Shown here: piece after piece, positions 1-59,210 of the stretch
Numbering within the stretch: the stretch's first letter is position 1
How the letters are laid out: every line of letters starts with the position of its first letter
Virus record (IMG/VR): IMGVR_UViG_3300025889_000132
Span: 1 to 59,210 of that record
Source: a virus
DNA length: 59,210 bases
Reading direction: 5' to 3' (one strand)
Notes under the pieces: model-generated
Database searches by the model: none
What the model was told of the DNA's origin: nothing
What the model saw: the letters and a program-made list of their open reading frames with translations, nothing else
Made by a program: the position numbers and the translations under genes

Positions 1-67
1 AGTGCGTACTGATTCAGAATTTCGCGTTCGGGGTCGAGGCACCCGCAATTCTGAATCAGTACGCACT
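1..67. repeat. 21-bp perfect inverted repeat at window start
   Basis: Bases 1-21 are the exact reverse complement of 47-67, separated by 25 bases. Both arms lie inside an open frame that runs on into the first gene. The outer arm starts exactly at base 1, which is typical of a fold-back assembly or amplification artefact, but a true terminal hairpin cannot be excluded. Confidence 0.9.
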
Positions 68-482
68 AAACCTGGAAGGCGTTCTTGATAGCGCCCTTGC
101 CTGGGGTGGTCGTGCCGCTGATGCGATCCGTGGTTATGCCGATTTCGCTGTTAATGAGCACCAGGAGAACCTGGCTTACAACGAGATCCTGACCAATCCC
201 GATGTGCTCAGCGATTACACCCTGAAGTTCTTCGGTCCCGAAGGTCCTTGCCCGGTGTATGAGAACGAAGCTCAGCTGGAAACCGAAGGTTATCCGACTG
301 CTCCTGCTGCTGTAACACAAGGTCAGTTCCCTGCACCTCCTGCAGCTGCCGCTCCTCAGCAACCTGAGAACTTCTGGGGTACGTTCAACGATCAAATGAC
401 TCGTGATCCTCAGAACGCCTGGCGTGTTCTGAACCAAGCTCAACCTCAGACCGTTGCAAACAAACTATTTGTGATGGAGTGA
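3..482 (+). CDS. C-terminal part of a virion-region protein (5' truncated)
   Basis: The frame is open from base 3 to the stop at 480-482 with no convincing start, so this is the 3' end of a longer gene. Visible residues include an Ala/Gly-rich stretch (SALAWGGRAADAIRGYADFA), an acidic segment, and a Pro/Ala/Gln-rich linker before the C-terminal NFWGTFNDQMTRDP. It sits directly upstream of a Gly/Ala-rich protein and the capsid candidate, so a head or structural role is likely, but no family is recognised. The first 20 or so codons overlap the inverted repeat and may be artefactual. An internal ATG at 204 would give only 92 residues, which looks too short given the coding-like sequence upstream. 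Confidence 0.65.
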   Translation, partial: CVLIQNFAFGVEAPAILNQYALNLEGVLDSALAWGGRAADAIRGYADFAVNEHQENLAYNEILTNPDVLSDYTLKFFGPEGPCPVYENEAQLETEGYPTAPAAVTQGQFPAPPAAAAPQQPENFWGTFNDQMTRDPQNAWRVLNQAQPQTVANKLFVME

Positions 483-487
483 TCCAG

Positions 488-1039
488 ATGAAGCCATTAG
501 GACAAACACGTCCGCTTTTGGCTTATGGAGTTCCCGCCGCCGCAGGTCTTGTGGTTGGCGGGATGCTTTCTAACCAAGGCGAAGATCCAGGCACCGCCGC
601 AATGGGTGGCGCGGCTGCAGCCTTAGGTGCTCGTGGTGGCCTTGGTGCCGCACGAATGGCAGGCCGGTTTGCACCGTTTTTAACGGAAGCCACCCGTTCT
701 GCAATTGTTCCTGTTGGTAAAGCGGTTGCCGAAGCAGCTCGTAAAGCACCTGCAGGTAGCAAAAGGATGCAAGCTCTTGAAGGGGGAGCCAATGTCTTGC
801 GTAGTCTTTATCAAGGTGCAGGACAAATTACTCCTGGAATGGTTCAAAAGAGTGCAGCAGTTGGCGCGGTTCCTCTTGCAGCCGGTCTTGCTGGACTTGG
901 TGGTGTAGCCGCTGGTGCTATTCCATCAGCTGTTGGCGTTCCTGGGTTCCAGGCACAGATGCCTCTTGATCCAGAGTCTTATGGCTCTAGCAACTCACCC
1001 GGTGCTCGTTACAAGGCATCGACAATGCAGTACATGTAA
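488..1039 (+). CDS. Gly/Ala-rich hydrophobic protein of the virion block
   Basis: 183 aa. ATG 488 is chosen because GGAG at 476-479 sits at a good distance upstream; a GTG at 479 overlaps the previous stop but lacks a ribosome site. Three hydrophobic Gly/Ala stretches (near residues 10-28, 33-50 and 115-140) could insert in or cross a membrane. The C-terminus is polar (SNSPGARYKASTMQYM). No family is recognised. Position immediately before the capsid candidate suggests a minor structural or ejected protein. The composition resembles the hydrophobic tails of the proteins at 5000-6112 and 43414-44595. Confidence 0.65.
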   Translation: MKPLGQTRPLLAYGVPAAAGLVVGGMLSNQGEDPGTAAMGGAAAALGARGGLGAARMAGRFAPFLTEATRSAIVPVGKAVAEAARKAPAGSKRMQALEGGANVLRSLYQGAGQITPGMVQKSAAVGAVPLAAGLAGLGGVAAGAIPSAVGVPGFQAQMPLDPESYGSSNSPGARYKASTMQYM

Positions 1040-1144
1040 TAAATAAATTACCAACTGCTAAAATTTGTGTTAGATAAGACATAGTAATGTCTGAATCTTT
1101 CACCCGATAACATCAATTCCTGCGACACTGGAGGATAAAACAAA

Positions 1145-2308
1145 GTGTTCATTGATAACGATTTTCCAAAGATTCTTGGTGCGGAACTCTATCGTCCCCA
1201 CCCTGCTTACATCGCGGAAATGGCTGTTGAGCCCGTTGTGGTTCATGACTTCACACGTCAGCCCGGTCAGACCGTTCAGTTAGATCGCTACAAGTTCTGG
1301 GGTACCCCTGGTACGAAGGACAGCCGTGAGCGTATTGCTGATCAGACAATCGGTACCGCTAACAGCCGTAACATCACCAAGGAGAAAGTCCTGGTGGTGC
1401 TCAAGGAGTACACAGGTCCTGCAGACCCGGGTGATCCCACACAGCCTTCGACCTTCAAGATTGCTCGTGAGACCCTGATCACTGCCCAGCGCCTTCTGCT
1501 GGACACGGGCAACCTGAACATGTTCCACCAGAGCATCGGTTCCCTGACCCTGCTCGATGACTATCGCCGTTGGCGTGACCGCGTCTTCATTGACGAACTG
1601 TCTAAAGCTGAAGCAAACGGTGAAGCTTCTTCTTCCCAGGGTGGTTACTACTTTGCTGGTGGTAAGACCAAGGACTCCTCTGGTCGTATCTCCTACACCA
1701 CCACTGAGTATGACAACCAAGTTCAACAGTTCTCGGTTCGTACCGACCTGCTGACTGTTGTTAAGGACCTGCGTAAGCGCAACGTTCCTACATTCTCTGA
1801 CGGTCTGTATCGCTGCATCTGCGATCCCGTCTTCATGATGCACCTGCGTCGTGATTCTGACTTCCGTGAGATCGCCCGTTACGCTGGCGCTCCTGGTCAA
1901 GGCATGTACATGGGCAACCCCATGATGCCTAACAACACCAGCTTCTACATGGGTCCCCAGGCTGGTCAGGGTTACTTCCTGGCTGGTGAGCCTGTGATGC
2001 CTACTGGTGTTCAGTTCGAAGGCGTTAAGTTCTTCGAGTCGACCAACTTCCCCAGCAAGAGCGTCAACACCTCCTTCGATAACGGCTCCAGCTATGCCTC
2101 GAAGGAAGTTGCTCAGGGTTACTTCTTCGGTCCTCAAGCTATCGGTGTTGGTATCGGCGGCCCGAACGCTCAGGTGCTGATCAACAACAACGACGACTTC
2201 AGCCGTTTCATTATCCTGATCTGGCAACTGTATGCAGGTTTCGAAATCCTGAACAAGGACTTCGTTACAACTGCCTTCAGCTACCTGCAAGACGACGGCA
2301 CTGTTTGA
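1145..2308 (+). CDS. Major capsid protein candidate
   Basis: 387 aa, GTG start preceded by GGAGG at 1131-1135. The ~100-base leader contains a small hairpin (1077-1092). Codon choice is strikingly biased (CGT, CTG, GGT, AAC, TTC), as expected of the most abundant virion protein. The N-terminus (LYRPHPAYIAEMAVEPVVVH) and the size fit coat proteins of tailed phages, and the gene is followed by another codon-biased protein, a common capsid-plus-decoration arrangement. No capsid-specific motif can be proven by eye, so the name rests on bias, size and position. A tail-tube or other major structural protein is the alternative. Confidence 0.7.
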   Translation: MFIDNDFPKILGAELYRPHPAYIAEMAVEPVVVHDFTRQPGQTVQLDRYKFWGTPGTKDSRERIADQTIGTANSRNITKEKVLVVLKEYTGPADPGDPTQPSTFKIARETLITAQRLLLDTGNLNMFHQSIGSLTLLDDYRRWRDRVFIDELSKAEANGEASSSQGGYYFAGGKTKDSSGRISYTTTEYDNQVQQFSVRTDLLTVVKDLRKRNVPTFSDGLYRCICDPVFMMHLRRDSDFREIARYAGAPGQGMYMGNPMMPNNTSFYMGPQAGQGYFLAGEPVMPTGVQFEGVKFFESTNFPSKSVNTSFDNGSSYASKEVAQGYFFGPQAIGVGIGGPNAQVLINNNDDFSRFIILIWQLYAGFEILNKDFVTTAFSYLQDDGTV

Positions 2309-2341
2309 TCAAAATAGTATTTAACATTTAGGACAAAATAG

Positions 2342-3139
2342 ATGAGCTATTTATCTGCTAAGAAAATCTACCCGGGTAACTGGGCAGAAGCTCTGAACGG
2401 TTGGTATCGCAATATCGACACCACAGACGACGGTACTAATAATGCCTCTAACGGCGGCCCCACTTCGGTGTTGGCCGTCCCTGGCTACCGTTACTTCCAG
2501 CAGCGCGGCTACGTGGCCGTGGCTGCTACTTCTGGTTCCCCCCTGGCAACCGGCAATGTGATCGTTCCTTCCCCTTATCGGAACGACACAACCCGTCCTG
2601 ATATCACCGGCATGGTGATCTCTGGCAGCAGCACTCAGCCTGCATACGTGTATCGCACCGCCGTCTCCGTGGCTTCCGGCTGGGGCGACAACCGTGTCTC
2701 TTCTGGTGTGTTTGCTGCTACAGGTAACGTCATCTCCTTCGGTCGCGATGACAGTGGTCCTACCGCTGCTTCCGGCGTTGGTGAAGCCGTGATTCAGGCA
2801 AACCTGACCTCCACCGTTTCTGGTGACGCTGCTACCAAGATTTACTTCGCTGGTGGTAGCCAAGCTTTCGGTGAAAACCCCTTCATCACCGCTACAGGTG
2901 CTGCAGGTGTTTCTGGTGGCATCGTGTACTACGAAGCAACCGCCGCCACCACCATGAAGGTGTTTGCGAAAGGTACTGCTAACGGCACCAGCACTTCTGG
3001 CGGTATTTATATCTCCGATGCTGACTCGAACGCTGGCCTCACCGGTTACCTGGTTGTGGAAATCTGCTACATCCAACCCGATGACGCTCCTGGCTACGAG
3101 GACATCGAAGCCTATCTGCCTAACCGTACAGTTAGCTGA
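2342..3139 (+). CDS. Codon-biased structural protein, possible decoration protein
   Basis: 265 aa, ATG start 33 bases after the capsid candidate. It has the same biased codon use as its neighbour and a composition rich in Gly, Ser, Thr and Ala with regular beta-type alternation, typical of capsid decoration or tail-tube proteins. The N-terminal segment MSYLSAKKIYPGNWAEALNG is charged and could be an arm; the rest lacks Cys except one near the C-terminus. It is loosely like the 259-aa protein at 6420-7199 in style and size. High expression is well supported; the exact role is inferred. Confidence 0.65.
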   Translation: MSYLSAKKIYPGNWAEALNGWYRNIDTTDDGTNNASNGGPTSVLAVPGYRYFQQRGYVAVAATSGSPLATGNVIVPSPYRNDTTRPDITGMVISGSSTQPAYVYRTAVSVASGWGDNRVSSGVFAATGNVISFGRDDSGPTAASGVGEAVIQANLTSTVSGDAATKIYFAGGSQAFGENPFITATGAAGVSGGIVYYEATAATTMKVFAKGTANGTSTSGGIYISDADSNAGLTGYLVVEICYIQPDDAPGYEDIEAYLPNRTVS

Positions 3140-3177
3140 ATAAGTTAAACTAGGACCAGAAATTAACTCTGGTCCTT

Positions 3178-3588
3178 ATGCTTTATCAGCACAAAAAAAC
3201 AGGCGCTAATGTAAAGGTTGTAAGCGAATGGGATAACGGCGATTGGTTCATGGTTGAAGACCAGGATGGTCGCCTTTTCACCGCTTACAAAACTGAATTA
3301 GTTGCTGACGAAAGCGCAACTAAAAAAGTTAAAGCGCTCCAGGTTAAAGATAAAGCCGCCCAGGAGGAACCTCGGTCGTTTCCCCCCGATACCCGATTGA
3401 ATATCAACGGTGCAACTGCACAGATGATTGCCGATCACATTAAAGGTATTGGAATGAAGACTGCCCGAGAGATCAAAGATCTTCAGATGTCCTTATCGGG
3501 TGAAAGGTTTAGCTCTCTCGAGCAATTGAAACAAATTAAACGAGTCGACTGGGATGCTGTTATTTCTGCAAACCTAATCCGAGTGTAA
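3178..3588 (+). CDS. Helix-hairpin-helix domain protein
   Basis: 136 aa. Residues 1-45 form a small beta-rich module (KTGANVKVVSEWDNGDWFMV) ending in a Lys-rich linker; residues ~77-135 match a helix-hairpin-helix of the ComEA type, with LNINGATAQMIADHIKGIG followed by MKTAREIKDLQ. Such domains bind DNA backbone non-specifically. In a head gene block it could contact packaged DNA or serve as a head-completion factor. The first codon lies just downstream of the previous gene, and a strong intrinsic terminator follows the stop, closing the capsid transcription unit. Confidence 0.7.
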   Translation: MLYQHKKTGANVKVVSEWDNGDWFMVEDQDGRLFTAYKTELVADESATKKVKALQVKDKAAQEEPRSFPPDTRLNINGATAQMIADHIKGIGMKTAREIKDLQMSLSGERFSSLEQLKQIKRVDWDAVISANLIRV

Positions 3589-3602
3589 TAAGTTTCATCA
3601 TT

Positions 3603-3628
3603 AAACCCCTGGGAAACCAGGGGTTTTT
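3603..3628 (+). terminator. Intrinsic terminator after capsid unit
   Basis: A perfect 10-bp stem (3603-3612 with 3617-3626) closes a GAAA tetraloop and is followed by a short T-run. It lies 15 bases after the stop of the helix-hairpin-helix gene and before the GTG start at 3657. Confidence 0.9.
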
Positions 3629-3656
3629 AATTCTAAAATAAGAAGATAAGAGTCCT

Positions 3657-4499
3657 GTGTTCTGGGAATACTTAAACTTATTTTTCACTGTTGCTACTTC
3701 TGTTGTAATGGCCTATACTCCAATCCGTTCAGGTTTTACTGGCCCCAGTGCAAAGATTGGAGGGTCAAGTGATTATCATATTGACTTAAAAATGCTGGAA
3801 TCGCTCCCCATCGGGGAACGTGTCAAAGCGGTTGATTCATTAGCAAAAAAGTATGCATCAATTGGACGTGAGATTGAGTTCTCTAATCAAGCAGTTGCAG
3901 GCCAACGCTGGAACCCAGAGGCCGACTTAGCAACACGGGTTGACTTACTCAATCGAGCAGGTGCTGCCCACAGTAAACGTCCTGGCTGGCAGTCGTTAGA
4001 TTTTTATGTCCCGTTTAAAGGCAAAAGCCGTTTTGATAAAGGCGCTGTAGAAGATGCCTCAATCTTTTTACCTGGAGTAGCAGGCGGCAGTGTTCGCCGT
4101 GGTACTGCTAAAGACTACGGATATTTCTCTGAATCCCTGGATCCCAAAGGCAATGTTCTTTTCCGTGTTGGTCACGGGAACATTGATCGTCCGGAGGCTA
4201 ATGAAAATATGGTAATTTCTCAGTTACCTCAGAAGCCTTCTGCTCCTCCTCTGCAAGAGAAGGTTTCGTCACAGGATAATCTTGCAGCTTATCGCCAAGG
4301 TTTATTTGATGCCCTTGGAATGACAAAACCGCAAGAAGAAAAGAAACAAAAACCTTCATTAACGCAGTCTTTATTATCTGGTGTTCTTGCCAATGCGTTC
4401 CAGGGTAATCCTTTTATGCGTAATTACATGCAGCAAAATCCTTACATGCAAGGCAGAACTCAATCAACCACTGATTTCTTATCAGGACTACTTGGTTGA
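3657..4499 (+). CDS. Unrecognised virion-block protein
   Basis: 280 aa from GTG 3657; an ATG at 3708 (MAYTPIRSGFTG) is a plausible alternative that would remove a short hydrophobic N-terminus. The middle contains RPGWQSLDFYVPFKGKSRF and a VGHGN segment; the C-terminal ~70 residues are Gln/Asn/Met-rich (NPFMRNYMQQNPYMQG) and likely disordered. No catalytic motif is seen. It follows the terminator at 3603-3628, so it needs its own promoter or antitermination. A tail or head-tail connector role is possible by position only. Confidence 0.6.
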   Translation: MFWEYLNLFFTVATSVVMAYTPIRSGFTGPSAKIGGSSDYHIDLKMLESLPIGERVKAVDSLAKKYASIGREIEFSNQAVAGQRWNPEADLATRVDLLNRAGAAHSKRPGWQSLDFYVPFKGKSRFDKGAVEDASIFLPGVAGGSVRRGTAKDYGYFSESLDPKGNVLFRVGHGNIDRPEANENMVISQLPQKPSAPPLQEKVSSQDNLAAYRQGLFDALGMTKPQEEKKQKPSLTQSLLSGVLANAFQGNPFMRNYMQQNPYMQGRTQSTTDFLSGLLG

Positions 4500-4538
4500 T
4501 TACTGCAATCTATAATTAATTGATGACAGAGAATTATT

Positions 4539-5000
4539 GTGCAGCTCTCTGATTTTGACAAAAGTAGAATTAGGTATCATTTAGGGTACTTTACTGTTTC
4601 CGTGCCAGCAGGTGATTATGCCCGCCTGGAAGAAGCAATGAATACAGTACCTGATTCTTATTTCTACGATAAGATTACAATTCAGATTGGCAGGTGTGAC
4701 ACTGCCGAGAAGAAGACAGAGGTTGCAACTTCTCCGTCGACTCGCCTGGAAAGTATTGTTGGTGACGTTGATCGTACCATCCGATCAAGCAATGCCAAGG
4801 AGGCATTAAAAGTTTGGGATGAGATTTACCTGTACGAGACAAACCGTCTTGCAGGTATTTTGTACGTTCCTAACTACAAAGATCCGCTGCAGGCAAGATA
4901 CCGTTTTGAGCGTTCTGGTGCTGAATTTATTCAGGCACTCCCTGGTCCTGCCGACACCGCCGTTGGTTCCCGTATTTACTTAAGAGAGGTTTGCCGATAA
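4539..5000 (+). CDS. Unrecognised virion-block protein, possible connector
   Basis: 153 aa, GTG start. A TATAAT box at 4511-4516 lies 23 bases upstream without a clear -35, and the same box recurs before the genes at 6420 and 9012. The protein is mixed alpha/beta with no Cys pair or known motif; the ending SRIYLREVCR runs into the next start. Size, acidic/basic balance and position fit a head-tail joining protein, but this is inference. The stop overlaps the next ATG. Confidence 0.6.
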   Translation: MQLSDFDKSRIRYHLGYFTVSVPAGDYARLEEAMNTVPDSYFYDKITIQIGRCDTAEKKTEVATSPSTRLESIVGDVDRTIRSSNAKEALKVWDEIYLYETNRLAGILYVPNYKDPLQARYRFERSGAEFIQALPGPADTAVGSRIYLREVCR

Positions 5001-6112
5001 TGCCTAACCAAGATTTTTTAGCGAATTTTCTTTCAAATAGAACAACTTCAGCTGCCCCCAGAAACTTAAAGTTCCTCTCTGATGCGGCTGGAAACGTTTT
5101 ATCACGTGTCATACCCCCAGGTGTGAACTGGGGAGGATTACCAACAAGTTTTCTTAGCGAATTAGATCGAATTAATAAGATGTCTCCTGGAGCAGCAAAA
5201 GAAGCTGCTCGTACAGCAGCAAAAACAACCTTAACGCGTTCAGCAGTAACGCCTCCCGTAAGACCACCAATTAGTGCTGCTGGACCAGGGGGAATGCTTC
5301 GTGCACCTGCTTTAAATACACCTTCAGCAGCAGGGACAATTCTTTCCCGTGGTCCTGTATCTCAGATTCCAGGTAGCCCCGTTCAGTTCGATCCCGCTTT
5401 ACGTCGTCAATTTGGATGGACGGGAGGAGCTAGACAGGTCGCTGAAAAGCTGGTTCCACAAGGAAGCGCAGTATCTGCACCATCTATTAAGCCTAGCTTT
5501 GCTATGGCTAAGGAACTAAGAGCCGTTCCAGGGGTTTTAGCAAACGCTGGAGGCGTCTATACTGGCTGGGAACTTTTTAATCTAGGAAGAACAGGAAGTC
5601 TTTTAGATAAAGCTTTAAATGCTATTCCAGATACATCAGATCGTGATCTGGGAAGAATGTCATATGAGGCATTGAAAAAGACTGGTGGGCAAGCTATGAA
5701 TGAAACATCTTATATCGCAAATGAATTATTGCAAGGAAGACTACCTTACTCTTCGACTGGATTAGCACCTGTTGCTACGACAACTCCAGAGCGTCCAATT
5801 GCAAATCTTCCTCCTAATTACAAGCAAACTGAATTAGAAACAGGTGCAGCAGCGGAAGCTTTCCGCTCGGGTGCAGGTTTCCCTGGTCAGCAGTTATTTG
5901 TACCGGTTGTCCCTCAACTTTCTCCAGAAGAACGTGCATACAATCAAGAACGTTCACGTATTGCTCAGTTAACATCTGCTACTCCAGAAGAGCGCAGCAA
6001 ACTCCGCGATGAAGGAATGAGAATCTGGGCAGATAAATACCGTAATTTAGCCAAGGACGTAAAGCCAGGTCAGTCTGGCTATGAGGTCATTCAACAGGTG
6101 TTAAATAAATAA
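5000..6112 (+). CDS. Virion-block protein sharing a C-terminal motif with the ADP-ribosyltransferase
   Basis: 370 aa. ATG 5000 is preferred over TTG 4991 because GAGAGG lies 10 bases upstream and the ATG overlaps the previous stop. The protein is Ala/Pro-rich with a central linker and a helical stretch at about residues 175-235. Residues ~232-250 read MNETSYIANELLQGRLPY, closely matching the C-terminal LTNEARYVYSRLLKGKLPY of the protein at 43414-44595 (NE, Y, LL, G, LPY kept). The final ~120 residues are polar. No enzymatic motif is visible; a minor virion or ejected protein is the best guess. Confidence 0.6.
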   Translation: MPNQDFLANFLSNRTTSAAPRNLKFLSDAAGNVLSRVIPPGVNWGGLPTSFLSELDRINKMSPGAAKEAARTAAKTTLTRSAVTPPVRPPISAAGPGGMLRAPALNTPSAAGTILSRGPVSQIPGSPVQFDPALRRQFGWTGGARQVAEKLVPQGSAVSAPSIKPSFAMAKELRAVPGVLANAGGVYTGWELFNLGRTGSLLDKALNAIPDTSDRDLGRMSYEALKKTGGQAMNETSYIANELLQGRLPYSSTGLAPVATTTPERPIANLPPNYKQTELETGAAAEAFRSGAGFPGQQLFVPVVPQLSPEERAYNQERSRIAQLTSATPEERSKLRDEGMRIWADKYRNLAKDVKPGQSGYEVIQQVLNK

Positions 6113-6115
6113 ATA

Positions 6116-6379
6116 ATGGCAAATTTTGCAGACTATATCAACTCTGATTATTTACCGGGTCAGGTACGTCGCGCCACCTACGGTGACGCTTCGCCAATGA
6201 ATGTTCTTGAATATAATTTACGTAAGAAACTAAAGTTCCAGCCAAAGTCAAATATTGCTGGTAAATATCTTGAAGAGTTCCTGGGGCTCACAACAAACCC
6301 AGATGGTTTTGCACAACAAGCTTTCCAGCTTCCAGCTGAATTTAATGCCTTTAGCAAAATGGGCCAATACGCTGGTTGA
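6116..6379 (+). CDS. Small unrecognised protein of the virion block
   Basis: 87 aa, ATG three bases after the previous stop. It contains aromatic and basic patches (YLPGQVRRATYGD, NLRKKLKFQPKSN) and no transmembrane segment. No family is recognised. Tight spacing suggests co-translation with the 370-aa protein. A TATAAT box at 6391-6396 follows and probably belongs to the next gene. Confidence 0.55.
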   Translation: MANFADYINSDYLPGQVRRATYGDASPMNVLEYNLRKKLKFQPKSNIAGKYLEEFLGLTTNPDGFAQQAFQLPAEFNAFSKMGQYAG

Positions 6380-6419
6380 ACCCTTTAACTTATAATTATC
6401 TAAAGCAACGGTAAAAATA

Positions 6420-7199
6420 GTGTCCTCTACCTCAACAAACAAACAACCTGTATTTTCTGATCGCCCACTGTTTGATGCAGTGCGTGTTACAACCCAGACT
6501 GTTGGTAGTGCTTCCAGCAATACTCTGTTCGTTCAAGGTGGTCAGGCTCCGTCCATCCTGGTAGACATGGATGCAGAGCTGAGTGAAGATAACAACAATG
6601 GTGGTGTTGTTGACTCTATTACGATTGTTCGTAACGATAAGTACAGGGATGCTGATTACACAGTCAACACCACGACATCTGGCGATGTCATCTCTCTGAG
6701 CAGTGGTCAGATTGTTTTTATCGCTGAAACTGGTGTACTCGCTACGGCAGCCGAGAGTGGCTACGGTTACTACACATATACAGGCGCAACAACACTGACA
6801 GGTGTTAATACAGATTTAATTTATTCAGGTGGTATTGGTAGCGGGTTTACTTACAACGGTGTTGCTTACGGTGATTTACCGGCAGCTACATTTGTTTTCT
6901 ATCACACCCGTGGTACCACCACTCCGATCCCTGCAAGCGGCGACTATCGAGTTCTCTTCTCGAAGACTGTGCCTGCCAATAGTGGTCAAGTCGATTGCTC
7001 TGACGTGATGCCTCAGCTGGCATATCCAATGCCCAGTGCAGGTAATACCGCTGGTTTAGGTTCAGCTTCTCCACTGCGGAACAAAGGTATTTACCTTGAG
7101 CGTGGTGACCGTATCTACGTTGGTGTGTTCCCTGACGGTCCCAACGTTTCTGGATATACAGCTGGTGCGCACGTTTACGCACAAGGCGGATTCTTCTAA
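6420..7199 (+). CDS. Structural protein, beta-rich
   Basis: 259 aa, GTG start 24 bases after a TATAAT box (6391-6396). The composition is Gly/Ser/Thr-rich with almost no Cys and long beta-type alternation (DSITIVRNDKYRDADYTVNT). The C-terminus contains YLERGDRIYVGVFPDGPN, reminiscent of jelly-roll or decoration folds. Codon bias is intermediate between the capsid candidate and ordinary genes. Likely a virion surface or tail protein. Confidence 0.6.
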   Translation: MSSTSTNKQPVFSDRPLFDAVRVTTQTVGSASSNTLFVQGGQAPSILVDMDAELSEDNNNGGVVDSITIVRNDKYRDADYTVNTTTSGDVISLSSGQIVFIAETGVLATAAESGYGYYTYTGATTLTGVNTDLIYSGGIGSGFTYNGVAYGDLPAATFVFYHTRGTTTPIPASGDYRVLFSKTVPANSGQVDCSDVMPQLAYPMPSAGNTAGLGSASPLRNKGIYLERGDRIYVGVFPDGPNVSGYTAGAHVYAQGGFF

Positions 7200-7202
7200 A
7201 CC

Positions 7203-8765
7203 ATGGCGAAAAAGAGTGGAAGCTCTTTTGGCAGTTTTAACCGGGCGGAAAAGTTTGATCTCCGTCCGGTAGTTCCTATTGACACTGAGTTTTCTAAAGG
7301 TTCTGTACCTGACTCTCTTTATGCGTCCAACCGTGCGTCTGCATGGTCTCGCTGGAGAAGAGGGTATGAAATTGCAACAGCTTCCATTTACGACAATTCA
7401 TACGACTATCCTTTCACATACGCAGTCCCTGTCCCCCGTGGAACTCCGACAACCACTGGAAACCCCCCAACAATTCCTGGTGTCTTCAAAGGGTTCCCCA
7501 CGACAAATAAAGAATTTGGTATGCACTGGGCTGGCATACGGGTGGCTGGCAGTTTACGCTTTGACAATGTTGTCGATAGTGGCGGCGTCCGTGCTTCTAT
7601 TGCTTCTGTCACTGAAGACGATGACTTCTGGTACGTTCAATTAACAGGTTCCTGGAGCGTTACTAATCCATTACCACCTCCGTTGTATGTGGCGATACCG
7701 GGGGTGCCAGGGGGACTCAAAGCTATCAATGGTGAGATATTAGAAGATCGTGTAATCAATCCTGGTGATCCACCGATTACACGCGATACGATCGATCCAA
7801 CAACTCAAAAGAGATATGGGTACGTGCAAGCCGTACTGGAAGACACTAATCCATTTACAGGTGTTTTAAAACTAAGGAAAGCTGGCTCTGTTGAAGCAAC
7901 ACCAGACCGAGCATTGGTTACCCCGGCAACCAGGCCACCAAACGTTGATCGGTTCTTTATTACAGGAACTCGTTACTGTTGTTCCTGCCAAGACTTTAAT
8001 CGTCGTGATTACTCTTTTATGACATCGTTAAGCACGGTGTCAGATTCACTTGCCAAAGCTTTTCCACGCACAAATCTTTCTGCATTAAAGCCAGGGCGTT
8101 ACGAGATTATGACATTGAGCGGTGTTGTTGATAATAGTGCTATGACAAATGCAACGGTTAATCGAGATATGGAGATCGTTTCTCCATCACCTGCATATAA
8201 CGTACCTCCAACTGTTACACCAACCACCTCGACCGTCCCTGGAGCAGCACGAGACAATCCAGGTGTATTCAGAGATTTCGGTGGAATGTATTTAAGGAGT
8301 ACACCAGATCCATCAGTACCTGGTTCTAAGGCAGAAGGGATGCCCTCTTATGCGGATTATGCAGCTTCTGGAAACGTCATCACGTCTTTAACAGACGTTT
8401 GGACACCGCTTTTAGATGAAGTTAGATACTGCAAGCATATCTATGCAATGAAGTATGAGGAGGGAGTATTCCCACCTGAACCGTCTGATTTTCCGGTTGG
8501 AATAGGCAGCATGGCAGCCTGGGAACAAAAACTGGTTAAAGATACTGAAAAACAACAAGCGAGTGCCAAAGCTGCTGCTTTGCAACGGGGTGCATTGTCA
8601 ATGATGGATGTACCTCCGTATAACTGTCAGGCACCAATGATGATGCCAATGATGCAAAAACTATTTAATATTCCATCTACTTTTGTAAAGATGGATGGAT
8701 TTACTATGATCGATAAGAATGGGAAAAAATACATCCCAGCTTCTGGCGAATTACCAAGTGTTTGA
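7203..8765 (+). CDS. 520-aa structural protein with a split SWIM-like zinc motif
   Basis: The ATG follows the previous stop closely. The N-terminal half is Pro-rich and probably beta-structured (residues 70-250). Residues 260-265 read CSCQDF and residues 410-412 read CKH followed by IYAMKY. Together they reproduce the C-x-C ... C-x-H zinc signature of SWIM domains, with about 147 residues between halves instead of the usual few tens. The C-terminal ~60 residues are Met/Pro-rich. Length and position indicate a large virion component, possibly tail or baseplate. The zinc site is inferred from the residue pattern. Confidence 0.65.
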   Translation: MAKKSGSSFGSFNRAEKFDLRPVVPIDTEFSKGSVPDSLYASNRASAWSRWRRGYEIATASIYDNSYDYPFTYAVPVPRGTPTTTGNPPTIPGVFKGFPTTNKEFGMHWAGIRVAGSLRFDNVVDSGGVRASIASVTEDDDFWYVQLTGSWSVTNPLPPPLYVAIPGVPGGLKAINGEILEDRVINPGDPPITRDTIDPTTQKRYGYVQAVLEDTNPFTGVLKLRKAGSVEATPDRALVTPATRPPNVDRFFITGTRYCCSCQDFNRRDYSFMTSLSTVSDSLAKAFPRTNLSALKPGRYEIMTLSGVVDNSAMTNATVNRDMEIVSPSPAYNVPPTVTPTTSTVPGAARDNPGVFRDFGGMYLRSTPDPSVPGSKAEGMPSYADYAASGNVITSLTDVWTPLLDEVRYCKHIYAMKYEEGVFPPEPSDFPVGIGSMAAWEQKLVKDTEKQQASAKAAALQRGALSMMDVPPYNCQAPMMMPMMQKLFNIPSTFVKMDGFTMIDKNGKKYIPASGELPSV

Positions 8766-8767
8766 TT

Positions 8768-8989
8768 ATGCCCGAGTTTGGTGACGTTGTTGATTCAAAC
8801 TTTATTTATTCTTCTGGTCAAATTGACGGAAGGATTTATGGCGACAGCGCCATTTCATACAGCGGAAATCCCACTGTTTACCACGTAGGAGATGTAGTAC
8901 ATTTGCCCTACCAATCTGGTGAGCGATCAACCATAGAGGCGGTTGGGCTTGCCTGGCAAGCTTTTGCGACGGGCGGTGTTCCTGAATAA
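8768..8989 (+). CDS. Small unrecognised protein
   Basis: 73 aa. ATG 8768 is preferred over TTG 8762, which overlaps the previous stop. The sequence (PEFGDVVDSNFIYSSGQIDG) is acidic and beta-prone, with VGDVVHLPYQSG suggesting a small barrel. No family is recognised. It ends the first + strand structural run and is followed by a TATAAT box at 8999-9004. Confidence 0.55.
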   Translation: MPEFGDVVDSNFIYSSGQIDGRIYGDSAISYSGNPTVYHVGDVVHLPYQSGERSTIEAVGLAWQAFATGGVPE

Positions 8990-9011
8990 CATAAATCTAT
9001 AATAAATCTTA

Positions 9012-9527
9012 ATGAGTCTTATTGGACTTATTAAGCAATCCTTTCGCTGTTGCTGCCAATACCCGCCTTTGTATAAGGTGCAGGTATCAAGGCAATACAA
9101 AATCATGACCCATCAACCTCCGATTGATCAGAGGATTATTGACGAGTACTTCCAGTTGGCTACTACTCGAAAGAACCGGGACGTTGGCTGGCTTTACGGC
9201 ATGGTCGCCACCTACGGCATCAAGCCAGAACAGCTATCAGGTTTCGAGTGGGGTCCAGATAACAGCATTTTTATTCCGAGCAGAAAACGACCTATTCGTC
9301 CCTTCCATTCCCAGTGGGTCTTCCTGTTTAATCTCAAAGAAAAACAGCCCTGCGAATTGCAAGGCTGCTGGAAGTCCCTTTGTTCCTCTCTGTATAAAGC
9401 GATGGCCTATCAGGACATTGAATTAAATGTCACTGATCTCCTTCTGGCGCATCGTTTACGCAAGACCCATTCGAGTCAGTTCAAGCAGCCAAAGGCATCA
9501 TCCCTTGTTTTTGCAGGTGCTTTTTAA
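9012..9527 (+). CDS. Truncated tyrosine-recombinase-like protein
   Basis: 171 aa from ATG 9012; an internal ATG at 9105 could be the true start. Residues ~57-80 (DVGWLYGMVATYGIKPEQLS) resemble box I of tyrosine recombinases, but the usual catalytic Arg of the GLRxxE segment is Lys71. Residues 148-151 read HRLR, fitting the HxxR of box II. The protein stops about 20 residues later, so the box III His/Trp and the nucleophilic Tyr are absent. It converges with, and overlaps by 47 bases, an excisionase-like gene. It therefore looks like a degenerate or repurposed integrase rather than an active one. Confidence 0.6.
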   Translation: MSLIGLIKQSFRCCCQYPPLYKVQVSRQYKIMTHQPPIDQRIIDEYFQLATTRKNRDVGWLYGMVATYGIKPEQLSGFEWGPDNSIFIPSRKRPIRPFHSQWVFLFNLKEKQPCELQGCWKSLCSSLYKAMAYQDIELNVTDLLLAHRLRKTHSSQFKQPKASSLVFAGAF

Positions 9528-9699
9528 CTGAAACAGTGTTCCAGCGATAGCTGTCGCGAGAACGGGTTTCAGGGAAAGCGGCGAAATGTGGGCCGAGCTT
9601 CAGGGTGCCGTCGTCCCGGTACTTGAAAAGAGTCTTGCGGTCAATGCCAAGAACTTCTTCTGCTTTTTGGACGGGAACCCAGTGAGCGGGCTTGGACAT
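9481..9699 (-). CDS. Excisionase-like helix-turn-helix protein
   Basis: 72 aa from ATG 9699; an upstream start at 9744 would add a poor hydrophobic leader. The segment WVPVQKAEEVLGIDRKTLFK is a typical winged-HTH start of MerR/excisionase type, followed by a wing-like YRDDGTLKLG and SYRWNTVSVKKHL. Proteins of this form accompany integrases in cyanobacterial mobile elements. It ends inside the 3' end of the recombinase-like gene, so the two are convergent. It could be an excisionase or a small repressor. Confidence 0.7.
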   Translation of the reverse strand: MSKPAHWVPVQKAEEVLGIDRKTLFKYRDDGTLKLGPHFAAFPETRSRDSYRWNTVSVKKHLQKQGMMPLAA

Positions 9700-9811
9700 G
9701 GCGTGGAATAACGCGTGCAGATATAACGTAATTAGCTTTGCCACCTTGTCAAGCGGCTTAAGGCAAATTTAATCTCTTTATTTTTGACGTAAAGATATGT
9801 GGGCAAATTAA

Positions 9812-9836
9812 AATAAATTAGCGGCAACTAAAGAGT
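9812..9836 (+). promoter_or_regulatory. Leader element shared with 14062-14086
   Basis: The 25 bases just before the HNH start begin AATAAATTAGCGG and end AAGAGT. A similar 25-base element precedes the NblA-like gene, about 19 of 25 positions agreeing. A shared promoter or translation-leader element is inferred. Confidence 0.4.
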
Positions 9837-10199
9837 ATGTTTAACAATGAGCGAGAACCTCTTGCACTCCTCATTGAATTAACTCCGAAGTTAGCCAAGA
9901 AAAGATATCGAGAATCAATATATGACGCCTGGGACTGTAAATGTGGTTATTGCGGAGACGATGCAACGTCCCTTGACCATGTCATTCCCCGTTTCCGTTC
10001 TGGCTCAAGCAACCGAAACAATTTAATTCCTGCTTGCAGGCGTTGCAACACAAACAAAGCAAGCGCCAAAATGGAAGAATGGTACAAGCAACAAGAATTT
10101 TTTACTCAAGCTAGGATGGATAGAATCAATGCTTGGGTCACTCAAAACGAAGTAGACCTTTGTACGTTACAGAATTCTTTAATACCATCAGTCGCATAA
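9837..10199 (+). CDS. HNH endonuclease
   Basis: 120 aa. The core reads CGYCGDDATSLDHVIPRFRS then NNLIPACRRCNTNKAS: two CxxC zinc pairs flank the HNH His pair LDH and the NLIPACRRCN helix, as in the common McrA-like phage HNH family. It would nick or cut double-stranded DNA; free-standing copies in phages are usually homing endonucleases, though some aid packaging. It is divergent from the excisionase-like gene and two bases upstream of the 900-aa virion protein. The window carries three other HNH-type genes. Confidence 0.9.
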   Translation: MFNNEREPLALLIELTPKLAKKRYRESIYDAWDCKCGYCGDDATSLDHVIPRFRSGSSNRNNLIPACRRCNTNKASAKMEEWYKQQEFFTQARMDRINAWVTQNEVDLCTLQNSLIPSVA

Positions 10200-10200
10200 C

Positions 10201-12903
10201 ATGGGCGTTTCATACGACGTTATCAATAAGGAGTGGTCATTTACACCTGAATCAACCTTAAGCAGAAGAAGTGTAAATTATCCTGGAAAACGTTATATGA
10301 ACGTTTCCTGGGATCAAACCACTGGAAGATATTCTTCGGGACCAAAAAATATCAGGGCAAGTGTATCAACCAGTCCAGATGGAGGGGCTAATAAAAGTTT
10401 TGAAATTCCTCTCGAGTGGGGTGGTTTTCCTTCCTACATGGACCGATTACGCGGTCATTTAGAAAATAATTTAGGTAAGACTATTGCATACAGCAGCGCA
10501 GTTCAGTCGGCTGCAAACAATTTTGGCAGAGAACAACCAGGCATTGAAAGACAGCTAAAAGAAGCAAAAGATAACGAGAGAATTAACAGAGACATCATTG
10601 ATCCATATAACAGACAGGTTGAATCGACAAATAGACAGCTTCCTCAAATTGAAGCAACAATTAATAGAACACAAGGAGATGATTATGTTGCCCAAAGAGA
10701 ACTGTTAAAACAATATGGCGTTGCTGGTTTAGAAGATAACTTCAAAGCTTTTTATCTAACGGAAAAGCTTCAAGAGTGGGATCCAAGTCTTGGAGCAAAA
10801 CCTTTATATGGTAATTTTGATTCCAAGTATTACCAAGATAATAACCTTGGGGCAGTACAAAAATGGAATGAAGCAGTTGCCAATGACGATTTAGACATAA
10901 CAGCTAGATACGGAAAGGATGGATACTACCTCTGGCACTACACAAACATAGGTCAACAAGCTGGTGCCAGGGGTAACGCACCAGAGGCTACAGAGGCTGC
11001 TACCGAGTATTACGAGAAACCAACCGATAAAGACTTCGAAGACGCCAGGACGCTCCAGCTGGGCGTCGATATGAACACGTCTGACGCACGTCTTCTAAGT
11101 GTTCCATATATCCAGGAGCAGTTTGAGGCTGCGTTGAACGGAGATCCTTATTGGAAGCAGATGGCAAAGGATAATTATTTATCCATTGACACTGAAAAAC
11201 CAGATGAATTTGCTGCTCTCTTTAGGCTCTCTCAACGGGATGAAGACAAACAAGTTGCGTTTGATCTCAACTTAAACCAAGGGTATGGCATTACAGAACT
11301 AGAAGATGCCATCAACCAGGCCGTCGGTGAGAAAGCAACGGTCGACGTTAAACGCTTTGGTGCTTTAACTCAGAACGTGTTGAAAGACACGATTGCTGAA
11401 ATGAAAAAAGCTAAGGCAAAGGAAGAGAACTTGGATCTCTTAAGAGGCTTTGGTGGCTTCGCAGAGATCATGGATATCAATAAAACAATTGCTAATTCAC
11501 TGATTAATGACACCGGAATTGGCGGTGTTTATGCATTGACGGGTGGTGGTCCATCTGAAGATGATTTAGAAGAACAGCTTGAAGGTCTGACCGGTGTTCG
11601 AAATAACGTTACTTACAACTGGCAACAGTGGTTTGATAACACATTAAAAGAAAAGTATGACGAGGAACTTGAACTTGGCTATACCGTAGACGAAGCAGAA
11701 GCAAATATTGGAATTGAGGCGGATTTCGCCAGGCAGTTTATTGAAGATTATCTGCAGCCTCGTTTTGATACATCGCGTTCCATGGACGAGTTTGTGGAAT
11801 ACCTCGACGTTAGACAAGAAGAACAAAACCCCTTCCAGACGCAGGACCTTGTTAACGCTGTTAACGTTGTTGCAGATCTGAAATCAAAACAATATCTTGA
11901 TCAATTAAAAAATGAACCAGGTCGTTATTTTGACTCTGAGTTTTATTTCAATCCAACCGGAGACGTAGCTAGGACTGATAAATATTTAGAACAAGCTAAT
12001 ACTGTTGCAGAAGATTGGGAAGCAGCTAAGAATGGCGATCCTTACTGGGCTCAACAAGCCTATCGCTTTGGTATCGATGTTAACGATAAGGACGCTTTTG
12101 CACGTATTCACTTCCAGGTAAAAGGACAGGGCCAAGGTTACGACGCGGCAGAAGACATTCTGAACGCTAGTAAAGTTAGTGATCAGATTTACATGAACAT
12201 TCTTCCTGCACTTGAAGAAGAAGCCCTAGAGCAAGGTTCTGTGTTTGGTCAGTTTGTTACACCAGAAGAATTTACAGAAGAACTTCTTCAGGGTTTGGAT
12301 CCAGGCGATAACGAAGAATGGAACGAAGTCCTGGAACGTTATGGTTTAAAAGATTTCAAAGGAAACTTAGATGAATTAAAGCAATACATTATTGAGACAT
12401 TAAGGACAGGTTCAGCGCAACGCATTAGGGAAGAAATCAAATACTTAAACGAAAAGAAACGCAAGCCAACCCAGCGTGTTCTTGGTCTTACATACATTGA
12501 ACGACCAGAAGATTACAAAACAATTGACGCAGAGGCTGAGACGCAACTGTATTCAGTGTTCAGGAATGCTGGATACGAAGGAACAGAAGATGAATTTTAC
12601 GAAAACATGTTCCCTGATCTTGATCGATCAGAACAACAATTATTGACAAAAGCCGGAACGGGAGAAGGACTCGAGTTTGCCGAAATGGACTTAAGTGATC
12701 CTTTTGCTTCTCTTGGAACGATCGAAGGTTTCTTTGGTACAGATGAAGAGGAAGAAAGTAAAGCAAACGTTAGTGAAGAACGGAAGAAAGAACTTGATAG
12801 TTTCTTCAGTTTAGAATTAGATCCAGATGAAGAAGAGGACTACAAGTCCGATACAGGGAAAAAGATCCTTGGCGAATTTACTTCTATCTTTAAGGGCTTC
12901 TAA
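10201..12903 (+). CDS. 900-aa acidic protein, probable internal virion protein
   Basis: ATG two bases after the HNH stop. The protein is largely alpha-helical, rich in Glu, Asp, Gln and Asn, with coiled-coil-like stretches at about residues 120-160 and a very acidic C-terminus (LDPDEEEDYKSD). Two internal repeats are visible: FEAALNGDPYWKQMAKDN (about residue 308) and WEAAKNGDPYWAQQAYRF (about residue 610), each followed by a region with a Gln-Gly-Tyr motif. Size, lack of Cys and linkage to small basic proteins and a lysozyme homologue fit an ejected internal protein like those of podoviruses. A tape measure is less likely because hydrophobic segments are absent. Confidence 0.6.
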   Translation: MGVSYDVINKEWSFTPESTLSRRSVNYPGKRYMNVSWDQTTGRYSSGPKNIRASVSTSPDGGANKSFEIPLEWGGFPSYMDRLRGHLENNLGKTIAYSSAVQSAANNFGREQPGIERQLKEAKDNERINRDIIDPYNRQVESTNRQLPQIEATINRTQGDDYVAQRELLKQYGVAGLEDNFKAFYLTEKLQEWDPSLGAKPLYGNFDSKYYQDNNLGAVQKWNEAVANDDLDITARYGKDGYYLWHYTNIGQQAGARGNAPEATEAATEYYEKPTDKDFEDARTLQLGVDMNTSDARLLSVPYIQEQFEAALNGDPYWKQMAKDNYLSIDTEKPDEFAALFRLSQRDEDKQVAFDLNLNQGYGITELEDAINQAVGEKATVDVKRFGALTQNVLKDTIAEMKKAKAKEENLDLLRGFGGFAEIMDINKTIANSLINDTGIGGVYALTGGGPSEDDLEEQLEGLTGVRNNVTYNWQQWFDNTLKEKYDEELELGYTVDEAEANIGIEADFARQFIEDYLQPRFDTSRSMDEFVEYLDVRQEEQNPFQTQDLVNAVNVVADLKSKQYLDQLKNEPGRYFDSEFYFNPTGDVARTDKYLEQANTVAEDWEAAKNGDPYWAQQAYRFGIDVNDKDAFARIHFQVKGQGQGYDAAEDILNASKVSDQIYMNILPALEEEALEQGSVFGQFVTPEEFTEELLQGLDPGDNEEWNEVLERYGLKDFKGNLDELKQYIIETLRTGSAQRIREEIKYLNEKKRKPTQRVLGLTYIERPEDYKTIDAEAETQLYSVFRNAGYEGTEDEFYENMFPDLDRSEQQLLTKAGTGEGLEFAEMDLSDPFASLGTIEGFFGTDEEEESKANVSEERKKELDSFFSLELDPDEEEDYKSDTGKKILGEFTSIFKGF

Positions 12904-13202
12904 TGAGTGATAAACCACGTAAGGCAGCAAAAGCAGCCAAATTAGCTAAAGACAAAATGGCTTGTAATAAGCCACGGAAAACACCAGGGCATCCAACTAA
13001 ATCACACGTCGTAAAAGCCTGTAAAGACGGCGAAGAAAAGATCGTTCGTTTCGGTCAACAGGGTGTTGAGGGTGCCGGTAAGAATCCGAAGACAGCCAAA
13101 GAGAAAGCACGTAAGAAGTCATACTACGCTCGCCATAATGCCCAAGATAGCAATCCTGATAAATTTTCTGCACGTTATTGGTCCCACAAGGTAAAGTGGT
13201 GA
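12903..13202 (+). CDS. Small basic conserved phage protein
   Basis: 99 aa, strongly basic. The ATG overlaps the stop of the 900-aa gene. The C-terminal two thirds (KIVRFGQQGVEGAGKNPKT, KKSYYARHNAQ, SARYWSHKVKW) are a pattern I recognise from many phage genomes, usually annotated only as hypothetical or structural. A Lys/Ala-rich N-terminus and two Cys suggest nucleic acid contact. It may condense DNA inside the head or assist the large neighbour. Confidence 0.75.
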   Translation: MSDKPRKAAKAAKLAKDKMACNKPRKTPGHPTKSHVVKACKDGEEKIVRFGQQGVEGAGKNPKTAKEKARKKSYYARHNAQDSNPDKFSARYWSHKVKW

Positions 13203-13219
13203 TGTTCATTCTCTGAACC

Positions 13220-13336
13220 ATGCGCAAGAACTCAACTACTTTCCAATCAGCGCCTCCCAAAAAAACAAAACAAGGCCAGGGAAAGCATTCCAAGCCAAAT
13301 CATGGCCGTAAAAAGACACGCGGTCAGGGTAAATAA
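13220..13336 (+). CDS. 38-aa highly basic peptide
   Basis: ATG 13220 to TAA 13336. The sequence (KKTKQGQGKHSKPNHGRKKT) is almost entirely Lys, Arg, Gly, Gln, His and Ser and ends RGQGK. Small peptides of this composition recur in cyanophage genomes. It has no hydrophobic core and is probably disordered and nucleic-acid binding. It lies between the 99-aa basic protein and the lysozyme homologue. Confidence 0.7.
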   Translation: MRKNSTTFQSAPPKKTKQGQGKHSKPNHGRKKTRGQGK

Positions 13337-13349
13337 ATTATGTATGATT

Positions 13350-13371
13350 GAGGGTAACAATAGTTGCCCTC
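13350..13371 (+). promoter_or_regulatory. Hairpin abutting lysozyme-like start codon
   Basis: GAGGG-T-AAC pairs with GTT-G-CCCTC around an AATA loop, giving 9 base pairs (one G.U in RNA). The hairpin ends on the base before ATG 13372 and its 5' arm contains the only Shine-Dalgarno-like GAGGG, so it could block translation of full-length transcripts. Confidence 0.65.
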
Positions 13372-14061
13372 ATGTCAGATTATTTGCCTGCAATTAATTT
13401 AATCTGCAAATTCCAGGGCTACAACGAAAAGGCATACCCAGATGTAGAAACAGGTGGTTCGCCGTATTCAATTGGGTACGGAACACAATTTTATCCAGAC
13501 GGTTCTCCAGTGTGTGCGGGGCAACTATGCACTGAAGAGAAAGCAATGGAATACTTGATTAATGAAGTAGAAGCAATTAACGCAGACTTAGATACAATTA
13601 ATTTAAGGCTCGACGATTCCATGCGTCATGCCTTGATTTCATTTATACATTCAGTCGGTTGGGAGGCTTTCCTCTACAGCGAACTGGTCGACTGTATTGG
13701 AAATGAGAACTGGAATGGTGTCGCCATTGAGTTCTCAAGATGGATTTTCGATTTTAACTATCGCGTCATTGGCAATCTTGTGGATCGCCGTAGGGAAGAA
13801 ATCAAATTATTCTTGGAAGATTTGGAAGGCAATGCATGGCTTTCCAATGAGATTTTATTGACTGCGTTCCGTAATTATTCAGCTGCACCACATCAAGTCA
13901 GGGCAATCAGAAAGCTAGAAGAAAGCCTTAGCCCTTATGTCTTGGCTGAGTTTGCAAATGATTTTGACATTGCTGACAGCCCCTGGATCCCGCATTTTGA
14001 AATGGATGCGTCAGATTTTCTCTTTGAGCTAGATCCAGAGCTTGACAACGAATGGACTTAG
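13372..14061 (+). CDS. GH24 lysozyme homologue with catalytic Glu replaced
   Basis: 229 aa from ATG 13372; a TTG at 13348 would start inside the hairpin. Residues 11-40 match the GH24 muramidase active-site region, which normally reads EG-x6-YxD...TIGYG. Here it is FQGYNEKAYPDVETGGSPYS then IGYG: Asp24 is kept, but Gln15 replaces the general-acid Glu and Ser33 replaces Thr. Glu19 is a shifted alternative. About 70 extra C-terminal acidic residues follow the usual domain end (~160). It may be an inactive wall-binding virion protein or a lysozyme with altered catalysis; a separate M15 peptidase is encoded at 29708. Confidence 0.75.
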   Translation: MSDYLPAINLICKFQGYNEKAYPDVETGGSPYSIGYGTQFYPDGSPVCAGQLCTEEKAMEYLINEVEAINADLDTINLRLDDSMRHALISFIHSVGWEAFLYSELVDCIGNENWNGVAIEFSRWIFDFNYRVIGNLVDRRREEIKLFLEDLEGNAWLSNEILLTAFRNYSAAPHQVRAIRKLEESLSPYVLAEFANDFDIADSPWIPHFEMDASDFLFELDPELDNEWT

Positions 14062-14086
14062 AATAAATTAACGGAACAACAAGAGT
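14062..14086 (+). promoter_or_regulatory. Leader element shared with 9812-9836
   Basis: This begins AATAAATTAACGG and ends AAGAGT, five bases before the NblA-like ATG. See the partner element before the HNH gene at 9837. The shared spacing to a start codon suggests a regulatory role. Confidence 0.4.
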
Positions 14087-14091
14087 GATTC

Positions 14092-14382
14092 ATGGAGAGA
14101 TCAGCAGAACCTCGTGAATACGAGTTACCTTTAGAGTTGCAGTTTTCCATGCGGCGTGCTGAGCTGCAAGCTCAGGAGATGACCTGGGAAGAACTGCATG
14201 CAGCACTATTGAATTTGTTCCACCAGCGCATGATGGAATGGCAGGCAGTAAAACAAATCCTGGAATCTGAAAATATCAAAATTGAGTTTGATACTCCCAC
14301 AGACGTTGAACTTGCAGAGTTAGCCGCCGCCTACATGATGGAAGAAGACGACGACTCGGAAGATCCGTTTCTGCCTTACTAA
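14092..14382 (+). CDS. nblA: NblA-like phycobilisome degradation protein
   Basis: 96 aa. Residues 11-58 (ELPLELQFSMRRAELQAQEM then a helix ending NLFHQRMMEWQAVKQIL) match the two-helix NblA/Ycf18 pattern: an LxLExxFS start, a Met-x-x-Glu turn and an LxxLYxQMM-type helix. NblA adapts phycobilisomes to Clp protease, bleaching the antenna; phage copies are thought to redirect energy and amino acids to the virus. Unlike the ~60-residue host protein, this one has an acidic ~38-residue C-terminal tail (MMEEDDDSEDPFLPY). It converges with the DUF3310 gene, overlapping by 4 bases. The assignment is by motif reading only. Confidence 0.6.
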   Translation: MERSAEPREYELPLELQFSMRRAELQAQEMTWEELHAALLNLFHQRMMEWQAVKQILESENIKIEFDTPTDVELAELAAAYMMEEDDDSEDPFLPY

Positions 14383-14915
14383 ATACTCTCGTCTAGTTCA
14401 ATAAGACGTTTGAGATAAAATTCAGCTTTCTTTAGCGATTCGGTTTGCCCTTTCTTTTTTTCTCTCCAGACATATTTTGCAATATTTCCTTTCAGATACC
14501 CTCTGTATTCTTCTTTGGTTAATTGCGCTTCAATTGCCTCTATACATTCAATAGAGCCATTTTCTGCGTAATGGTCAGGGTGATTAACGTTGTCAACAAT
14601 AATATCTAACGTCGTCGTAACACCAGGGGCGAGTTCTTCTTGAGCAACAGCCCAGGGAACAGGACAGACTCCCCCTGGGCAATCAGACAAAAGATGATTG
14701 TCGAGTTCCTCTACCGGGTCAAACCACGTCTTTTCTGGGACAGGAGCATCTCGGTCGTAATGTTGGCTGGAGGTAGATTCTGGAGCCGCCCCACGGGCAT
14801 GGGTACCGTTCCCGGATATTTTGCTGCTTCCTCCACGCTCGGGATGTAACCCGTCTGACCAGGTCTCTTCATTCCCTCCAGGTGCAGATTCTTTCGCTCC
14901 AACCCTTGTTCGCAT
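14379..14915 (-). CDS. DUF3310 protein (T7 gp1.7-like)
   Basis: 178 aa as an open frame. The C-terminal ~70 residues are a clear DUF3310 domain: VNHPDHYAENGSIECIEAIE followed by YLKGNIAKYVWREKKKG and a final KAEFYLKRLIEL. T7 gp1.7, which carries this domain, acts as a nucleotide kinase; other members are uncharacterised. The N-terminal ~68 residues are low-complexity and overlap the neighbour at 14711-15064 in another frame by 205 bases. No in-frame start lies between the end of that overlap and the domain, so either the long overlap is real or the two frames are joined by a frameshift. Confidence 0.75.
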   Translation of the reverse strand: MRTRVGAKESAPGGNEETWSDGLHPERGGSSKISGNGTHARGAAPESTSSQHYDRDAPVPEKTWFDPVEELDNHLLSDCPGGVCPVPWAVAQEELAPGVTTTLDIIVDNVNHPDHYAENGSIECIEAIEAQLTKEEYRGYLKGNIAKYVWREKKKGQTESLKKAEFYLKRLIELDESI

Positions 14916-15064
14916 GCTGCTAACCCACGATTATACATATCGTATAAGGGTACATCATTTTCTTCGTTTGCCAACGGTTGGCCAAAATCTAACTCACTTA
15001 AGCAGCGATTTTTAACTTCGTCGTTATCTTCTAAAAAAGAGCCTAAGAAACCTACGGCATCCAT
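14711..15064 (-). CDS. Unrecognised protein overlapping the DUF3310 gene
   Basis: 117 aa, ATG 15064, divergent from the + gene at 15101. It is acidic at the N-terminus (GFLGSFLEDNDEVKN) with Pro-rich motifs in the middle (KRPGQTGYIPSVEEA). The last 68 codons overlap the N-terminus of the DUF3310 frame, which lies one base back relative to this frame. It may be a separate small gene, or the true N-terminal part of a DUF3310 protein expressed by frameshifting or split by a sequence error. Confidence 0.6.
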   Translation of the reverse strand: MDAVGFLGSFLEDNDEVKNRCLSELDFGQPLANEENDVPLYDMYNRGLAACEQGLERKNLHLEGMKRPGQTGYIPSVEEAAKYPGTVPMPVGRLQNLPPANITTEMLLSQKRRGLTR

Positions 15065-15100
15065 TTTTGCTACTTGATTTATTCCTTTTACAATAATACT

Positions 15101-15475
15101 ATGGCAAGTTTCTTTGATCCCACCTACGATCCCAGGCAGGACTCGGGTTCTTCTGGTGTTGAAGTATCTGATTTAAATCCAGAACGCTTATATGACACAG
15201 ACTTGCGTCGTGTTGATGAAGACGCTCGAGCTTCTGCTGAATCAGTAAACGATAAACAAAGGCGTGTTGCCAGATTTATGAAATCAGCCAAAGCTGCTGG
15301 TAAATACAAACAGCGGGCTGGTATTGCAGAACCAACGATCAGAGGTAAAACCCCAAGAGGAATTGCCTCGATCGCTGGAACAGAACTCCCAAGTTTAGGT
15401 GACCGAATTGGCCGGGGAGGGAGCGTTAGCTACGCGGATAAACCCCAGCCATTTGGTGGGAAGCCTTATTACTAA
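15101..15475 (+). CDS. Unrecognised basic protein
   Basis: 124 aa from ATG 15101; a TTG at 15074 is less likely. The N-terminus is acidic (MASFFDPTYDPRQDSG), then a helical Arg/Lys-rich segment (RRVARFMKSAKAAGKYKQRA), then a Gly/Pro-rich tail ending in KPYY. No family is recognised. It lies alone between two minus-strand blocks and converges with dcd, overlapping by four bases. A minor structural protein is possible. Confidence 0.55.
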   Translation: MASFFDPTYDPRQDSGSSGVEVSDLNPERLYDTDLRRVDEDARASAESVNDKQRRVARFMKSAKAAGKYKQRAGIAEPTIRGKTPRGIASIAGTELPSLGDRIGRGGSVSYADKPQPFGGKPYY

Positions 15476-16059
15476 ACTTTAGAGAAGACCACTTCCTTCT
15501 TCTGGTTCTGGTACTTACCCTTGCGGTCTTGGTAAGTCACGGAGCAGTTTTTGCCGCGATAGAACAAGAGCTGAGTAATACCTTCATCCGCATAAATACG
15601 GTTGAAGAGTCCTGTGCAGTTACTGATCTCCAGGGTCAAGTAACCTTCCCAGCCAGACTCTGCTGGTGTGATGTTGACCAAAATGCCAGATCGAGCGTAG
15701 GTCGATTTACCAACTGCAACAACGGTCACATCTCGAGGTAATTTAAGCCGCTCTTGAGCCACACCCAAGCAATAACCATATGGAGGTAGCAAGAAGTACT
15801 TTCCTTGTTCATCCTCTAGGAGTTCGGTGGGCTTAAGAATATCAGGATCAAAGTTTTTTGGGTCGCAATCGCCAGCTTGAATTTTGCCGAAAACAAGACA
15901 TTGTTCAGGAGACAACCGAATGTCGTATCCATACGAACTCAGGCCGTAGCTCAGAATTTTTTTGCCATCACGTTCACTTTCTAGATGGTCAACAAAAGGA
16001 GAGATCATATCCTTTTCAACCGCCAGATCCCTGATCTCCCAATCCGCTAATACGGACAT
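15472..16059 (-). CDS. dcd: dCTP deaminase
   Basis: 195 aa from ATG 16059, matching the usual ~190-aa length; longer upstream frames are rejected. It starts MSVLADWEIRDLA, then LSYGLSSYGYDIRLS, VAVGKSTYARSGILVNITP and the catalytic ESGWEGYLTLEISN. This is the homotrimeric dUTPase/Dcd fold, in which the Glu of the GxxGxxTLE-type region is the catalytic base. It converts dCTP to dUTP (or on to dUMP if bifunctional), supplying substrate for the ThyX at 58060. It belongs to the minus-strand nucleotide and regulatory block. Confidence 0.93.
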   Translation of the reverse strand: MSVLADWEIRDLAVEKDMISPFVDHLESERDGKKILSYGLSSYGYDIRLSPEQCLVFGKIQAGDCDPKNFDPDILKPTELLEDEQGKYFLLPPYGYCLGVAQERLKLPRDVTVVAVGKSTYARSGILVNITPAESGWEGYLTLEISNCTGLFNRIYADEGITQLLFYRGKNCSVTYQDRKGKYQNQKKEVVFSKV

Positions 16060-16096
16060 TCCCTTATTGCATCGAAGTACACAGTATAAATAAAAA

Positions 16097-16687
16097 TCAG
16101 GCCAAAACTCGACCTTTCTCGGAATAAACGTCGATAAATCGTTGCGTTGCTTGTCCGCAATCCCACTTAGGCTGCAGATAAACAATCACAGATGTGCAGG
16201 TTTTGTGGTTGCTCACACCTTCTGCAGTATTTTTTAAAAGCATTGGCACTGTACGTGGAATACACACAGGGAAATCAAATATCTTTTGCTCGTACCGGAT
16301 CATGTCCGGACAATTACTAAAGTAAATAGCCTGCTCAATATCATTGTCAAGCCAGCTTTTATAAAGTTTTGAGAACCAGACAGCATGGGATGATCTCAAG
16401 CTTGGTGAGCTACCCCTTGTTTTTTTCCATTTATCTTGTTTTTTATCCCAGAAGTAAGCACCTGCTGGTGGGAACAGATAAACTTTACCGAACCAATCCT
16501 GGCAATTTAAACCATCATCGGATGGTGTAAAAAATTGATCTGCCTGGACGTGTTCATTGGCAACCTTGGAACTAGCAACATCTAAATCAATATTGCCCAT
16601 CACTTCATTTGCAGAAGTAATAAAGTCCCAACTTGAGATCAGCTCAAGGTCTTCCCTCAGACCTTTTCTGATATCGGGTATTGCCAT
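16097..16687 (-). CDS. Dam-family N6-adenine methylase-like protein with altered motif IV
   Basis: 196 aa. ATG 16687 overlaps the upstream stop as TAATG. Residues ~32-75 (NIDLDVASSKVANEHVQADQ, DGLNCQDWFGKVYLFPPAG) follow the phage Dam pattern of DLDVAAS ... DGLxxxW.G.vwxNPPYG. The catalytic NPPY is here FPPA, so the Asn is lost. The remainder is cysteine-containing with no obvious SAM-binding FxG. It may be an inactive homologue, an enzyme with a changed target, or a DNA-binding decoy. The next gene downstream is dcd. Confidence 0.65.
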   Translation of the reverse strand: MAIPDIRKGLREDLELISSWDFITSANEVMGNIDLDVASSKVANEHVQADQFFTPSDDGLNCQDWFGKVYLFPPAGAYFWDKKQDKWKKTRGSSPSLRSSHAVWFSKLYKSWLDNDIEQAIYFSNCPDMIRYEQKIFDFPVCIPRTVPMLLKNTAEGVSNHKTCTSVIVYLQPKWDCGQATQRFIDVYSEKGRVLA

Positions 16688-17073
16688 TACTTTTCAGACT
16701 CTTTGTTGTAGTCGACTTCAAAATAACGAATCCCTTCTGCATCATTGATGATGTAACCAGCTTTTTCTTCTGGATCAATTTTTTGTGCTGCAGCAAGAAT
16801 GCGGCGAAATGATTCAGCCATGTCTCCTTCGTTACTGCGCTCACAATCTTCTTGAGCAGCGTGGATTTCTTTCAAGGTCCAGAAAAACATGGACCGCTCA
16901 CGGTTTTGGGGCTGGAACACCATCACCCCTGGTCCTTCTGCTGCCCACATTTTTACGTATTGTTCACCCATATCACCCAATACCAACCTGACGACGGTAT
17001 CGAGGGATTTTTCAGCGATGCTACCTTCAGCTCCATTGAGGGCTGCAGCAATTAATTTTTCTCTACGATTCAC
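16687..17073 (-). CDS. Unrecognised small helical protein
   Basis: 128 aa from GTG 17073, overlapping the previous stop as GTGA and the next start as TAATG. It is mostly helical with an N-terminal RREKLIAAALNGAEGS, a central MWAAEGPGVMVFQPQNRERS and an acidic C-terminus. Neither the GPGVMVF segment nor the rest fits a known active site. Translational coupling on both sides suggests function with the HTH protein and the Dam-like protein. Confidence 0.6.
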   Translation of the reverse strand: MNRREKLIAAALNGAEGSIAEKSLDTVVRLVLGDMGEQYVKMWAAEGPGVMVFQPQNRERSMFFWTLKEIHAAQEDCERSNEGDMAESFRRILAAAQKIDPEEKAGYIINDAEGIRYFEVDYNKESEK

Positions 17074-17528
17074 TGTTTTATTAGACCGTGCTTTACCAGG
17101 GATTCTAGAAGTTTAGGCAGAGGTTTGTAAATGACAACCAACTTGCCGAGGTTACCTCTTTTTTTAATTAGTTTTCCGTTTTCGTCTTTTAGCTTGTCAA
17201 ATTCACCAGAACGTATAAGATATTCCGCCACGCAACGTAACCGACGTTTAAGAGGAAGTTCCGCAGAAGGAAACTTACCGCAGATTGTGTCAGGCTCCAT
17301 ATCTTTAAAGGCCAAACGCAATCGATTGGCCAGCGTCATATTTGAATTTTCATCTTCTTCTTCATAGTTGCGAACATTCTCTAAATATCGGCGCAAACAG
17401 ATGTCGTCAAACGAACCTTCAGGAGGCAAAAACATTTCAACCTGGAGAGACAAGGAACTGGGTAGCAGTTCCCTGTGATTCTCAACCGTTATCAGTGACA
17501 GGTCGATGTCTTTAAACCGATGTGCCAT
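17070..17528 (-). CDS. Unrecognised protein, possible DNA-binding
   Basis: 152 aa from ATG 17528 (GTG 17549 also possible). The N-terminus contains acidic helices; residues ~95-140 (LKRRLRCVAEYLIRSGEFDK, KKRGNLGKLVVIYK) read like a winged-helix with basic wing. It starts inside the 3' end of the upstream HTH gene and ends in a GTGA overlap. No family name can be given with certainty. Confidence 0.6.
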   Translation of the reverse strand: MAHRFKDIDLSLITVENHRELLPSSLSLQVEMFLPPEGSFDDICLRRYLENVRNYEEEDENSNMTLANRLRLAFKDMEPDTICGKFPSAELPLKRRLRCVAEYLIRSGEFDKLKDENGKLIKKRGNLGKLVVIYKPLPKLLESLVKHGLIKQ

Positions 17529-17946
17529 TACGCTTATCGTGCTGTTCACTCAGACCTTCTCTCTTGTACTTGGGTTTTCGTTCTTGGAAATCTTCTGATT
17601 GAATCGTTCGGTTTTTTGCAAAGGATTGAACCAGGCGATTCCATGGAACCCGAATCAACGCTTTCTTTTTTTCCTCTGGACGAACGTTGACGTAATGCAC
17701 ACCAGCTTTCCAGCCCTTATCAGGATGTTTTCTGCCGATGGCAATCCAGTTCCTGATGGTTTGATCTGAAACCTGGAGACGACGAGCACATTCTTCTGTT
17801 GAGATGTATTCGTCAGTAAATAATTCAGGTGACAACTCTTGCGGGTTATCTCCTTGTTGGCTATGCCATATTGAATTTAACGCATTTTTGATCGCTTTTA
17901 ATTCATGCGCTACGTCTTCCAATCCTTTCCGAATTCCGTACTGCAT
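17512..17946 (-). CDS. Helix-turn-helix regulator
   Basis: 144 aa, ATG 17946, first gene of the 14.4-17.9 kb minus block. Residues ~45-70 contain a clear HTH (YISTEECARRLQVSDQTIRN) followed by WIAIGRKHP and basic residues, as in excisionase or MerR-like recognition domains; an N-terminal helix (LEDVAHELKAIKNALNSIW) could dimerise. The C-terminus is Lys/Arg-rich and polar. It is divergent from the + gene at 18002 across a 55-base gap and may control that boundary. Confidence 0.75.
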   Translation of the reverse strand: MQYGIRKGLEDVAHELKAIKNALNSIWHSQQGDNPQELSPELFTDEYISTEECARRLQVSDQTIRNWIAIGRKHPDKGWKAGVHYVNVRPEEKKKALIRVPWNRLVQSFAKNRTIQSEDFQERKPKYKREGLSEQHDKRNGTSV

Positions 17947-18001
17947 GTCTCGCTTTGTTTTGTTTAAATGCTAATGTATGGGAAAAGATTTCGTTAGTTA
18001 A

Positions 18002-18355
18002 ATGGAAGGCGTTCCTCAATCCCAGGAGCCTGTTGCATCGGTCCCCCCTGTGGAACAGCCTGCTCAATTCCAGCAGCCGGAAATAACGCCAGAGTATTTC
18101 GAGGCGCTTAAGGCAAAAGCTCGTCAGGATGCCATCAGGCAAGTCATGGAGCAACGCGCTCAACATGCTCAGCTTCAGCAACAACAAGTAGCGGTAGCAC
18201 CCGTCCAACCTGAAGTTGTTTATGTCCGTAGAAATCTCACCGTTGCAGAAGTAATTTTGGTTTTTGCTTTGTCTTGTGGCATGGTTGTTGGCCTGCAAGC
18301 AGGCTGGAGTTTTGCATCTAATTTGCTTCCAAAGATCGAGATACGTGTAAAATAA
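18002..18355 (+). CDS. Membrane-anchored Gln/Pro-rich protein
   Basis: 117 aa. A Pro/Gln-rich N-terminus (residues 1-35), a helical Gln/Ala segment (KARQDAIRQVMEQRAQHAQL) and one transmembrane helix at residues ~80-103 (VAEVILVFALSCGMVVGLQA). The tail is short and basic. The topology is N-in or N-out undetermined. It precedes the tail-fibre block and could be a spanin-like, holin-related or superinfection protein; none can be shown. An intrinsic terminator follows. Confidence 0.65.
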   Translation: MEGVPQSQEPVASVPPVEQPAQFQQPEITPEYFEALKAKARQDAIRQVMEQRAQHAQLQQQQVAVAPVQPEVVYVRRNLTVAEVILVFALSCGMVVGLQAGWSFASNLLPKIEIRVK

Positions 18356-18369
18356 GCTGAATAAAGATC

Positions 18370-18396
18370 GCCTATAATTCAATTTATAGGCTTTTT
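18370..18396 (+). terminator. Intrinsic terminator before first tail fibre
   Basis: An 8-bp stem GCCTATAA/TTATAGGC with a 6-base loop followed by TTTTT. It lies 10 bases before the GTG start of the 728-aa fibre, leaving little room for a separate leader. Confidence 0.85.
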
Positions 18397-18406
18397 GGTT
18401 TAGTAG

Positions 18407-20593
18407 GTGGCTAATAGGCGCGTAACAGAATTACCAGCTATTTTGTCATCAAATATTGATGACGACGATCTTTTGATGGTCGTTGATGTAGCGGAAGTAG
18501 ACCCTGGTCTAAAAAATAAGAAGCTTACTTTTGCAGCCACAAAACAATACTTTAATAGCTACTACCTTCAAATTACCGGTGGAACCATTGCTGGTTCCTT
18601 AATTATTACCAACGACTTAACAGTCAGCGGTACTTTTAACCCTGAAAACATTGAGGTCAGTGGTACAGGTACATTTGCACATCTGGTTGTTACCGGTGAT
18701 GCAAAAGTACAGGGCACTTTAAGCGGTGCAACGATTACCGGTGACATTATTCAAGGGGCAAACATCAATGCCTCTACCGGTAATATCACAAACTTACTTT
18801 CCGATTTAGCAACAATCGGAACAGGTAATTTTATTCGTCTTAGCGGACAAACAATTACAGGCAACACTGTTTCTTTTGGAACAGGAACTATATTTAGCCT
18901 GACGGGAACTAACGCAAACATATCTAATATTTCTGGTACCAACATCACAGGTACCAACATTGTTGGCACAACACTTGTTTCTGGTGCAACCGTAACGGGT
19001 GACTCCGTTAAGGGAACAACGATTACCGGTATCTCCGGTACGTTTACTTCCCGTGTTTCTGGTGCATCGATTACTGGTGACACCTTAAACGCAACAATTG
19101 TTACCGGTGTATCAGGAACATTTACTTCTTATTTATCCGGCGCAACAATTACTGGCGACAGTGTTTCTGTCGAACTGATTACTGGCGTTAGTGGTGACTT
19201 CACTTATTTATCTGGTGGCACCATTACGGGTGTTACTGGTCTATTCGATCAGATCACAACAGATACATTAGTTGCAACAACACAAGTATCCGGCGCTGTT
19301 ATTACCGGAGACTTTGCTCGGTTCTCTAACGTCACAGGCATCAGCGGTGTTTTTACCGATGTTGTTTCAGGTGCAATCGTTACTGGCGTTACTGCACGTT
19401 TCACTAATGTCACCGGAGTTTCTGGAACATTTACACATGTTTCAGGAACGACAGTTACAGGAACAACTGGACTGTTCTCTACACTTACTGCACTAACTGG
19501 TACATTCACCGACACAATTAATATTCCGACAATTGCCACCACAGGTGACATTGTTGCTGGTGGGAACTTAATTGTCAGTGGAAGTGGCACCATCTCTTCT
19601 GGCTTTACGGTTAGCGGAACAATTTCTGGTGGCACTGTAACCGGTATCACCGGTATCTTTGGTGATTTAACAGGAAACCAAATTTATGGCCTGACCTTTG
19701 TTTCTGGTTTTACTGTTACAGGTGCCAGCGGTAACTTCACAAGGGTCAATGCGCAGACTGGAGTCTTTAGCAACTATCTAAGTGGCTCCTCAATTACAGG
19801 AAATACATTCAGCGGTACATCTGGAACATTTACAAGCGGTATTTTCACAGGTGTTTCCGGAGGAACAATTACAGGTGTCACCGGATTATTTGCAAACCTG
19901 ACTGGCGTATCTGGAACATTTACTACTCGTGTTTCTGGTTTAACAGTTACAGGTCAAACTGGCCTGTTTGCAAATCTCACTGGCGTATCCGGAACATTTA
20001 CCGATCAGGTTTCCGGTGCTTACATTACAGGAACATTAATTGAAGCTGTAACAGTTACTGCTGTAACTGGTAACTTCACCGTTGCAAACTTTACAGAAAC
20101 AACAACAGGTTCTGTTCTTGCTAGTGGCTCTGGTTTCTTTGGTAACACCGTTCAAGGTGCCATTCTTAAGACACCTTATTCTTTAACAGGAACAACAACG
20201 TATCTGATTCAAAGCGGAACAAACGGTTTCTCAATCGGCAGCACAGTACTTGAAACTGGAGCTACCGTCTCAATCGCTAGTGGTTCGGATTGGTACGTTT
20301 ACGAAGAATCAAGCGGTTACAAACTTATTGTTGAAGTTACTGGTGATATCACTGGTGTTCCAGGAGCAATGCACGTTCTCTTCTCTGGTGCAACAATTAC
20401 TCTTCCCGGAAGCCCTGCAACAGGTGAGTGGCTGAGTTTTGTTAACCGGAGCAATACGATTACCAGTGTTGTCAATCGAAATGGAAACAATATTGTTGGC
20501 AGTGGTTCAAACTTGACAATTGACGATCTGAATGGCAAGTTTGAGATGACTTATATTAATAGTACTGAAGGTTGGACAATTAACCTGGCATAA
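18407..20593 (+). CDS. Beta-solenoid tail fibre with ~26-residue repeats
   Basis: 728 aa, GTG start. Residues 1-60 form an N-terminal attachment region (LPAILSSNIDDDDLLMVVDV). Residues ~65-620 are repeats of about 26 residues built on TGVSGTFT ... SGATITGDS, each predicted to form a turn of a beta-helix. The last ~85 residues (GDITGVPGAMHVLFSGATIT, NRNGNNIVGS, STEGWTINLA) form a module also found at the ends of the proteins at 21771 and 22898. It would act in host receptor binding. Repeat homology with the two neighbours gives material for recombination. Confidence 0.85.
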   Translation: MANRRVTELPAILSSNIDDDDLLMVVDVAEVDPGLKNKKLTFAATKQYFNSYYLQITGGTIAGSLIITNDLTVSGTFNPENIEVSGTGTFAHLVVTGDAKVQGTLSGATITGDIIQGANINASTGNITNLLSDLATIGTGNFIRLSGQTITGNTVSFGTGTIFSLTGTNANISNISGTNITGTNIVGTTLVSGATVTGDSVKGTTITGISGTFTSRVSGASITGDTLNATIVTGVSGTFTSYLSGATITGDSVSVELITGVSGDFTYLSGGTITGVTGLFDQITTDTLVATTQVSGAVITGDFARFSNVTGISGVFTDVVSGAIVTGVTARFTNVTGVSGTFTHVSGTTVTGTTGLFSTLTALTGTFTDTINIPTIATTGDIVAGGNLIVSGSGTISSGFTVSGTISGGTVTGITGIFGDLTGNQIYGLTFVSGFTVTGASGNFTRVNAQTGVFSNYLSGSSITGNTFSGTSGTFTSGIFTGVSGGTITGVTGLFANLTGVSGTFTTRVSGLTVTGQTGLFANLTGVSGTFTDQVSGAYITGTLIEAVTVTAVTGNFTVANFTETTTGSVLASGSGFFGNTVQGAILKTPYSLTGTTTYLIQSGTNGFSIGSTVLETGATVSIASGSDWYVYEESSGYKLIVEVTGDITGVPGAMHVLFSGATITLPGSPATGEWLSFVNRSNTITSVVNRNGNNIVGSGSNLTIDDLNGKFEMTYINSTEGWTINLA

Positions 20594-20598
20594 ATAGA

Positions 20599-21468
20599 AT
20601 GACAAATCTAAGTGATCTAACTCCTGGTGGAGGCGGTGGCGCCGCTCTTAATTACCAAGAGTTTACTTCAAATGGAACTTGGACCAAGCCAGATAATGTA
20701 ACCTGGGTTGAAGTTGAAGTTGTAGGTGGCGGTGGCGGTGGCGCTAGTGGAAGAAAAGGTGCTTCCAATACTAGAACCAATGGTGGATCAGGTGGTTGGG
20801 GAAGTCCTATAACTAAGAAAATTTTTGCTGCTAGTTCTCTAGGATCAACAGAGTCAATTACTATTGCCGCTGGCGGAACCGGTGGAGCTTCTGTTACAGC
20901 GGATAGTACAAACGGTAATGATGGTGCAGATGGTGGCACATCATCATTTGGATCTCATCTTACTAGTGGTTTTGGAACAAGAGGCAAAGGTGGTGACGAT
21001 GTATCAACTGGGACTTATGCTTACGACAACACAACCCCATTTGCTCTTTTAGACTCTGCTTATAATAACCATAGATATATAGGACCAGGTGGATCCCGCA
21101 CCACTAATTATCAACAAATTTACGCTTCTGCTGGTGGTTATGAAGGCTGGTGTGGCGCCGGGGGCGGTGGCGGTGCTGCATTTAACACTACTAGTTATCT
21201 AGCAACTCCTGGAGGTTGGAATCCTTCTGATGCTCCAGGTACCAATAACGCTGGGTCGACCGATGGCGAATCAGGTGGAAGTATTTCTGCCGGTGGACTT
21301 AGTGGTGGTGGTGGTGGCGCTCCAAATCAAACTGGAGATGCTGGTGACGGTGGCAATGCAGCGATAGGTGGAGGTGGTGGCGGCGGTGGTGCGTCGTTTA
21401 ACGGTCAAGGCGATTCAGGTGCTGGTGGAAACGGCGGCGGTGGCCGCATCCGTGTTTGGGCCTGGTAA
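20599..21468 (+). CDS. Glycine-rich tail-fibre adhesin
   Basis: 289 aa, starting 5 bases after the fibre stop. An N-terminal beta domain (EFTSNGTWTKPDNVTWVEVE) is followed by VVGGGGGGASG and many poly-Gly runs to the end, closing GGGGRIRVWAW. This matches the Gly-rich domain superfamily; in phage S16 gp38 such runs form a polyglycine type II sandwich at the fibre tip that binds receptor. Variable loops between Gly runs would set specificity. Two Cys or fewer are present, so no disulphides are expected. Confidence 0.85.
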   Translation: MTNLSDLTPGGGGGAALNYQEFTSNGTWTKPDNVTWVEVEVVGGGGGGASGRKGASNTRTNGGSGGWGSPITKKIFAASSLGSTESITIAAGGTGGASVTADSTNGNDGADGGTSSFGSHLTSGFGTRGKGGDDVSTGTYAYDNTTPFALLDSAYNNHRYIGPGGSRTTNYQQIYASAGGYEGWCGAGGGGGAAFNTTSYLATPGGWNPSDAPGTNNAGSTDGESGGSISAGGLSGGGGGAPNQTGDAGDGGNAAIGGGGGGGGASFNGQGDSGAGGNGGGGRIRVWAW

Positions 21469-21484
21469 CTAAAGGAGGTAACCC

Positions 21485-21730
21485 ATGATTTACGCAGTTT
21501 TGAATTCAGAAGGTAAGTGCATCAACCGTGTCGTTTGGAATGGCGATACTTCAATTTGGTCTCCACCAGAAGGTTGCACTGCTGTTTGCGATGACGATTG
21601 TTGTCATCCAATTGAGAATGAACATCCTCCCGTGGTTGAATCAAACCCAGAGGAAGAAGTTCAAGATTTTTTAAACGCATTAACTCCTGAACAGAAAGAA
21701 GCTTTGATTTCTCTTTTGAGCCAGCAATAA
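21485..21730 (+). CDS. Small fibre-associated protein, possible chaperone
   Basis: 81 aa. The start has an unusually perfect ribosome site, AAAGGAGGTAA at 21472-21482. The N-terminus reads MIYAVLNSEGKCINRVVWNG and then PPEGCTAVCDDDCC, with five Cys in about 25 residues; the C-terminal third is an acidic helix (EEEVQDFLNALTPEQKEALI). Genes of this kind next to fibres are often annotated as tail-fibre assembly-like. Strong translation relative to neighbours would suit a chaperone needed in excess. Confidence 0.65.
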   Translation: MIYAVLNSEGKCINRVVWNGDTSIWSPPEGCTAVCDDDCCHPIENEHPPVVESNPEEEVQDFLNALTPEQKEALISLLSQQ

Positions 21731-21770
21731 TTGGTCAAAATAGAATAGAACTACTAATTACAGATAAATA

Positions 21771-22847
21771 ATGGCATACGGTCGAGCCAGAATAAAACAA
21801 CTCATTTGGAATTCAGGGGGCGGTGATACTGTCTTCGACTACAACAGTGGGATTCGAAATGGCGACAATTACAGCGGTGGTGTCCTTCAGGCTCAATCGA
21901 TTACAGGAATAACTGGAACCTTTACGGTTTCGGTGTCCGGTGCAGAAATTCAGGCTGATAATTTAAATACAACTACCTTAAGCGGCGTTTCTGGGATATT
22001 CACAGCACTTGCCTCTGGAGCAACAATCACCGGTACAAGTGTTGAAGCAACTAACATTACAGGTACAACAATTAGTGGTGTTGATCTTTCAGGTCAAACA
22101 ACAACAATTGGCACAGTTGTTTCAGTAACCAGCATCACTGGTACAACATTCGAAGCAACAACAGCAGACTTCGGGACGGTTACTGCTGAAACAGGTACTT
22201 TCACCACAACTCTTTCTGGTGCCTCCATTACCGGTACCTCGGTTCGAGCAACAGCAATTACAGGTACTTCCATCAGCGGTACCACTGTTTCTGGCCCAAC
22301 TGCGAACATCACGGTTGCTCGAGTAACAGGAACCTTAACTGCTCCTACGTTTGAAGGAACAGAAGGTGACATCACAACAATTACAACTGAAACAGGAATC
22401 TTCTCTGATCTCGTTTCGGGAGCATCCTTTAAAGCAGACAGCAATACAACTGTTATTACTGATGCTGGTAATGTTCAGCCTTTTGGTCTGTTCAGTTTCC
22501 CAGGCAACCTTGGAACTTCTGGCGCAACCTTAATTAGTAAAGGCAACGGAACAACACAATGGAACGCTGGTTCCGCTAACTACAGCGTTGAAGTTGTTAC
22601 CGGTGCGATTACAGGTGTTGCTGGAACAATGTACGTAATGACGACAGGAACAACAATTACATTGCCTGTCACACCAGCAACCGGTGACTTTTTAATTATT
22701 AGGAATCAAAGTGATTCAACAACTGGCGTTATTGATCGAAACGGTAGCAACATTATGGGTCTTGCTGAAAATGTTGTTATTAATGACTTGAACTTTAAAA
22801 CTGAATTTATTTTCTATGGTGGCACAGAAGGTTGGGTGTTACTGTAA
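21771..22847 (+). CDS. Beta-solenoid tail fibre, paralogue 2
   Basis: 358 aa. The N-terminus (MAYGRARIKQLIWNSGGGDT) is shared in outline with the next protein (MAYGSLKANTIIFNSGGTDY) and differs from the 728-aa fibre. About ten ~26-residue ITGTFT/SGATITGTS repeats follow, then the common C-terminal module (GAITGVAGTMYVMTTGTTIT, DRNGSNIMGLAENV, GTEGWVLL). Tandem duplication with the 22898 gene is likely. Host binding or virion surface decoration is inferred. Confidence 0.8.
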   Translation: MAYGRARIKQLIWNSGGGDTVFDYNSGIRNGDNYSGGVLQAQSITGITGTFTVSVSGAEIQADNLNTTTLSGVSGIFTALASGATITGTSVEATNITGTTISGVDLSGQTTTIGTVVSVTSITGTTFEATTADFGTVTAETGTFTTTLSGASITGTSVRATAITGTSISGTTVSGPTANITVARVTGTLTAPTFEGTEGDITTITTETGIFSDLVSGASFKADSNTTVITDAGNVQPFGLFSFPGNLGTSGATLISKGNGTTQWNAGSANYSVEVVTGAITGVAGTMYVMTTGTTITLPVTPATGDFLIIRNQSDSTTGVIDRNGSNIMGLAENVVINDLNFKTEFIFYGGTEGWVLL

Positions 22848-22897
22848 ATCTTGCAATGTAGAATGGTTAATAATGGAAAAATTAGTGGTCTGCGTAA

Positions 22898-23992
22898 ATG
22901 GCATACGGCAGTCTTAAAGCTAATACAATTATTTTCAATTCAGGTGGTACTGATTACACCCTTGACGTTACCACTTTAGTTTCGAACGGAAGTAATTTTA
23001 GCGGCGGCGTCATCCAGGCGAATTCAATCACTGGATTAACAGGAGTTTTTACAACACTGCTCTCAGGAGCACTGATTACTGGTACAACAAGTAATATCAC
23101 AACCTTTAGTGGTGCAACTGGCATCTTCACTTCGTTCTTGTCAGGGGCATCGATTACAGGCACAAGTATTAACGCCACCTCAATTACAGGTCAAACCGTA
23201 AGTGGTGTCACTGTACTTGCTGAAACAGGAACAATTGGCAACTTAACGTCAACCGGAAGTATTTCCGGTGGAACGTTATCTGGAACAACAGCAACATTTA
23301 CAAGTGTTACTGGTGTTTCCGGCATTTACACAACTGAGATTTCTGGTGCAGCCATCACCGGAACAAGTGTTAATGCCACCAACATCACAGGTTCTACAGT
23401 TACAGCGACAACTTTAACTGCCACAACTGGTGATGTTGGTGATTTAACTGCTTCTACCTCTGTTTCAGGTGGAACCATTTCAGGTACAACAGCCACCTTT
23501 ACTTCTGTAACGGGTGCATCCGGTAACTTCACCTCTGTTATTTCCGGAACACTTTATAAGTGCAGCGGTAACGTCACCATTATTTCTGGGGCTGGCGATA
23601 TTAGACCTTACGGCCTGTATTCCTTCCCTCAAAGTGCAGGTACAAACAACTATGTGTTGTCAACAAATGGAGACGGCACAACAGCATGGGTCGAAGCAAC
23701 TGGCGGTGGGGGTGGCGGAAGCTCTTACACAGTCAGTGGTTTGACTACAAATGAAACTGGGGTTGCTGGTACTTACTATGTATTACTGAGCGGCCTTACT
23801 TTAACGCTTCCAACTACACCGTCTCAGGGCGATTACGTTGGTATAATTAATAGAAGCAATACAACCACAGGAACCGTTGCCCGAAATGGAAGCAACATCA
23901 TGGGATTAGCAGAAGACATGACGCTTAATGACCTGAATGCAAGATTTAGGTTGATTTATGTAAACGCTTCTGAAGGTTGGGTCACCCTCTAA
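22898..23992 (+). CDS. Beta-solenoid tail fibre, paralogue 3
   Basis: 364 aa, 50 bases after paralogue 2. Same plan: MAYG N-terminal domain, repeats (SGATGIFTSFLSGASITGTS and similar), a Gly linker near residue 270 (GGGGGSSYT), and the shared C-terminal module (TNETGVAGTYYVLLSGLTLT, NGSNIMGLAEDM, SEGWVTL). The C-terminal module is closer to paralogue 2 than to the 728-aa fibre. The pair could form different homotrimers or alternative receptor-binding fibres. Confidence 0.8.
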   Translation: MAYGSLKANTIIFNSGGTDYTLDVTTLVSNGSNFSGGVIQANSITGLTGVFTTLLSGALITGTTSNITTFSGATGIFTSFLSGASITGTSINATSITGQTVSGVTVLAETGTIGNLTSTGSISGGTLSGTTATFTSVTGVSGIYTTEISGAAITGTSVNATNITGSTVTATTLTATTGDVGDLTASTSVSGGTISGTTATFTSVTGASGNFTSVISGTLYKCSGNVTIISGAGDIRPYGLYSFPQSAGTNNYVLSTNGDGTTAWVEATGGGGGGSSYTVSGLTTNETGVAGTYYVLLSGLTLTLPTTPSQGDYVGIINRSNTTTGTVARNGSNIMGLAEDMTLNDLNARFRLIYVNASEGWVTL

Positions 23993-24003
23993 GTTGAAAA
24001 AAA

Positions 24004-27000
24004 ATGTCTAACTACAGCAATTTTGTTGGTTACGTTCCCGATAAACTCCGCCTTGAGACGACTGGTGGAGCACTGGTTGAAGGTGAGCTAGGACTGCCTA
24101 ACGAATATATTGCTAGCTTGTCGATTGGTCCTGTCAGCACGGGTGCTTACGTTAGTAACCCTGGTATTGCACTTGACGCTGCTGCAACATTTACTATTGA
24201 GAGCGGTTCCAGCTACATTCAATTCAAAAACTTAACAGCAACTAAAAACGCCATTGTTGTTACAGGTGCATCAGAGGGTAGTGGCACCGATTTTGAAGCA
24301 GATTTTTCAAACCTGGAATACGTTGGTTATCAAATTACAGGTCGCAGTGATCGATTAAAAAAATTCTCCCTTGGCGCGTTAAAACGAATTGATAGTTTAG
24401 ACGGTAATTCACGAATTGCTCTTTATTATTCTGGTGGACACGATGTAACTGGTGAAGTTTATTCGCCTAATCTTGTCCAGGCTGCAGGATATTCTGGTGT
24501 TTTCTTGAACTATGGATCTGGTGGCCTTAAAGGGTTAGATAATACTTTTACCGGTTATGTTTCCGGTATGGTAATTATCAGCGGCCATGCCGATTACGGT
24601 AGTAGCAATAACGAATTGCTTCCCTATGAAGACTTCCTGCCTGTCCATCAAGTTGGTGGCGTTAAGTTTTTTGCCGGTTCTAACTGGGAAAATGTTGTTC
24701 TCGGGATGAACCACACTGGTGTTGGCCTTGGGAATGGCAATACTTCAGCAAATTCTGCAGCACAAGGAATAACATGGAATATTTACACTCACCAAAATAC
24801 AACCGGTGTTGTTATTCCTCGTCTGGCCAGTGAAGGCGTAAACGCATACGTCAGTACACCAACAACAAATACAGGTGATTTAACAATTACTTGTTCTGGA
24901 GCGCCTCTCACGAAACCGAGTGGTTTCTATAACCGCTTTGATTTTAATCAAAACACAGATGGTAAAAATTTAACGGTTATCAATAACTCTAACGAATATT
25001 TTTATATTCCATATATTGGCAACATCGGTGCAATCAATATAAAAAGCTCTGGCTCTCTAAATTTTAGTGGTCTTTGCTTGACAGGTGTTTCTCAACAATA
25101 TATAAATTCTGCTAATCGATGGAGTAAATTCCAGGCTACAGACGATATTGTTGTTAACTTAACAACAGGAACATTTTTAGCTGGTCGGAGCAATAGTGGT
25201 GCTAACGGTGGATGTGTTTTTTGGGCCATAAGTGAAAGTGGAAACGTAACATTTGAAGCACTAAATTTAGAACAAACAAACGTGGGCTGGGTGGCCCAGT
25301 TAAAAGGAAGCGGCACGACTGGTCTTATTAATTTACCGGAAGCAACTGGATTAATTCCTCCTGGTACTAACCCTAATGGTACCTCTGAAAATGGGGGTGC
25401 TCTGATGCAGCTTTATCCCGGGGGAGCCGATGCTGTAGATACAGTACAAACGATTAATATTCCTAAATTACAGCAATACAGTGGTACTCTTACTGCTTAC
25501 GGTTTATCCGGTAGCACAACTACAATTAGTGGTGCAGATTTAACCTCCTGGAGCGGTGACCATAACTTCTATACTTCTGGCGATCTGTATTACACCTTTA
25601 CCGGTGGTGGTGGCGATGGCTCTGGTGAAGTTATTGGTAACTTTAATAACTATACATATTTAAGTGGTAATACCCACAGCGGAAACCGAGGTACATTAAG
25701 GCGCTGCAATGCACTGACTTATTCGTTAAGTGGCGTTGATGGTACAGGTATTTTAGTTGCCAATGAACTGCGTGAAATTAACGGTAACATTAACCTTCGT
25801 ACACTGACTGGTTGCACACTGAATGTTACTGGTGCCGATGTTGATTACATCAGCGGTTATCTGTATACGTATACATCTGGCAACGTTAATTACTCCTTTA
25901 CAGGTGGCCCTGGTAATGGCAGTGGTTATATGACCAGCAACATTTACCAATACAGTTACGGTGATACCGCAACGATTACAGGTAATGTCGGCACCTTGGC
26001 TTCTGGTGCACAAGTTCGGCAGCATTGCTACAGCGGCTCTAATTATTTAGAAGCCACTGGAATGCATATGTGGAACGGTAGTCACCAATTCTACACAAAT
26101 GGTACAGAATCAACACTTACAGGTAAATTTGGTGATATCACGCATATTAGTGGTGGTATTAATGCTTATACAAGCGGCAAAATTGACTTAACCTTTACAG
26201 GTGGCCCTGGTACTGGTGGTGGTTACATGACCAGCCATTTGTATATCAGGAATTACACAACAGGCAATACCTTTACAGGTAACTTTGGCACCTTACGCTC
26301 TGGTGTTATTGTCTCCGGACGCATTTATTCGGGTGATTCTAATATTTCGATTTACGCCACTGGAATGAATCAGTGGGGCAATAGTCACAAGTTCTTCGCA
26401 GACGCTGCAACATCTGGCGATAGCAATACTAAATTTACTGTTGATTTTGGGGATATTGAGCATCTAAGCGGTGTTATTGACGCCTATACCTACACCACTG
26501 GCCATACCTTTAATTACAACCATGGTACAGCTAAATCTGGATACATAACTAATTACTGGAAACACGTAGATTACGCTCCAGCAGGTACTCAAATTACCTG
26601 GAATATGGGCTCCCTTAAAAATATAGGAAATAGCACATCCCGTACTGCTGGTTATATTTTCCCTTATCAAAATACTGACTTAAATGCTACTGGTAAGAGC
26701 CTTACTTTTAATGCCACAGGTCTTCAAGATGCAAATGGTATTACTGGTTATGTTAATTACGGTTCTACAGTCACACTTAACTTAAATACATTCCACGTTA
26801 GGAATCGGCTCCAAGCTCAGGCGTATGCTGGTGGCACTTATTTAGCTGATGGCAGTGGTAACCTTCCCGCAACAACTGGAGGCAGTATTGATTATATTCG
26901 GCATTACAGCTTATATACTGCTGGAAGTGGTCAACTTACAACAGTTAGCGGTACATACGGTGGGTATGTAACTGGTGTTGGCGTTTCCTGTTATGCATAC

Positions 27001-29346
27001 GATAATGCCGGCAGTGGATATACTTACATTGGTTTACCAAACCTGACCGGATATTCTCATAACGTAACTTATCTAGATGCTTATTCAAACCGTACTACTC
27101 AGCTTGGTTCAGGTCACGCTGAAGTTTATGCTCCGCAATGGACATGGAGCGGTAGTACCTATTTGCGAGCTTATGTTCAGAGTGAAAACACAAGTAAATA
27201 TGGTGGCACGGCTAAAATTACCCTTGGTGATGCTGTAAAAGTTGGCCAATACATAGCAATGTATGCCGAGGGTAATAACAGCCTTGCTCAAATTACATTA
27301 ACTGGTAATACTGCTTATGAAATAGGCACAAATAATACCACTTATTATCTCAACGTTCACACTCGTTATTGCGATGCTGCTACGCCATCAAAAGTTACGG
27401 GTTTACTTGGTAATTTACAAGTTGTTAGCGGTTATTATCAGCTTTATAATTATGTAGATGCTCCAAGTGGTCGTATTGTTGTTCAAACAACAGGGTTAAA
27501 ACGAGTTACTCACTATATTCAAGTAGCTGCAGATGCATCAGGTGCTTTTGTCTCTGGCAATTTAGGGAAACTTGAAAGCGTCGGATATGCTTCCCAAAGC
27601 TCTAACTTAGCAGTGTATGCACGAGCTACTGGTGCAACTAGTTATTTGATTGCCACTGGTGATCCCGGTTACGAAGCAACTGGTGAAATTAAACATGGAA
27701 TGATTAATGGCGCTGCAAATGGTGGCTACTGCGAAACACGCATTAATAACTTTAGAAGCTGTAATTACGTCAATAATTACGCAACAGGTACAGCTATTAT
27801 GGAGGCCACTGGTCTTCAGTCCATCACAGGTAATTCACTGTACCATATAACTCTTGGTTATTACCATGCAGATCATCCAACTTTAGTCAGTGGTAACTTC
27901 CCGAACTTACATGAAAACTCGGGTTATTTACAATTTGACCTGTTTGGTCAAGCCACTGGTTACCTTAATTACAATACTGCTCGAACCAGTGGTTTTATTG
28001 ATGATTATGTACTAATTCGAGGTAGGAACAGCGATCCAAATATCTCTGGTTATGTAAACCTTGGGGGTACAACAGATGTGCGCAATAATTACTTCCAGGT
28101 AATTACTTCAGGCGATTGGGTTATTGATGCAACTGGTATTACTAACGTAACAGGTTATACACAGCTTGCAGCTGGCGGTAAATCTGCAGGGTCTGGTATT
28201 ACTTCTGTTACTGGCAATTTCTCTAATACAAGATCTGGTTTTACTGTTGAGGCTTTTGGAACATCCGGCCACATTCAATTTACATCGAATTACACCGGAA
28301 TCTTTGAACCACAGATCTGGGCAACAGGTAGAACCAACACATCTATTGTTGAGCTAAATCTGGATAGCATGGATGCCATTGGTGCATCTGGTGTACGTCT
28401 GCGTAACTCTGGTACAACGTTCATTTCAATGACCGGAATGCGTTGCATCAGTGGTGGATACACCTTATATCAAGTTGGTGATACCTCTACCCGTGGTTAT
28501 GGTACACATGGTTTTGAAACAGTTACCGCATTAACTGGAGTTGCAACTGCAATCACTGGTTATAACAACCTTACAGGAACTGTTGTTATCTCAGGTAACA
28601 CCTTTACTGGAGAAGTGAACGCAACTGCGCTTAAGCAGATTGGTTACGAAAGTATCGCAATGAGTTACACCAGTGGTGCAATTATTGCCACTGGAATTAA
28701 GACAGCTAAATTCCCCGCATTGACTGGTTGGTACGGCCAAATCCGTATGGAGCTGCCTGCTATTACCGGTTTCGATATGAGCAGCCTGGTCTGGATGGGA
28801 GCGAGCGGTACCTCTGGAAGCACAGGTGCTGACAGTCAACGTCTGTACCGACCGTTGTACTTTGAGTTTGGTTCGAACCTTACAGGCGATCTTGATCTGG
28901 GAGCACTTCAGCACATTCACGTGTACAGCAACAACACGGACGGTGCTTCAGCAGTGACTACACCTGCCTTCCACATCATTGGCTCTGGTTTAACCAGCGT
29001 CAGCATGGCTGCAGTTATCACTGGTTCTACTCAAGGTCAATCTTCTGTTGTTCGTTCTGGTGTCATTGAGGGTTCAAACATCACAGGTTTAACCTTTGGC
29101 GCTTCGGGTACAACCAAGAAGATGGAGATGCACTTCATGGCAAGTGGTTGTGCACTTAACCAAGCAAGTGTTGACGCAACACTCCAGATGTTTGCTTCAC
29201 TCGATGGCACAAACAGCACAACCACATATAGTGGACTTACAATTACATTAAATGGATTGTGTGCTGCACCTTCTGCTGCTGGTAGTGGTTATCGAGATAC
29301 GTTAACCGGTGCCGGACGCGACTGTACCGTTCTCATCAACTCATAA
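24004..29346 (+). CDS. Giant 1780-aa repetitive adhesin / tail protein
   Basis: The longest gene in the window, 11 bases after the third fibre. It is rich in Gly, Thr, Ser, Asn and Tyr with few charged residues and almost no Cys, typical of an extended beta-solenoid. Many degenerate repeats on the theme TSGNxxYxFTGGxG ... SGNxGTLxSG are visible; three tandem units of ~99-100 residues begin near bases 25601, 25901 and 26198. The N-terminus (NFVGYVPDKLRLETTGGALV) may anchor to the tail; the final ~200 residues are less repetitive and could be the receptor-binding tip. No protease or lyase motif is seen. Confidence 0.75.
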   Translation: MSNYSNFVGYVPDKLRLETTGGALVEGELGLPNEYIASLSIGPVSTGAYVSNPGIALDAAATFTIESGSSYIQFKNLTATKNAIVVTGASEGSGTDFEADFSNLEYVGYQITGRSDRLKKFSLGALKRIDSLDGNSRIALYYSGGHDVTGEVYSPNLVQAAGYSGVFLNYGSGGLKGLDNTFTGYVSGMVIISGHADYGSSNNELLPYEDFLPVHQVGGVKFFAGSNWENVVLGMNHTGVGLGNGNTSANSAAQGITWNIYTHQNTTGVVIPRLASEGVNAYVSTPTTNTGDLTITCSGAPLTKPSGFYNRFDFNQNTDGKNLTVINNSNEYFYIPYIGNIGAINIKSSGSLNFSGLCLTGVSQQYINSANRWSKFQATDDIVVNLTTGTFLAGRSNSGANGGCVFWAISESGNVTFEALNLEQTNVGWVAQLKGSGTTGLINLPEATGLIPPGTNPNGTSENGGALMQLYPGGADAVDTVQTINIPKLQQYSGTLTAYGLSGSTTTISGADLTSWSGDHNFYTSGDLYYTFTGGGGDGSGEVIGNFNNYTYLSGNTHSGNRGTLRRCNALTYSLSGVDGTGILVANELREINGNINLRTLTGCTLNVTGADVDYISGYLYTYTSGNVNYSFTGGPGNGSGYMTSNIYQYSYGDTATITGNVGTLASGAQVRQHCYSGSNYLEATGMHMWNGSHQFYTNGTESTLTGKFGDITHISGGINAYTSGKIDLTFTGGPGTGGGYMTSHLYIRNYTTGNTFTGNFGTLRSGVIVSGRIYSGDSNISIYATGMNQWGNSHKFFADAATSGDSNTKFTVDFGDIEHLSGVIDAYTYTTGHTFNYNHGTAKSGYITNYWKHVDYAPAGTQITWNMGSLKNIGNSTSRTAGYIFPYQNTDLNATGKSLTFNATGLQDANGITGYVNYGSTVTLNLNTFHVRNRLQAQAYAGGTYLADGSGNLPATTGGSIDYIRHYSLYTAGSGQLTTVSGTYGGYVTGVGVSCYAYDNAGSGYTYIGLPNLTGYSHNVTYLDAYSNRTTQLGSGHAEVYAPQWTWSGSTYLRAYVQSENTSKYGGTAKITLGDAVKVGQYIAMYAEGNNSLAQITLTGNTAYEIGTNNTTYYLNVHTRYCDAATPSKVTGLLGNLQVVSGYYQLYNYVDAPSGRIVVQTTGLKRVTHYIQVAADASGAFVSGNLGKLESVGYASQSSNLAVYARATGATSYLIATGDPGYEATGEIKHGMINGAANGGYCETRINNFRSCNYVNNYATGTAIMEATGLQSITGNSLYHITLGYYHADHPTLVSGNFPNLHENSGYLQFDLFGQATGYLNYNTARTSGFIDDYVLIRGRNSDPNISGYVNLGGTTDVRNNYFQVITSGDWVIDATGITNVTGYTQLAAGGKSAGSGITSVTGNFSNTRSGFTVEAFGTSGHIQFTSNYTGIFEPQIWATGRTNTSIVELNLDSMDAIGASGVRLRNSGTTFISMTGMRCISGGYTLYQVGDTSTRGYGTHGFETVTALTGVATAITGYNNLTGTVVISGNTFTGEVNATALKQIGYESIAMSYTSGAIIATGIKTAKFPALTGWYGQIRMELPAITGFDMSSLVWMGASGTSGSTGADSQRLYRPLYFEFGSNLTGDLDLGALQHIHVYSNNTDGASAVTTPAFHIIGSGLTSVSMAAVITGSTQGQSSVVRSGVIEGSNITGLTFGASGTTKKMEMHFMASGCALNQASVDATLQMFASLDGTNSTTTYSGLTITLNGLCAAPSAAGSGYRDTLTGAGRDCTVLINS
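25601..26490 (+). repeat. Three tandem ~99-100-codon repeats inside the adhesin
   Basis: FTGGGGDGSGE (25597 region), FTGGPGNGSGYMTSN (25895 region) and FTGGPGTGGGYMTSH (26192 region) recur at about 300 and 297 bases. Units two and three also share GTLxSG, a YSG segment and an ATGMxxWGxSHxF segment. Confidence 0.75.
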
Positions 29347-29348
29347 TT

Positions 29349-29702
29349 ATGTCGGGAACTTTAGGACCAGCAAAATCGTGGCGGGTCGTTTATAACAACG
29401 ACCTGCTCGTTACTTTCTTTAAAGAAACAGATGGGATGCTTTATACAGGTCAATCCTGTTTTGAATATCCAACAAGACAAGAATGTGTCGATGAAGCACG
29501 TTCTTTAAATTTAAAATTTGAGTGTTGGAAGTTTTGGACTTATCCAAATAACTTCTGTAGTGCTCCAGTTAACTTTTCTTATTACGAAACCGATAGAGAA
29601 GTTCCCATTGGGCAAGCAAGTGATGAGTATGGCTACATAACTCGTCAAACATATCAAGAATGCATTGATATTATTCAAGGACGCGGTTACGTTATTCGGT
29701 AA
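29349..29702 (+). CDS. Unrecognised small cysteine-containing protein
   Basis: 117 aa, ATG two bases after the adhesin stop. It carries five Cys (CFEYPTRQECVDEARSLN, FECWKFW, NNFCSAP, YQECIDI) and many aromatics. No signal peptide or transmembrane helix is seen. The symmetric ECVDEARSL / ECIDIIQGR helices suggest an internal duplication. Position after the adhesin and before the peptidase suggests a fibre accessory protein or a lysis-related protein. Confidence 0.6.
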   Translation: MSGTLGPAKSWRVVYNNDLLVTFFKETDGMLYTGQSCFEYPTRQECVDEARSLNLKFECWKFWTYPNNFCSAPVNFSYYETDREVPIGQASDEYGYITRQTYQECIDIIQGRGYVIR

Positions 29703-29707
29703 AAACA

Positions 29708-30349
29708 ATGTCTATCAAGTTGGTTGATGCTGCTTCTTATTATGTTGAAGAACAGCATCAAACCGATGCCTGGAATTGGTTGCAAGATCAACTCTCGGAA
29801 GAGACGTTAAATACGTTTGCAGATAAGTACAGAAATAAAGCTAAAAAGAATGAAAAATTAATTACAGCAAACGATAATGTACCCGTAGATACAATTAAAA
29901 AAGAAGAAAATACAAAGAAAAATGTAATTGCATTTGACCCCTGGAGCCCCTTTGGATATAAGGTAACTCCAAACATTACGTACGGTGAATTAACATTAAA
30001 TCAAGAAGCAAGACGTTTCACAAAGCACTTCCAATGTGAAACTGCTGTAAAACTTTGTGAGTTTTTAGAGAAAGTTAGATTAACATTTAACAACAAGCCA
30101 ATCATTATTACTAGTGGCTCGAGGCCAGAGCCAATTAATCGTGAAGTTGGTGGTGCAAAAAACAGCGAACATACCTATGACGCACCGCTTAAAGGTGCAG
30201 TAGATTTTTATATTGAAGGCGCAAACATCTACGATGTTCAAGCATGGTGCGACCAGAACTGGAAGTACTCATTGGGGTACGGTGCACAAAAAGGATTTAT
30301 TCATATTGGCATGAGGGAAACACAAAACAAGATTCGCTGGAATTATTAA
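29708..30349 (+). CDS. M15 family peptidase, probable endolysin
   Basis: 213 aa. An N-terminal ~85-residue Lys/Glu-rich extension precedes the catalytic domain. ITSGSRPEPINREVGGAKNS is followed by zinc ligands His155 (SEH), Asp166 (KGAVDF) and His199 (FIHIGMR), the SxHxxGxAxD ... HxH-type layout of M15A/M15C D-Ala-D-Ala or L-Ala-D-Glu peptidases. It would cut peptidoglycan crosslinks, either for lysis or as a tail-associated lysin given its place after the fibres. This is the likeliest active wall hydrolase in the window, because the GH24 homologue lacks its Glu. Confidence 0.85.
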   Translation: MSIKLVDAASYYVEEQHQTDAWNWLQDQLSEETLNTFADKYRNKAKKNEKLITANDNVPVDTIKKEENTKKNVIAFDPWSPFGYKVTPNITYGELTLNQEARRFTKHFQCETAVKLCEFLEKVRLTFNNKPIIITSGSRPEPINREVGGAKNSEHTYDAPLKGAVDFYIEGANIYDVQAWCDQNWKYSLGYGAQKGFIHIGMRETQNKIRWNY

Positions 30350-30350
30350 A

Positions 30351-30512
30351 GTGAAAAGAAATAAAGACCCGCAGATACGGGTTAATATCTGCTGGGAAGT
30401 TGGCGACGAAAAAAAATGCGTAACCCTCAATAAACAAGAGGCTTACGCAACAAAAGATTGGGTTGAGAAAAACAACGGTGTTGTTTTCTGGTTCCAGGCT
30501 TTACCTGATTAG
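30351..30512 (+). CDS. 53-aa unrecognised protein
   Basis: GTG 30351, one base after the peptidase stop, to TAG 30512. The sequence (QIRVNICWEVGDEKKCVTLN) is beta-prone and ends WFQALPD. Coupling to the peptidase and codon pattern support a real gene. It meets the minus-strand 54-aa gene tail to tail with a 4-base overlap. Confidence 0.6.
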   Translation: MKRNKDPQIRVNICWEVGDEKKCVTLNKQEAYATKDWVEKNNGVVFWFQALPD

Positions 30513-30673
30513 CGCTGTTTTGCTTTACCAACCACAAGCGCTAAAGTCTCCAACACCTTATACAACTTTGCCACCAGGGCATCGTCTTTCGGCGTAGGAG
30601 TCAAAGCTGTAATTGCAGATGCAGCGGCATGCACTGCAAGCAACACTTCGATGTATTTAGAGATGTGTTCCAT
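30509..30673 (-). CDS. 54-aa conserved phage-type peptide
   Basis: ATG 30673 to TAA at 30509. The sequence has an Ala/Val/Leu-rich helix (YIEVLLAVHAAASAITALTP), a PTPKDD turn and a second helix ending VVGKAKQR. I recognise the TPTPKDD ... LYKVLE pattern from small phage proteins of unknown function often near lysis genes. A holin-like role is possible but the helices look amphipathic rather than fully membrane-spanning. Confidence 0.7.
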   Translation of the reverse strand: MEHISKYIEVLLAVHAAASAITALTPTPKDDALVAKLYKVLETLALVVGKAKQR

Positions 30674-30700
30674 AATCTGGAATCTTTTTCTTTATTCTAC

Positions 30701-30928
30701 TTACCTAGATTTGTAGTAGAAAAAAGATTTATCTTCTTCTATTACTTCCCAATCAGAGTCTTCATGGCGAGCAAACCATTTTTTCCAAATACGAAATTGT
30801 TTATCTGATTCGACGCATTCGCATCGAATAACAAGAGAATCACCTTTTGGAATATACTCTTGACAATCTCTTAAAAAACGAACTGCTAAAGCTTGAGAAC
30901 GATTCCCCGCTTTACCTGTCAAATTCAT
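30701..30928 (-). CDS. 75-aa unrecognised basic protein
   Basis: ATG 30928 is chosen; the frame is open to 31135 but the upstream part is the shadow of the neighbour. The protein has NRSQALAVRFLRDCQEYIPK, VIRCECVES and a C-terminus rich in Lys, Asp and aromatics. It starts inside the 3' end of the 30912-31142 gene. No family is recognised. Confidence 0.6.
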   Translation of the reverse strand: MNLTGKAGNRSQALAVRFLRDCQEYIPKGDSLVIRCECVESDKQFRIWKKWFARHEDSDWEVIEEDKSFFYYKSR

Positions 30929-31142
30929 ATCCAAGCGGCGGACACGTTTGTTCTTTCTTCTCAACAACCAGTCGTTCGCCTGCCTCGTCGAACACGATAC
31001 GGCCATGCTGACTAACCACACACAACCACTCTGGGTCCGTATCCACGGGATAAGTCGTACCTTGAGAAAGGTCCCATCCTTCAAAGAAATCTTCCCAGTC
31101 TTCTTGCGACGCCTGGTACGGAGAGACATTTTCAAACGTCAT
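30912..31142 (-). CDS. 76-aa acidic protein
   Basis: ATG 31142 (TTG 31175 would lengthen it). It is acidic and aromatic (QEDWEDFFEGWDLSQG) with a beta segment LCVVSQHGRIVFDEAGERLV. It overlaps the genes on both sides, as is usual in this block. No function can be assigned; small acidic early proteins of phages are often host inhibitors, but nothing here shows that. Confidence 0.6.
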   Translation of the reverse strand: MTFENVSPYQASQEDWEDFFEGWDLSQGTTYPVDTDPEWLCVVSQHGRIVFDEAGERLVVEKKEQTCPPLGYEFDR

Positions 31143-31275
31143 ACATTTTGCACTCAGATGCCCAGGGTGTTTCAAGACAGTAAATAAACTGTTTGTCGTA
31201 AGGTGTCATCTTAATTTCAATAACCTCAGGACGCTTGAATACCTTGCGCATAATTAAAGTATAAAGTTTTTTCAT
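31132..31275 (-). CDS. 47-aa small basic protein
   Basis: ATG 31275 to TGA at 31132. The sequence is KLYTLIMRKVFKRPEVIEIK followed by a polar stretch ending CKMYDV. Overlaps with the following ATG (31142) and with the preceding stop at 31272 support a genuine compact gene. No family is recognised. Confidence 0.55.
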   Translation of the reverse strand: MKKLYTLIMRKVFKRPEVIEIKMTPYDKQFIYCLETPWASECKMYDV

Positions 31276-31982
31276 GGTTGTGTTGCTAGAGGAACAAGAA
31301 TTGCGGGGAACGGAATTCCCTGCTGACGCTCACGTTGCCATGCTTCATCCCACTCAGACAACGAATGAGTATGTCGATCATTTTCAACATAATTCGGAGT
31401 GGTATCTGCAACAACGTAGCCTCCATCTTCATATAGCATAAGTGCATAATCTTCTAGAAGCAGATCAAATCCTGTTATTGGAAATTCAACAACAAAAGCA
31501 ACTTCATAATCAATATTTTCGTTTCGTGTAGAAGAAATGCACAGTAAGTAACTTCCTCTTTTTAAGGGGTAGTAGCGCAGATCGCCTTTATCTAGCCTGT
31601 TAGCATCAAAATTGTTGTATAAATCAGACTGTTTATTCATCACATGACCAACATACGGGTAATAAACTTCCCCGTCGATAGTCTCTGAAATGCTGTCCTT
31701 GTCAAAAGGATTACGTCCTTCGATTGGCGTAAGGTTTAGATCGTAAGCAGAAACATTGATGTAATTGGGGTTGCGACCACCCTTGGCCAAAATGATCCAG
31801 GCATCAGCAGAAATATCGATCCGGAACCAATGGTTATATGTTCCACCCCCATATCCCCCACTGACAACTTTATTTTTGGGACCCAGGGATCCGGTTAAAT
31901 TTCTAATTGATAATTGATCGAACGGTCCAAGAACCAAGGGACTTTCCTTGGTCCTCTGCCGTTGCGTTTGTGAAATACGCAT
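31272..31982 (-). CDS. Unrecognised beta-rich protein, possible virion or sugar-binding protein
   Basis: 236 aa, ATG 31982. The N-terminal 15 residues are basic; the body is beta-rich with Gly/Tyr (SGGYGGGTYNHWFRIDIS, DAWIILAKGGRNPNYINVSA) and resembles jelly-roll carbohydrate-binding or tail proteins. The C-terminus is charged. Inside codons 10-20 lies an imperfect palindrome (ACCAAGG ... CCTTGGT, 31933-31952). It is the first gene downstream of the HNH gene at 32008 in this transcription direction. Confidence 0.55.
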   Translation of the reverse strand: MRISQTQRQRTKESPLVLGPFDQLSIRNLTGSLGPKNKVVSGGYGGGTYNHWFRIDISADAWIILAKGGRNPNYINVSAYDLNLTPIEGRNPFDKDSISETIDGEVYYPYVGHVMNKQSDLYNNFDANRLDKGDLRYYPLKRGSYLLCISSTRNENIDYEVAFVVEFPITGFDLLLEDYALMLYEDGGYVVADTTPNYVENDRHTHSLSEWDEAWQRERQQGIPFPAILVPLATQP

Positions 31983-32007
31983 TATTGTGTGTAGTCTTTT
32001 TTCTATT

Positions 32008-32670
32008 TTACTCTTCGCTTTCTTTGTTTTTTAAAGGACTAGAAATTGTGCTTTTGTACAAGTCTTTTATTTTTTCAACATCATTATTGATGCTGGCAAA
32101 ATACATCAGCTTTTTGGCTTCAAACTCAGTGCAGAAGGGGTGGATTATACGTGGTGGGTACATCCGATTCCAGGAGGACACCAGGTGTAATGGGTTGCCG
32201 CACAAGGGATTTGAGCAGAGCCTGGTTACGACACCCGTTCCAATATCGCCCCAGGCGCATTGGTAAATGGCCTTATGAAAGGTGACGTTTTCAGCTTTTT
32301 GTTTGCTGTATAAGGAGCGATAGGAGGGAAAACAAAAACGTTTAGGGGTGTAAATGGAATTGTTTTGGATTTCCCAGCACTCATCTGGCTCAGCAATTTG
32401 GATGCGGTTCCAGAGGCTTTGATATTTACCTTTGTAATCCACGTGTAAGTAGTTAATATCAAATCCACAGATGTTGGAAATAATTTTTTTAACGCACAAA
32501 TAACAGTAGTGTTCTTTTGAGTGGCGAATGGTATGACCGTGCGGGCACTGGAACCCACGGTAATAACCTCCGTCTTTAAGGATTTCGTCAGACAGTTCAG
32601 TGATATTGGGTATATGTCTAAAGGAATTAGGAACGTTGGTATTCCGGAGAGAACGGTAGATGTTAGCCAA
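32008..32670 (-). CDS. HNH-type homing endonuclease (His-Me finger)
   Basis: 220 aa from TTG 32670, overlapping the upstream HNH stop; GGAGG lies just before it. Residues ~40-62 carry a zinc pair set (CPHGHTIRHSKEHYCYLC). Residues ~115-165 (FHKAIYQCAWG, VTRLCSNPLCGNPLHLVSSW) match the I-HmuI/HNH_3-like fold, in which CxNPxCxNPxHL binds the second zinc and the catalytic metal. It would nick or cut a specific DNA site. Adjacent to a second HNH-like gene, it suggests a homing hotspot. Confidence 0.8.
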   Translation of the reverse strand: MANIYRSLRNTNVPNSFRHIPNITELSDEILKDGGYYRGFQCPHGHTIRHSKEHYCYLCVKKIISNICGFDINYLHVDYKGKYQSLWNRIQIAEPDECWEIQNNSIYTPKRFCFPSYRSLYSKQKAENVTFHKAIYQCAWGDIGTGVVTRLCSNPLCGNPLHLVSSWNRMYPPRIIHPFCTEFEAKKLMYFASINNDVEKIKDLYKSTISSPLKNKESEE

Positions 32671-33001
32671 GTTCCTCCGTGCTGATTTTTTTGACGACGT
32701 TCGAGATTAGTAGTGGTTCTCGATTGTCTTTTTCAGTGTTGCTCTTGTGGTGGAGCACACGGGAATTCGTCAAGTCTCGTTCTGTTCTCATGAAACACAC
32801 AATGCGATGCGCCAGGTATCGCTTGTTGTCCACGAAAACCATGTAGTAACCAGTGCGGATATTGATACGTCCGACTTGATCTCCAGCCTTGTAGCCAGCA
32901 CGATCAATTCTCCATTCGAGACCAGAAGGATACTTGTCAGACAAATCAAACAGTTCTCGTAACCGCCAAAGGGGTGGAAGAGACATGCTTGAGGTCGCCA
33001 T
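32663..33001 (-). CDS. HNH endonuclease-like protein
   Basis: 112 aa from ATG 33001; a TTG at 33076 would extend it. SGLEWRIDRAGYKAGDQVGR followed by GYYMVFVDNKRYLAHRIV is the AP2/HNH-type phage N-terminal signature, and VLHHKSNTEKDNR supplies His-His ... Asn. In canonical members the motif is DHxNxxxxDNR; here LHHKSNTEKDNR fits with His for Asp. It lies immediately upstream of, and overlaps, the other HNH gene. Likely a mobile homing endonuclease. Confidence 0.75.
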   Translation of the reverse strand: MATSSMSLPPLWRLRELFDLSDKYPSGLEWRIDRAGYKAGDQVGRINIRTGYYMVFVDNKRYLAHRIVCFMRTERDLTNSRVLHHKSNTEKDNREPLLISNVVKKISTEELG

Positions 33002-33246
33002 TGGAAGGGGGTGCGTGAAAACAGAGAATACCCTTAATTTTTCTCTAGCTTCAGTTAAATGACACGGTTGAAACAAAGTGTACTGAGAACCGAGAACAGA
33101 TACCTGTTTTTATCTCTTTACTTTTGCCCTCAACTTTTCAACATTACACCATTTGAACAAAGTGTCATATTCCATAGGGGGGGATGAAATGACCCCCCAA
33201 TCTCTGAAAGTCTGCACAGGACTCAAAGTGAGACTAAGAAACCAAG

Positions 33247-33275
33247 AAAAAACCCCCACCAATCGGCAGGGGTTC
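33247..33275 (-). terminator. Intrinsic terminator for the GT4 gene
   Basis: Read on the minus strand, AACCCC and GGGGTT arms close with an inner CC/GG pair and are followed by TTTTTT. It lies 29 bases after the glycosyltransferase stop. The rest of 33002-33303 shows no gene. Confidence 0.8.
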
Positions 33276-33303
33276 TCAACCCAACGGTCTCACCGCATCC
33301 AAA

Positions 33304-34542
33304 TTACTTTTTGTTTTTGACTTTGCCTTTAGGCTTCACAATTTGTGGTTTTTCAGCCTGAGCCAAGGTCTCCTGGAACACCTCGTCGAATTGAGAGGCG
33401 ATCGTTTCCCAGTGGAAGGCAACGTCCGTCACACGGTCGTAGCACTTTTGAGCCACTTCATCCAGCAGCTTGCGATCGTCGTACAACTTGCCCAGCTGTT
33501 CGGCCAGGTGGTTGTCGTCGGGGCAAGGCATGATGCGACCAAAATTGGTATCCACATCGGCGTGAAGAGAACGGATTAAGAGGCCGTAACCATCAAAGAT
33601 CTCTTTACAGGACGTGTGATCGGGCACCACCTGGGCCACACGGCAGGCTGCGTGCTCGAAGTTAACAAGGCCCCAGCCTTCACCTTTACAGGTGTTCACG
33701 CCTACGTCAGCCACCTGATAGATCGTTTCCAGCAGGTCCACCGGGACTGCGGGGGGCATGGGGTTAGGGGTGGTCATGATGATCCGATTATTGGGATCTA
33801 GACCTTGCCGGTTCATTTCACGTGCGAACAACGGCATGATGTCCCAACCCTGGTCCTTCATCCCCATGTGGAGATAAAGCTTGGCATCAGGACGGTCAAC
33901 TGCGAATTTGGCAAAGGCACTGATTGTGATATCAAGCCGTTTGCGGAACTGGTTCCGGTTGCCGTTGAAGACGATGAAGTCGTCGGGATTCAGACCCAAC
34001 TTCTTTCGTGCCTCTGCTTTGTCTCCAGGTGAGAACTGACCCTGGGTAACACCGTGGGGAATCACACTGACAGGTTTCCTGCAACCAGCGTTGATGGTTT
34101 CTTGTGCACCGAATTCGGTGTAACAGATGGCGGCATCCCAGTCGTTGATGGTGTCCATGAGTGCGCCGTACCACTCATAAGAGTCCATGGGGTAGTAACC
34201 CACAAACTTGAATTTCAGTTCATCGCGCAGGTCAGCAATGCGTTTGAACTGCTCATTAATGATCCAGATATCGTTCATGGTGAAGACGACATCAGGACGG
34301 ATATTGGCGACCATCTCGCGGATGCGGTCTTCGCCAAAAGGTGCTTGCTGGAAGCGGTTTGAAGCCGGATAGAGTTTATAAACCTCCTGGAGTGGTGTGT
34401 AATCGCCGTGCCAATTACAACCGAGGACGTGGATCTCGTATTTATCTTTGAGTTTGTCGAGTACGTTTTCTGTAACGCGTGCAAAACCCGTGGTGGCGAC
34501 GATATCGCCCACCCATAAAAGCTTGGGTTTACCTTCTGCCAT
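33304..34542 (-). CDS. GT4-type glycosyltransferase
   Basis: 412 aa, ATG 34542, immediately downstream of a 9-bp hairpin. GT-B fold features: N-terminal LLWVGDIVATTGFARVTENV, YYPMDSYEWYG, domain boundary VSVIPHGVTQGQF, then the C-terminal domain with FNGNRNQFRKRLDITISAF and GVNTCKGEGWGLVNFEHAAC, equivalent to the GT4 E-x7-E nucleotide-sugar site. A Lys-rich tail ends the protein. Codons are more GC-rich and biased than in neighbours, suggesting high expression or recent acquisition. It would transfer a sugar to DNA, protein or cell-surface glycan; the acceptor is unknown. Confidence 0.88.
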   Translation of the reverse strand: MAEGKPKLLWVGDIVATTGFARVTENVLDKLKDKYEIHVLGCNWHGDYTPLQEVYKLYPASNRFQQAPFGEDRIREMVANIRPDVVFTMNDIWIINEQFKRIADLRDELKFKFVGYYPMDSYEWYGALMDTINDWDAAICYTEFGAQETINAGCRKPVSVIPHGVTQGQFSPGDKAEARKKLGLNPDDFIVFNGNRNQFRKRLDITISAFAKFAVDRPDAKLYLHMGMKDQGWDIMPLFAREMNRQGLDPNNRIIMTTPNPMPPAVPVDLLETIYQVADVGVNTCKGEGWGLVNFEHAACRVAQVVPDHTSCKEIFDGYGLLIRSLHADVDTNFGRIMPCPDDNHLAEQLGKLYDDRKLLDEVAQKCYDRVTDVAFHWETIASQFDEVFQETLAQAEKPQIVKPKGKVKNKK

Positions 34543-34545
34543 TAT

Positions 34546-34568
34546 TAGTTGATTAACTTAATCAACTA
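34546..34568 (-). promoter_or_regulatory. Perfect 9-bp palindrome before the GT4 start
   Basis: TAGTTGATT and AATCAACTA arms with a 5-base loop end four bases before ATG 34542 on the minus strand. There is no T-run, so it is more likely an operator or a translation-blocking hairpin than a terminator. Confidence 0.65.
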
Positions 34569-34579
34569 TACAAAATTAT

Positions 34580-34927
34580 TCAAGGTTGTATAGATCGGAT
34601 TAGCTCCTGTTTTTTAGTTATATCCGAACAAAGTTGCTCTTCAAAAAATTTGGCAGCGCGATTGCTGTCAGTTTTTTCCCCGCAGGTGTAGAGGTCGATA
34701 GCTGCGTAACCGACCTCAGGCCAAGTGTGAATTGAGCAGTGTGATTCTGACAGTAAAGCGAGGAGTGTTACTCCCTGTGGTGAGAATTTTTCCCCAATCA
34801 CTCGCACGACGGTCGCATTAGACAGTTCAAGGGCGCGTTCCATCACACCCTTGAGAAAGTCATAATCATCTAATAGCTGCGGATCGCAGCCATAGAGATC
34901 AAGAATTAAATGGCGACCGTTGCTCAA
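34580..34927 (-). CDS. speD: S-adenosylmethionine decarboxylase
   Basis: 115 aa from TTG 34927, overlapping the primase stop (TTGA). Residues 60-83 read SESHCSIHTWPEVGYAAIDL then YTCG: the self-cleavage site is Glu61/Ser62 (Ser becomes the pyruvoyl group), His67 and Cys82 are the processing and catalytic residues, and the length fits bacterial class 1B SpeD. It makes decarboxylated SAM for spermidine synthesis. SpeD is a known auxiliary gene of cyanophages and may supply polyamines for DNA packaging. Confidence 0.95.
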   Translation of the reverse strand: MSNGRHLILDLYGCDPQLLDDYDFLKGVMERALELSNATVVRVIGEKFSPQGVTLLALLSESHCSIHTWPEVGYAAIDLYTCGEKTDSNRAAKFFEEQLCSDITKKQELIRSIQP

Positions 34928-37575
34928 AAATCTAAATTCTCTTGTTCTATTTTCGCATCTTTTTTCTTGGTTAATACATCACCGTACATGGGCTCCCATT
35001 CGGCTTTGTTCAAACCAACTTCAACGATCGATGGGAAGTCACCGTATTTGGTGGGATTACTGGCACGAGTTGCGATGTTATTGATGCGCAAACCTCGAGA
35101 AGTGCCCATCTTGTAAACATCGAGACCAAGCTGGTGGACACACACGTCCATCAGTAGGGTTTCAAAACGGCTTCGACCAAGGATATTGCTGTTGCTGCCA
35201 CGCGAAAACTCGCAATAGCTGGCGTACAACCATTTGTCCCAATTGCTGTAGACGTATGTTGTGCCTTGAGCTGTTTTAGCCAGGCCAACAGCACTGGATG
35301 CCCCTGGATCAAAGACGATGCAGTGACTCATCCAATCCATGATTTGGTTGGACTTAAGGATTTGTTCCTTGTGATGCTTGGCAAAGAAGTCTACCTTCTT
35401 GTTGGTTTCCATCAGATATTCCCGCATCTCGAGTTCAGGCATTTCCAGAACCCAGTTGACAAGACCAGGGAGGAGAGCAGCGAATTCACCGAAGGGACGA
35501 CCTCTGTCATCCATATCGATGAGTGTTTTTTGTTCAGCAGAAGAACCAGTGAATGGTTTATCGAAAGGAATTGTGAGCCTTCGACGTGCTAGACCCGAGG
35601 TGGGATCAGTGGTTTGGATGGGTTCGTTGGCAGTGATCATGACCAAGCCATTGAACTTGAAAGGCTTTTGGCTTGCAGCCTGGAACTTTCGTTCGTTTCG
35701 AATTAAGTCACGACCAGTGATGGCTTTGAGTACAGAGACAGAACCGCCGTAACGCTCGACATCGTTGAAGAGCAGAAGTTTTTTCTTGTAGAGGTTGGAG
35801 GTTTCGAACCTGTTTTTCTCGAGGTGCTCGAGCGAGGAGATCATGGCGTTTTCATCCCCGACCAGGGCATGAGCCAGGTTTGCATAGGTTGATTTGCCGG
35901 ACTTGCCGGGTCCAACAATCTCAACGAACTTCTGGATCTCGGAGTAACCAAGCAGTACAGCACGCAACCATGCCCGCAGAACTTGGGTACGACTCCAATT
36001 ATTTTCTTGCGTTCCTTTTAACCACTGGATGATTGGTTCGCACTTGGCGTATGGATCGTATTGGTACGGCAGCTGCTGTGTGATATAGAGATCACGGCTA
36101 GAGGGTTTGAACTCTTTGGTTTCGATGTTCAGAACACCATTTTCAAACAGTAGCAATTCTTTACCTTCATACCAATCATCAAAGATGACAGTGATGCGGA
36201 GTTGTTCCATCACGTCATTGATCAGCTTCATGCTGTAGCCGCTGGGCAACAGGCTTGTTTTGATCCGTTCAAACTTTGAGCGGATGTCACCTTTCATCTC
36301 AGCTTCTGAGATTTGGCACCACAGACCTTTGCGGCGATTGTGTTCATAGATAAAGAACGAACCATGCGACTGGCTGTAGAGGAGATTGCCCCCATATTCC
36401 TGAAGAAGAACTTCAGCAATTTGGTCGTAGGAGGGATTACGTGTTCCTTTTTTATCGTTTTTATTTGTGTTCCCATGAGCTAACCACTGAACGTCACGAG
36501 AATTGGGTTTAGCTACAGAAGAGACTGGTTGCGGGAAATCATCTTGTACATCTTTTTCTAACGCTTCAAACATGGTATTGATGTGTTCAAGTACGTGATC
36601 GTCAGGCAGCAAAGCTTTGTGCTCTTGAGAGTTGTCGTTGTATGACCAACCATTTTCTTTGGCCATGTAGTAGAGACTGCCTGGACCTCTTCCACCACCA
36701 CGGACAAAAGTGAGCCAACGTTTTTGGCACTCACCTTCTTTGTATTTATCTGACTGCTTGGACCACTCATCCCATACATCGAGAAGAGAATCGTCTAACT
36801 CATGGAGGATTTGGCCGATACTGATCCAAAGATCGTAATCATCGGCAGATTCAGGCGGCAAAGCCCAAGTTGCATCAGTTGCTTTTTTGATATCAGTTTC
36901 AAGATCCATTTCTGCATGGATCGCAAAACCAGGTCCAATGACACGTTGGGTTTCCTTGGCTGGAACACCAAGCTTGACGTTCTTGGTAACAATCTGCTGG
37001 AGTACCCAATCGGGAAGTTCAGGGAGATTATCAACCCATTCGTACCCCATCCCATCTGGAGTGAAGTAACCATCCGTATTGGGGTGAAGGCCCATGAGGA
37101 CCCCTTGGTGGCGTTTCCAAAGGATCTCTAGTTTTTCTTTATCGCCTCCTTCAGGAGAGGTGTACCAGACATACTTATTGCGTAGGAAATGTTTATGTTT
37201 TTCGCGATCAATTTTGTATAGTTTGCGCTCACGACCGGGTTTGCCGCTGCAAATGGTCAGTGTGGGAGGCAGTGCGGCATTGAAATCGTCAATGCCGGAG
37301 AGTTCTTTGACGAGTGGATAAACAGTTTCACCATCTACGTCAACCCAAACCAAGCCGTAAGGGTAGTTGTAGACAGGTCCGCTGATCAGGCCAATGGCCT
37401 TGCAATCACCTGATAAAAGCTCTGGCTCAATATCTGCTACAGAAAAGAAGTTGCTTTGCCAACCTGGGACATATGGATTTTTCTCACTACCTAATGGCGT
37501 GAGCGGCCAATCAACAGGGATATAGTCGAGGCGGATTTCCCCTGGCTTAAGCTTTTGTTCGTTTTTATTGGTCAT
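34924..37575 (-). CDS. Primase-helicase (D5-like, SF3)
   Basis: 883 aa, ATG 37575. An N-terminal primase-polymerase-like region carries GLVWVDVDGE (Asp79, Asp81) and further conserved segments to ~residue 200 (EILWKRHQGVLMGLHPNTDG). Middle residues ~230-330 resemble a PriCT linker. A D5-type SF3 helicase follows: Walker A GPGKSGKST near 553, Walker B LLLFNDVER and a sensor GLVMITANEP, with an Arg finger GLARRRLTIPF. It would unwind and prime replication together with the PolA at 54779. It is first in a block with speD, and is preceded by three small coupled genes. Confidence 0.92.
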   Translation of the reverse strand: MTNKNEQKLKPGEIRLDYIPVDWPLTPLGSEKNPYVPGWQSNFFSVADIEPELLSGDCKAIGLISGPVYNYPYGLVWVDVDGETVYPLVKELSGIDDFNAALPPTLTICSGKPGRERKLYKIDREKHKHFLRNKYVWYTSPEGGDKEKLEILWKRHQGVLMGLHPNTDGYFTPDGMGYEWVDNLPELPDWVLQQIVTKNVKLGVPAKETQRVIGPGFAIHAEMDLETDIKKATDATWALPPESADDYDLWISIGQILHELDDSLLDVWDEWSKQSDKYKEGECQKRWLTFVRGGGRGPGSLYYMAKENGWSYNDNSQEHKALLPDDHVLEHINTMFEALEKDVQDDFPQPVSSVAKPNSRDVQWLAHGNTNKNDKKGTRNPSYDQIAEVLLQEYGGNLLYSQSHGSFFIYEHNRRKGLWCQISEAEMKGDIRSKFERIKTSLLPSGYSMKLINDVMEQLRITVIFDDWYEGKELLLFENGVLNIETKEFKPSSRDLYITQQLPYQYDPYAKCEPIIQWLKGTQENNWSRTQVLRAWLRAVLLGYSEIQKFVEIVGPGKSGKSTYANLAHALVGDENAMISSLEHLEKNRFETSNLYKKKLLLFNDVERYGGSVSVLKAITGRDLIRNERKFQAASQKPFKFNGLVMITANEPIQTTDPTSGLARRRLTIPFDKPFTGSSAEQKTLIDMDDRGRPFGEFAALLPGLVNWVLEMPELEMREYLMETNKKVDFFAKHHKEQILKSNQIMDWMSHCIVFDPGASSAVGLAKTAQGTTYVYSNWDKWLYASYCEFSRGSNSNILGRSRFETLLMDVCVHQLGLDVYKMGTSRGLRINNIATRASNPTKYGDFPSIVEVGLNKAEWEPMYGDVLTKKKDAKIEQENLDF

Positions 37576-37756
37576 CGCCTGTAGCTTGGTTGACTGTTAC
37601 TGTAAAGTTTCTGTCAGAGAATTGACCTTCTTTTAACAACATGAATGCATGAAGATGCATGTTGGTTGGCAGACGAAAACAATCCCCATCAGCCGCATCG
37701 GACATGAGGTGCTGGAGAGTATTCATCCACTCACCAACGGAAACGTTGATTTCCAT
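37565..37756 (-). CDS. 63-aa unrecognised protein
   Basis: ATG 37756; the stop overlaps the primase-helicase start by 11 bases. It starts MEINVSVGEWMNTLQHLMSD and has a beta C-terminus (SDRNFTVTVNQATGDDQ). Translational coupling to the helicase suggests a replication accessory or early regulatory role, without direct evidence. Confidence 0.6.
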   Translation of the reverse strand: MEINVSVGEWMNTLQHLMSDAADGDCFRLPTNMHLHAFMLLKEGQFSDRNFTVTVNQATGDDQ

Positions 37757-37829
37757 TGGAGGTCTTGAATTGAGTGTCTTCTTATCCTACGGCTGGCAAT
37801 CCAAGGCGAACACGTTCGAAATAATTAAA

Positions 37830-37988
37830 TTAGCAAGTCTTATGCGACTCATTTAGAACTTGATGGCCTTTGGTCTCGATGTCTTTTCTGCGTTCCAACA
37901 TTCTGTTATAGATAACAATTGCATCTTCTCTGGTGACAACTGCGGTTTCACAGGCAGACTCCCACAGTTTCGCTTCAAACTGACTCAT
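37830..37988 (-). CDS. 52-aa unrecognised protein
   Basis: ATG 37988 to TAA at 37830. A single helical domain (SQFEAKLWESACETAVVTRE) followed by DAIVIYNRMLERRKDIETKG. It starts inside the 3' end of the 37975-38256 gene, the usual compact arrangement. No family recognised. Confidence 0.6.
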   Translation of the reverse strand: MSQFEAKLWESACETAVVTREDAIVIYNRMLERRKDIETKGHQVLNESHKTC

Positions 37989-38256
37989 CTGTATTGTTTA
38001 TCTTTTCTTTATTATGCCATTTAGCAGTCAACCTCATTGCTCCACCAAGCTTCAAGGATTCACCGGTTTGTAGCTCTGGGTCAATTTTTTCTTCTGTGTA
38101 TTCAGGTGTGAAGTGTTCTTCCAGCTCGCGTTCCGCCGCAATCTGGTTTTCAAGCTCGATCATTTTTAATCGAGCTTTTAGTTTTGATTCAAACCAAAGC
38201 CGTTTCAACCATTCGATAACGGCTTCGATGATGTCCTTAAATAAGGTCCGGATCAT
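37975..38256 (-). CDS. 93-aa amphipathic helical protein
   Basis: ATG 38256 (TTG 38274 less likely). The N-terminus (MIRTLFKDIIEAVIEWLKRL) is a strongly amphipathic basic helix that could bind membrane; the rest is charged coiled-coil (MIELENQIAAERELEEHF). It overlaps the exonuclease stop by 20 bases. A membrane-associated replication accessory is possible, but no function can be shown. Confidence 0.6.
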   Translation of the reverse strand: MIRTLFKDIIEAVIEWLKRLWFESKLKARLKMIELENQIAAERELEEHFTPEYTEEKIDPELQTGESLKLGGAMRLTAKWHNKEKINNTDESV

Positions 38257-39091
38257 AAATGTTGCAGTTGTCAACCTGCTTGTAATATTCTTCTACGATT
38301 TTGTACCAGTCGTTGTGGAGGAGGTCCAGGTAACGACGTGAGATCTTGAAGATCTGTGTGCGGGCTGGCGTTGAAACAAGAATTGCAGCCTGGGACACCT
38401 TGAGACCAAGAGTTTGCTGGATAGCAATGTCGTAGGCAGCCAGTTGCTTACAGGTTTTTTTGAACTTCATGTGACCACCGAGCAGGTCTCGCCATTCCTG
38501 AGAACCCTTCTCATATTCTTTGGGCCATTTACGGCAGTAGGGTTTGACGCTGGTTTTTAAGTCAGCAAGAGTAAGCTTGTTATTAGCCACAGCAATAATG
38601 TCAGGAGCCCCAGCCCAGGCGCGACCTTCATCGTCGCAGCCCCAAACGCGAGCAACGTCATCAGCACCAATAGTGAAGTCGTAATCTTCCCGTACCGGTG
38701 ACTCAGCCCAAAAAACTTCCTGGAACTGATCAAGAATCGGCGGCATGCCTGCCCAAAAATCTTTGTATTCATCTGGAATGTCAGGCTCTTTATTGCCTTT
38801 GAGGTAGCATTCCATCCCGTAGTGGATGGCAGTCCCACGTTCAGCGGCGGCTTCCTTGACACCAGGATTATTCTTTGACCACATTTCAAGCTTCCGTTTG
38901 TTAGCTTCGGAAGCTGTCTCACTAATGATGGTGGTTACGGACGGCGCAGGTCCAGTAGGTAACGGAGTTGTGTAATGTCTTTTACCGTTAAGACTAATTC
39001 TGGCTGCGGTCCTATTAAGGTTCCGCATTAATTCTGGTTGCTTTTCTTCGGCTTCCTTCCAAGGATCACCTTTATTTACTTTAGCAACCAT
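38237..39091 (-). CDS. PD-(D/E)XK exonuclease, Cas4/RecB-like
   Basis: 284 aa, ATG 39091, first gene of the 30.5-39.1 kb minus block. Motif readings: RGTAIHYGMECYL (the helix before the core, with the conserved GTxxH), WAGAPDIIAVANNKLTLADL with Asp and Asp-Leu-Lys (D...DxK core), and KQLAAYDIAIQ (QL-x-AY motif). These define the RecB-type nuclease family used by phages for recombination. It would generate single-stranded ends for replication-linked recombination, partnered by the SSB-like protein at 53855. Confidence 0.88.
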   Translation of the reverse strand: MVAKVNKGDPWKEAEEKQPELMRNLNRTAARISLNGKRHYTTPLPTGPAPSVTTIISETASEANKRKLEMWSKNNPGVKEAAAERGTAIHYGMECYLKGNKEPDIPDEYKDFWAGMPPILDQFQEVFWAESPVREDYDFTIGADDVARVWGCDDEGRAWAGAPDIIAVANNKLTLADLKTSVKPYCRKWPKEYEKGSQEWRDLLGGHMKFKKTCKQLAAYDIAIQQTLGLKVSQAAILVSTPARTQIFKISRRYLDLLHNDWYKIVEEYYKQVDNCNIYDPDLI

Positions 39092-39135
39092 TCTCGGTTT
39101 TGTATATTATTAGAAGCTTACCGCATAAAAAACAA

Positions 39136-39240
39136 ATGGGAGAGTTTAGGAATTTAATTCTGGCTATTCTCGGTTCGATGCTCCTTGTGGCAGTGATAGA
39201 TGGCTATTATCTTTTCAAGTTCATCCCGGATAATTTATGA
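39136..39240 (+). CDS. 34-aa single-span membrane peptide coupled to hli
   Basis: ATG 39136; its stop overlaps the Hli start as ATGA. One hydrophobic helix (LILAILGSMLLVAVIDGYY) with short polar ends. The coupling implies equal expression with Hli. Thylakoid membrane insertion beside Hli is a reasonable inference, as small single-helix subunits are common in photosystems, but no named subunit is recognised. Confidence 0.65.
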   Translation: MGEFRNLILAILGSMLLVAVIDGYYLFKFIPDNL

Positions 39241-39485
39241 ATAAGTTTTTTTTATGGGTAGTGGGGATGTGGAGTTGCCTGTCCTGGATTCCCAGAGAAC
39301 TGTGGAAAACACTCAAAGAAAATATGGTGGACCTGAAATTCAATGATATTCCCTGGCATCTAGATGATTACATTGCTTATGTTGAACGCTGGAACGGAAG
39401 GGCTGCAATGGTAGGGATCGTTGTATTGATCCAGCTAGAGTTGTTGAATAAAATGAGTGTATTGGAGTTCTTAGGTGTCTTGTAA
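39237..39485 (+). CDS. hli: High-light-inducible protein
   Basis: 82 aa. The C-terminal half carries the Hli/chlorophyll-a/b-binding helix YVERWNGRAAMVGIVVLIQL, matching ExxNGRxAMxG, in which Glu, Asn/His and Arg coordinate chlorophyll. The N-terminal 38 residues include a hydrophobic stretch that may be a second membrane segment. Hli proteins protect photosystems during infection; they are among the commonest cyanophage auxiliary genes. The upstream 34-aa peptide is coupled through ATGA and the next gene starts inside this one. Confidence 0.92.
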   Translation: MNKFFLWVVGMWSCLSWIPRELWKTLKENMVDLKFNDIPWHLDDYIAYVERWNGRAAMVGIVVLIQLELLNKMSVLEFLGVL

Positions 39486-39657
39486 TCTCACTAGATTTTA
39501 TTATTGTGAAGAAGACATTAGTGTTAAAACGTTTCTGATTCGAGATATGCGGTTAAGGCACGGTATTGCCTTTGAGGATATTGAAACCAAGGAAGCTGAT
39601 GCTTTCGAAGAAAAACTGAAAGCAGAAGGCGAAGAGTATTTACGGATTGACCTATGA
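39475..39657 (+). CDS. 60-aa acidic protein
   Basis: GTG 39475 overlaps the hli stop by 11 bases; the stop overlaps the next ATG as ATGA. The middle reads IRDMRLRHGIAFEDIETKEA, then a charged helix (FEEKLKAEGEEYL). No family is recognised. The overlaps on both sides favour a real gene in one operon with hli and the sugar cassette. Confidence 0.6.
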   Translation: MSCNLTRFYYCEEDISVKTFLIRDMRLRHGIAFEDIETKEADAFEEKLKAEGEEYLRIDL

Positions 39658-40421
39658 CGCGCAAGATTGTTGCCCAAGTTGAAACACAAAAACCAATCGA
39701 GATGATTGGTACCATGATCCTCAACGGAGGAGAAGATCTGGTTAAGCAGTACAGCTGTATTGATTATCCAGTCAAACGGTACTTTATTCTCGACAACTCA
39801 ATGGGCAAAGATCCCAGTGTTCGAGAGGCAATTGACCACGTTTTATCAACGCCAAATGAATTTGTAGGAGAAGTTCAGCTGGTAACCAATGCACTAAACG
39901 TTGGTTTTTCTGGTAGCGTCAACCAGATTGTTAAACAGAATACAGATCGAGAATACTGGTGTATTTTTTCTGTTGATTGGCACTTCAAGCCAGGTGAGCT
40001 TGCACGTTTGGGTGAGCGCCTGACTCAACCATTTGAAGCAATTCTGTGCGATGAAACGCAGAATGGTTACTCTGCCATGATCTTTGGCGTTGATTTACTG
40101 TATGAGGTTGGTTTTTTAGACGAGAATTTCTTCCCTGCCTACTACGAAGACAACGACCACCGTTATCGAATGAAGCTGGTGGGCAAAGAATGGGAGTACT
40201 TCCCCTTGGAATATGAACATAAAGTCAGCAGTACTTTAAAAAGAAGTGTTGAATTTCAACGTAAGAATCAAGAAACATTCCGTCGAAACGGAATGTATTA
40301 TGTAGAGAAATGGGGCGGAACACCTACAAACGAACGGTATACAACTCCATTTGATATGGAATTACCGCTTGATTATTGGTTATACGACCCTGCTCGATCT
40401 CAAAGGCAGAGATGGATTTAA
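39654..40421 (+). CDS. GT2-type glycosyltransferase
   Basis: 255 aa, ATG 39654. GT-A features: IGTMILNGGEDL at the N-terminus, NVGFSGSVNQIVK (nucleotide-sugar region as in rhamnosyltransferases), FSVDWHF in the place of the DxD motif, and FPAYYEDNDHRYRM as the ED-type catalytic region. The C-terminal ~45 residues are polar and aromatic. It is the first of three coupled genes with a short-chain reductase and an RfbH-like dehydrase, suggesting that it transfers the deoxysugar they make. Confidence 0.85.
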   Translation: MTRKIVAQVETQKPIEMIGTMILNGGEDLVKQYSCIDYPVKRYFILDNSMGKDPSVREAIDHVLSTPNEFVGEVQLVTNALNVGFSGSVNQIVKQNTDREYWCIFSVDWHFKPGELARLGERLTQPFEAILCDETQNGYSAMIFGVDLLYEVGFLDENFFPAYYEDNDHRYRMKLVGKEWEYFPLEYEHKVSSTLKRSVEFQRKNQETFRRNGMYYVEKWGGTPTNERYTTPFDMELPLDYWLYDPARSQRQRWI

Positions 40422-41269
40422 GTCTGTATGGCGGAACAGGATTAATCGGCAGTTATTTTTACGGAGCTTACGCCTCTTATGTTGTTCCAAGGGAAAGGTT
40501 GTATCCGTTTAGTAAACGTGTTCTATATCTGATCAGTACAACTGACAACAAAACATTTAAAGAGAATCCACACATTGATGTGGAAACCAACCTGGTTGTG
40601 CTTCTTAAACGACTTGAAGCTTGCCGTGAGTTTGGTGTCAAAGAATTTAATTTTATTAGCAGCTGGTTTGTGTATGGACCAGAGCATGAGCATCCTAATG
40701 AGGATTCATTCTGCAATCCAAACGGTTTTTATTCGATTACGAAGTACACAGCTGAGCGATTAGTAAAGGAGTATTGCAAAGAACACGGTATTGCCTATAG
40801 AATCTTGCGCCTGGGCAATGTTTATGGAGGCCCAGATAACGGCAACATCAAGCGCAATGCCCTTCATTTCCTGGTCAACAAGCTAAAGAACAATGAAGAC
40901 GTACTGGTGCACCTGAATCTGTCTCGTGATTTTATTCACATGATGGATGCCTGCAGAGCCATTGATTTTGTGTGCACAGCTGGTGAATTGAACGAGACGT
41001 ACAACATTGGCACTGGTATTGCTACAAACTTGGGATCTGCTTTAGATCAAGCCAATCGAATTTTAGGAACAGATGCATGTGTAAGCAGGGTAGATACCCC
41101 TACAAATTACGATCAAGCCGTTCGATTCTCTCTCGATTGCACTAAACTACAAGCACTTGGTTTTAAACATCTCATTCCAATAGAGGAGGGGATTAACGAT
41201 CTATGTCTAAGTCGAAAGTTCTCTACGCCGGACCCTATTTTGATGGGGAAGAAATTACTGAAGCAGTAA
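40412..41269 (+). CDS. NAD(P)-dependent sugar epimerase/reductase
   Basis: 285 aa from ATG 40412 (upstream start rejected; it overlaps the GT2 gene by 10). Extended SDR features: YGGTGLIGSYF as the GxxGxxG nucleotide site, FISSWFVYG and the catalytic YSITK (YxxxK), plus LRLGNVYGG and NETYNIGTG. The size matches 4-keto-reductases such as RfbJ-type CDP-abequose synthases (~290 aa). With the RfbH-like enzyme it would complete a 3,6-dideoxyhexose. A simple 4-epimerase is the alternative. Confidence 0.85.
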   Translation: MDLSLYGGTGLIGSYFYGAYASYVVPRERLYPFSKRVLYLISTTDNKTFKENPHIDVETNLVVLLKRLEACREFGVKEFNFISSWFVYGPEHEHPNEDSFCNPNGFYSITKYTAERLVKEYCKEHGIAYRILRLGNVYGGPDNGNIKRNALHFLVNKLKNNEDVLVHLNLSRDFIHMMDACRAIDFVCTAGELNETYNIGTGIATNLGSALDQANRILGTDACVSRVDTPTNYDQAVRFSLDCTKLQALGFKHLIPIEEGINDLCLSRKFSTPDPILMGKKLLKQ

Positions 41270-42471
41270 AGACACTGACTGAAGGAGCCTGGTACCCAGC
41301 TGGTAAACAGGTTGATCGATTTGAAAAAGCCTTCTCAAAGCAGTTTGGCTTTGATCATTCACTGATGGTGAACAGTGGCAGCTCAGCCAATCTGGTGATG
41401 ATTGCTGCACTGAAAAAGTACTACGGCTGGAAAGACGATGCAGAGATTATCGTCAGCGTTGTTGGCTTTCCAACGACTCTTAACCCGATCCTGCAAAACA
41501 ATTTAGTTCCGAAGTTTGTTGATATCACCTGGAACGATCTGAACTGGAATCTTGATCATGTCGAAGCGGCCATTACTGACAAAACCGTTGCTGTTTTCAG
41601 TAGCCCTGTTCTGGGTAATAGTTATGACTTGGATCGTTTACTCGATATCTGTAACAAGAATGGGATAAAGTACATCGCAGATAATTGCGACACGCTCGGT
41701 TCAAAATGGAATGGAGAGTATTTAACTAAGCATGCTGTAGCAGCATCCTGTTCTTTTTATCCAGCACACCACATCACTACGTTTGAGGGTGGGATGGTGT
41801 CTTCCAACAATGAAGAGATTATCCGTTTAGCTCGGCAGTTTGCCTGGTGGGGACGTGATTGTTATTGCGTTGGGGAATGCAACATGCTGGCTAACGGTAT
41901 GTGTAACCGGCGCTTTGACAAATGGCTAGATGACTATGACGTTGTGGTTGACCACAAATATGTCTTCAGTCAGATCGGTTATAACCTCAAGCCATTGGAT
42001 CTGCAAGGATCTGTAGGACTTGTTCAGTTAAAGAAATTTGAAGAGATTCACACGATTCGTCGTGAGAACTATAAATTTATTGCGAATCTGATTGGAGATT
42101 TATCTGATGGGATCCGTGTTGTTGGGGAAAAAGAATGTGCTGAAACTTCTTGGTTTGGGGTTCCTATTATTTGTGATAATCCTGATGTGAAGCAAGCGCT
42201 TCAGCAACACCTTGAAAGAAACGGAATTCAAACGCGCAATTATTTTGCTGGCAATTTGTTATTGCACCCAGCTTATCGGAGCCTGGGTGATCCTAAAGCT
42301 TATCCAAATGCTTATGATGTCCTAAAGCATGTGTTCTTTATGGGCACATCTCCAGCAATTAGCAAGGATAACCTTGAATATATTGAGAAGACAATTAAAG
42401 AATTTAAGGCTACTTTCCCCCTTGGGGCAGACGGCTGCTCTGTTCGGTTTCTCCCTCACTTAGTTGAGTAA
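41203..42471 (+). CDS. RfbH/E1-like Fe-S PLP dehydrase of the DegT family
   Basis: 422 aa, ATG 41203, AGGAGGGG 11 bases upstream; overlaps the reductase by 67. DegT/DnrJ fold: VNSGSSANL, GFPTTLNP, YIADNCDTLGSKWNG. The PLP-lysine position reads SFYPAHHITTFEGGM, with His189 for Lys, as in 3-dehydrases (ColD and CDP-4-keto-6-deoxyglucose-3-dehydrase E1). Cysteines 220, 222, 226 and 234 (GRDCYCVGECNMLANGMC) plus Cys162 resemble the [2Fe-2S] site of E1/RfbH, favouring that enzyme over ColD. It would remove the 3-hydroxyl of a CDP-sugar; a partner reductase (E3) is not seen and may come from the host. Confidence 0.85.
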   Translation: MSKSKVLYAGPYFDGEEITEAVKTLTEGAWYPAGKQVDRFEKAFSKQFGFDHSLMVNSGSSANLVMIAALKKYYGWKDDAEIIVSVVGFPTTLNPILQNNLVPKFVDITWNDLNWNLDHVEAAITDKTVAVFSSPVLGNSYDLDRLLDICNKNGIKYIADNCDTLGSKWNGEYLTKHAVAASCSFYPAHHITTFEGGMVSSNNEEIIRLARQFAWWGRDCYCVGECNMLANGMCNRRFDKWLDDYDVVVDHKYVFSQIGYNLKPLDLQGSVGLVQLKKFEEIHTIRRENYKFIANLIGDLSDGIRVVGEKECAETSWFGVPIICDNPDVKQALQQHLERNGIQTRNYFAGNLLLHPAYRSLGDPKAYPNAYDVLKHVFFMGTSPAISKDNLEYIEKTIKEFKATFPLGADGCSVRFLPHLVE

Positions 42472-42525
42472 ACCGTATTGCTCTCTTTTAGTTTTCAAAA
42501 GATAATAAAAGAAAGCAAAAGAGAA

Positions 42526-42774
42526 ATGCAAATTACTTTAATCAGAACACCTCGCGAATCTGAAATGTCTCTTTCGACCCAAGTTAAAGCTTCTGTTGAT
42601 GAAGCACAATCTCATTTGAGGGAGGCACTTGCATTTGCTGCAAGGTCTGAACACCCCATTGTTATCAATACGTTGTCTGATTTAATTGCCAAGTTAGATA
42701 GCCTTGAAGCAATGGAAAAAGTAATGCAAAAATTTAACCCTCAAAATCAAAACAACGAGTTACTCGAATGGTAA
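42526..42774 (+). CDS. 82-aa helical protein
   Basis: ATG 42526 preferred to TTG 42478; ATG 42565 also possible. Mostly one long helix (VKASVDEAQSHLREALAFAA ... DLIAKLDSLEAMEKVMQKF). I have the impression of a small conserved cyanophage protein but cannot name it. It lies downstream of the sugar cassette. Confidence 0.55.
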   Translation: MQITLIRTPRESEMSLSTQVKASVDEAQSHLREALAFAARSEHPIVINTLSDLIAKLDSLEAMEKVMQKFNPQNQNNELLEW

Positions 42775-42784
42775 CGAATCAGTT

Positions 42785-42946
42785 ATGGCTGAACGTTATA
42801 CAGAAGAAGAACGCCTAGAAGAGTTCTTTGGAAAATTGATGTATATGATTCCCCATCCTCCAAAAGGATGGGAAAAGAAAGCTCGTCCATGTAAGTGGGA
42901 TAAAATAATAAAAGAACGAAACAATAATCCTGATGGCACAGGATGA
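42785..42946 (+). CDS. 53-aa charged protein
   Basis: ATG 42785 to TGA 42946. Helical acidic N-terminus (RYTEEERLEEFFGKLMYM) then IPHPPKGWEKKARPCKWDK. Ends overlapping the next ATG by 14 bases. No family. Confidence 0.55.
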   Translation: MAERYTEEERLEEFFGKLMYMIPHPPKGWEKKARPCKWDKIIKERNNNPDGTG

Positions 42947-43217
42947 TAGTAAATATACGAAACCTGAGTTAAGGGAACGTATTAAAGATCGTGTAATGGC
43001 TGGCTCTAAAGGAGGCAAGCCTGGTCAGTGGTCTGCGCGTAAGGCTCAGCTCGTTGCTTCCGAGTATAAGAAAGCTGGTGGCGGGTACAAAGGTGGTGAA
43101 GGCAAGAAGCAAAAGGCATTAAAGAAGTGGGGTAAGGAGAAGTGGATGACGAAGGATGAATATGAAAAGCGAAAGAAAGCTAAGTCGGCAGCACAAAAGT
43201 ATAAAGACAGCAAATGA
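42933..43217 (+). CDS. Small basic DUF5872-like protein
   Basis: 94 aa. The core is KYTKPELRERIKDRVMAGSK followed by GGKPGQWSARKAQLVASEYK and GGGYKGGEGKKQKALKKWGK. This KGGKPGQWSARKAQL pattern recurs in many cyanophages and other phages (I recall it as DUF5872). It is strongly basic and probably binds nucleic acid. The C-terminal ATGA overlaps the next gene. A related small basic protein is at 44599. Confidence 0.75.
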   Translation: MAQDDSKYTKPELRERIKDRVMAGSKGGKPGQWSARKAQLVASEYKKAGGGYKGGEGKKQKALKKWGKEKWMTKDEYEKRKKAKSAAQKYKDSK

Positions 43218-43414
43218 TTTTAATTTTATCTTTATTACTCACTGTGCAACCAGTTGATGACTGGATGTTGTCATGTGCGCAGTACCAAGCCTTGGTACTA
43301 CGCCTGTACTCTGATCCTTATTTTGAGACGACAGAAAACCTTGGCCGAAGGCAAGAGATCCACGACATCTTGAAGTCACGCACGTTTGATGAATGCATTG
43401 AGGTGAACGCATAA
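43214..43414 (+). CDS. Small exported protein with two cysteines
   Basis: 66 aa, ATGA overlap at the start. A short hydrophobic N-terminus (MILILSLLLTVQPV) suggests a signal peptide or anchor; the remainder carries Cys21 and Cys61 (one possible disulphide) and SDPYFETTENLGRRQEIHD. The tail ECIEVNA overlaps the next start. Similar small periplasmic-looking proteins occur in cyanophages; the function is unknown, possibly superinfection or lysis related. Confidence 0.65.
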   Translation: MILILSLLLTVQPVDDWMLSCAQYQALVLRLYSDPYFETTENLGRRQEIHDILKSRTFDECIEVNA

Positions 43415-44595
43415 TGTCAGAACAAAAGTATAATTTAGGTTCTCCAGAGGTTTTGAGGTTTTTCAATCTTTCAGAGAGAGATGTGGACCCTAGATATCGG
43501 GGAGAGCAAGTTCGCAAGTTAGTGAATCGTCTTTCAACGGCTGATAATTTTGATTATGAAAACGCCCTAATTAATCAAGGTGCTAATCCACAGTCTTTTG
43601 ATTTTTTAAACAACTATATTGAGTTTGAGCACAATTGGAAAACCCCAACCTCTTTAGCTAGTATCAATGAGTTAACAAATTTAGCCCAAACTAAACCAAA
43701 CAAGATTTACTCTTATAATTTAAAAGAAGGTCCTTTGTATAGAGGAACAACGCTTGATGTATCACCAAACGTTGGCGAAGAGATAACTCTTTCTCGTTTT
43801 AAATCTTTCAGTCCAGACATAAACATTGCCGGTCCCTTTATTAATGAAGGACCTCCTTTAGATTTTTCATTAAGCAATGAAGAGTTCAAAAAACAAATAG
43901 CTTTAGAAAAAAATAAACAAAAGACTTTGTTCCAAGTACAAGCAGATTCTCCAGGAGACTTTAATTATTTAATCACCCCTGGAGCGGGAGAACCAGAAGT
44001 TTTGGCTCGACCGGGGTCTAAATATCTTGTGGAAGCTAAAGAACGTTTCCCTTTTGACCAACGTAGAATGACAGGTGATATTGATTTCATTAAGTTACGA
44101 CAGCTTTATGGAATTGACCCAGTTGGAAGTGCTATTCAAGGCGGTGTTAATCTTGTAAAAGAAAATATTCCAGGTGCAACAATTGGTGCAGCATTTTCGG
44201 CTTTAAACCCCGAAGTTGCAAAAGCAGTTGAGCAAAATAACTACAAAAAAGCAGCGCTTACAACGGCACAAGATGTTCTTTTAGGAGCGGGTACAGAGGC
44301 TGTTGCAAATGTGGCAGGTAAATATGTGCCAATGTTTAGTAGAGTGGTGACACCTGCAGCACAGATTGCAGCTCCCGTTGCGGCCGGAAGCGCACTGTAT
44401 ATGCAAGGAAAACCAGGTTCGTTAACTGATGTGGTTACTCGCAAAGCTGCGGCCAATCCAGTGCCTTGGCTTCCATCTGTCAAGCCAAACCCTAAAACAG
44501 ACTTGGGCGCAAGAGCGGGAAGAGCGCTTACAAACGAAGCTCGTTACGTATATAGCCGATTACTAAAAGGCAAACTTCCATATTTTGGCAGGTAA
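43414..44595 (+). CDS. Probable mono-ADP-ribosyltransferase with hydrophobic C-terminus
   Basis: 393 aa. Residues ~25-225 fit the R-S-ExE class of ADP-ribosyltransferases: Arg110 in PLYRGTTLD, Ser131 and Ser133 in FKSFSPDINIAGPF, and Glu193-Pro-Glu195 in AGEPEVLARPGSKYLV, in the order and spacing of this fold. ExE predicts arginine modification. T4 Alt and ModA are phage examples that act on host RNA polymerase. Residues 235-345 are Ala/Val-rich with two or three hydrophobic stretches; residues 369-387 (LTNEARYVYSRLLKGKLPY) match a motif in the structural-block protein at 5000. Delivery inside the virion is inferred from that. Confidence 0.72.
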   Translation: MSEQKYNLGSPEVLRFFNLSERDVDPRYRGEQVRKLVNRLSTADNFDYENALINQGANPQSFDFLNNYIEFEHNWKTPTSLASINELTNLAQTKPNKIYSYNLKEGPLYRGTTLDVSPNVGEEITLSRFKSFSPDINIAGPFINEGPPLDFSLSNEEFKKQIALEKNKQKTLFQVQADSPGDFNYLITPGAGEPEVLARPGSKYLVEAKERFPFDQRRMTGDIDFIKLRQLYGIDPVGSAIQGGVNLVKENIPGATIGAAFSALNPEVAKAVEQNNYKKAALTTAQDVLLGAGTEAVANVAGKYVPMFSRVVTPAAQIAAPVAAGSALYMQGKPGSLTDVVTRKAAANPVPWLPSVKPNPKTDLGARAGRALTNEARYVYSRLLKGKLPYFGR

Positions 44596-44598
44596 ATT

Positions 44599-44805
44599 AT
44601 GGCTGACAAGGCAATTCAAAAGGGATACACCAAGCGTTACCTCCCAGAAAAAGCATGGGCTTCTTTATCAAAAGAAGAGAGGGAGGAAACAGATCAAAAG
44701 AAACGGGCTGGCAGTCGAAAGGGTAAACAGTTTATTCCTAATACTGAACGCGCAAAAAAAGCAGGACGTGCTGCCAGACGATATAAGAATCTAAAGAAAA
44801 AATAA
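44599..44805 (+). CDS. 68-aa small basic protein
   Basis: ATG 44599, three bases after the transferase stop. KGYTKRYLPEKAWASLSKEE and QFIPNTERAKKAGRAARRYK are basic helical segments of the same general type as the 42933 protein. Another frame at 44585 is a shadow. The stop overlaps a short leader ORF at 44805 as TAATG. Confidence 0.7.
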   Translation: MADKAIQKGYTKRYLPEKAWASLSKEEREETDQKKRAGSRKGKQFIPNTERAKKAGRAARRYKNLKKK

Positions 44806-44873
44806 TGTATACTTTTAAAGTTCACGCTTTGCGGCGAACGTTTGAGCGGTTAGTTAGATTGGTCCCGGCTTAG
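44805..44873 (+). promoter_or_regulatory. Putative 22-codon leader peptide of an attenuator
   Basis: ATG 44805 overlaps the previous stop (TAATG); the frame runs to TAG at 44871-44873. It encodes a Arg/Leu-rich peptide beginning MYTFKVHALRR. The stop lies in the loop of the terminator at 44863-44889, so a ribosome at the end of the leader would cover the 5' arm. Confidence 0.5.
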
Positions 44874-44889
44874 TACCCCGGGATTTTTT
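44863..44889 (+). terminator. Intrinsic terminator abutting the 44890 start
   Basis: TCCCGG and CCGGGA arms with a 9-base loop followed by TTTTTT; the T-run ends on the base before ATG 44890. No Shine-Dalgarno sequence fits between them. Confidence 0.8.
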
Positions 44890-45594
44890 ATGTCTACTCT
44901 CGTTGCAAATGTACCTCCAGTAAAGGTGTGGGTACGTCGAGAGTACCTAAGAGATTTGCGAGATGGTCATGGAGAATACACACCAGGTTACTGGGTATCG
45001 TGTAAAAGTATTACAGGACGTGCACTTTACTTCGAAACGTACCTAACAGAATACGGAGCACTGTATGACAAACTCCCTATTAGCGCCTTCCTTTCTTGGA
45101 ACTCTGATCATCCTGATGTACCTACCCCTCCTGAGCCAGATTTGCCGTTAACTGATCTCCAATTCTGGAATGGCTTCGATACTGGCCTGGTAGTTGTCGA
45201 AAAGAACCTGATTTATAATATGGAGTTCGAGGTCATGACTCGTGCTTCTGGCAATATGAAGGGTGAATATTTATTCACCATTGACAATTACCATCCACAT
45301 CGAAACGAACCCGACTATTACTTTTCTGAGGTTCCCGATGAACACAAGTCACACAACATTGTTGCTTTAGACAATGGTCAAATTGGGGCTTATCCCAATA
45401 ATCGTTGTCGAATGGTTGACCCATCTTTAACCAATGATCAGTTAAAGACTCCCGACTTTAAAGTATCAACAAGATATTTTGATGTAGAACACGCTCCTAA
45501 ATGGGGTCGTTTGGGTCAGACTGATGATTATTTCTGGAAAACCCCAAACGAAACCAATGGACAAGCACACCTACGAGAACTGGAAGAAAATTAA
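44890..45594 (+). CDS. Unrecognised 234-aa cyanophage-type protein
   Basis: ATG 44890 follows a terminator T-run directly. The N-terminus (PPVKVWVRREYLRDLRDGHG, EYTPGYWVSCKSITGRALYF) is distinctive; a Pro-rich linker (HPDVPTPPEPDLPLTD) and a charged C-terminal half follow. No enzyme motif is seen. The terminator and leader ORF suggest tight control of its expression; the next gene starts inside its last 38 bases. Confidence 0.65.
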   Translation: MSTLVANVPPVKVWVRREYLRDLRDGHGEYTPGYWVSCKSITGRALYFETYLTEYGALYDKLPISAFLSWNSDHPDVPTPPEPDLPLTDLQFWNGFDTGLVVVEKNLIYNMEFEVMTRASGNMKGEYLFTIDNYHPHRNEPDYYFSEVPDEHKSHNIVALDNGQIGAYPNNRCRMVDPSLTNDQLKTPDFKVSTRYFDVEHAPKWGRLGQTDDYFWKTPNETNGQAHLRELEEN

Positions 45595-45712
45595 AACCGT
45601 TCTAGAGGAGTCTGGTAAAACGGACTCCTTTTTTTATAAGAGAGCTTGCGCAATTGTTAAGTCTCCTTCTGATTCAGCTAAGGATCCTTTTGATCCCATG
45701 AGTGATTTATAA
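45557..45712 (+). CDS. 51-aa protein containing an internal terminator
   Basis: ATG 45557, overlapping the preceding gene. MDKHTYENWKKIKTVLEESG then SFFYKRACAIVKSPSDS. Its codons 17-27 encode the terminator hairpin at 45607-45635, so transcripts of the upstream gene that end there lack the second half of this gene. Small proteins of this form occur in phages; no function is known. Confidence 0.6.
   Translation: MDKHTYENWKKIKTVLEESGKTDSFFYKRACAIVKSPSDSAKDPFDPMSDL
45607..45635 (+). terminator. Intrinsic terminator inside a coding sequence
   Basis: GGAGTC and GACTCC arms with a 10-base loop and seven Ts. It lies 13 bases after the stop of the 234-aa gene but within the overlapping 51-aa gene. 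Confidence 0.75.
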
Positions 45713-45721
45713 TCAGAAGAC

Positions 45722-45794
45722 GCCTTATTAGCTCAGTGGCCAGAGCACTCGCCTTGTAAGCGAGCGGTCGTCAGTTCAAATCTGACATAAGGCT
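45722..45794 (+). tRNA. trnT: tRNA-Thr (anticodon TGT)
   Basis: A full cloverleaf is readable: acceptor GCCTTAT/ATAAGGC, D stem GCTC/GAGC, anticodon stem CTCGC/GCGAG with loop CTTGTAA (anticodon TGT at 45755-45757), variable CGGTC and T stem GTCAG/CTGAC with TTCAAAT. The 3' CCA is not encoded. It reads ACA codons, which are frequent in the Thr-rich fibre genes here. A TATAAT box lies at 45708-45713. Confidence 0.95.
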
Positions 45795-45800
45795 CTTAAT

Positions 45801-45823
45801 ATCTGTATAATTTTTATACAGAT
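45801..45823. promoter_or_regulatory. 23-bp palindrome between tRNA and HNH gene
   Basis: Perfect 10-base arms ATCTGTATAA/TTATACAGAT with a TTT centre, 6 bases after the tRNA. It could be an operator, a processing hairpin or a weak terminator, and it contains TATAAT. Confidence 0.6.
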
Positions 45824-45833
45824 ATCAGATAAG

Positions 45834-46085
45834 TTGGCTCGTAATCGAGAACGTATTCGAGAAAGACGCAAGCAGCTTGTAAATTACAAGAAAGAATTAG
45901 AGTGCCAGCGTTGTGGATATGATGATCACCGTGCATTAGAGTTTCATCATCATAATGATGATAAAAGTAAATCAGTATCTCGCATGGTGGGAGAAGGTTA
46001 CTCCTGGGAACTAATCAAAAAAGAAATAGATAAATGCGAAGTGCTTTGCTCTTGTTGTCACAGGATTGAGCACTGGAAAGATTAA
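45834..46085 (+). CDS. Small HNH endonuclease
   Basis: 83 aa from TTG 45834. ECQRCGYDDHRALEFHHHND then KCEVLCSCCHRIEHWKD is the compact HNH layout: CxxC zinc pair, FHH, a second CxxC pair and CHRxxH. It would be a free-standing homing endonuclease. It follows the tRNA and palindrome, a common place for mobile insertion. Confidence 0.88.
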   Translation: MARNRERIRERRKQLVNYKKELECQRCGYDDHRALEFHHHNDDKSKSVSRMVGEGYSWELIKKEIDKCEVLCSCCHRIEHWKD

Positions 46086-46138
46086 AATTAAAATTAGGAA
46101 CTAAATTTGGTTTAGACTAATACAAAATAAATAGTGCA

Positions 46139-46456
46139 ATGCTTTCAACAGATACTCGGTTGCGTGTTGAATTTATCTGTGAACGCATTAGTCAAGGAGC
46201 ACCGGTTGAATTAAAGGATATGGCGTGGCTGCAGAAGTTAGCTGCCCGCAACCCCACAGTTGATACGTGGTTACGGCAAGCAAGGCGTACTGCCATGCAA
46301 GAAGAAGACACCCAGACGGATCTGGATGCCTTCTGTAATGCTTTAGATCTTGGAGAACCAGACCCCAGTGATCACTTGGTTGGACCACAGGATCCAGTGA
46401 CGTTAGCCGAGTGGTTTACCACAAAGCAGAAGTGGTTCCGTGGTCAGGTTGATTAA
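46139..46456 (+). CDS. Unrecognised 105-aa acidic protein
   Basis: ATG 46139. Helical N-terminal half (RVEFICERISQGAPVELKDM), then WLRQARRTAMQEEDTQTDLD and an acidic linker ending WFRGQVD. Its last four bases overlap the stop of the minus gene. No family. Confidence 0.6.
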   Translation: MLSTDTRLRVEFICERISQGAPVELKDMAWLQKLAARNPTVDTWLRQARRTAMQEEDTQTDLDAFCNALDLGEPDPSDHLVGPQDPVTLAEWFTTKQKWFRGQVD

Positions 46457-46713
46457 TTTGGTTTGTTATACAAACCTAAACGTTGAGCTTCGTCTAAGGT
46501 ACCCGGAGCGGTAGCACCTGCATTGAGTGTCATAGCTGCAGTTGCAGGAATTGTTGCGTAAGGTAAACCAAACATAAAACCGGCAAATTTATTAACAGGA
46601 TCATTAGCAATCTGATTGGCCCCATAAGCAATACCTGCTTTTGCACTCTGATCAAAAGCTGTTTTGATCATTGGGTTATTTAAAAATTTACCCGCTAACA
46701 GAATAGGATTCAT
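46453..46713 (-). CDS. 86-aa hydrophobic protein
   Basis: ATG 46713 overlaps the Dps-like stop (TAATG). Two Ala/Gly-rich hydrophobic segments (KAGIAYGANQIANDPVNKFA, then FGLPYATIPATAAMTLNAGA). Reminiscent of the hydrophobic tails of other virion proteins here. Membrane or virion localisation is possible; no family. Confidence 0.55.
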   Translation of the reverse strand: MNPILLAGKFLNNPMIKTAFDQSAKAGIAYGANQIANDPVNKFAGFMFGLPYATIPATAAMTLNAGATAPGTLDEAQRLGLYNKPN

Positions 46714-47264
46714 TAACTGTTCCGCAGGGTTGCTTTAATAAACCAGGCAGCCTTGAAGGCTTCCCCGCATAACTCAGCCATGTAGTTTTGGATGTCGATG
46801 GCCTTGACTTTGGCAGCAACAGGCTCAAGCTTCTTGGTCTTCATACCAAGCTCCTCAAGGTTCTTGTAATAAACCGTGAGCATCTCAGTAGGTTTATAGC
46901 TCTTGACGTGCTTGAAATCAGGACTGGCATCCATCAACCCGTCATGACACATGGGCATTAAGTAGTCCATGCTGCGAATGAACTCACCCAGTTTGTCAAA
47001 CTGATTAATGTGAGCTTCGTATTGGTCTTTCAGGAAAGCATGGATTCCAGTGAAGTTAGGTGCTTCGTAGTTGAAGTGCATCAGGTGGGATTGCACCTGG
47101 AGCTGATGAACATAAGCAGACAGTTGAATGAGCTGCTGGATGAAAGCACCAACGTCTCCACCTTTGGACTTGGTAGGTCCTTTGGGTTTTGCTTGAGGTT
47201 CAGGAGCAGCTTGCTGGACAGCAGCAGGCATTTCCTGGGGCATTTGAGGACCAGGAGTATACAT
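46713..47264 (-). CDS. Dps-like ferritin-fold protein
   Basis: 183 aa. A disordered Pro/Gln N-terminus (residues 1-37) precedes a ferritin-like four-helix domain. HFNYEAPNFTGIHAFLKDQY then QFDKLGEFIRSM matches the Dps HWxxxGPNFxxLHxxF...D...AERI pattern. His63, His75, Asp90 and Glu94 correspond to ferroxidase residues; the position of a further Asp (D47 in Listeria Dps) is Lys79. Dps oxidises iron with peroxide and compacts DNA. A phage copy could protect or condense DNA in the virion or during infection. Confidence 0.72.
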   Translation of the reverse strand: MYTPGPQMPQEMPAAVQQAAPEPQAKPKGPTKSKGGDVGAFIQQLIQLSAYVHQLQVQSHLMHFNYEAPNFTGIHAFLKDQYEAHINQFDKLGEFIRSMDYLMPMCHDGLMDASPDFKHVKSYKPTEMLTVYYKNLEELGMKTKKLEPVAAKVKAIDIQNYMAELCGEAFKAAWFIKATLRNS

Positions 47265-47266
47265 AC

Positions 47267-48568
47267 TTAATAATTAACCTCTTCCCAGTTTAATGCAGTT
47301 AAGACATCAGCTCCTGCACTTTGAGTTGAAACAACAAGGGCAAGAATATTAGAGGTACCGTCAAAAGAATTTCTTTGTAACTGATACTTAAACAAATCAT
47401 TAGTGGAAAGGTCAGTTACGGTCGAGCCTTGGTTTGAACCAATAGAAAACCCATGAACAAGGCTTTGGCCACCACTAATACCGGTTGCCGTTGTGTTGAT
47501 TTCAACTGGTGAATCAGCACCAGCACTTACCCACGTACCACCAGAAATGGTTGTTGCACCGTTGACTAGTTCCCAACGGTAGTTTGCATTATTGGTAATA
47601 CCCAAAACAGAGATACCGTTTAGAACAGCAACAGCATCTGGTGCGGAAGCTTTAAGACGAATGGCAGCTGTTGGATAAAGAGTTCCAGTAGCTGGTAAAT
47701 CGTATGGTTCAGTAATTTCTTGACCTGCAGCACGTCCTTTACCAACTAATTGGTAACCACCTTCTGATAAAACAGTAGAACAAATCTGTTTAAGAGTGCT
47801 GTTTGTTGTAGTGGTATCTAAATTTTCAATCTCATAACGACAAGGCAATGTTGCCGTTGTCATGTAAGTAGAAGTAATGCTGTTCGCATGGTGGAAAGAA
47901 TGACAATGAACAAGTTCACCATCAATTAAAAATCCAGCACGTACAGTACCGACACCAAGCCATTCGAAGTCAAACCACAAGAGTTGTGATTTTGTCATAT
48001 CGAGCGTATAGGCAGATGGCCCGGTGCCATCAAGCTTGTCAATATTCCAATCAGCCTGAGCAACACGGGTGTTCACAACACTGCCGGTATTACTGGAGCG
48101 CTGCACCAGAAAAGGAGTTGCCGTACCGCTTACTTCAACGTAGTAACCGTTATCAGTACCAAAGTACCCAACACGTTGACGCAGGTTTTCTTTGCCACTA
48201 CTCATGACAAAGCTGTTCATGACTTGCAAAGATTTCCCTGGCTGATAAGAGAAAACCCTTGTTGTTTCACGGTAAACTTGTGAACCAGAAGTTGTATCAA
48301 TAGTTAGATCAACCAAGCCTTCATTTGCATTGAAGGTTGCAGTAGAACCAGAGGTAGCCCACTTACCGTTATCCGTATAACGATGAGAAGAATCGAATAA
48401 TGTGAAGGGTTCTGATACTCTTAAGCGACCAAAAGAATCACCTGCCGTTGTTCCAGGCTGAATATAAGTAGACTGACCGCTTACTGTTGTTACCTCGAGT
48501 GGATAACCACTCATGGTTTGTACTTTATTAACAGTAAATACTTGACCTTGATCTATTGCCGTTGGCAT
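47267..48568 (-). CDS. Virion structural protein (FGRLRVSEPF family)
   Basis: 433 aa, ATG 48568. The N-terminal segment GDSFGRLRVSEPFTLFDSSH is characteristic of a family of virion proteins in cyanophages and other aquatic phages; the rest is beta-rich with aromatic and Gly repeats (NSFVMSSGKENLRQRVGYFG). It is long and has few Cys. Likely a major surface or head fibre protein. It is the first structural protein in the minus strand and is followed by the Dps-like gene. Confidence 0.75.
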   Translation of the reverse strand: MPTAIDQGQVFTVNKVQTMSGYPLEVTTVSGQSTYIQPGTTAGDSFGRLRVSEPFTLFDSSHRYTDNGKWATSGSTATFNANEGLVDLTIDTTSGSQVYRETTRVFSYQPGKSLQVMNSFVMSSGKENLRQRVGYFGTDNGYYVEVSGTATPFLVQRSSNTGSVVNTRVAQADWNIDKLDGTGPSAYTLDMTKSQLLWFDFEWLGVGTVRAGFLIDGELVHCHSFHHANSITSTYMTTATLPCRYEIENLDTTTTNSTLKQICSTVLSEGGYQLVGKGRAAGQEITEPYDLPATGTLYPTAAIRLKASAPDAVAVLNGISVLGITNNANYRWELVNGATTISGGTWVSAGADSPVEINTTATGISGGQSLVHGFSIGSNQGSTVTDLSTNDLFKYQLQRNSFDGTSNILALVVSTQSAGADVLTALNWEEVNY

Positions 48569-48596
48569 TTGTTTGCACTAAATGGATAACTCCATT

Positions 48597-48971
48597 TTAG
48601 ATCTTGGGAATGTTGTACCAATCTTTGTAATGAATAAGATGAGCAATATCAAGTACTTTTTGATGACGATCATTTTCTGTTAGTTCACGTTGCTTAACTG
48701 CTTCTTTTAAACAGCAAAAGAATTGGTTTGCATCCAGCTGCCCTTCCACAACAAACTCAGCAATTAGGCTAGAAAATTCAGACGTTAATACACGTTTTTC
48801 TTTTTCAATTTTGTCATAGTCAACATTATTAACTTCTTTTGTTTTGTTCATGGGTTCTTGTGTGTAACGTTCAGGATGATTGCGTTTGTACCATTCTTGC
48901 CAAGCCTTAATTGTTTCGATAGGTTCTCGTGTTGTATCGATGTAAATGTTTTGATCGTCAAGATTGGACAT
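48597..48971 (-). CDS. 124-aa helical protein
   Basis: ATG 48971 or the in-frame ATG 48986 inside the hairpin. KAWQEWYKRNHPERYTQEPM, then long charged helices (EKEKRVLTSEFSSLIAEFVV, KEAVKQRELTENDRHQKV). No family. Its start is overlapped by the terminator-like hairpin at 48973-49001, which may control it. Confidence 0.6.
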   Translation of the reverse strand: MSNLDDQNIYIDTTREPIETIKAWQEWYKRNHPERYTQEPMNKTKEVNNVDYDKIEKEKRVLTSEFSSLIAEFVVEGQLDANQFFCCLKEAVKQRELTENDRHQKVLDIAHLIHYKDWYNIPKI

Positions 48972-48972
48972 T

Positions 48973-49001
48973 AAAAAAGCGTCCATTGGGATGAACGCTT
49001 T
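48973..49001 (-). terminator. Terminator-like hairpin at the start of the 124-aa gene
   Basis: On the minus strand AAAGCGT pairs with ACGCTTT and a TTTTTT run is followed at once by AATG, the start at 48971. The other in-frame ATG (48986) lies in the loop. Confidence 0.75.
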
Positions 49002-49026
49002 AATACTAAACAAATTTAAAGAGAAA

Positions 49027-49344
49027 TCAAGAGGTGAACTCGTGTGTTTGTTGTAGTTGCAACTCTCGAAGCTCACCGTTTTGCAGGCGGATGACAGCGT
49101 CCAGCATGTCAAAGAATTTATTTCGCATGATAGGACCTGCTTCCTTTATGCAAAACTCCTGCCAAAGGCCGGTGTAGACACCGTTGGTGCGACCAGAACA
49201 ATGGTAGAGATGTTCCATGAAGAGAGCTTTCTTCTCTTCTTCTTTGACATTCCAGTTAAGGAGTTGTTCTTTGAGCCAAGGAGTATCAAAAGCTCCTGTT
49301 GTATTCAGACGTACAGCAAGGTCGTCTTGTGCCTGGGTTGTCAT
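49027..49344 (-). CDS. 105-aa unrecognised protein
   Basis: ATG 49344, overlapping the previous stop. Helical, with DTPWLKEQLLNWNVKEEEKK, HLYHCSGRTNGVYTGLWQEF and MRNKFFDMLDAVIRLQNG. Two Cys. The GRTNGVYTGLW segment is distinctive but I cannot place it. Compact arrangement suggests an early or middle operon with the following genes. Confidence 0.6.
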   Translation of the reverse strand: MTTQAQDDLAVRLNTTGAFDTPWLKEQLLNWNVKEEEKKALFMEHLYHCSGRTNGVYTGLWQEFCIKEAGPIMRNKFFDMLDAVIRLQNGELRELQLQQTHEFTS

Positions 49345-49541
49345 TAGTCTTTTAGATCGACATTGAGTACGGTAGAAGAGATACTATCAACGCCTGGACC
49401 GATATCCCACAGTAATTCATGGATATCATCCTGGATGGCATCCGCAACTTGTTCTGGCGTTTTGCCATTAAAAGAGTCGTACTCTAGTTCAATATCAACC
49501 GAGAAGCTTAATGACAGGATTGGCACGGAAGGAGCTTTCAT
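49344..49541 (-). CDS. 65-aa unrecognised protein
   Basis: ATG 49541, overlapping the next ATG. N-terminal beta strand (SVPILSLSFSVDIELEYDSF), then an acidic helix (TPEQVADAIQDDIHELLWDI). This alpha/beta mini-domain is unfamiliar. Coupled by overlap to the 105-aa gene. Confidence 0.6.
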   Translation of the reverse strand: MKAPSVPILSLSFSVDIELEYDSFNGKTPEQVADAIQDDIHELLWDIGPGVDSISSTVLNVDLKD

Positions 49542-49566
49542 TCCTATAAATAAATGCCTTCTTACT

Positions 49567-49821
49567 TTACAGCAAACGCTCTAAAGAAGCAGCTTGATGT
49601 GTTTGGTAGTAACCAAGACGTTCTTGAATGACGTTGTAGTAGTTAATGCAGGAATCAACAAGTTCTTCTGCAGACATTTGACTGGCCAGATGTTCATTGG
49701 CCAGCATGCCAGCAGCGAGGGTAACAACACCCCACTCCATTTTGTTTCCAATTAAAGCAGATAAGGGAGTTCCATCACTGGTAAAGCCAGCAATCATTTT
49801 ATTAAGCGCTGGATCAGCCAT
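49567..49821 (-). CDS. 84-aa unrecognised protein
   Basis: ATG 49821. MADPALNKMIAGFTSDGTPL then NKMEWGVVTLAAGMLANEHL and a helical C-terminus. One hydrophobic segment (WGVVTLAAGMLA) is too short and polar-flanked for certain membrane insertion. No family. Confidence 0.55.
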   Translation of the reverse strand: MADPALNKMIAGFTSDGTPLSALIGNKMEWGVVTLAAGMLANEHLASQMSAEELVDSCINYYNVIQERLGYYQTHQAASLERLL

Positions 49822-49837
49822 GGAACCCCCAGTAGTT

Positions 49838-50194
49838 TTATTTGGAAGACAGTTTGTCTTCTTTAATCATAAAGTACCAATAAGCATGAGAAGCATTCTG
49901 GTGAAAACGCTTAGCTTTGTATAGGCTAATTGCCTGATGATTTAGAAAAGCAATTTTCCTTGCACCTTCATCATCAGTACAACCTTTGTTATCGAGACAC
50001 AGATCATGTTCGATACGGTTGCGCTCAAGTTGAAGGGTGCAATCATCAGCGGCATGCTGGTGTGTGGCACGCCGAACGAATGCATCTTCTACATCTAAGG
50101 GAGGTTCAATCTTCCCGAAGAAGTGTGCCGCAATGTTCGGATGCTTCCAGCTCCACTTCGAGTCCCACGTCGGGTTGAACTTGTTGTCTTCCAA
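49838..50194 (-). CDS. 118-aa unrecognised protein overlapping the Gp157-like gene
   Basis: The start is uncertain: the frame is open to 50287 but its first ~30 codons look like the shadow of the Gp157-like gene. TTG 50194 (LEDNKFNPTWDSKWSWKHPN) is the best candidate. Body: AFVRRATHQHAADDC, three to four Cys and a His-rich stretch, then FHQNASHAYWYFMIKEDK. It overlaps the upstream gene by 89 bases. No family; possible metal binding through Cys/His. Confidence 0.5.
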   Translation of the reverse strand: MEDNKFNPTWDSKWSWKHPNIAAHFFGKIEPPLDVEDAFVRRATHQHAADDCTLQLERNRIEHDLCLDNKGCTDDEGARKIAFLNHQAISLYKAKRFHQNASHAYWYFMIKEDKLSSK

Positions 50195-50831
50195 AGATTC
50201 GTTTTGTTCGAATGGAGTATTCTTGTTGGACTTTGACACCTGGTGGTAACTCTTGACCGGCCTGGAAAGCTGTGCGGATTGCATCAAGATTAGGAAGAAT
50301 TTGAGTGGATGTTTTAGGTTCGTCCTTTTCGCTTAGGATTTCACCTTGCATTGAACATACCACGGTCTTCTTATAAGACGTGACTTTTTGTTCAACGCAG
50401 AATTGATTGCGTTCGTCAGCGCTCCAACAGTCAACATCAGTTGATATTTCAACTGTTAAATCTTTCTTTTTAGATAGTGTGAACTGGTAGTTACGACCCA
50501 CAATCTTGTTGTCATCAATTGGCGCAGATCTCCTTAGCCAGTTGATCAGCCCCTTGAGTTGCCGCAGTTGGGATTCGTGATGACGTTTTGCCTTCTGAAT
50601 AAGATCCGACTCTTTCTTAATGCGCTCCAAGGCATCTTCATGGGACGACATGCGGTAGTAAATGCCATCGATTTTTTCTGACCGAAGGCCCATACAGGCT
50701 TCCAGTTCAGCTTTTGCCACTTCCTGGGATTCAGAAGTAAGGAGAGGAAGAGAGCGTTCCAGGGCACCATAGTGCTCGTACAGCTCGAGGATGTTTAGTT
50801 CCTGGAGTTTAACCTGAGTTACTTGTTCCAT
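50106..50831 (-). CDS. Gp157-like phage protein
   Basis: 241 aa, ATG 50831. N-terminal helical region (ELYEHYGALERSLPLLTSES, EVAKAELEACMGLRSEKIDG) and MSSHEDALERIKKESDLIQK, then KGLINWLRRS: the order and spacing of the Siphovirus Gp157 family, a replication/resistance-related protein of unknown mechanism. The region LPPGVKVQQEYSIRTKR is a natural family end; the last ~28 residues (FGRQQVQPDVGLEVELEASE) may be read-through into the overlapping gene. Confidence 0.8.
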   Translation of the reverse strand: MEQVTQVKLQELNILELYEHYGALERSLPLLTSESQEVAKAELEACMGLRSEKIDGIYYRMSSHEDALERIKKESDLIQKAKRHHESQLRQLKGLINWLRRSAPIDDNKIVGRNYQFTLSKKKDLTVEISTDVDCWSADERNQFCVEQKVTSYKKTVVCSMQGEILSEKDEPKTSTQILPNLDAIRTAFQAGQELPPGVKVQQEYSIRTKRIFGRQQVQPDVGLEVELEASEHCGTLLRED

Positions 50832-50834
50832 GGT

Positions 50835-50942
50835 TCAAAAGGTTTGGAATTGGGATTGGATTTTGTTGATCATGTAGGTCAGCATTGCAGCTGCTGCAGC
50901 CCAGAGCAGATCAGTGACGAGAGGCAGAATGGCGTCAAGCAT
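50835..50942 (-). CDS. 35-aa membrane peptide
   Basis: ATG 50942 to TGA at 50835. One hydrophobic helix (LPLVTDLLWAAAAAMLTYMI) and a polar tail (NKIQSQFQTF). It starts inside the 3' end of the SWIM-like gene. No family; it joins other short membrane peptides in this compact block and may affect the host envelope. Confidence 0.6.
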   Translation of the reverse strand: MLDAILPLVTDLLWAAAAAMLTYMINKIQSQFQTF

Positions 50943-51900
50943 TGGTTGAAACGAGTTGGTTGTTTTTGACAAATGGTTTGAGTTGCTCGAGATACTTACC
51001 AGGAACAGGTAGGTAATCGGCTTCCATCATGTTGTTGAACAAAGTCCAAGCATCATGTTGGGTAAAGGTTTTGCCACGGCCATAGAGCCTCCAGTGTGTG
51101 GCTGGAGCTTGAGCACCTGACTTGGTGTGGAGTAGTACAAAGTTTCCATCTGAGTTTCCATCAGATGGAGGTGCGTACCACCATGCAACAACGTTGCTGG
51201 GCTGACCATTGCGTGCGTTGTTACGAACTTGGGTCAGCTGGCCAAGGTGCTGGATCCAGCGTCTGTGCCATCTGAGATGGATGCAATCTGGTTTAAAGCC
51301 TGGTATTTCTTTCTCGAATAGAGAAAGATGACGGAACTGAGATTGAAAGGACCCACATGAGCAGTAAGGTTCGCTACGCATGGGTTGGGATTTGGGTTGA
51401 TCATCCAGTTCACCATCCAGAGAAATGGGCCGATCCTGAAGCCGAATCCCGTTCGGCGCAACCAAATGTCCAATGTCGGTTTGGTCGGATTGGATGAGTG
51501 CGAGGAGTTCTTCTTCGTGTTGAATGCGAGTGAATTTGTCGGCAAGGAGAGTTTGTAGCTGGGCATTGCGTGAAAGGTGACCAAGAGCGTGAGCGTGGTG
51601 CCAGCCTTTGAACATGACGTACATTTCATTACGCCATGGTGATGGACCTCTGTAGTTAGGACCAAGGTAAGAGAAGAAGTCCTTCAGCCTGGATCTGAAA
51701 TCCAGGTAGGCATTGACAACTAATTGCCTCTCGTAAGTTTCATGTGAACCATCAATACGAGCCACGATGCAGTGATCATTTCGCAGATAAATAGAGGCGA
51801 CTTCACCTTCTTCAAAATCAGGGAAAGCACGCCTGAGATTTGTCTGCGTGTAGATGAGCGACTGCGCCCCATTTAATGGTGTGTAGGTTTGAGTGGACAT
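50935..51900 (-). CDS. 321-aa protein with a SWIM-like zinc motif
   Basis: ATG 51900; the frame is open further upstream to 52011 but ATG 51900 fits better with the next small gene. The N-terminal ~160 residues are mixed alpha/beta with MYVMFKGWHHAHALGHLSRN. Residues 179-208 read YCSCGSFQSQF ... KPDCIHLRWH, giving Cys180-x-Cys182-x23-Cys206-x-His208, the SWIM zinc signature. SWIM domains bind DNA or protein. The C-terminal half has GDGxxDGNFVLLHTKSG and GRGKTFTQHDAWT. Adjacent replication genes suggest a DNA-related role. Confidence 0.65.
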   Translation of the reverse strand: MSTQTYTPLNGAQSLIYTQTNLRRAFPDFEEGEVASIYLRNDHCIVARIDGSHETYERQLVVNAYLDFRSRLKDFFSYLGPNYRGPSPWRNEMYVMFKGWHHAHALGHLSRNAQLQTLLADKFTRIQHEEELLALIQSDQTDIGHLVAPNGIRLQDRPISLDGELDDQPKSQPMRSEPYCSCGSFQSQFRHLSLFEKEIPGFKPDCIHLRWHRRWIQHLGQLTQVRNNARNGQPSNVVAWWYAPPSDGNSDGNFVLLHTKSGAQAPATHWRLYGRGKTFTQHDAWTLFNNMMEADYLPVPGKYLEQLKPFVKNNQLVSTNA

Positions 51901-51925
51901 GACATGGTGTGGATTGGTTTGGAAT

Positions 51926-52108
51926 TCAGGAGTGAGAAGACTCACTGTCCTGTGGAGTGGACTCGTTGTAAGCGAGCTTGCCCATACGATAGGCAAACAA
52001 GCCGACAGCACCCCAGACTACCGGATTACCGATACAAAAAGCAACGGCACCTGCAGTCAAGGCAGAGATGCTGCCGACCTTGATGGCTTGTTTGGTGTTG
52101 TTTTTCAT
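51926..52108 (-). CDS. 60-aa small membrane protein
   Basis: ATG 52108. One long hydrophobic segment (VGSISALTAGAVAFCIGNPV then VWGAVGLFAYRMG), basic N-terminus (KNNTKQAIK) and acidic, Ser-rich C-terminus. The two halves could form a hairpin of two helices. It is first in a minus block, divergent from the + gene at 52192. No family. Confidence 0.6.
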   Translation of the reverse strand: MKNNTKQAIKVGSISALTAGAVAFCIGNPVVWGAVGLFAYRMGKLAYNESTPQDSESSHS

Positions 52109-52191
52109 GGTGTTGTTTGTTAACAGAAACAGTAAATTGTTTAAACTGTTACTAACAGAAGTAAAATAATGACTAACAATTAAATAAACAA

Positions 52192-52452
52192 ATGGAAGAA
52201 ATTAAGTACGTGTCTTTGTCTGAATTCCAGGTAGAACCAACTCTTGATGATAAGTTCTGGGAGGAAAAAATCAAACGACACGTACAAGAATGTACTTCCT
52301 TATCTGAAGTAAAAGAGGTAGCAACCCTCTTGGCGAGGATTGCTACCCAAAGACAAGGAGTTATAAGAGGATTGGTTCAAGACATGTTCATCTTTAACAA
52401 TAAAGTTGTTGATGAACAAGACATTGCCAATCCTGATGTGGGATCAAAGTGA
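52192..52452 (+). CDS. 86-aa helical protein
   Basis: ATG 52192. YVSLSEFQVEPTLDDKFWEE then KIKRHVQECTSLSEVKEVAT and ATQRQGVIRGLVQDMFIFNN, a small helical domain. It is alone on the + strand in a minus block and overlaps the next minus gene by 9 bases at the 3' ends. No family. Confidence 0.6.
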   Translation: MEEIKYVSLSEFQVEPTLDDKFWEEKIKRHVQECTSLSEVKEVATLLARIATQRQGVIRGLVQDMFIFNNKVVDEQDIANPDVGSK

Positions 52453-53454
52453 GGCGTCTTCGCCAGTGGGATTGTTCTCAGGGATGTTGGCACTAGGAAG
52501 TGCAGCTTGATCCTGGAACCCAGCTGGCTTGAGGCTAACGCCATCAGCTAAACCATAAGCACCTTTGAGTTTGGCAGCATCTTGGTTGCTGTGAACATTG
52601 ATGTAATCCTGGTAGAACGGATCGTCTTGAATATCCCAAATCTTCTGCCAATCCTCATTGGGAATGGTTAATAGATCAAGGGAAGTAAAGGCTTCTTCTT
52701 TTGTTGCGTAGCTGGGACGAACAAAGTTATCAATACAAACCACAGTGACATTGTTATCACCACGATTGCCAATCTCAAGTGTTGGCCTAAAGACCCGTGT
52801 TGCAGAAACACGTGGGTCAAACTTCATTGCACCCATACCAAGCTGCATGCTCAGACACTTGTCCATCTCCTTGTTGAATTCTTGGAGATTATTATTCAGC
52901 TCAACACTAACGAGACCTTTTGTTGTTAGAACAATGGGCCTTTCGTGTGCAGGTTTGTAGTCTTTTGTAAGAATAAAAACAAGGTATTTGGTTCGGGTAT
53001 TAAGTTCACGATTTTTCTTACGGCCTTCTGCAACTTCAAGTTTGTCTAATTCAAACCGACGCTTGAGTTCTTCATTATTGAAGTCACCCAAGATGCGTTG
53101 CTTGGTATCAGGACCTTCTTCCACAATCAAGATTCCAGATTGCAGAACGAAACACAAATTAGGATTGGTAAAGAAGTGACCTTGATCACGAGCACCAGTA
53201 CGGAAGCGGTGAGTGTGGTTCCATAAAACAGTACCTTCATCAAAGTCATCTTCAGTGGCAGTCCAGTTACAGGTTGCCAGTGTGTCTTGCTTGACAAAGA
53301 ATCCAGCCTCATTACCAACGAGAGGCTGAAGAGTTCCCAATGGATGCATGCCTACCATGTATTCAGGCTGCTTGAACATCAGGAAAGAATCTGCGGAGCG
53401 AGTTGCAATGGCAGAGCTGGATTGTTTAGCGAGAGATTGTGCTTTGGTTGGCAT
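52444..53454 (-). CDS. 336-aa DUF5895-like protein
   Basis: ATG 53454. The N-terminal part (MFKQPEYMVGMHPLGTLQPL, VGNEAGFFVKQD) and later YLVFILTKDYKPAHERPIV are characteristic, as far as I can judge, of a protein family found in cyanobacteria and cyanophages (DUF5895). The C-terminal third is polar, Asp/Asn-rich. It lies downstream of the SSB-like and polymerase genes and shares a leader element with the SSB-like gene, so a replication role is plausible. Confidence 0.65.
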   Translation of the reverse strand: MPTKAQSLAKQSSSAIATRSADSFLMFKQPEYMVGMHPLGTLQPLVGNEAGFFVKQDTLATCNWTATEDDFDEGTVLWNHTHRFRTGARDQGHFFTNPNLCFVLQSGILIVEEGPDTKQRILGDFNNEELKRRFELDKLEVAEGRKKNRELNTRTKYLVFILTKDYKPAHERPIVLTTKGLVSVELNNNLQEFNKEMDKCLSMQLGMGAMKFDPRVSATRVFRPTLEIGNRGDNNVTVVCIDNFVRPSYATKEEAFTSLDLLTIPNEDWQKIWDIQDDPFYQDYINVHSNQDAAKLKGAYGLADGVSLKPAGFQDQAALPSANIPENNPTGEDASL

Positions 53455-53484
53455 GACAAGATGCGATGTGTTTGGCAGAGGATG

Positions 53485-53507
53485 CTTTTAACGTCATCCC
53501 AGGACGA
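53485..53507 (-). promoter_or_regulatory. Leader element shared with 54749-54774
   Basis: On the minus strand TCGTCCTGGGATGACGTT continues into AAAAG, about 30 bases before ATG 53454. The same sequence with two extra bases precedes the SSB-like gene. Possibly a protein-binding site in the mRNA leader. Confidence 0.6.
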
Positions 53508-53515
53508 TTTTACGC

Positions 53516-53611
53516 TCAACCGCCAGCGGCAAACGTAAATAAAAGAATGACTGACATCAGCATTCCTGGTAGTAAAAGCAGGATTAATAACTGCAGTTGA
53601 TCAACAGTCAT
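53516..53611 (-). CDS. 31-aa membrane peptide
   Basis: ATG 53611 overlaps the previous gene's stop; TGA at 53516. Leu-rich helix (QLLILLLLPGMLMSVILLFT) with almost no polar residues. Codon overlap and a good coupling position support it. It could be a holin-like or host membrane-perturbing peptide. Confidence 0.5.
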   Translation of the reverse strand: MTVDQLQLLILLLLPGMLMSVILLFTFAAGG

Positions 53612-53855
53612 TCTTTCCTAAGGCTTTGTTGATAATCTCAGTACTCATTTGAGACAGCCTTAAGTACTCATTTGAGACTTCCTTCATGGCTGCAGCGATA
53701 GAACCTTCGCTATGACCACAGCCCTGGAGGAACTTGGCAAAATGACAAACAATTTTGTCTGTAAAAGCCTCCTGGAATTCCATCGTGTAATCAACAGAGT
53801 CATCTTTCAGATTGAAAGTGAACTTGTTGTGGTTGCCTTCAAATGTATCTTTCAT
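53601..53855 (-). CDS. 84-aa unrecognised protein
   Basis: ATG 53855, overlapping the SSB-like stop as ATGA. MKDTFEGNHNKFTFNLKDDS then a helical region (DKIVCHFAKFLQGCGHSEGS) with three Cys and one Cys-His pair. No family. Coupling to the SSB-like protein suggests function in replication or recombination. Confidence 0.6.
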   Translation of the reverse strand: MKDTFEGNHNKFTFNLKDDSVDYTMEFQEAFTDKIVCHFAKFLQGCGHSEGSIAAAMKEVSNEYLRLSQMSTEIINKALGKNDC

Positions 53856-54724
53856 CAGAAAGGAGCATCTTCCAGTTCAGGGGGCTGACCATACTGACCA
53901 GGAAGATCAGGCAGACCAGTGTTTAAGTTCCAAGGATCAGGAGCTTTGTCGGCTTCTTCTTGGGTGTTCTCTTCTGCCTGGGTATCAGGAGTTGTTTTAC
54001 CTCCCCAAAGAGATACAACATTGGCTTCATTAGCCACATTGGTTTGAGGTTTGATTTCCTCTTTACCTTCTGTTTTAACCTGGGAGTTAAAGCCCAAGAG
54101 CATGTTGTCAACACGGATCTTGGTTTGGGTTTTAGTTTCACCAGTCTTTTGATCTTTCCAGCTGTCGGTCACAATGGGACCTTCAATGGAAAGGCTGGTG
54201 CCTTTACCTGTGTTGTTCAGAATCATCTCAGGGTAATTAGGCCCTGGATATTTCTGAGTGCTGTCATACATGGCATAGAAGTTAAAGATGTCTGCTTTGT
54301 TTTTACCAGTAGAAACGGTAAAGCTTTGGTTGCAGATCATCAAACCACTGTCAAGTGTTTTGAATGCCCTGGAATCATTGGCATCAACTGGCCTAAAGCA
54401 CCTGCCATCCAGATGAACAAAGTTCAAGATGGGAAACTCATCTGTGACCTTGTGAATGACAGTGCGCTTGTTGGAATGGAGTGAGTACTCCCGAGTTGTT
54501 GCATCATGACGCAGCTGCGCTTGGTGCACAAAGAGGAGACTGTTGGCTTTGAATCGTGCAAACCGTTCGCATAACCGACCATAGACATTGATTTCGATGG
54601 GGGTTGGTGCTTTGTTTCCTACGGGAGGAATCAAAGCTTTGGCACGGAGTGCTGTTTGTGTGCTCGAGATGTAGATCTCTCGAGGTTCTTCTGACAACTG
54701 AAGACAGATGTCTGCAAAATTCAT
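53855..54724 (-). CDS. SSB-like single-stranded DNA-binding protein
   Basis: 289 aa, ATG 54724. A beta-rich body with IEINVYGRLCERFARFKANS and DGRCFRPVDANDSRAFKTLD, followed by a long acidic Gln/Asn/Thr linker and the C-terminus GQPPELEDAPF. The acidic tail ending in a hydrophobic Phe is the hallmark of bacterial and phage SSBs that recruit partner proteins. Position between the polymerase and accessory genes supports it. No OB-fold motif can be proved by eye. Confidence 0.7.
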   Translation of the reverse strand: MNFADICLQLSEEPREIYISSTQTALRAKALIPPVGNKAPTPIEINVYGRLCERFARFKANSLLFVHQAQLRHDATTREYSLHSNKRTVIHKVTDEFPILNFVHLDGRCFRPVDANDSRAFKTLDSGLMICNQSFTVSTGKNKADIFNFYAMYDSTQKYPGPNYPEMILNNTGKGTSLSIEGPIVTDSWKDQKTGETKTQTKIRVDNMLLGFNSQVKTEGKEEIKPQTNVANEANVVSLWGGKTTPDTQAEENTQEEADKAPDPWNLNTGLPDLPGQYGQPPELEDAPF

Positions 54725-54748
54725 GGGAATGGAAGAGAAAGGTTCGGT

Positions 54749-54774
54749 CTTTTAACGTCATCCCTACAGGACGA
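54749..54774 (-). promoter_or_regulatory. Leader element upstream of the SSB-like gene
   Basis: On the minus strand TCGTCCTGTAGGGATGACG continues into TTAAAAG, 24 bases before ATG 54724. See the second copy at 53485-53507. T4 SSB (gp32) binds its own leader, so autoregulation is conceivable. Confidence 0.6.
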
Positions 54775-54778
54775 AAGG

Positions 54779-56641
54779 TTAGTGAGTTTCAGCCCAGGTC
54801 TTACCGACCCGTGAATCGCCCTCAATTTTACAGCGGAACCCAAAAAATTCTTGGGCCTGAGGGAAAGCATTCATAGCTTGTTCACGAATGGCTTCTGTGT
54901 GTTTTGGATTGCACGCAATTTGAACTTCATCATGAACCATGAGAACTTGTTGCCAGTCTTGGTCATAGATCAAGCCAAGGTTTGTTGTGATGTTGTTGTG
55001 AATGTTGATCACAACTTGTTTCATCAGGATTGCACCAGCTGACTGAAGCAGGAGGTTTAAACCTTTGAAAGCAGAACGGCAGTGAAGCGTACGCCTGTCC
55101 AGTCCAATCAAGTAGTTACGAGATTGGATGGTGCTTTCAATTTCTTGTTTGAGTTTCTTCAGTGCTGGGACATTGTCCATAAACCCATTGATTGCATTGC
55201 GTCCAAGAATTGACAGACGCTTTGCATCTTTTTCATTGGGGTCGATGATGGTGCCAGCTTTGGTTGCACCGCAACCGTAGAGCATGCCATAAAGAAGACG
55301 TTTGCTGATGTCTCTCGTTTCAACACCAAACTGTTCTTGGTTGTAAGAGTGAATATCAACTTCAGGATTAACAACAAGAGATGCGTATTCTCCTTTATCC
55401 CAGAGTGCAAGATACCCCGCAAGACAACGCAACTCAAGAGCTTTGGCGTCAATGCCAATTAGATCCCAGCCTTGAGGAGCATGGAAAAGACTACGACATT
55501 CATGTCCATAAGGTGAATAACCAGCTGGAACTTGAGCCATGTTTGGATTACGATGGCTTGCTCTTCCGGTTATACAGCCGTTAGTAATTAGATCGCCATG
55601 GAGTTTAGCTTCATCAGTGTTAACAAGCTTGAGCCAAGCATTATTTCCGTCAGCAATTTGGCCAAGACGTTTCTTGACCAGCATGTATTCAGATAAAGGT
55701 TGAGCTTCAGGAAAGGGTAGCTTTTCTAGTACTTCGTCATCAAGGATTGGATTTCCTTTTTCAGTGCATTTCTCTGGCTCCCATCCGTACTTGTGTTTAA
55801 GTCGATCAACAATTTGTTGACGAGATCCAGGATTGAAATTCTCGACGCGTACTTTTTCAAAGGGAACACCCTTGACGTATCCTCGTTTAGCATTGTTTAC
55901 CTTAGGAGTGAACAGTTCTTTATGTTCAATAGGCGGAAATACTTGTTTTAATTTATACTCTAATTCTGTTTTCTTTGTTCGTAAATCATCCACGAGATCA
56001 AGAGCTGCATCCACATCAAAAGGAATACCTGATCTAACTTGTCTGTTAATCGCCAACGCAAATTGGTGCTCCAGACTGAGAGCTGACATTGGATAGTTTT
56101 GAGTTTGAATAAAATTAAAAAGCCTGGTTGTGACATGAACGTCTTGAATGCAGTAGTTAAGCATCTCTTCTGAGAACTCCGTGAAGTTCTCATAGTCAAT
56201 CTTGTGGTCGGCCAATCGCCATCCCCATGCCTTGAGAGAAGCAGAACCCCTGAGTTTCGCTGGAACCTGCGGATATTGTTCGCAGTCAAGTTCATAAAGA
56301 ACCTCTTTAGGCCAGATGAGTCTTGTGCATATAAGGGTATCGATGACTCGAAAGGAGCCATCGAAACCATACAGTTTTTTTAAGACTGGTAAGTCATAAA
56401 AGATTACATTGTGGCCAATGAGAACATCAGCGGTTGCCAGATGAGCAAGAGCATCGTCAATGCAATCAGGCCTATAACTAAAAGTTTGTTTGAGTTGTAC
56501 GTCATAAATAACAACACAGAAAGTAGTAGATGCTTCGTCAAATAACCCGTTGGTTTCAATGTCAAAGATCAACCAAGATTCACTTGCGGAATCGGGCTTC
56601 ATCTTGAATTGAGAGTTCTTTACTGGCAAGCTCTGTGTCAT
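54779..56641 (-). CDS. polA: DNA polymerase I (family A) with 3'-5' exonuclease
   Basis: 620 aa, ATG 56641. Exonuclease: WLIFDIETNGL (Asp27, Glu29), IGHNVIFYDLPVL and YCIQDVHVT (Tyr163, Asp167). Polymerase: RxSxxNPNMAQVP, motif A WDLIGIDAKALELR (Asp398, Glu403), motif B RDISKRLLYGMLYG (Arg443, Lys447, Tyr451), motif C LMVHDEVQ (His570-Asp571-Glu572). The layout is that of T7-like phage Pol I; the residue equivalent to E. coli Phe762 is Tyr451. It replicates the genome with the SF3 primase-helicase and SSB-like protein. A small gene starts inside its 5' end. Confidence 0.96.
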   Translation of the reverse strand: MTQSLPVKNSQFKMKPDSASESWLIFDIETNGLFDEASTTFCVVIYDVQLKQTFSYRPDCIDDALAHLATADVLIGHNVIFYDLPVLKKLYGFDGSFRVIDTLICTRLIWPKEVLYELDCEQYPQVPAKLRGSASLKAWGWRLADHKIDYENFTEFSEEMLNYCIQDVHVTTRLFNFIQTQNYPMSALSLEHQFALAINRQVRSGIPFDVDAALDLVDDLRTKKTELEYKLKQVFPPIEHKELFTPKVNNAKRGYVKGVPFEKVRVENFNPGSRQQIVDRLKHKYGWEPEKCTEKGNPILDDEVLEKLPFPEAQPLSEYMLVKKRLGQIADGNNAWLKLVNTDEAKLHGDLITNGCITGRASHRNPNMAQVPAGYSPYGHECRSLFHAPQGWDLIGIDAKALELRCLAGYLALWDKGEYASLVVNPEVDIHSYNQEQFGVETRDISKRLLYGMLYGCGATKAGTIIDPNEKDAKRLSILGRNAINGFMDNVPALKKLKQEIESTIQSRNYLIGLDRRTLHCRSAFKGLNLLLQSAGAILMKQVVINIHNNITTNLGLIYDQDWQQVLMVHDEVQIACNPKHTEAIREQAMNAFPQAQEFFGFRCKIEGDSRVGKTWAETH

Positions 56642-56813
56642 TTTTATTAATCCAAGTCAAGACATGCTGCGCACCTGCACGATAAGGATGCGAGAAAATC
56701 TTGTTTAAAGATACATCAGAGTTTAAAGGAATGAGATCAAAACTGTTTGTTGTACTGTTTGCCGTCACGGCATGTGGGATGCCGTTTTGGAAACAGGCAA
56801 TAACGTAACTCAT
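56580..56813 (-). CDS. 77-aa unrecognised protein
   Basis: ATG 56813; overlaps the polymerase start by 62 bases. MSYVIACFQNGIPHAVTANS and then SLNKIFSHPYRAGAQHVLTW are mixed alpha/beta with one Cys. No family. Upstream extension to 56846 is possible. Confidence 0.5.
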   Translation of the reverse strand: MSYVIACFQNGIPHAVTANSTTNSFDLIPLNSDVSLNKIFSHPYRAGAQHVLTWINKNDTELASKELSIQDEARFRK

Positions 56814-56870
56814 GAAAGAATAAGAAGTCGGATAAATACTACCCAACTTCTTATTTTGTGCAACTGTTAG

Positions 56871-57644
56871 TCAAGATTTTTTAGAAGATGTTCCGTAACC
56901 AACAAATCCGTTTTCTTTCTTGCGCTTTGCTATTGCCTGGCTGGCTTCTGATCCAGCACGTTGACTGCCATGGACTAGGAGAGCAAAAGGCTTCTCACCA
57001 AGGCAGTGGCTGTCGTCGTGGTCGATCTCGAGGCCGAGTTGCTGTGCCTGTTGTTCGGTATAGACAACATGAGACACACGCTTAAAGACATTGGGATGTG
57101 CACCAATGAGGTAATCAAGTGTCCCACCATGGGACGCAGTCAAGAAGAAGTTGTCAGGTATCTCATCTTGAAGCGATAGCCACATGCCAAGGGACTTGGT
57201 GTAGGCGTAGAACTTTTGATAAGGACGTTGCCTGGCGACCTCAATCCAAGCTTTCATGTAGTTCTCTGTCCAGAAATCACCAGACTCATGAATACGCACA
57301 AGGTTATTTGGTGGCATCAAGGTCAATGAGGTGTCAATGAGGGTTGCAACGTTTTCCACTTGATCGGATGCCCTGGATGTATTGAGTACTTCTTTAAGTA
57401 AGTTCCAATTGTGCCAGCGTGCATTGCGAACATTGGGTCTGACTTCTGACATGGCAGCAAAGCATCTGAACTCATGCTCAGCTGTAACGCCAGTCATCTG
57501 GGGCAGATCAGTGATGGCACCTGTGTTGCGGTCAGCAAAGGTCTTACAGACGCCAGCATGTGGGCAACTGTAGCCAGCAGGCAGCGAAAAGATCAGTCGG
57601 CCTTTGAGTTTGCCGTTGCTCCGAGAGAATTTGAGTGTTTGCAT
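56871..57644 (-). CDS. Gp88-like phage protein
   Basis: 257 aa from ATG 57644; upstream starts up to 57698 are less likely. MQTLKFSRSNGKLKGRLIFS then SLPAGYSCPHAGVCKTFADR and RCFAAMSEVRPN supply three to four Cys. LVRIHESGDFWTENYMKAWI followed by KFYAYTKSLG is the signature I recognise from the phage gene-88 family. The family function is unknown; Cys placement hints at a metal or Fe-S site. It stands apart from the polymerase by about 60 bases. Confidence 0.8.
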   Translation of the reverse strand: MQTLKFSRSNGKLKGRLIFSLPAGYSCPHAGVCKTFADRNTGAITDLPQMTGVTAEHEFRCFAAMSEVRPNVRNARWHNWNLLKEVLNTSRASDQVENVATLIDTSLTLMPPNNLVRIHESGDFWTENYMKAWIEVARQRPYQKFYAYTKSLGMWLSLQDEIPDNFFLTASHGGTLDYLIGAHPNVFKRVSHVVYTEQQAQQLGLEIDHDDSHCLGEKPFALLVHGSQRAGSEASQAIAKRKKENGFVGYGTSSKKS

Positions 57645-57678
57645 GGTGTGAAGTGGTGTTGAATGATAAGTAAAACTA

Positions 57679-57936
57679 ATGGATAAGTTTAAGGACATTC
57701 CAGGTCCGCTGTTCTGTTACAGCATGAACGACTTCATATATAACAACAGGAATATAATTTCGGTAACAATAGATACCAAATCAATGACTTTAACCTACAG
57801 AGGCTGCCGTTACGAGCAAAAGGAACAGGCCAAAGTGGATCGTGCCTGGTGGAACTTGGTCCACCGTCCCTGGAATGTGCTTGTGTACCGTAACAAGCGT
57901 TACTTTCCATACGTCACTGGAGGACAAATCAAATGA
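57679..57936 (+). CDS. DUF4278-like small cyanobacterial protein
   Basis: 85 aa, ATG 57679. The core TLTYRGCRYEQKEQAK then NVLVYRNKRYFPYVTG resembles DUF4278, a short domain found in cyanobacteria (LTYRGxxY ... YRGxxY). It is one of the few + strand genes here and is coupled to the next by ATGA. A host-derived regulatory or photosynthesis-related role is possible but unproven. Confidence 0.65.
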   Translation: MDKFKDIPGPLFCYSMNDFIYNNRNIISVTIDTKSMTLTYRGCRYEQKEQAKVDRAWWNLVHRPWNVLVYRNKRYFPYVTGGQIK

Positions 57937-58049
57937 ACAAAGCACTGATCATTTATTTGGTCAATAAGAAAAAGAAAGTGGCACGTCAGGATATTGAATC
58001 CCAACGTGCATTAAAGGAATTAAAAAAACAAACGACTGCGTCCTTCTGA
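57933..58049 (+). CDS. 38-aa basic peptide
   Basis: ATG 57933 overlaps the previous stop (ATGA); TGA 58049. A short hydrophobic start (MNKALIIYLVNKKKK) then a charged helix. It converges on thyX and shares its 3' end with the thyX terminator. Confidence 0.55.
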   Translation: MNKALIIYLVNKKKKVARQDIESQRALKELKKQTTASF

Positions 58050-58061
58050 TTCCCAGTCGTT
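58022..58061 (-). terminator. Intrinsic terminator for thyX
   Basis: On the minus strand AACGACTG pairs with CAGTCGTT across a 15-base loop and is followed shortly by seven Ts (58022-58028). The stem overlaps the thyX stop and the + peptide's 3' end. Confidence 0.75.
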
Positions 58062-58731
58062 AGCGCCCGAGCCATCCTGTTGATTTTTTGGGGAAGGCTG
58101 CTTCTCCGATAACAGGAAATTGATGACAGAAGATTTGTTTGATTCGTTCTGCGATTTCTCTGTGCTCGAGTTGGGTGGATTCGTCACAACGAACTTCAAG
58201 GTAGTGAATCCAGGATCGTAAGCTACCTTTCATGTACATGGTTGTTGGCGAGGCTACAGGAAGCACAAAACGTGCACATTCTTTAGCCACGCCAGCACTG
58301 ACCATCTCTTTATAGAGGTGTTCAGACTCTTCAAAGAGCTGGCTGATACGTCGGTAGTAACTGGCTACTTGGGTTGTACCAAGTGTTTCATGTAGATCAT
58401 CAGTGGAATTCTGACGATTCTTTTTGTCTTGCCTCCTGAGATGAGGTATGGGTGAGTTACCAAGTAGATCAACGCTTGCATAACGTTGACTGAATTCTTG
58501 GAAAGAAAAGCTCCTGTGCCTGAGTATTTGAGGTGAGATTGCACGTGTTGTGTTGATTTCAACACACATATCTGCCATTTCAAATGGCGACCAGTGTTTG
58601 TGCTCGATCAGATAACGGAGAAGCTTTGGTGCTGTCTCCATGTTGCGTTTGTTCTTTGGAGAAGAGACCCTTGCCATTTCGACAATCATCTCTTCTGCGT
58701 TTGGTGTGGTCCAAACAAGATCAACCTTCAT
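58060..58731 (-). CDS. thyX: Flavin-dependent thymidylate synthase ThyX
   Basis: 223 aa from ATG 58731. The ThyX signature RHRSFSFQEFSQRY (RHRxxSxxxxSxRY) is exact, preceded by HWSPFEMADM, and followed by FVLPVASPTTMYMKGSLRSW. ThyX makes dTMP from dUMP using FAD and methylene-tetrahydrofolate as a homotetramer. It works with the Dcd encoded at 15472 to supply thymidine for replication. A terminator closes the gene. Confidence 0.96.
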   Translation of the reverse strand: MKVDLVWTTPNAEEMIVEMARVSSPKNKRNMETAPKLLRYLIEHKHWSPFEMADMCVEINTTRAISPQILRHRSFSFQEFSQRYASVDLLGNSPIPHLRRQDKKNRQNSTDDLHETLGTTQVASYYRRISQLFEESEHLYKEMVSAGVAKECARFVLPVASPTTMYMKGSLRSWIHYLEVRCDESTQLEHREIAERIKQIFCHQFPVIGEAAFPKKSTGWLGR

Positions 58732-58733
58732 GA

Positions 58734-59210
58734 TCAAACTCCAGCCAGTCCGTATTCTCTTTTCAGGAGAGCTTCAAGTTCAGAAGCATGGCAGATGCGC
58801 ATCATTGAATGAGTAGCTGGAGACTTGAGGTGATCCCACTGAACTTTGACGTAAGGATCTTGAGCGATGATGAATGGAGCAAAAAGTTTTTGCATGGTCC
58901 AGCCTTCATTCAAACGTGTGAGATAACGTTTAACGGTAAAGGTAGACACACCTAAGTCTTTTGACAACTCAGAAATAGGAGTGCCATTTGCCCAGTTTGT
59001 TTGAGCAATGAGCAACTTCTCTGCTGTCATTGGAGTTTTGAGAATTGGATTGGTCTGCTTTTTGCTCTTGGTAAAGATCTCAATGATTGTTCCGTAGCGC
59101 TGAAAATTAATGTCAGCTACTCGTTTTCTACCTGCGGCAGTATTAGCTGCAGCACCAATAGGTTTAGGTCGTTCAGCAACACGATCACCAATGGAATAGG
59201 TGTTGTTCTT
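58734..59210 (-). CDS. HTH DNA-binding protein (5' truncated at window end)
   Basis: The frame stays open from the stop at 58734 to the window edge, with no need for the internal ATG at 59030, so the true start lies outside. Visible: a beta N-terminus (YSIGDRVAERPKPIG) that may be an SH3-like fold, a basic stretch (AAGRKRVADINFQRYG), then an HTH (GTPISELSKDLGVSTFTVKR) and a C-terminal helical region. It is likely a sequence-specific regulator. The stop falls just before the thyX start. Confidence 0.75.
   Translation of the reverse strand, partial: KNNTYSIGDRVAERPKPIGAAANTAAGRKRVADINFQRYGTIIEIFTKSKKQTNPILKTPMTAEKLLIAQTNWANGTPISELSKDLGVSTFTVKRYLTRLNEGWTMQKLFAPFIIAQDPYVKVQWDHLKSPATHSMMRICHASELEALLKREYGLAGV

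Follow-up and report, generated by a model that had tools for sequence, protein, structure and literature searches.

A predicted Mod-type ADP-ribosyltransferase with a portable C-terminal module in a variable gene slot of S-EIV1-like cyanophages

ADP-ribosyltransferases (ARTs) carried in virions are already known. When phage ARTs are encoded close to the genes for terminase and portal, the usual interpretation is that they are packaged in the head (PMC9503650), and the internal proteins of T-even phages form a diverse set that is injected and has only a targeting sequence in common (PMC3012670). The T4 enzymes ModA and ModB are synthesised once the cell has been infected and act without being packaged (PMC5512222); R73 of ModB is one of the residues changed in the R73A,G74A mutant (PMC10468400). 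Here we describe an ART-like gene in a 59,210-nucleotide stretch of viral DNA (IMG/VR record IMGVR_UViG_3300025889_000132, positions 1 to 59,210; hereafter the window). An earlier note had proposed that this gene encodes a virion-delivered ART of a cyanophage, and had pointed to T4 Alt as the model.

The cyanophage origin was borne out. When 50,697 annotated phage records were searched, the major capsid protein (1145-2308) matched just one, that of Synechococcus phage S-EIV1 (spelled S-EIVl in the record), with 86% identity, and the DNA polymerase of the window is 65% identical to that of S-EIV1. Because both proteins match S-EIV1, we take the window to be a fragment of an S-EIV1-like cyanophage; an early guess of an HMO-2011-like podovirus was dropped once the S-EIV1 match had been found. 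The record contains no portal protein match, and the terminase-portal region of this genome therefore lies outside our view. The S-EIV1 major capsid gene (60859-62007, plus strand; KJ410740 60784-62010) appears in the annotation as a pair of hypothetical proteins, and one of the pair is placed on the wrong strand. The S-EIV1 terminase gene (L007:24081-26621; KJ410740 54080-56620) is one open frame, but an extra stretch of approximately 990 bases that looks like an intein separates terminase residues 199 and 193. Elsewhere in the window, three successive fibre-like proteins with many SGATITG-like repeats are encoded at 18407-23992. A ferritin-like (Dps-type) gene on the minus strand (46713-47264) adjoins a gene on the same strand (47267-48568) for a virion structural protein common to T4-like cyanophages and HMO-2011.

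The open reading frame under study is real; it lies on the plus strand, starts with ATG and encodes 393 residues. The residues named in the earlier note, R110, S131, S133, E193, P194 and E195, are found in the translation at the positions given there. The gene and the parts of its N-terminal region (the head) are as follows.

43414-44595, plus strand: putative cargo gene, 393 aa with an ATG start, ART-like head plus C-terminal module; homologues on 7 IMG/VR contigs
43414-44112, plus strand: head, predicted Mod-like ART, aa 1-233; profile match to the T4 Mod family, dN/dS 0.07-0.13
43741-43743, plus strand: R110, first-strand arginine of LYRG; invariant, opposite ModB R73
43804-43812, plus strand: S131-F-S133 of the F.S.[ST] motif; S131 invariant, S133 Ser or Thr, opposite SFT/SFS of Mod
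43990-43998, plus strand: E193-P-E195, the ExE motif; both glutamates invariant, opposite ModB E171-Q-E173

The homologous contigs, with the window included, represent 5 distinct sequences whose heads are 48-83% identical. R110, F129, S131, E193 and E195 are invariant in all five, and the sole exception among the motif residues is a threonine in place of S133 in the most divergent homologue, L014. The dN/dS ratios of the head given above apply among the four closer copies and are only approximate because dS reaches 0.8-2.3. Strong purifying selection acts on the head. One alternative is that the protein is associated with the virion and that its ART-like head is no longer an enzyme, having been retained for a role in binding or structure. 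The ART fold of the head is putative, which leaves room for this idea; we nevertheless consider it very improbable, since every catalytic position including the ExE motif is kept despite divergence of the head to 48% identity, and since dN/dS is low.

The order of R, S and ExE on which the earlier note had relied is a poor guide to function. This loose pattern occurs in 362 of 1051 ORFs of at least 200 aa and in 60% of shuffled heads, and because it is so common it is uninformative alone; we rejected it as evidence for an ART. The strict motif [YFWH]RG-x-F.S.[ST]-x-E.E behaves differently: among the same 1051 ORFs it is matched by the ART-like family only, and it arises in 0.055% of shuffled heads.

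The relationship to known ARTs was assessed by profile-profile comparison with an alignment of nine proteins, T4 ModA, T4 ModB and seven phage relatives. The head matched this Mod profile with 88.5% probability across 187 columns, and its core with 91.2%. As controls, the Mod alignment was column-shuffled 200 times, with a maximum of 4.3%, and reversed, with 0.09%, while 21 other protein families of these phages, used as decoys, reached at most 3.4% probability. The profile alignment places R110 on ModB R73, S131 and S133 on the Mod SFT/SFS stretch, and E193 and E195 on ModB E171 and E173. Characters of the Mod family seen in the head comprise an arginine in an aromatic-R-G context, the S-x-[ST] strand motif, ExE and the profile relation itself.

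Other searches were less productive. No ART match emerged when the protein and the five heads were scanned against Pfam, PHROG and PDB sequences, the 393-aa protein contains no Pfam or PHROG family beyond a weak PHROG match (E 0.03), an ART-core scan of the genome contigs returned no relatives, and tblastn of the protein against annotated phages found no matches. T4 ModA and ModB likewise match no Pfam ART model, so the silence of the head in family libraries says little. AlphaFold models were of low confidence for both the full-length protein (pLDDT 34.8) and the head (pLDDT 44.7), and for this reason the ART fold of the head is putative; a Foldseek search with the low-confidence head model placed an ART at rank 2 with a TM of approximately 0.12, and these matches were discarded as meaningless. 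The lack of family matches, the low-confidence models and the frequency of the loose triad would all fit a motif that arose by chance in an unrelated fold. We regard this explanation as improbable, because the Mod profile match stands far above every control with the catalytic columns in register and because the strict motif is specific to the ART-like family. We predict that the head is probably an R-S-E ART nearest the Mod family and, judging from its residues, that it is likely to be catalytic. The claim of an ART thus holds at the level of distant homology, but the nearest relatives are the T4 ModA/ModB family rather than Alt. Comparison of the C-terminal part of Alt with the head gave 0.39% probability, which leaves Alt unsupported as the closest relative; the comparison is weak, as Mod itself scores just 0.75% with Alt, and because the Mod-family profile misses Alt too, Alt may yet be a relative.

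The C-terminal half was described in the earlier note as hydrophobic, and as an Ala/Val-rich tail that looked undescribed. It is indeed rich in these residues (28% A+V, compared with 9-10% in the head), and the open-licence literature contains no description that we could find of this tail, or of a cyanophage Mod-type ART with this C-terminus in a variable slot; an earlier description elsewhere is possible. Rather than a mere hydrophobic tail, however, this region is a conserved, portable module found on several unrelated proteins.

44122-44592, plus strand: portable C-terminal module, aa 237-393; also on unrelated heads and on the structural-cluster protein
44353-44592, plus strand: the most conserved stretch of the module, aa 314-393, within aa 237-393
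4991-6112, plus strand: structural-cluster protein with a diverged module copy at about 5513-5749; profile match E 4e-8, located between the capsid and large late genes

The module forms the C-terminus of a protein encoded in L020 and L109, of proteins in L021 and L023, and of a group comprising L022 and L110-L114. The N-terminal parts of these proteins have no similarity to the ART head. The diverged copy forms the N-terminus of the structural-cluster protein in S-EIV1-like phages (S-EIV1 64629-65492, L050, L115-L125). A terminase gene lies just downstream of the module protein in L021, L022 and L023. The L022 terminase has the Pfam T7 terminase domain, and the module therefore occurs in more than one phage lineage. 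Scans of the module against Pfam and PHROG gave no family matches, and tblastn of the L020 protein against annotated phages found none either. S-SBP1 gp53 is a homologue of the L022 head and adjoins a terminase gene, but does not have the module. When the window is compared with L014, the heads are 48% identical with a dS of 2.2 and the modules 80% identical with a dS of 0.49, values that reflect separate recombination of head and module in L014.

Two small, Lys-rich border genes enclose the gene in what we refer to as the slot.

42933-43217, plus strand: left border gene, 94 aa, Lys-rich, phrog_17747; directly upstream in nearly all slot loci examined
43214-43414, plus strand: 66-aa gene with a hydrophobic N-terminus; recurs in the slots of relatives (L058, L070, L080, L093 and others)
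44599-44805, plus strand: right border gene, 68 aa, Lys-rich, phrog_14910; used in the scan for slot loci
44890-45594, plus strand: phrog_3704 gene, adjoining the second slot position; likewise in L004, L149, L152 and others

The 66-aa gene overlaps its two neighbours by 4 and 1 bases. Beside the slot region are a lone tRNA-Thr (TGT) at 45722-45795 and then a small HNH-like ORF at 45834-46085. A scan for the right border gene returned 80 loci, in many of which the border genes are 0-5 bases apart and the slot is empty. The ART gene and its border genes lie between terminase and portal in L001, L013 and L014, and beside the phrog_3704 gene in the window and L004; in S-EIV1 and many relatives the terminase-portal interval has no slot. 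The other contents of the slot are varied. They include the L041 family, with 15 members in the set; proteins that end, judging by motif, in a LysM-like repeat (L175:860-1528); and a 146-156-aa protein that reads, also by motif, like a homing nuclease. Because such homing-nuclease-like genes also occupy the slot, it is not reserved for virion proteins. Further occupants are a protein with HELGH (L061:2630-3481), the L020/L109 protein with the module and, again in L020, a protein with HEAAH (L020:6022-6714). The HELGH and HEAAH proteins are possible metallopeptidases on the strength of these motifs; a Pfam scan of the L061 and L020 slot proteins gave no matches, and tblastn of the L061 protein against annotated phages gave none. 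An N-terminal tag of approximately 40 aa (LFQ.LLN.I..GY..AD..LGGWLPGGG) is likewise portable and is found on proteins with differing C-terminal parts, namely L061:2630-3481, L041:5797-6699, L152:3908-4810, L004:9033-9800 (minus strand) and L149:1070-1789. Carriers of the tag, which include members of the L041 family, occur both within the slot and beside the ferritin-like gene.

The reuse of the C-terminal module on different proteins across related viruses suggests a swappable slot for particle-carried proteins. On balance we lean towards the view that the gene encodes a Mod-type mono-ADP-ribosyltransferase carried as virion cargo of an S-EIV1-like cyanophage. In its favour, the catalytic columns are all in register with Mod and the slot contents vary between fixed border genes. 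We infer a virion location, injection and a host target, with delivery suggested by the terminase-portal location in relatives and by the occurrence of the module on the structural-cluster protein. Under this proposal R110 and the FxSxS strand would bind NAD and E195 would be the catalytic glutamate, while E193 would favour arginine as the acceptor, making the enzyme arginine-specific if the ExE rule holds. Docked onto the particle by the module (aa 237-393), probably close to the portal or the ejection proteins, the protein would enter the Synechococcus cell together with the DNA and modify a host protein as infection begins. As a first guess, the target may be RNA polymerase or proteins of translation.

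The strongest competing explanation, given that ModA and ModB act without packaging, is an enzyme whose action is confined to the infected cell. Here a Mod-type ART would work once made, unpackaged, held at a membrane or an assembly intermediate by the module. That these closest profile relatives are not injected (PMC5512222) counts in its favour and against cargo, as does the position of the gene in the window, beside phrog_3704 and outside the terminase-portal interval; in both the window and L004 the gene is outside the morphogenesis genes. One stretch of the module is also moderately hydrophobic. We nonetheless consider an unpackaged enzyme rather unlikely, since three distinct relatives have the gene between terminase and portal and since the module is common to the structural-cluster protein and to terminase-adjacent proteins of other phages.

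Extending the virion-cargo reading, we propose more tentatively, and with somewhat less than even confidence, that S-EIV1-like cyanophages use the C-terminal module (approximately 155 aa) and the N-terminal tag (approximately 40 aa) to bring interchangeable proteins, encoded in a dedicated slot, into the virion. The cargo would include the Mod-type ART and possibly metallopeptidases, and the C-terminal module would also be used beside the terminase in phages with a T7-type terminase. If true, such a modular cargo system would be a cyanophage analogue of the capsid-targeted internal proteins of T4. Should the module indeed direct loading of the virion, it would be a natural tag with which chosen proteins could be brought into cyanobacteria. 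The slot would then provide a list of candidates for early host takeover or anti-defence in a freshwater phage lineage that is widespread. The presence of a Mod-type ART beyond T4-like phages would also open protein ADP-ribosylation during infection to study in a photosynthetic host.

Among described systems, the protein resembles T4 ModA and ModB in having LYRG, [R]x[V/F]xSF[S/T]xD and ExE in order and in its profile match of 88-91%, but the Mod proteins are approximately 200 aa long, lack the C-terminal module, share only about 16-19% identity with it, and come from T4-like phages of enterobacteria, where they are not packaged. With T4 Alt it would share ART chemistry and delivery with the DNA, both of which are proposals here; Alt is a protein of 682 aa with a different architecture, and no sequence relation was detected in what is a weak comparison. 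As in MuF- and portal-fused ARTs and polyvalent proteins (PMC9503650, PMC5512222), an effector domain is joined to, or encoded beside, virion packaging genes. Unlike the fused ARTs, the 393-aa protein has no MuF, portal or other known domain that we could find, and unlike polyvalent proteins there is one enzyme per protein rather than many, with a C-terminal module that belongs to no Pfam or PHROG family. Compared with the T-even internal proteins and their capsid targeting sequence (PMC3012670), the element described here is larger (approximately 155 aa), C-terminal and from a cyanophage, and its targeting role is putative, but the two systems are alike in that diverse proteins carry one conserved element.
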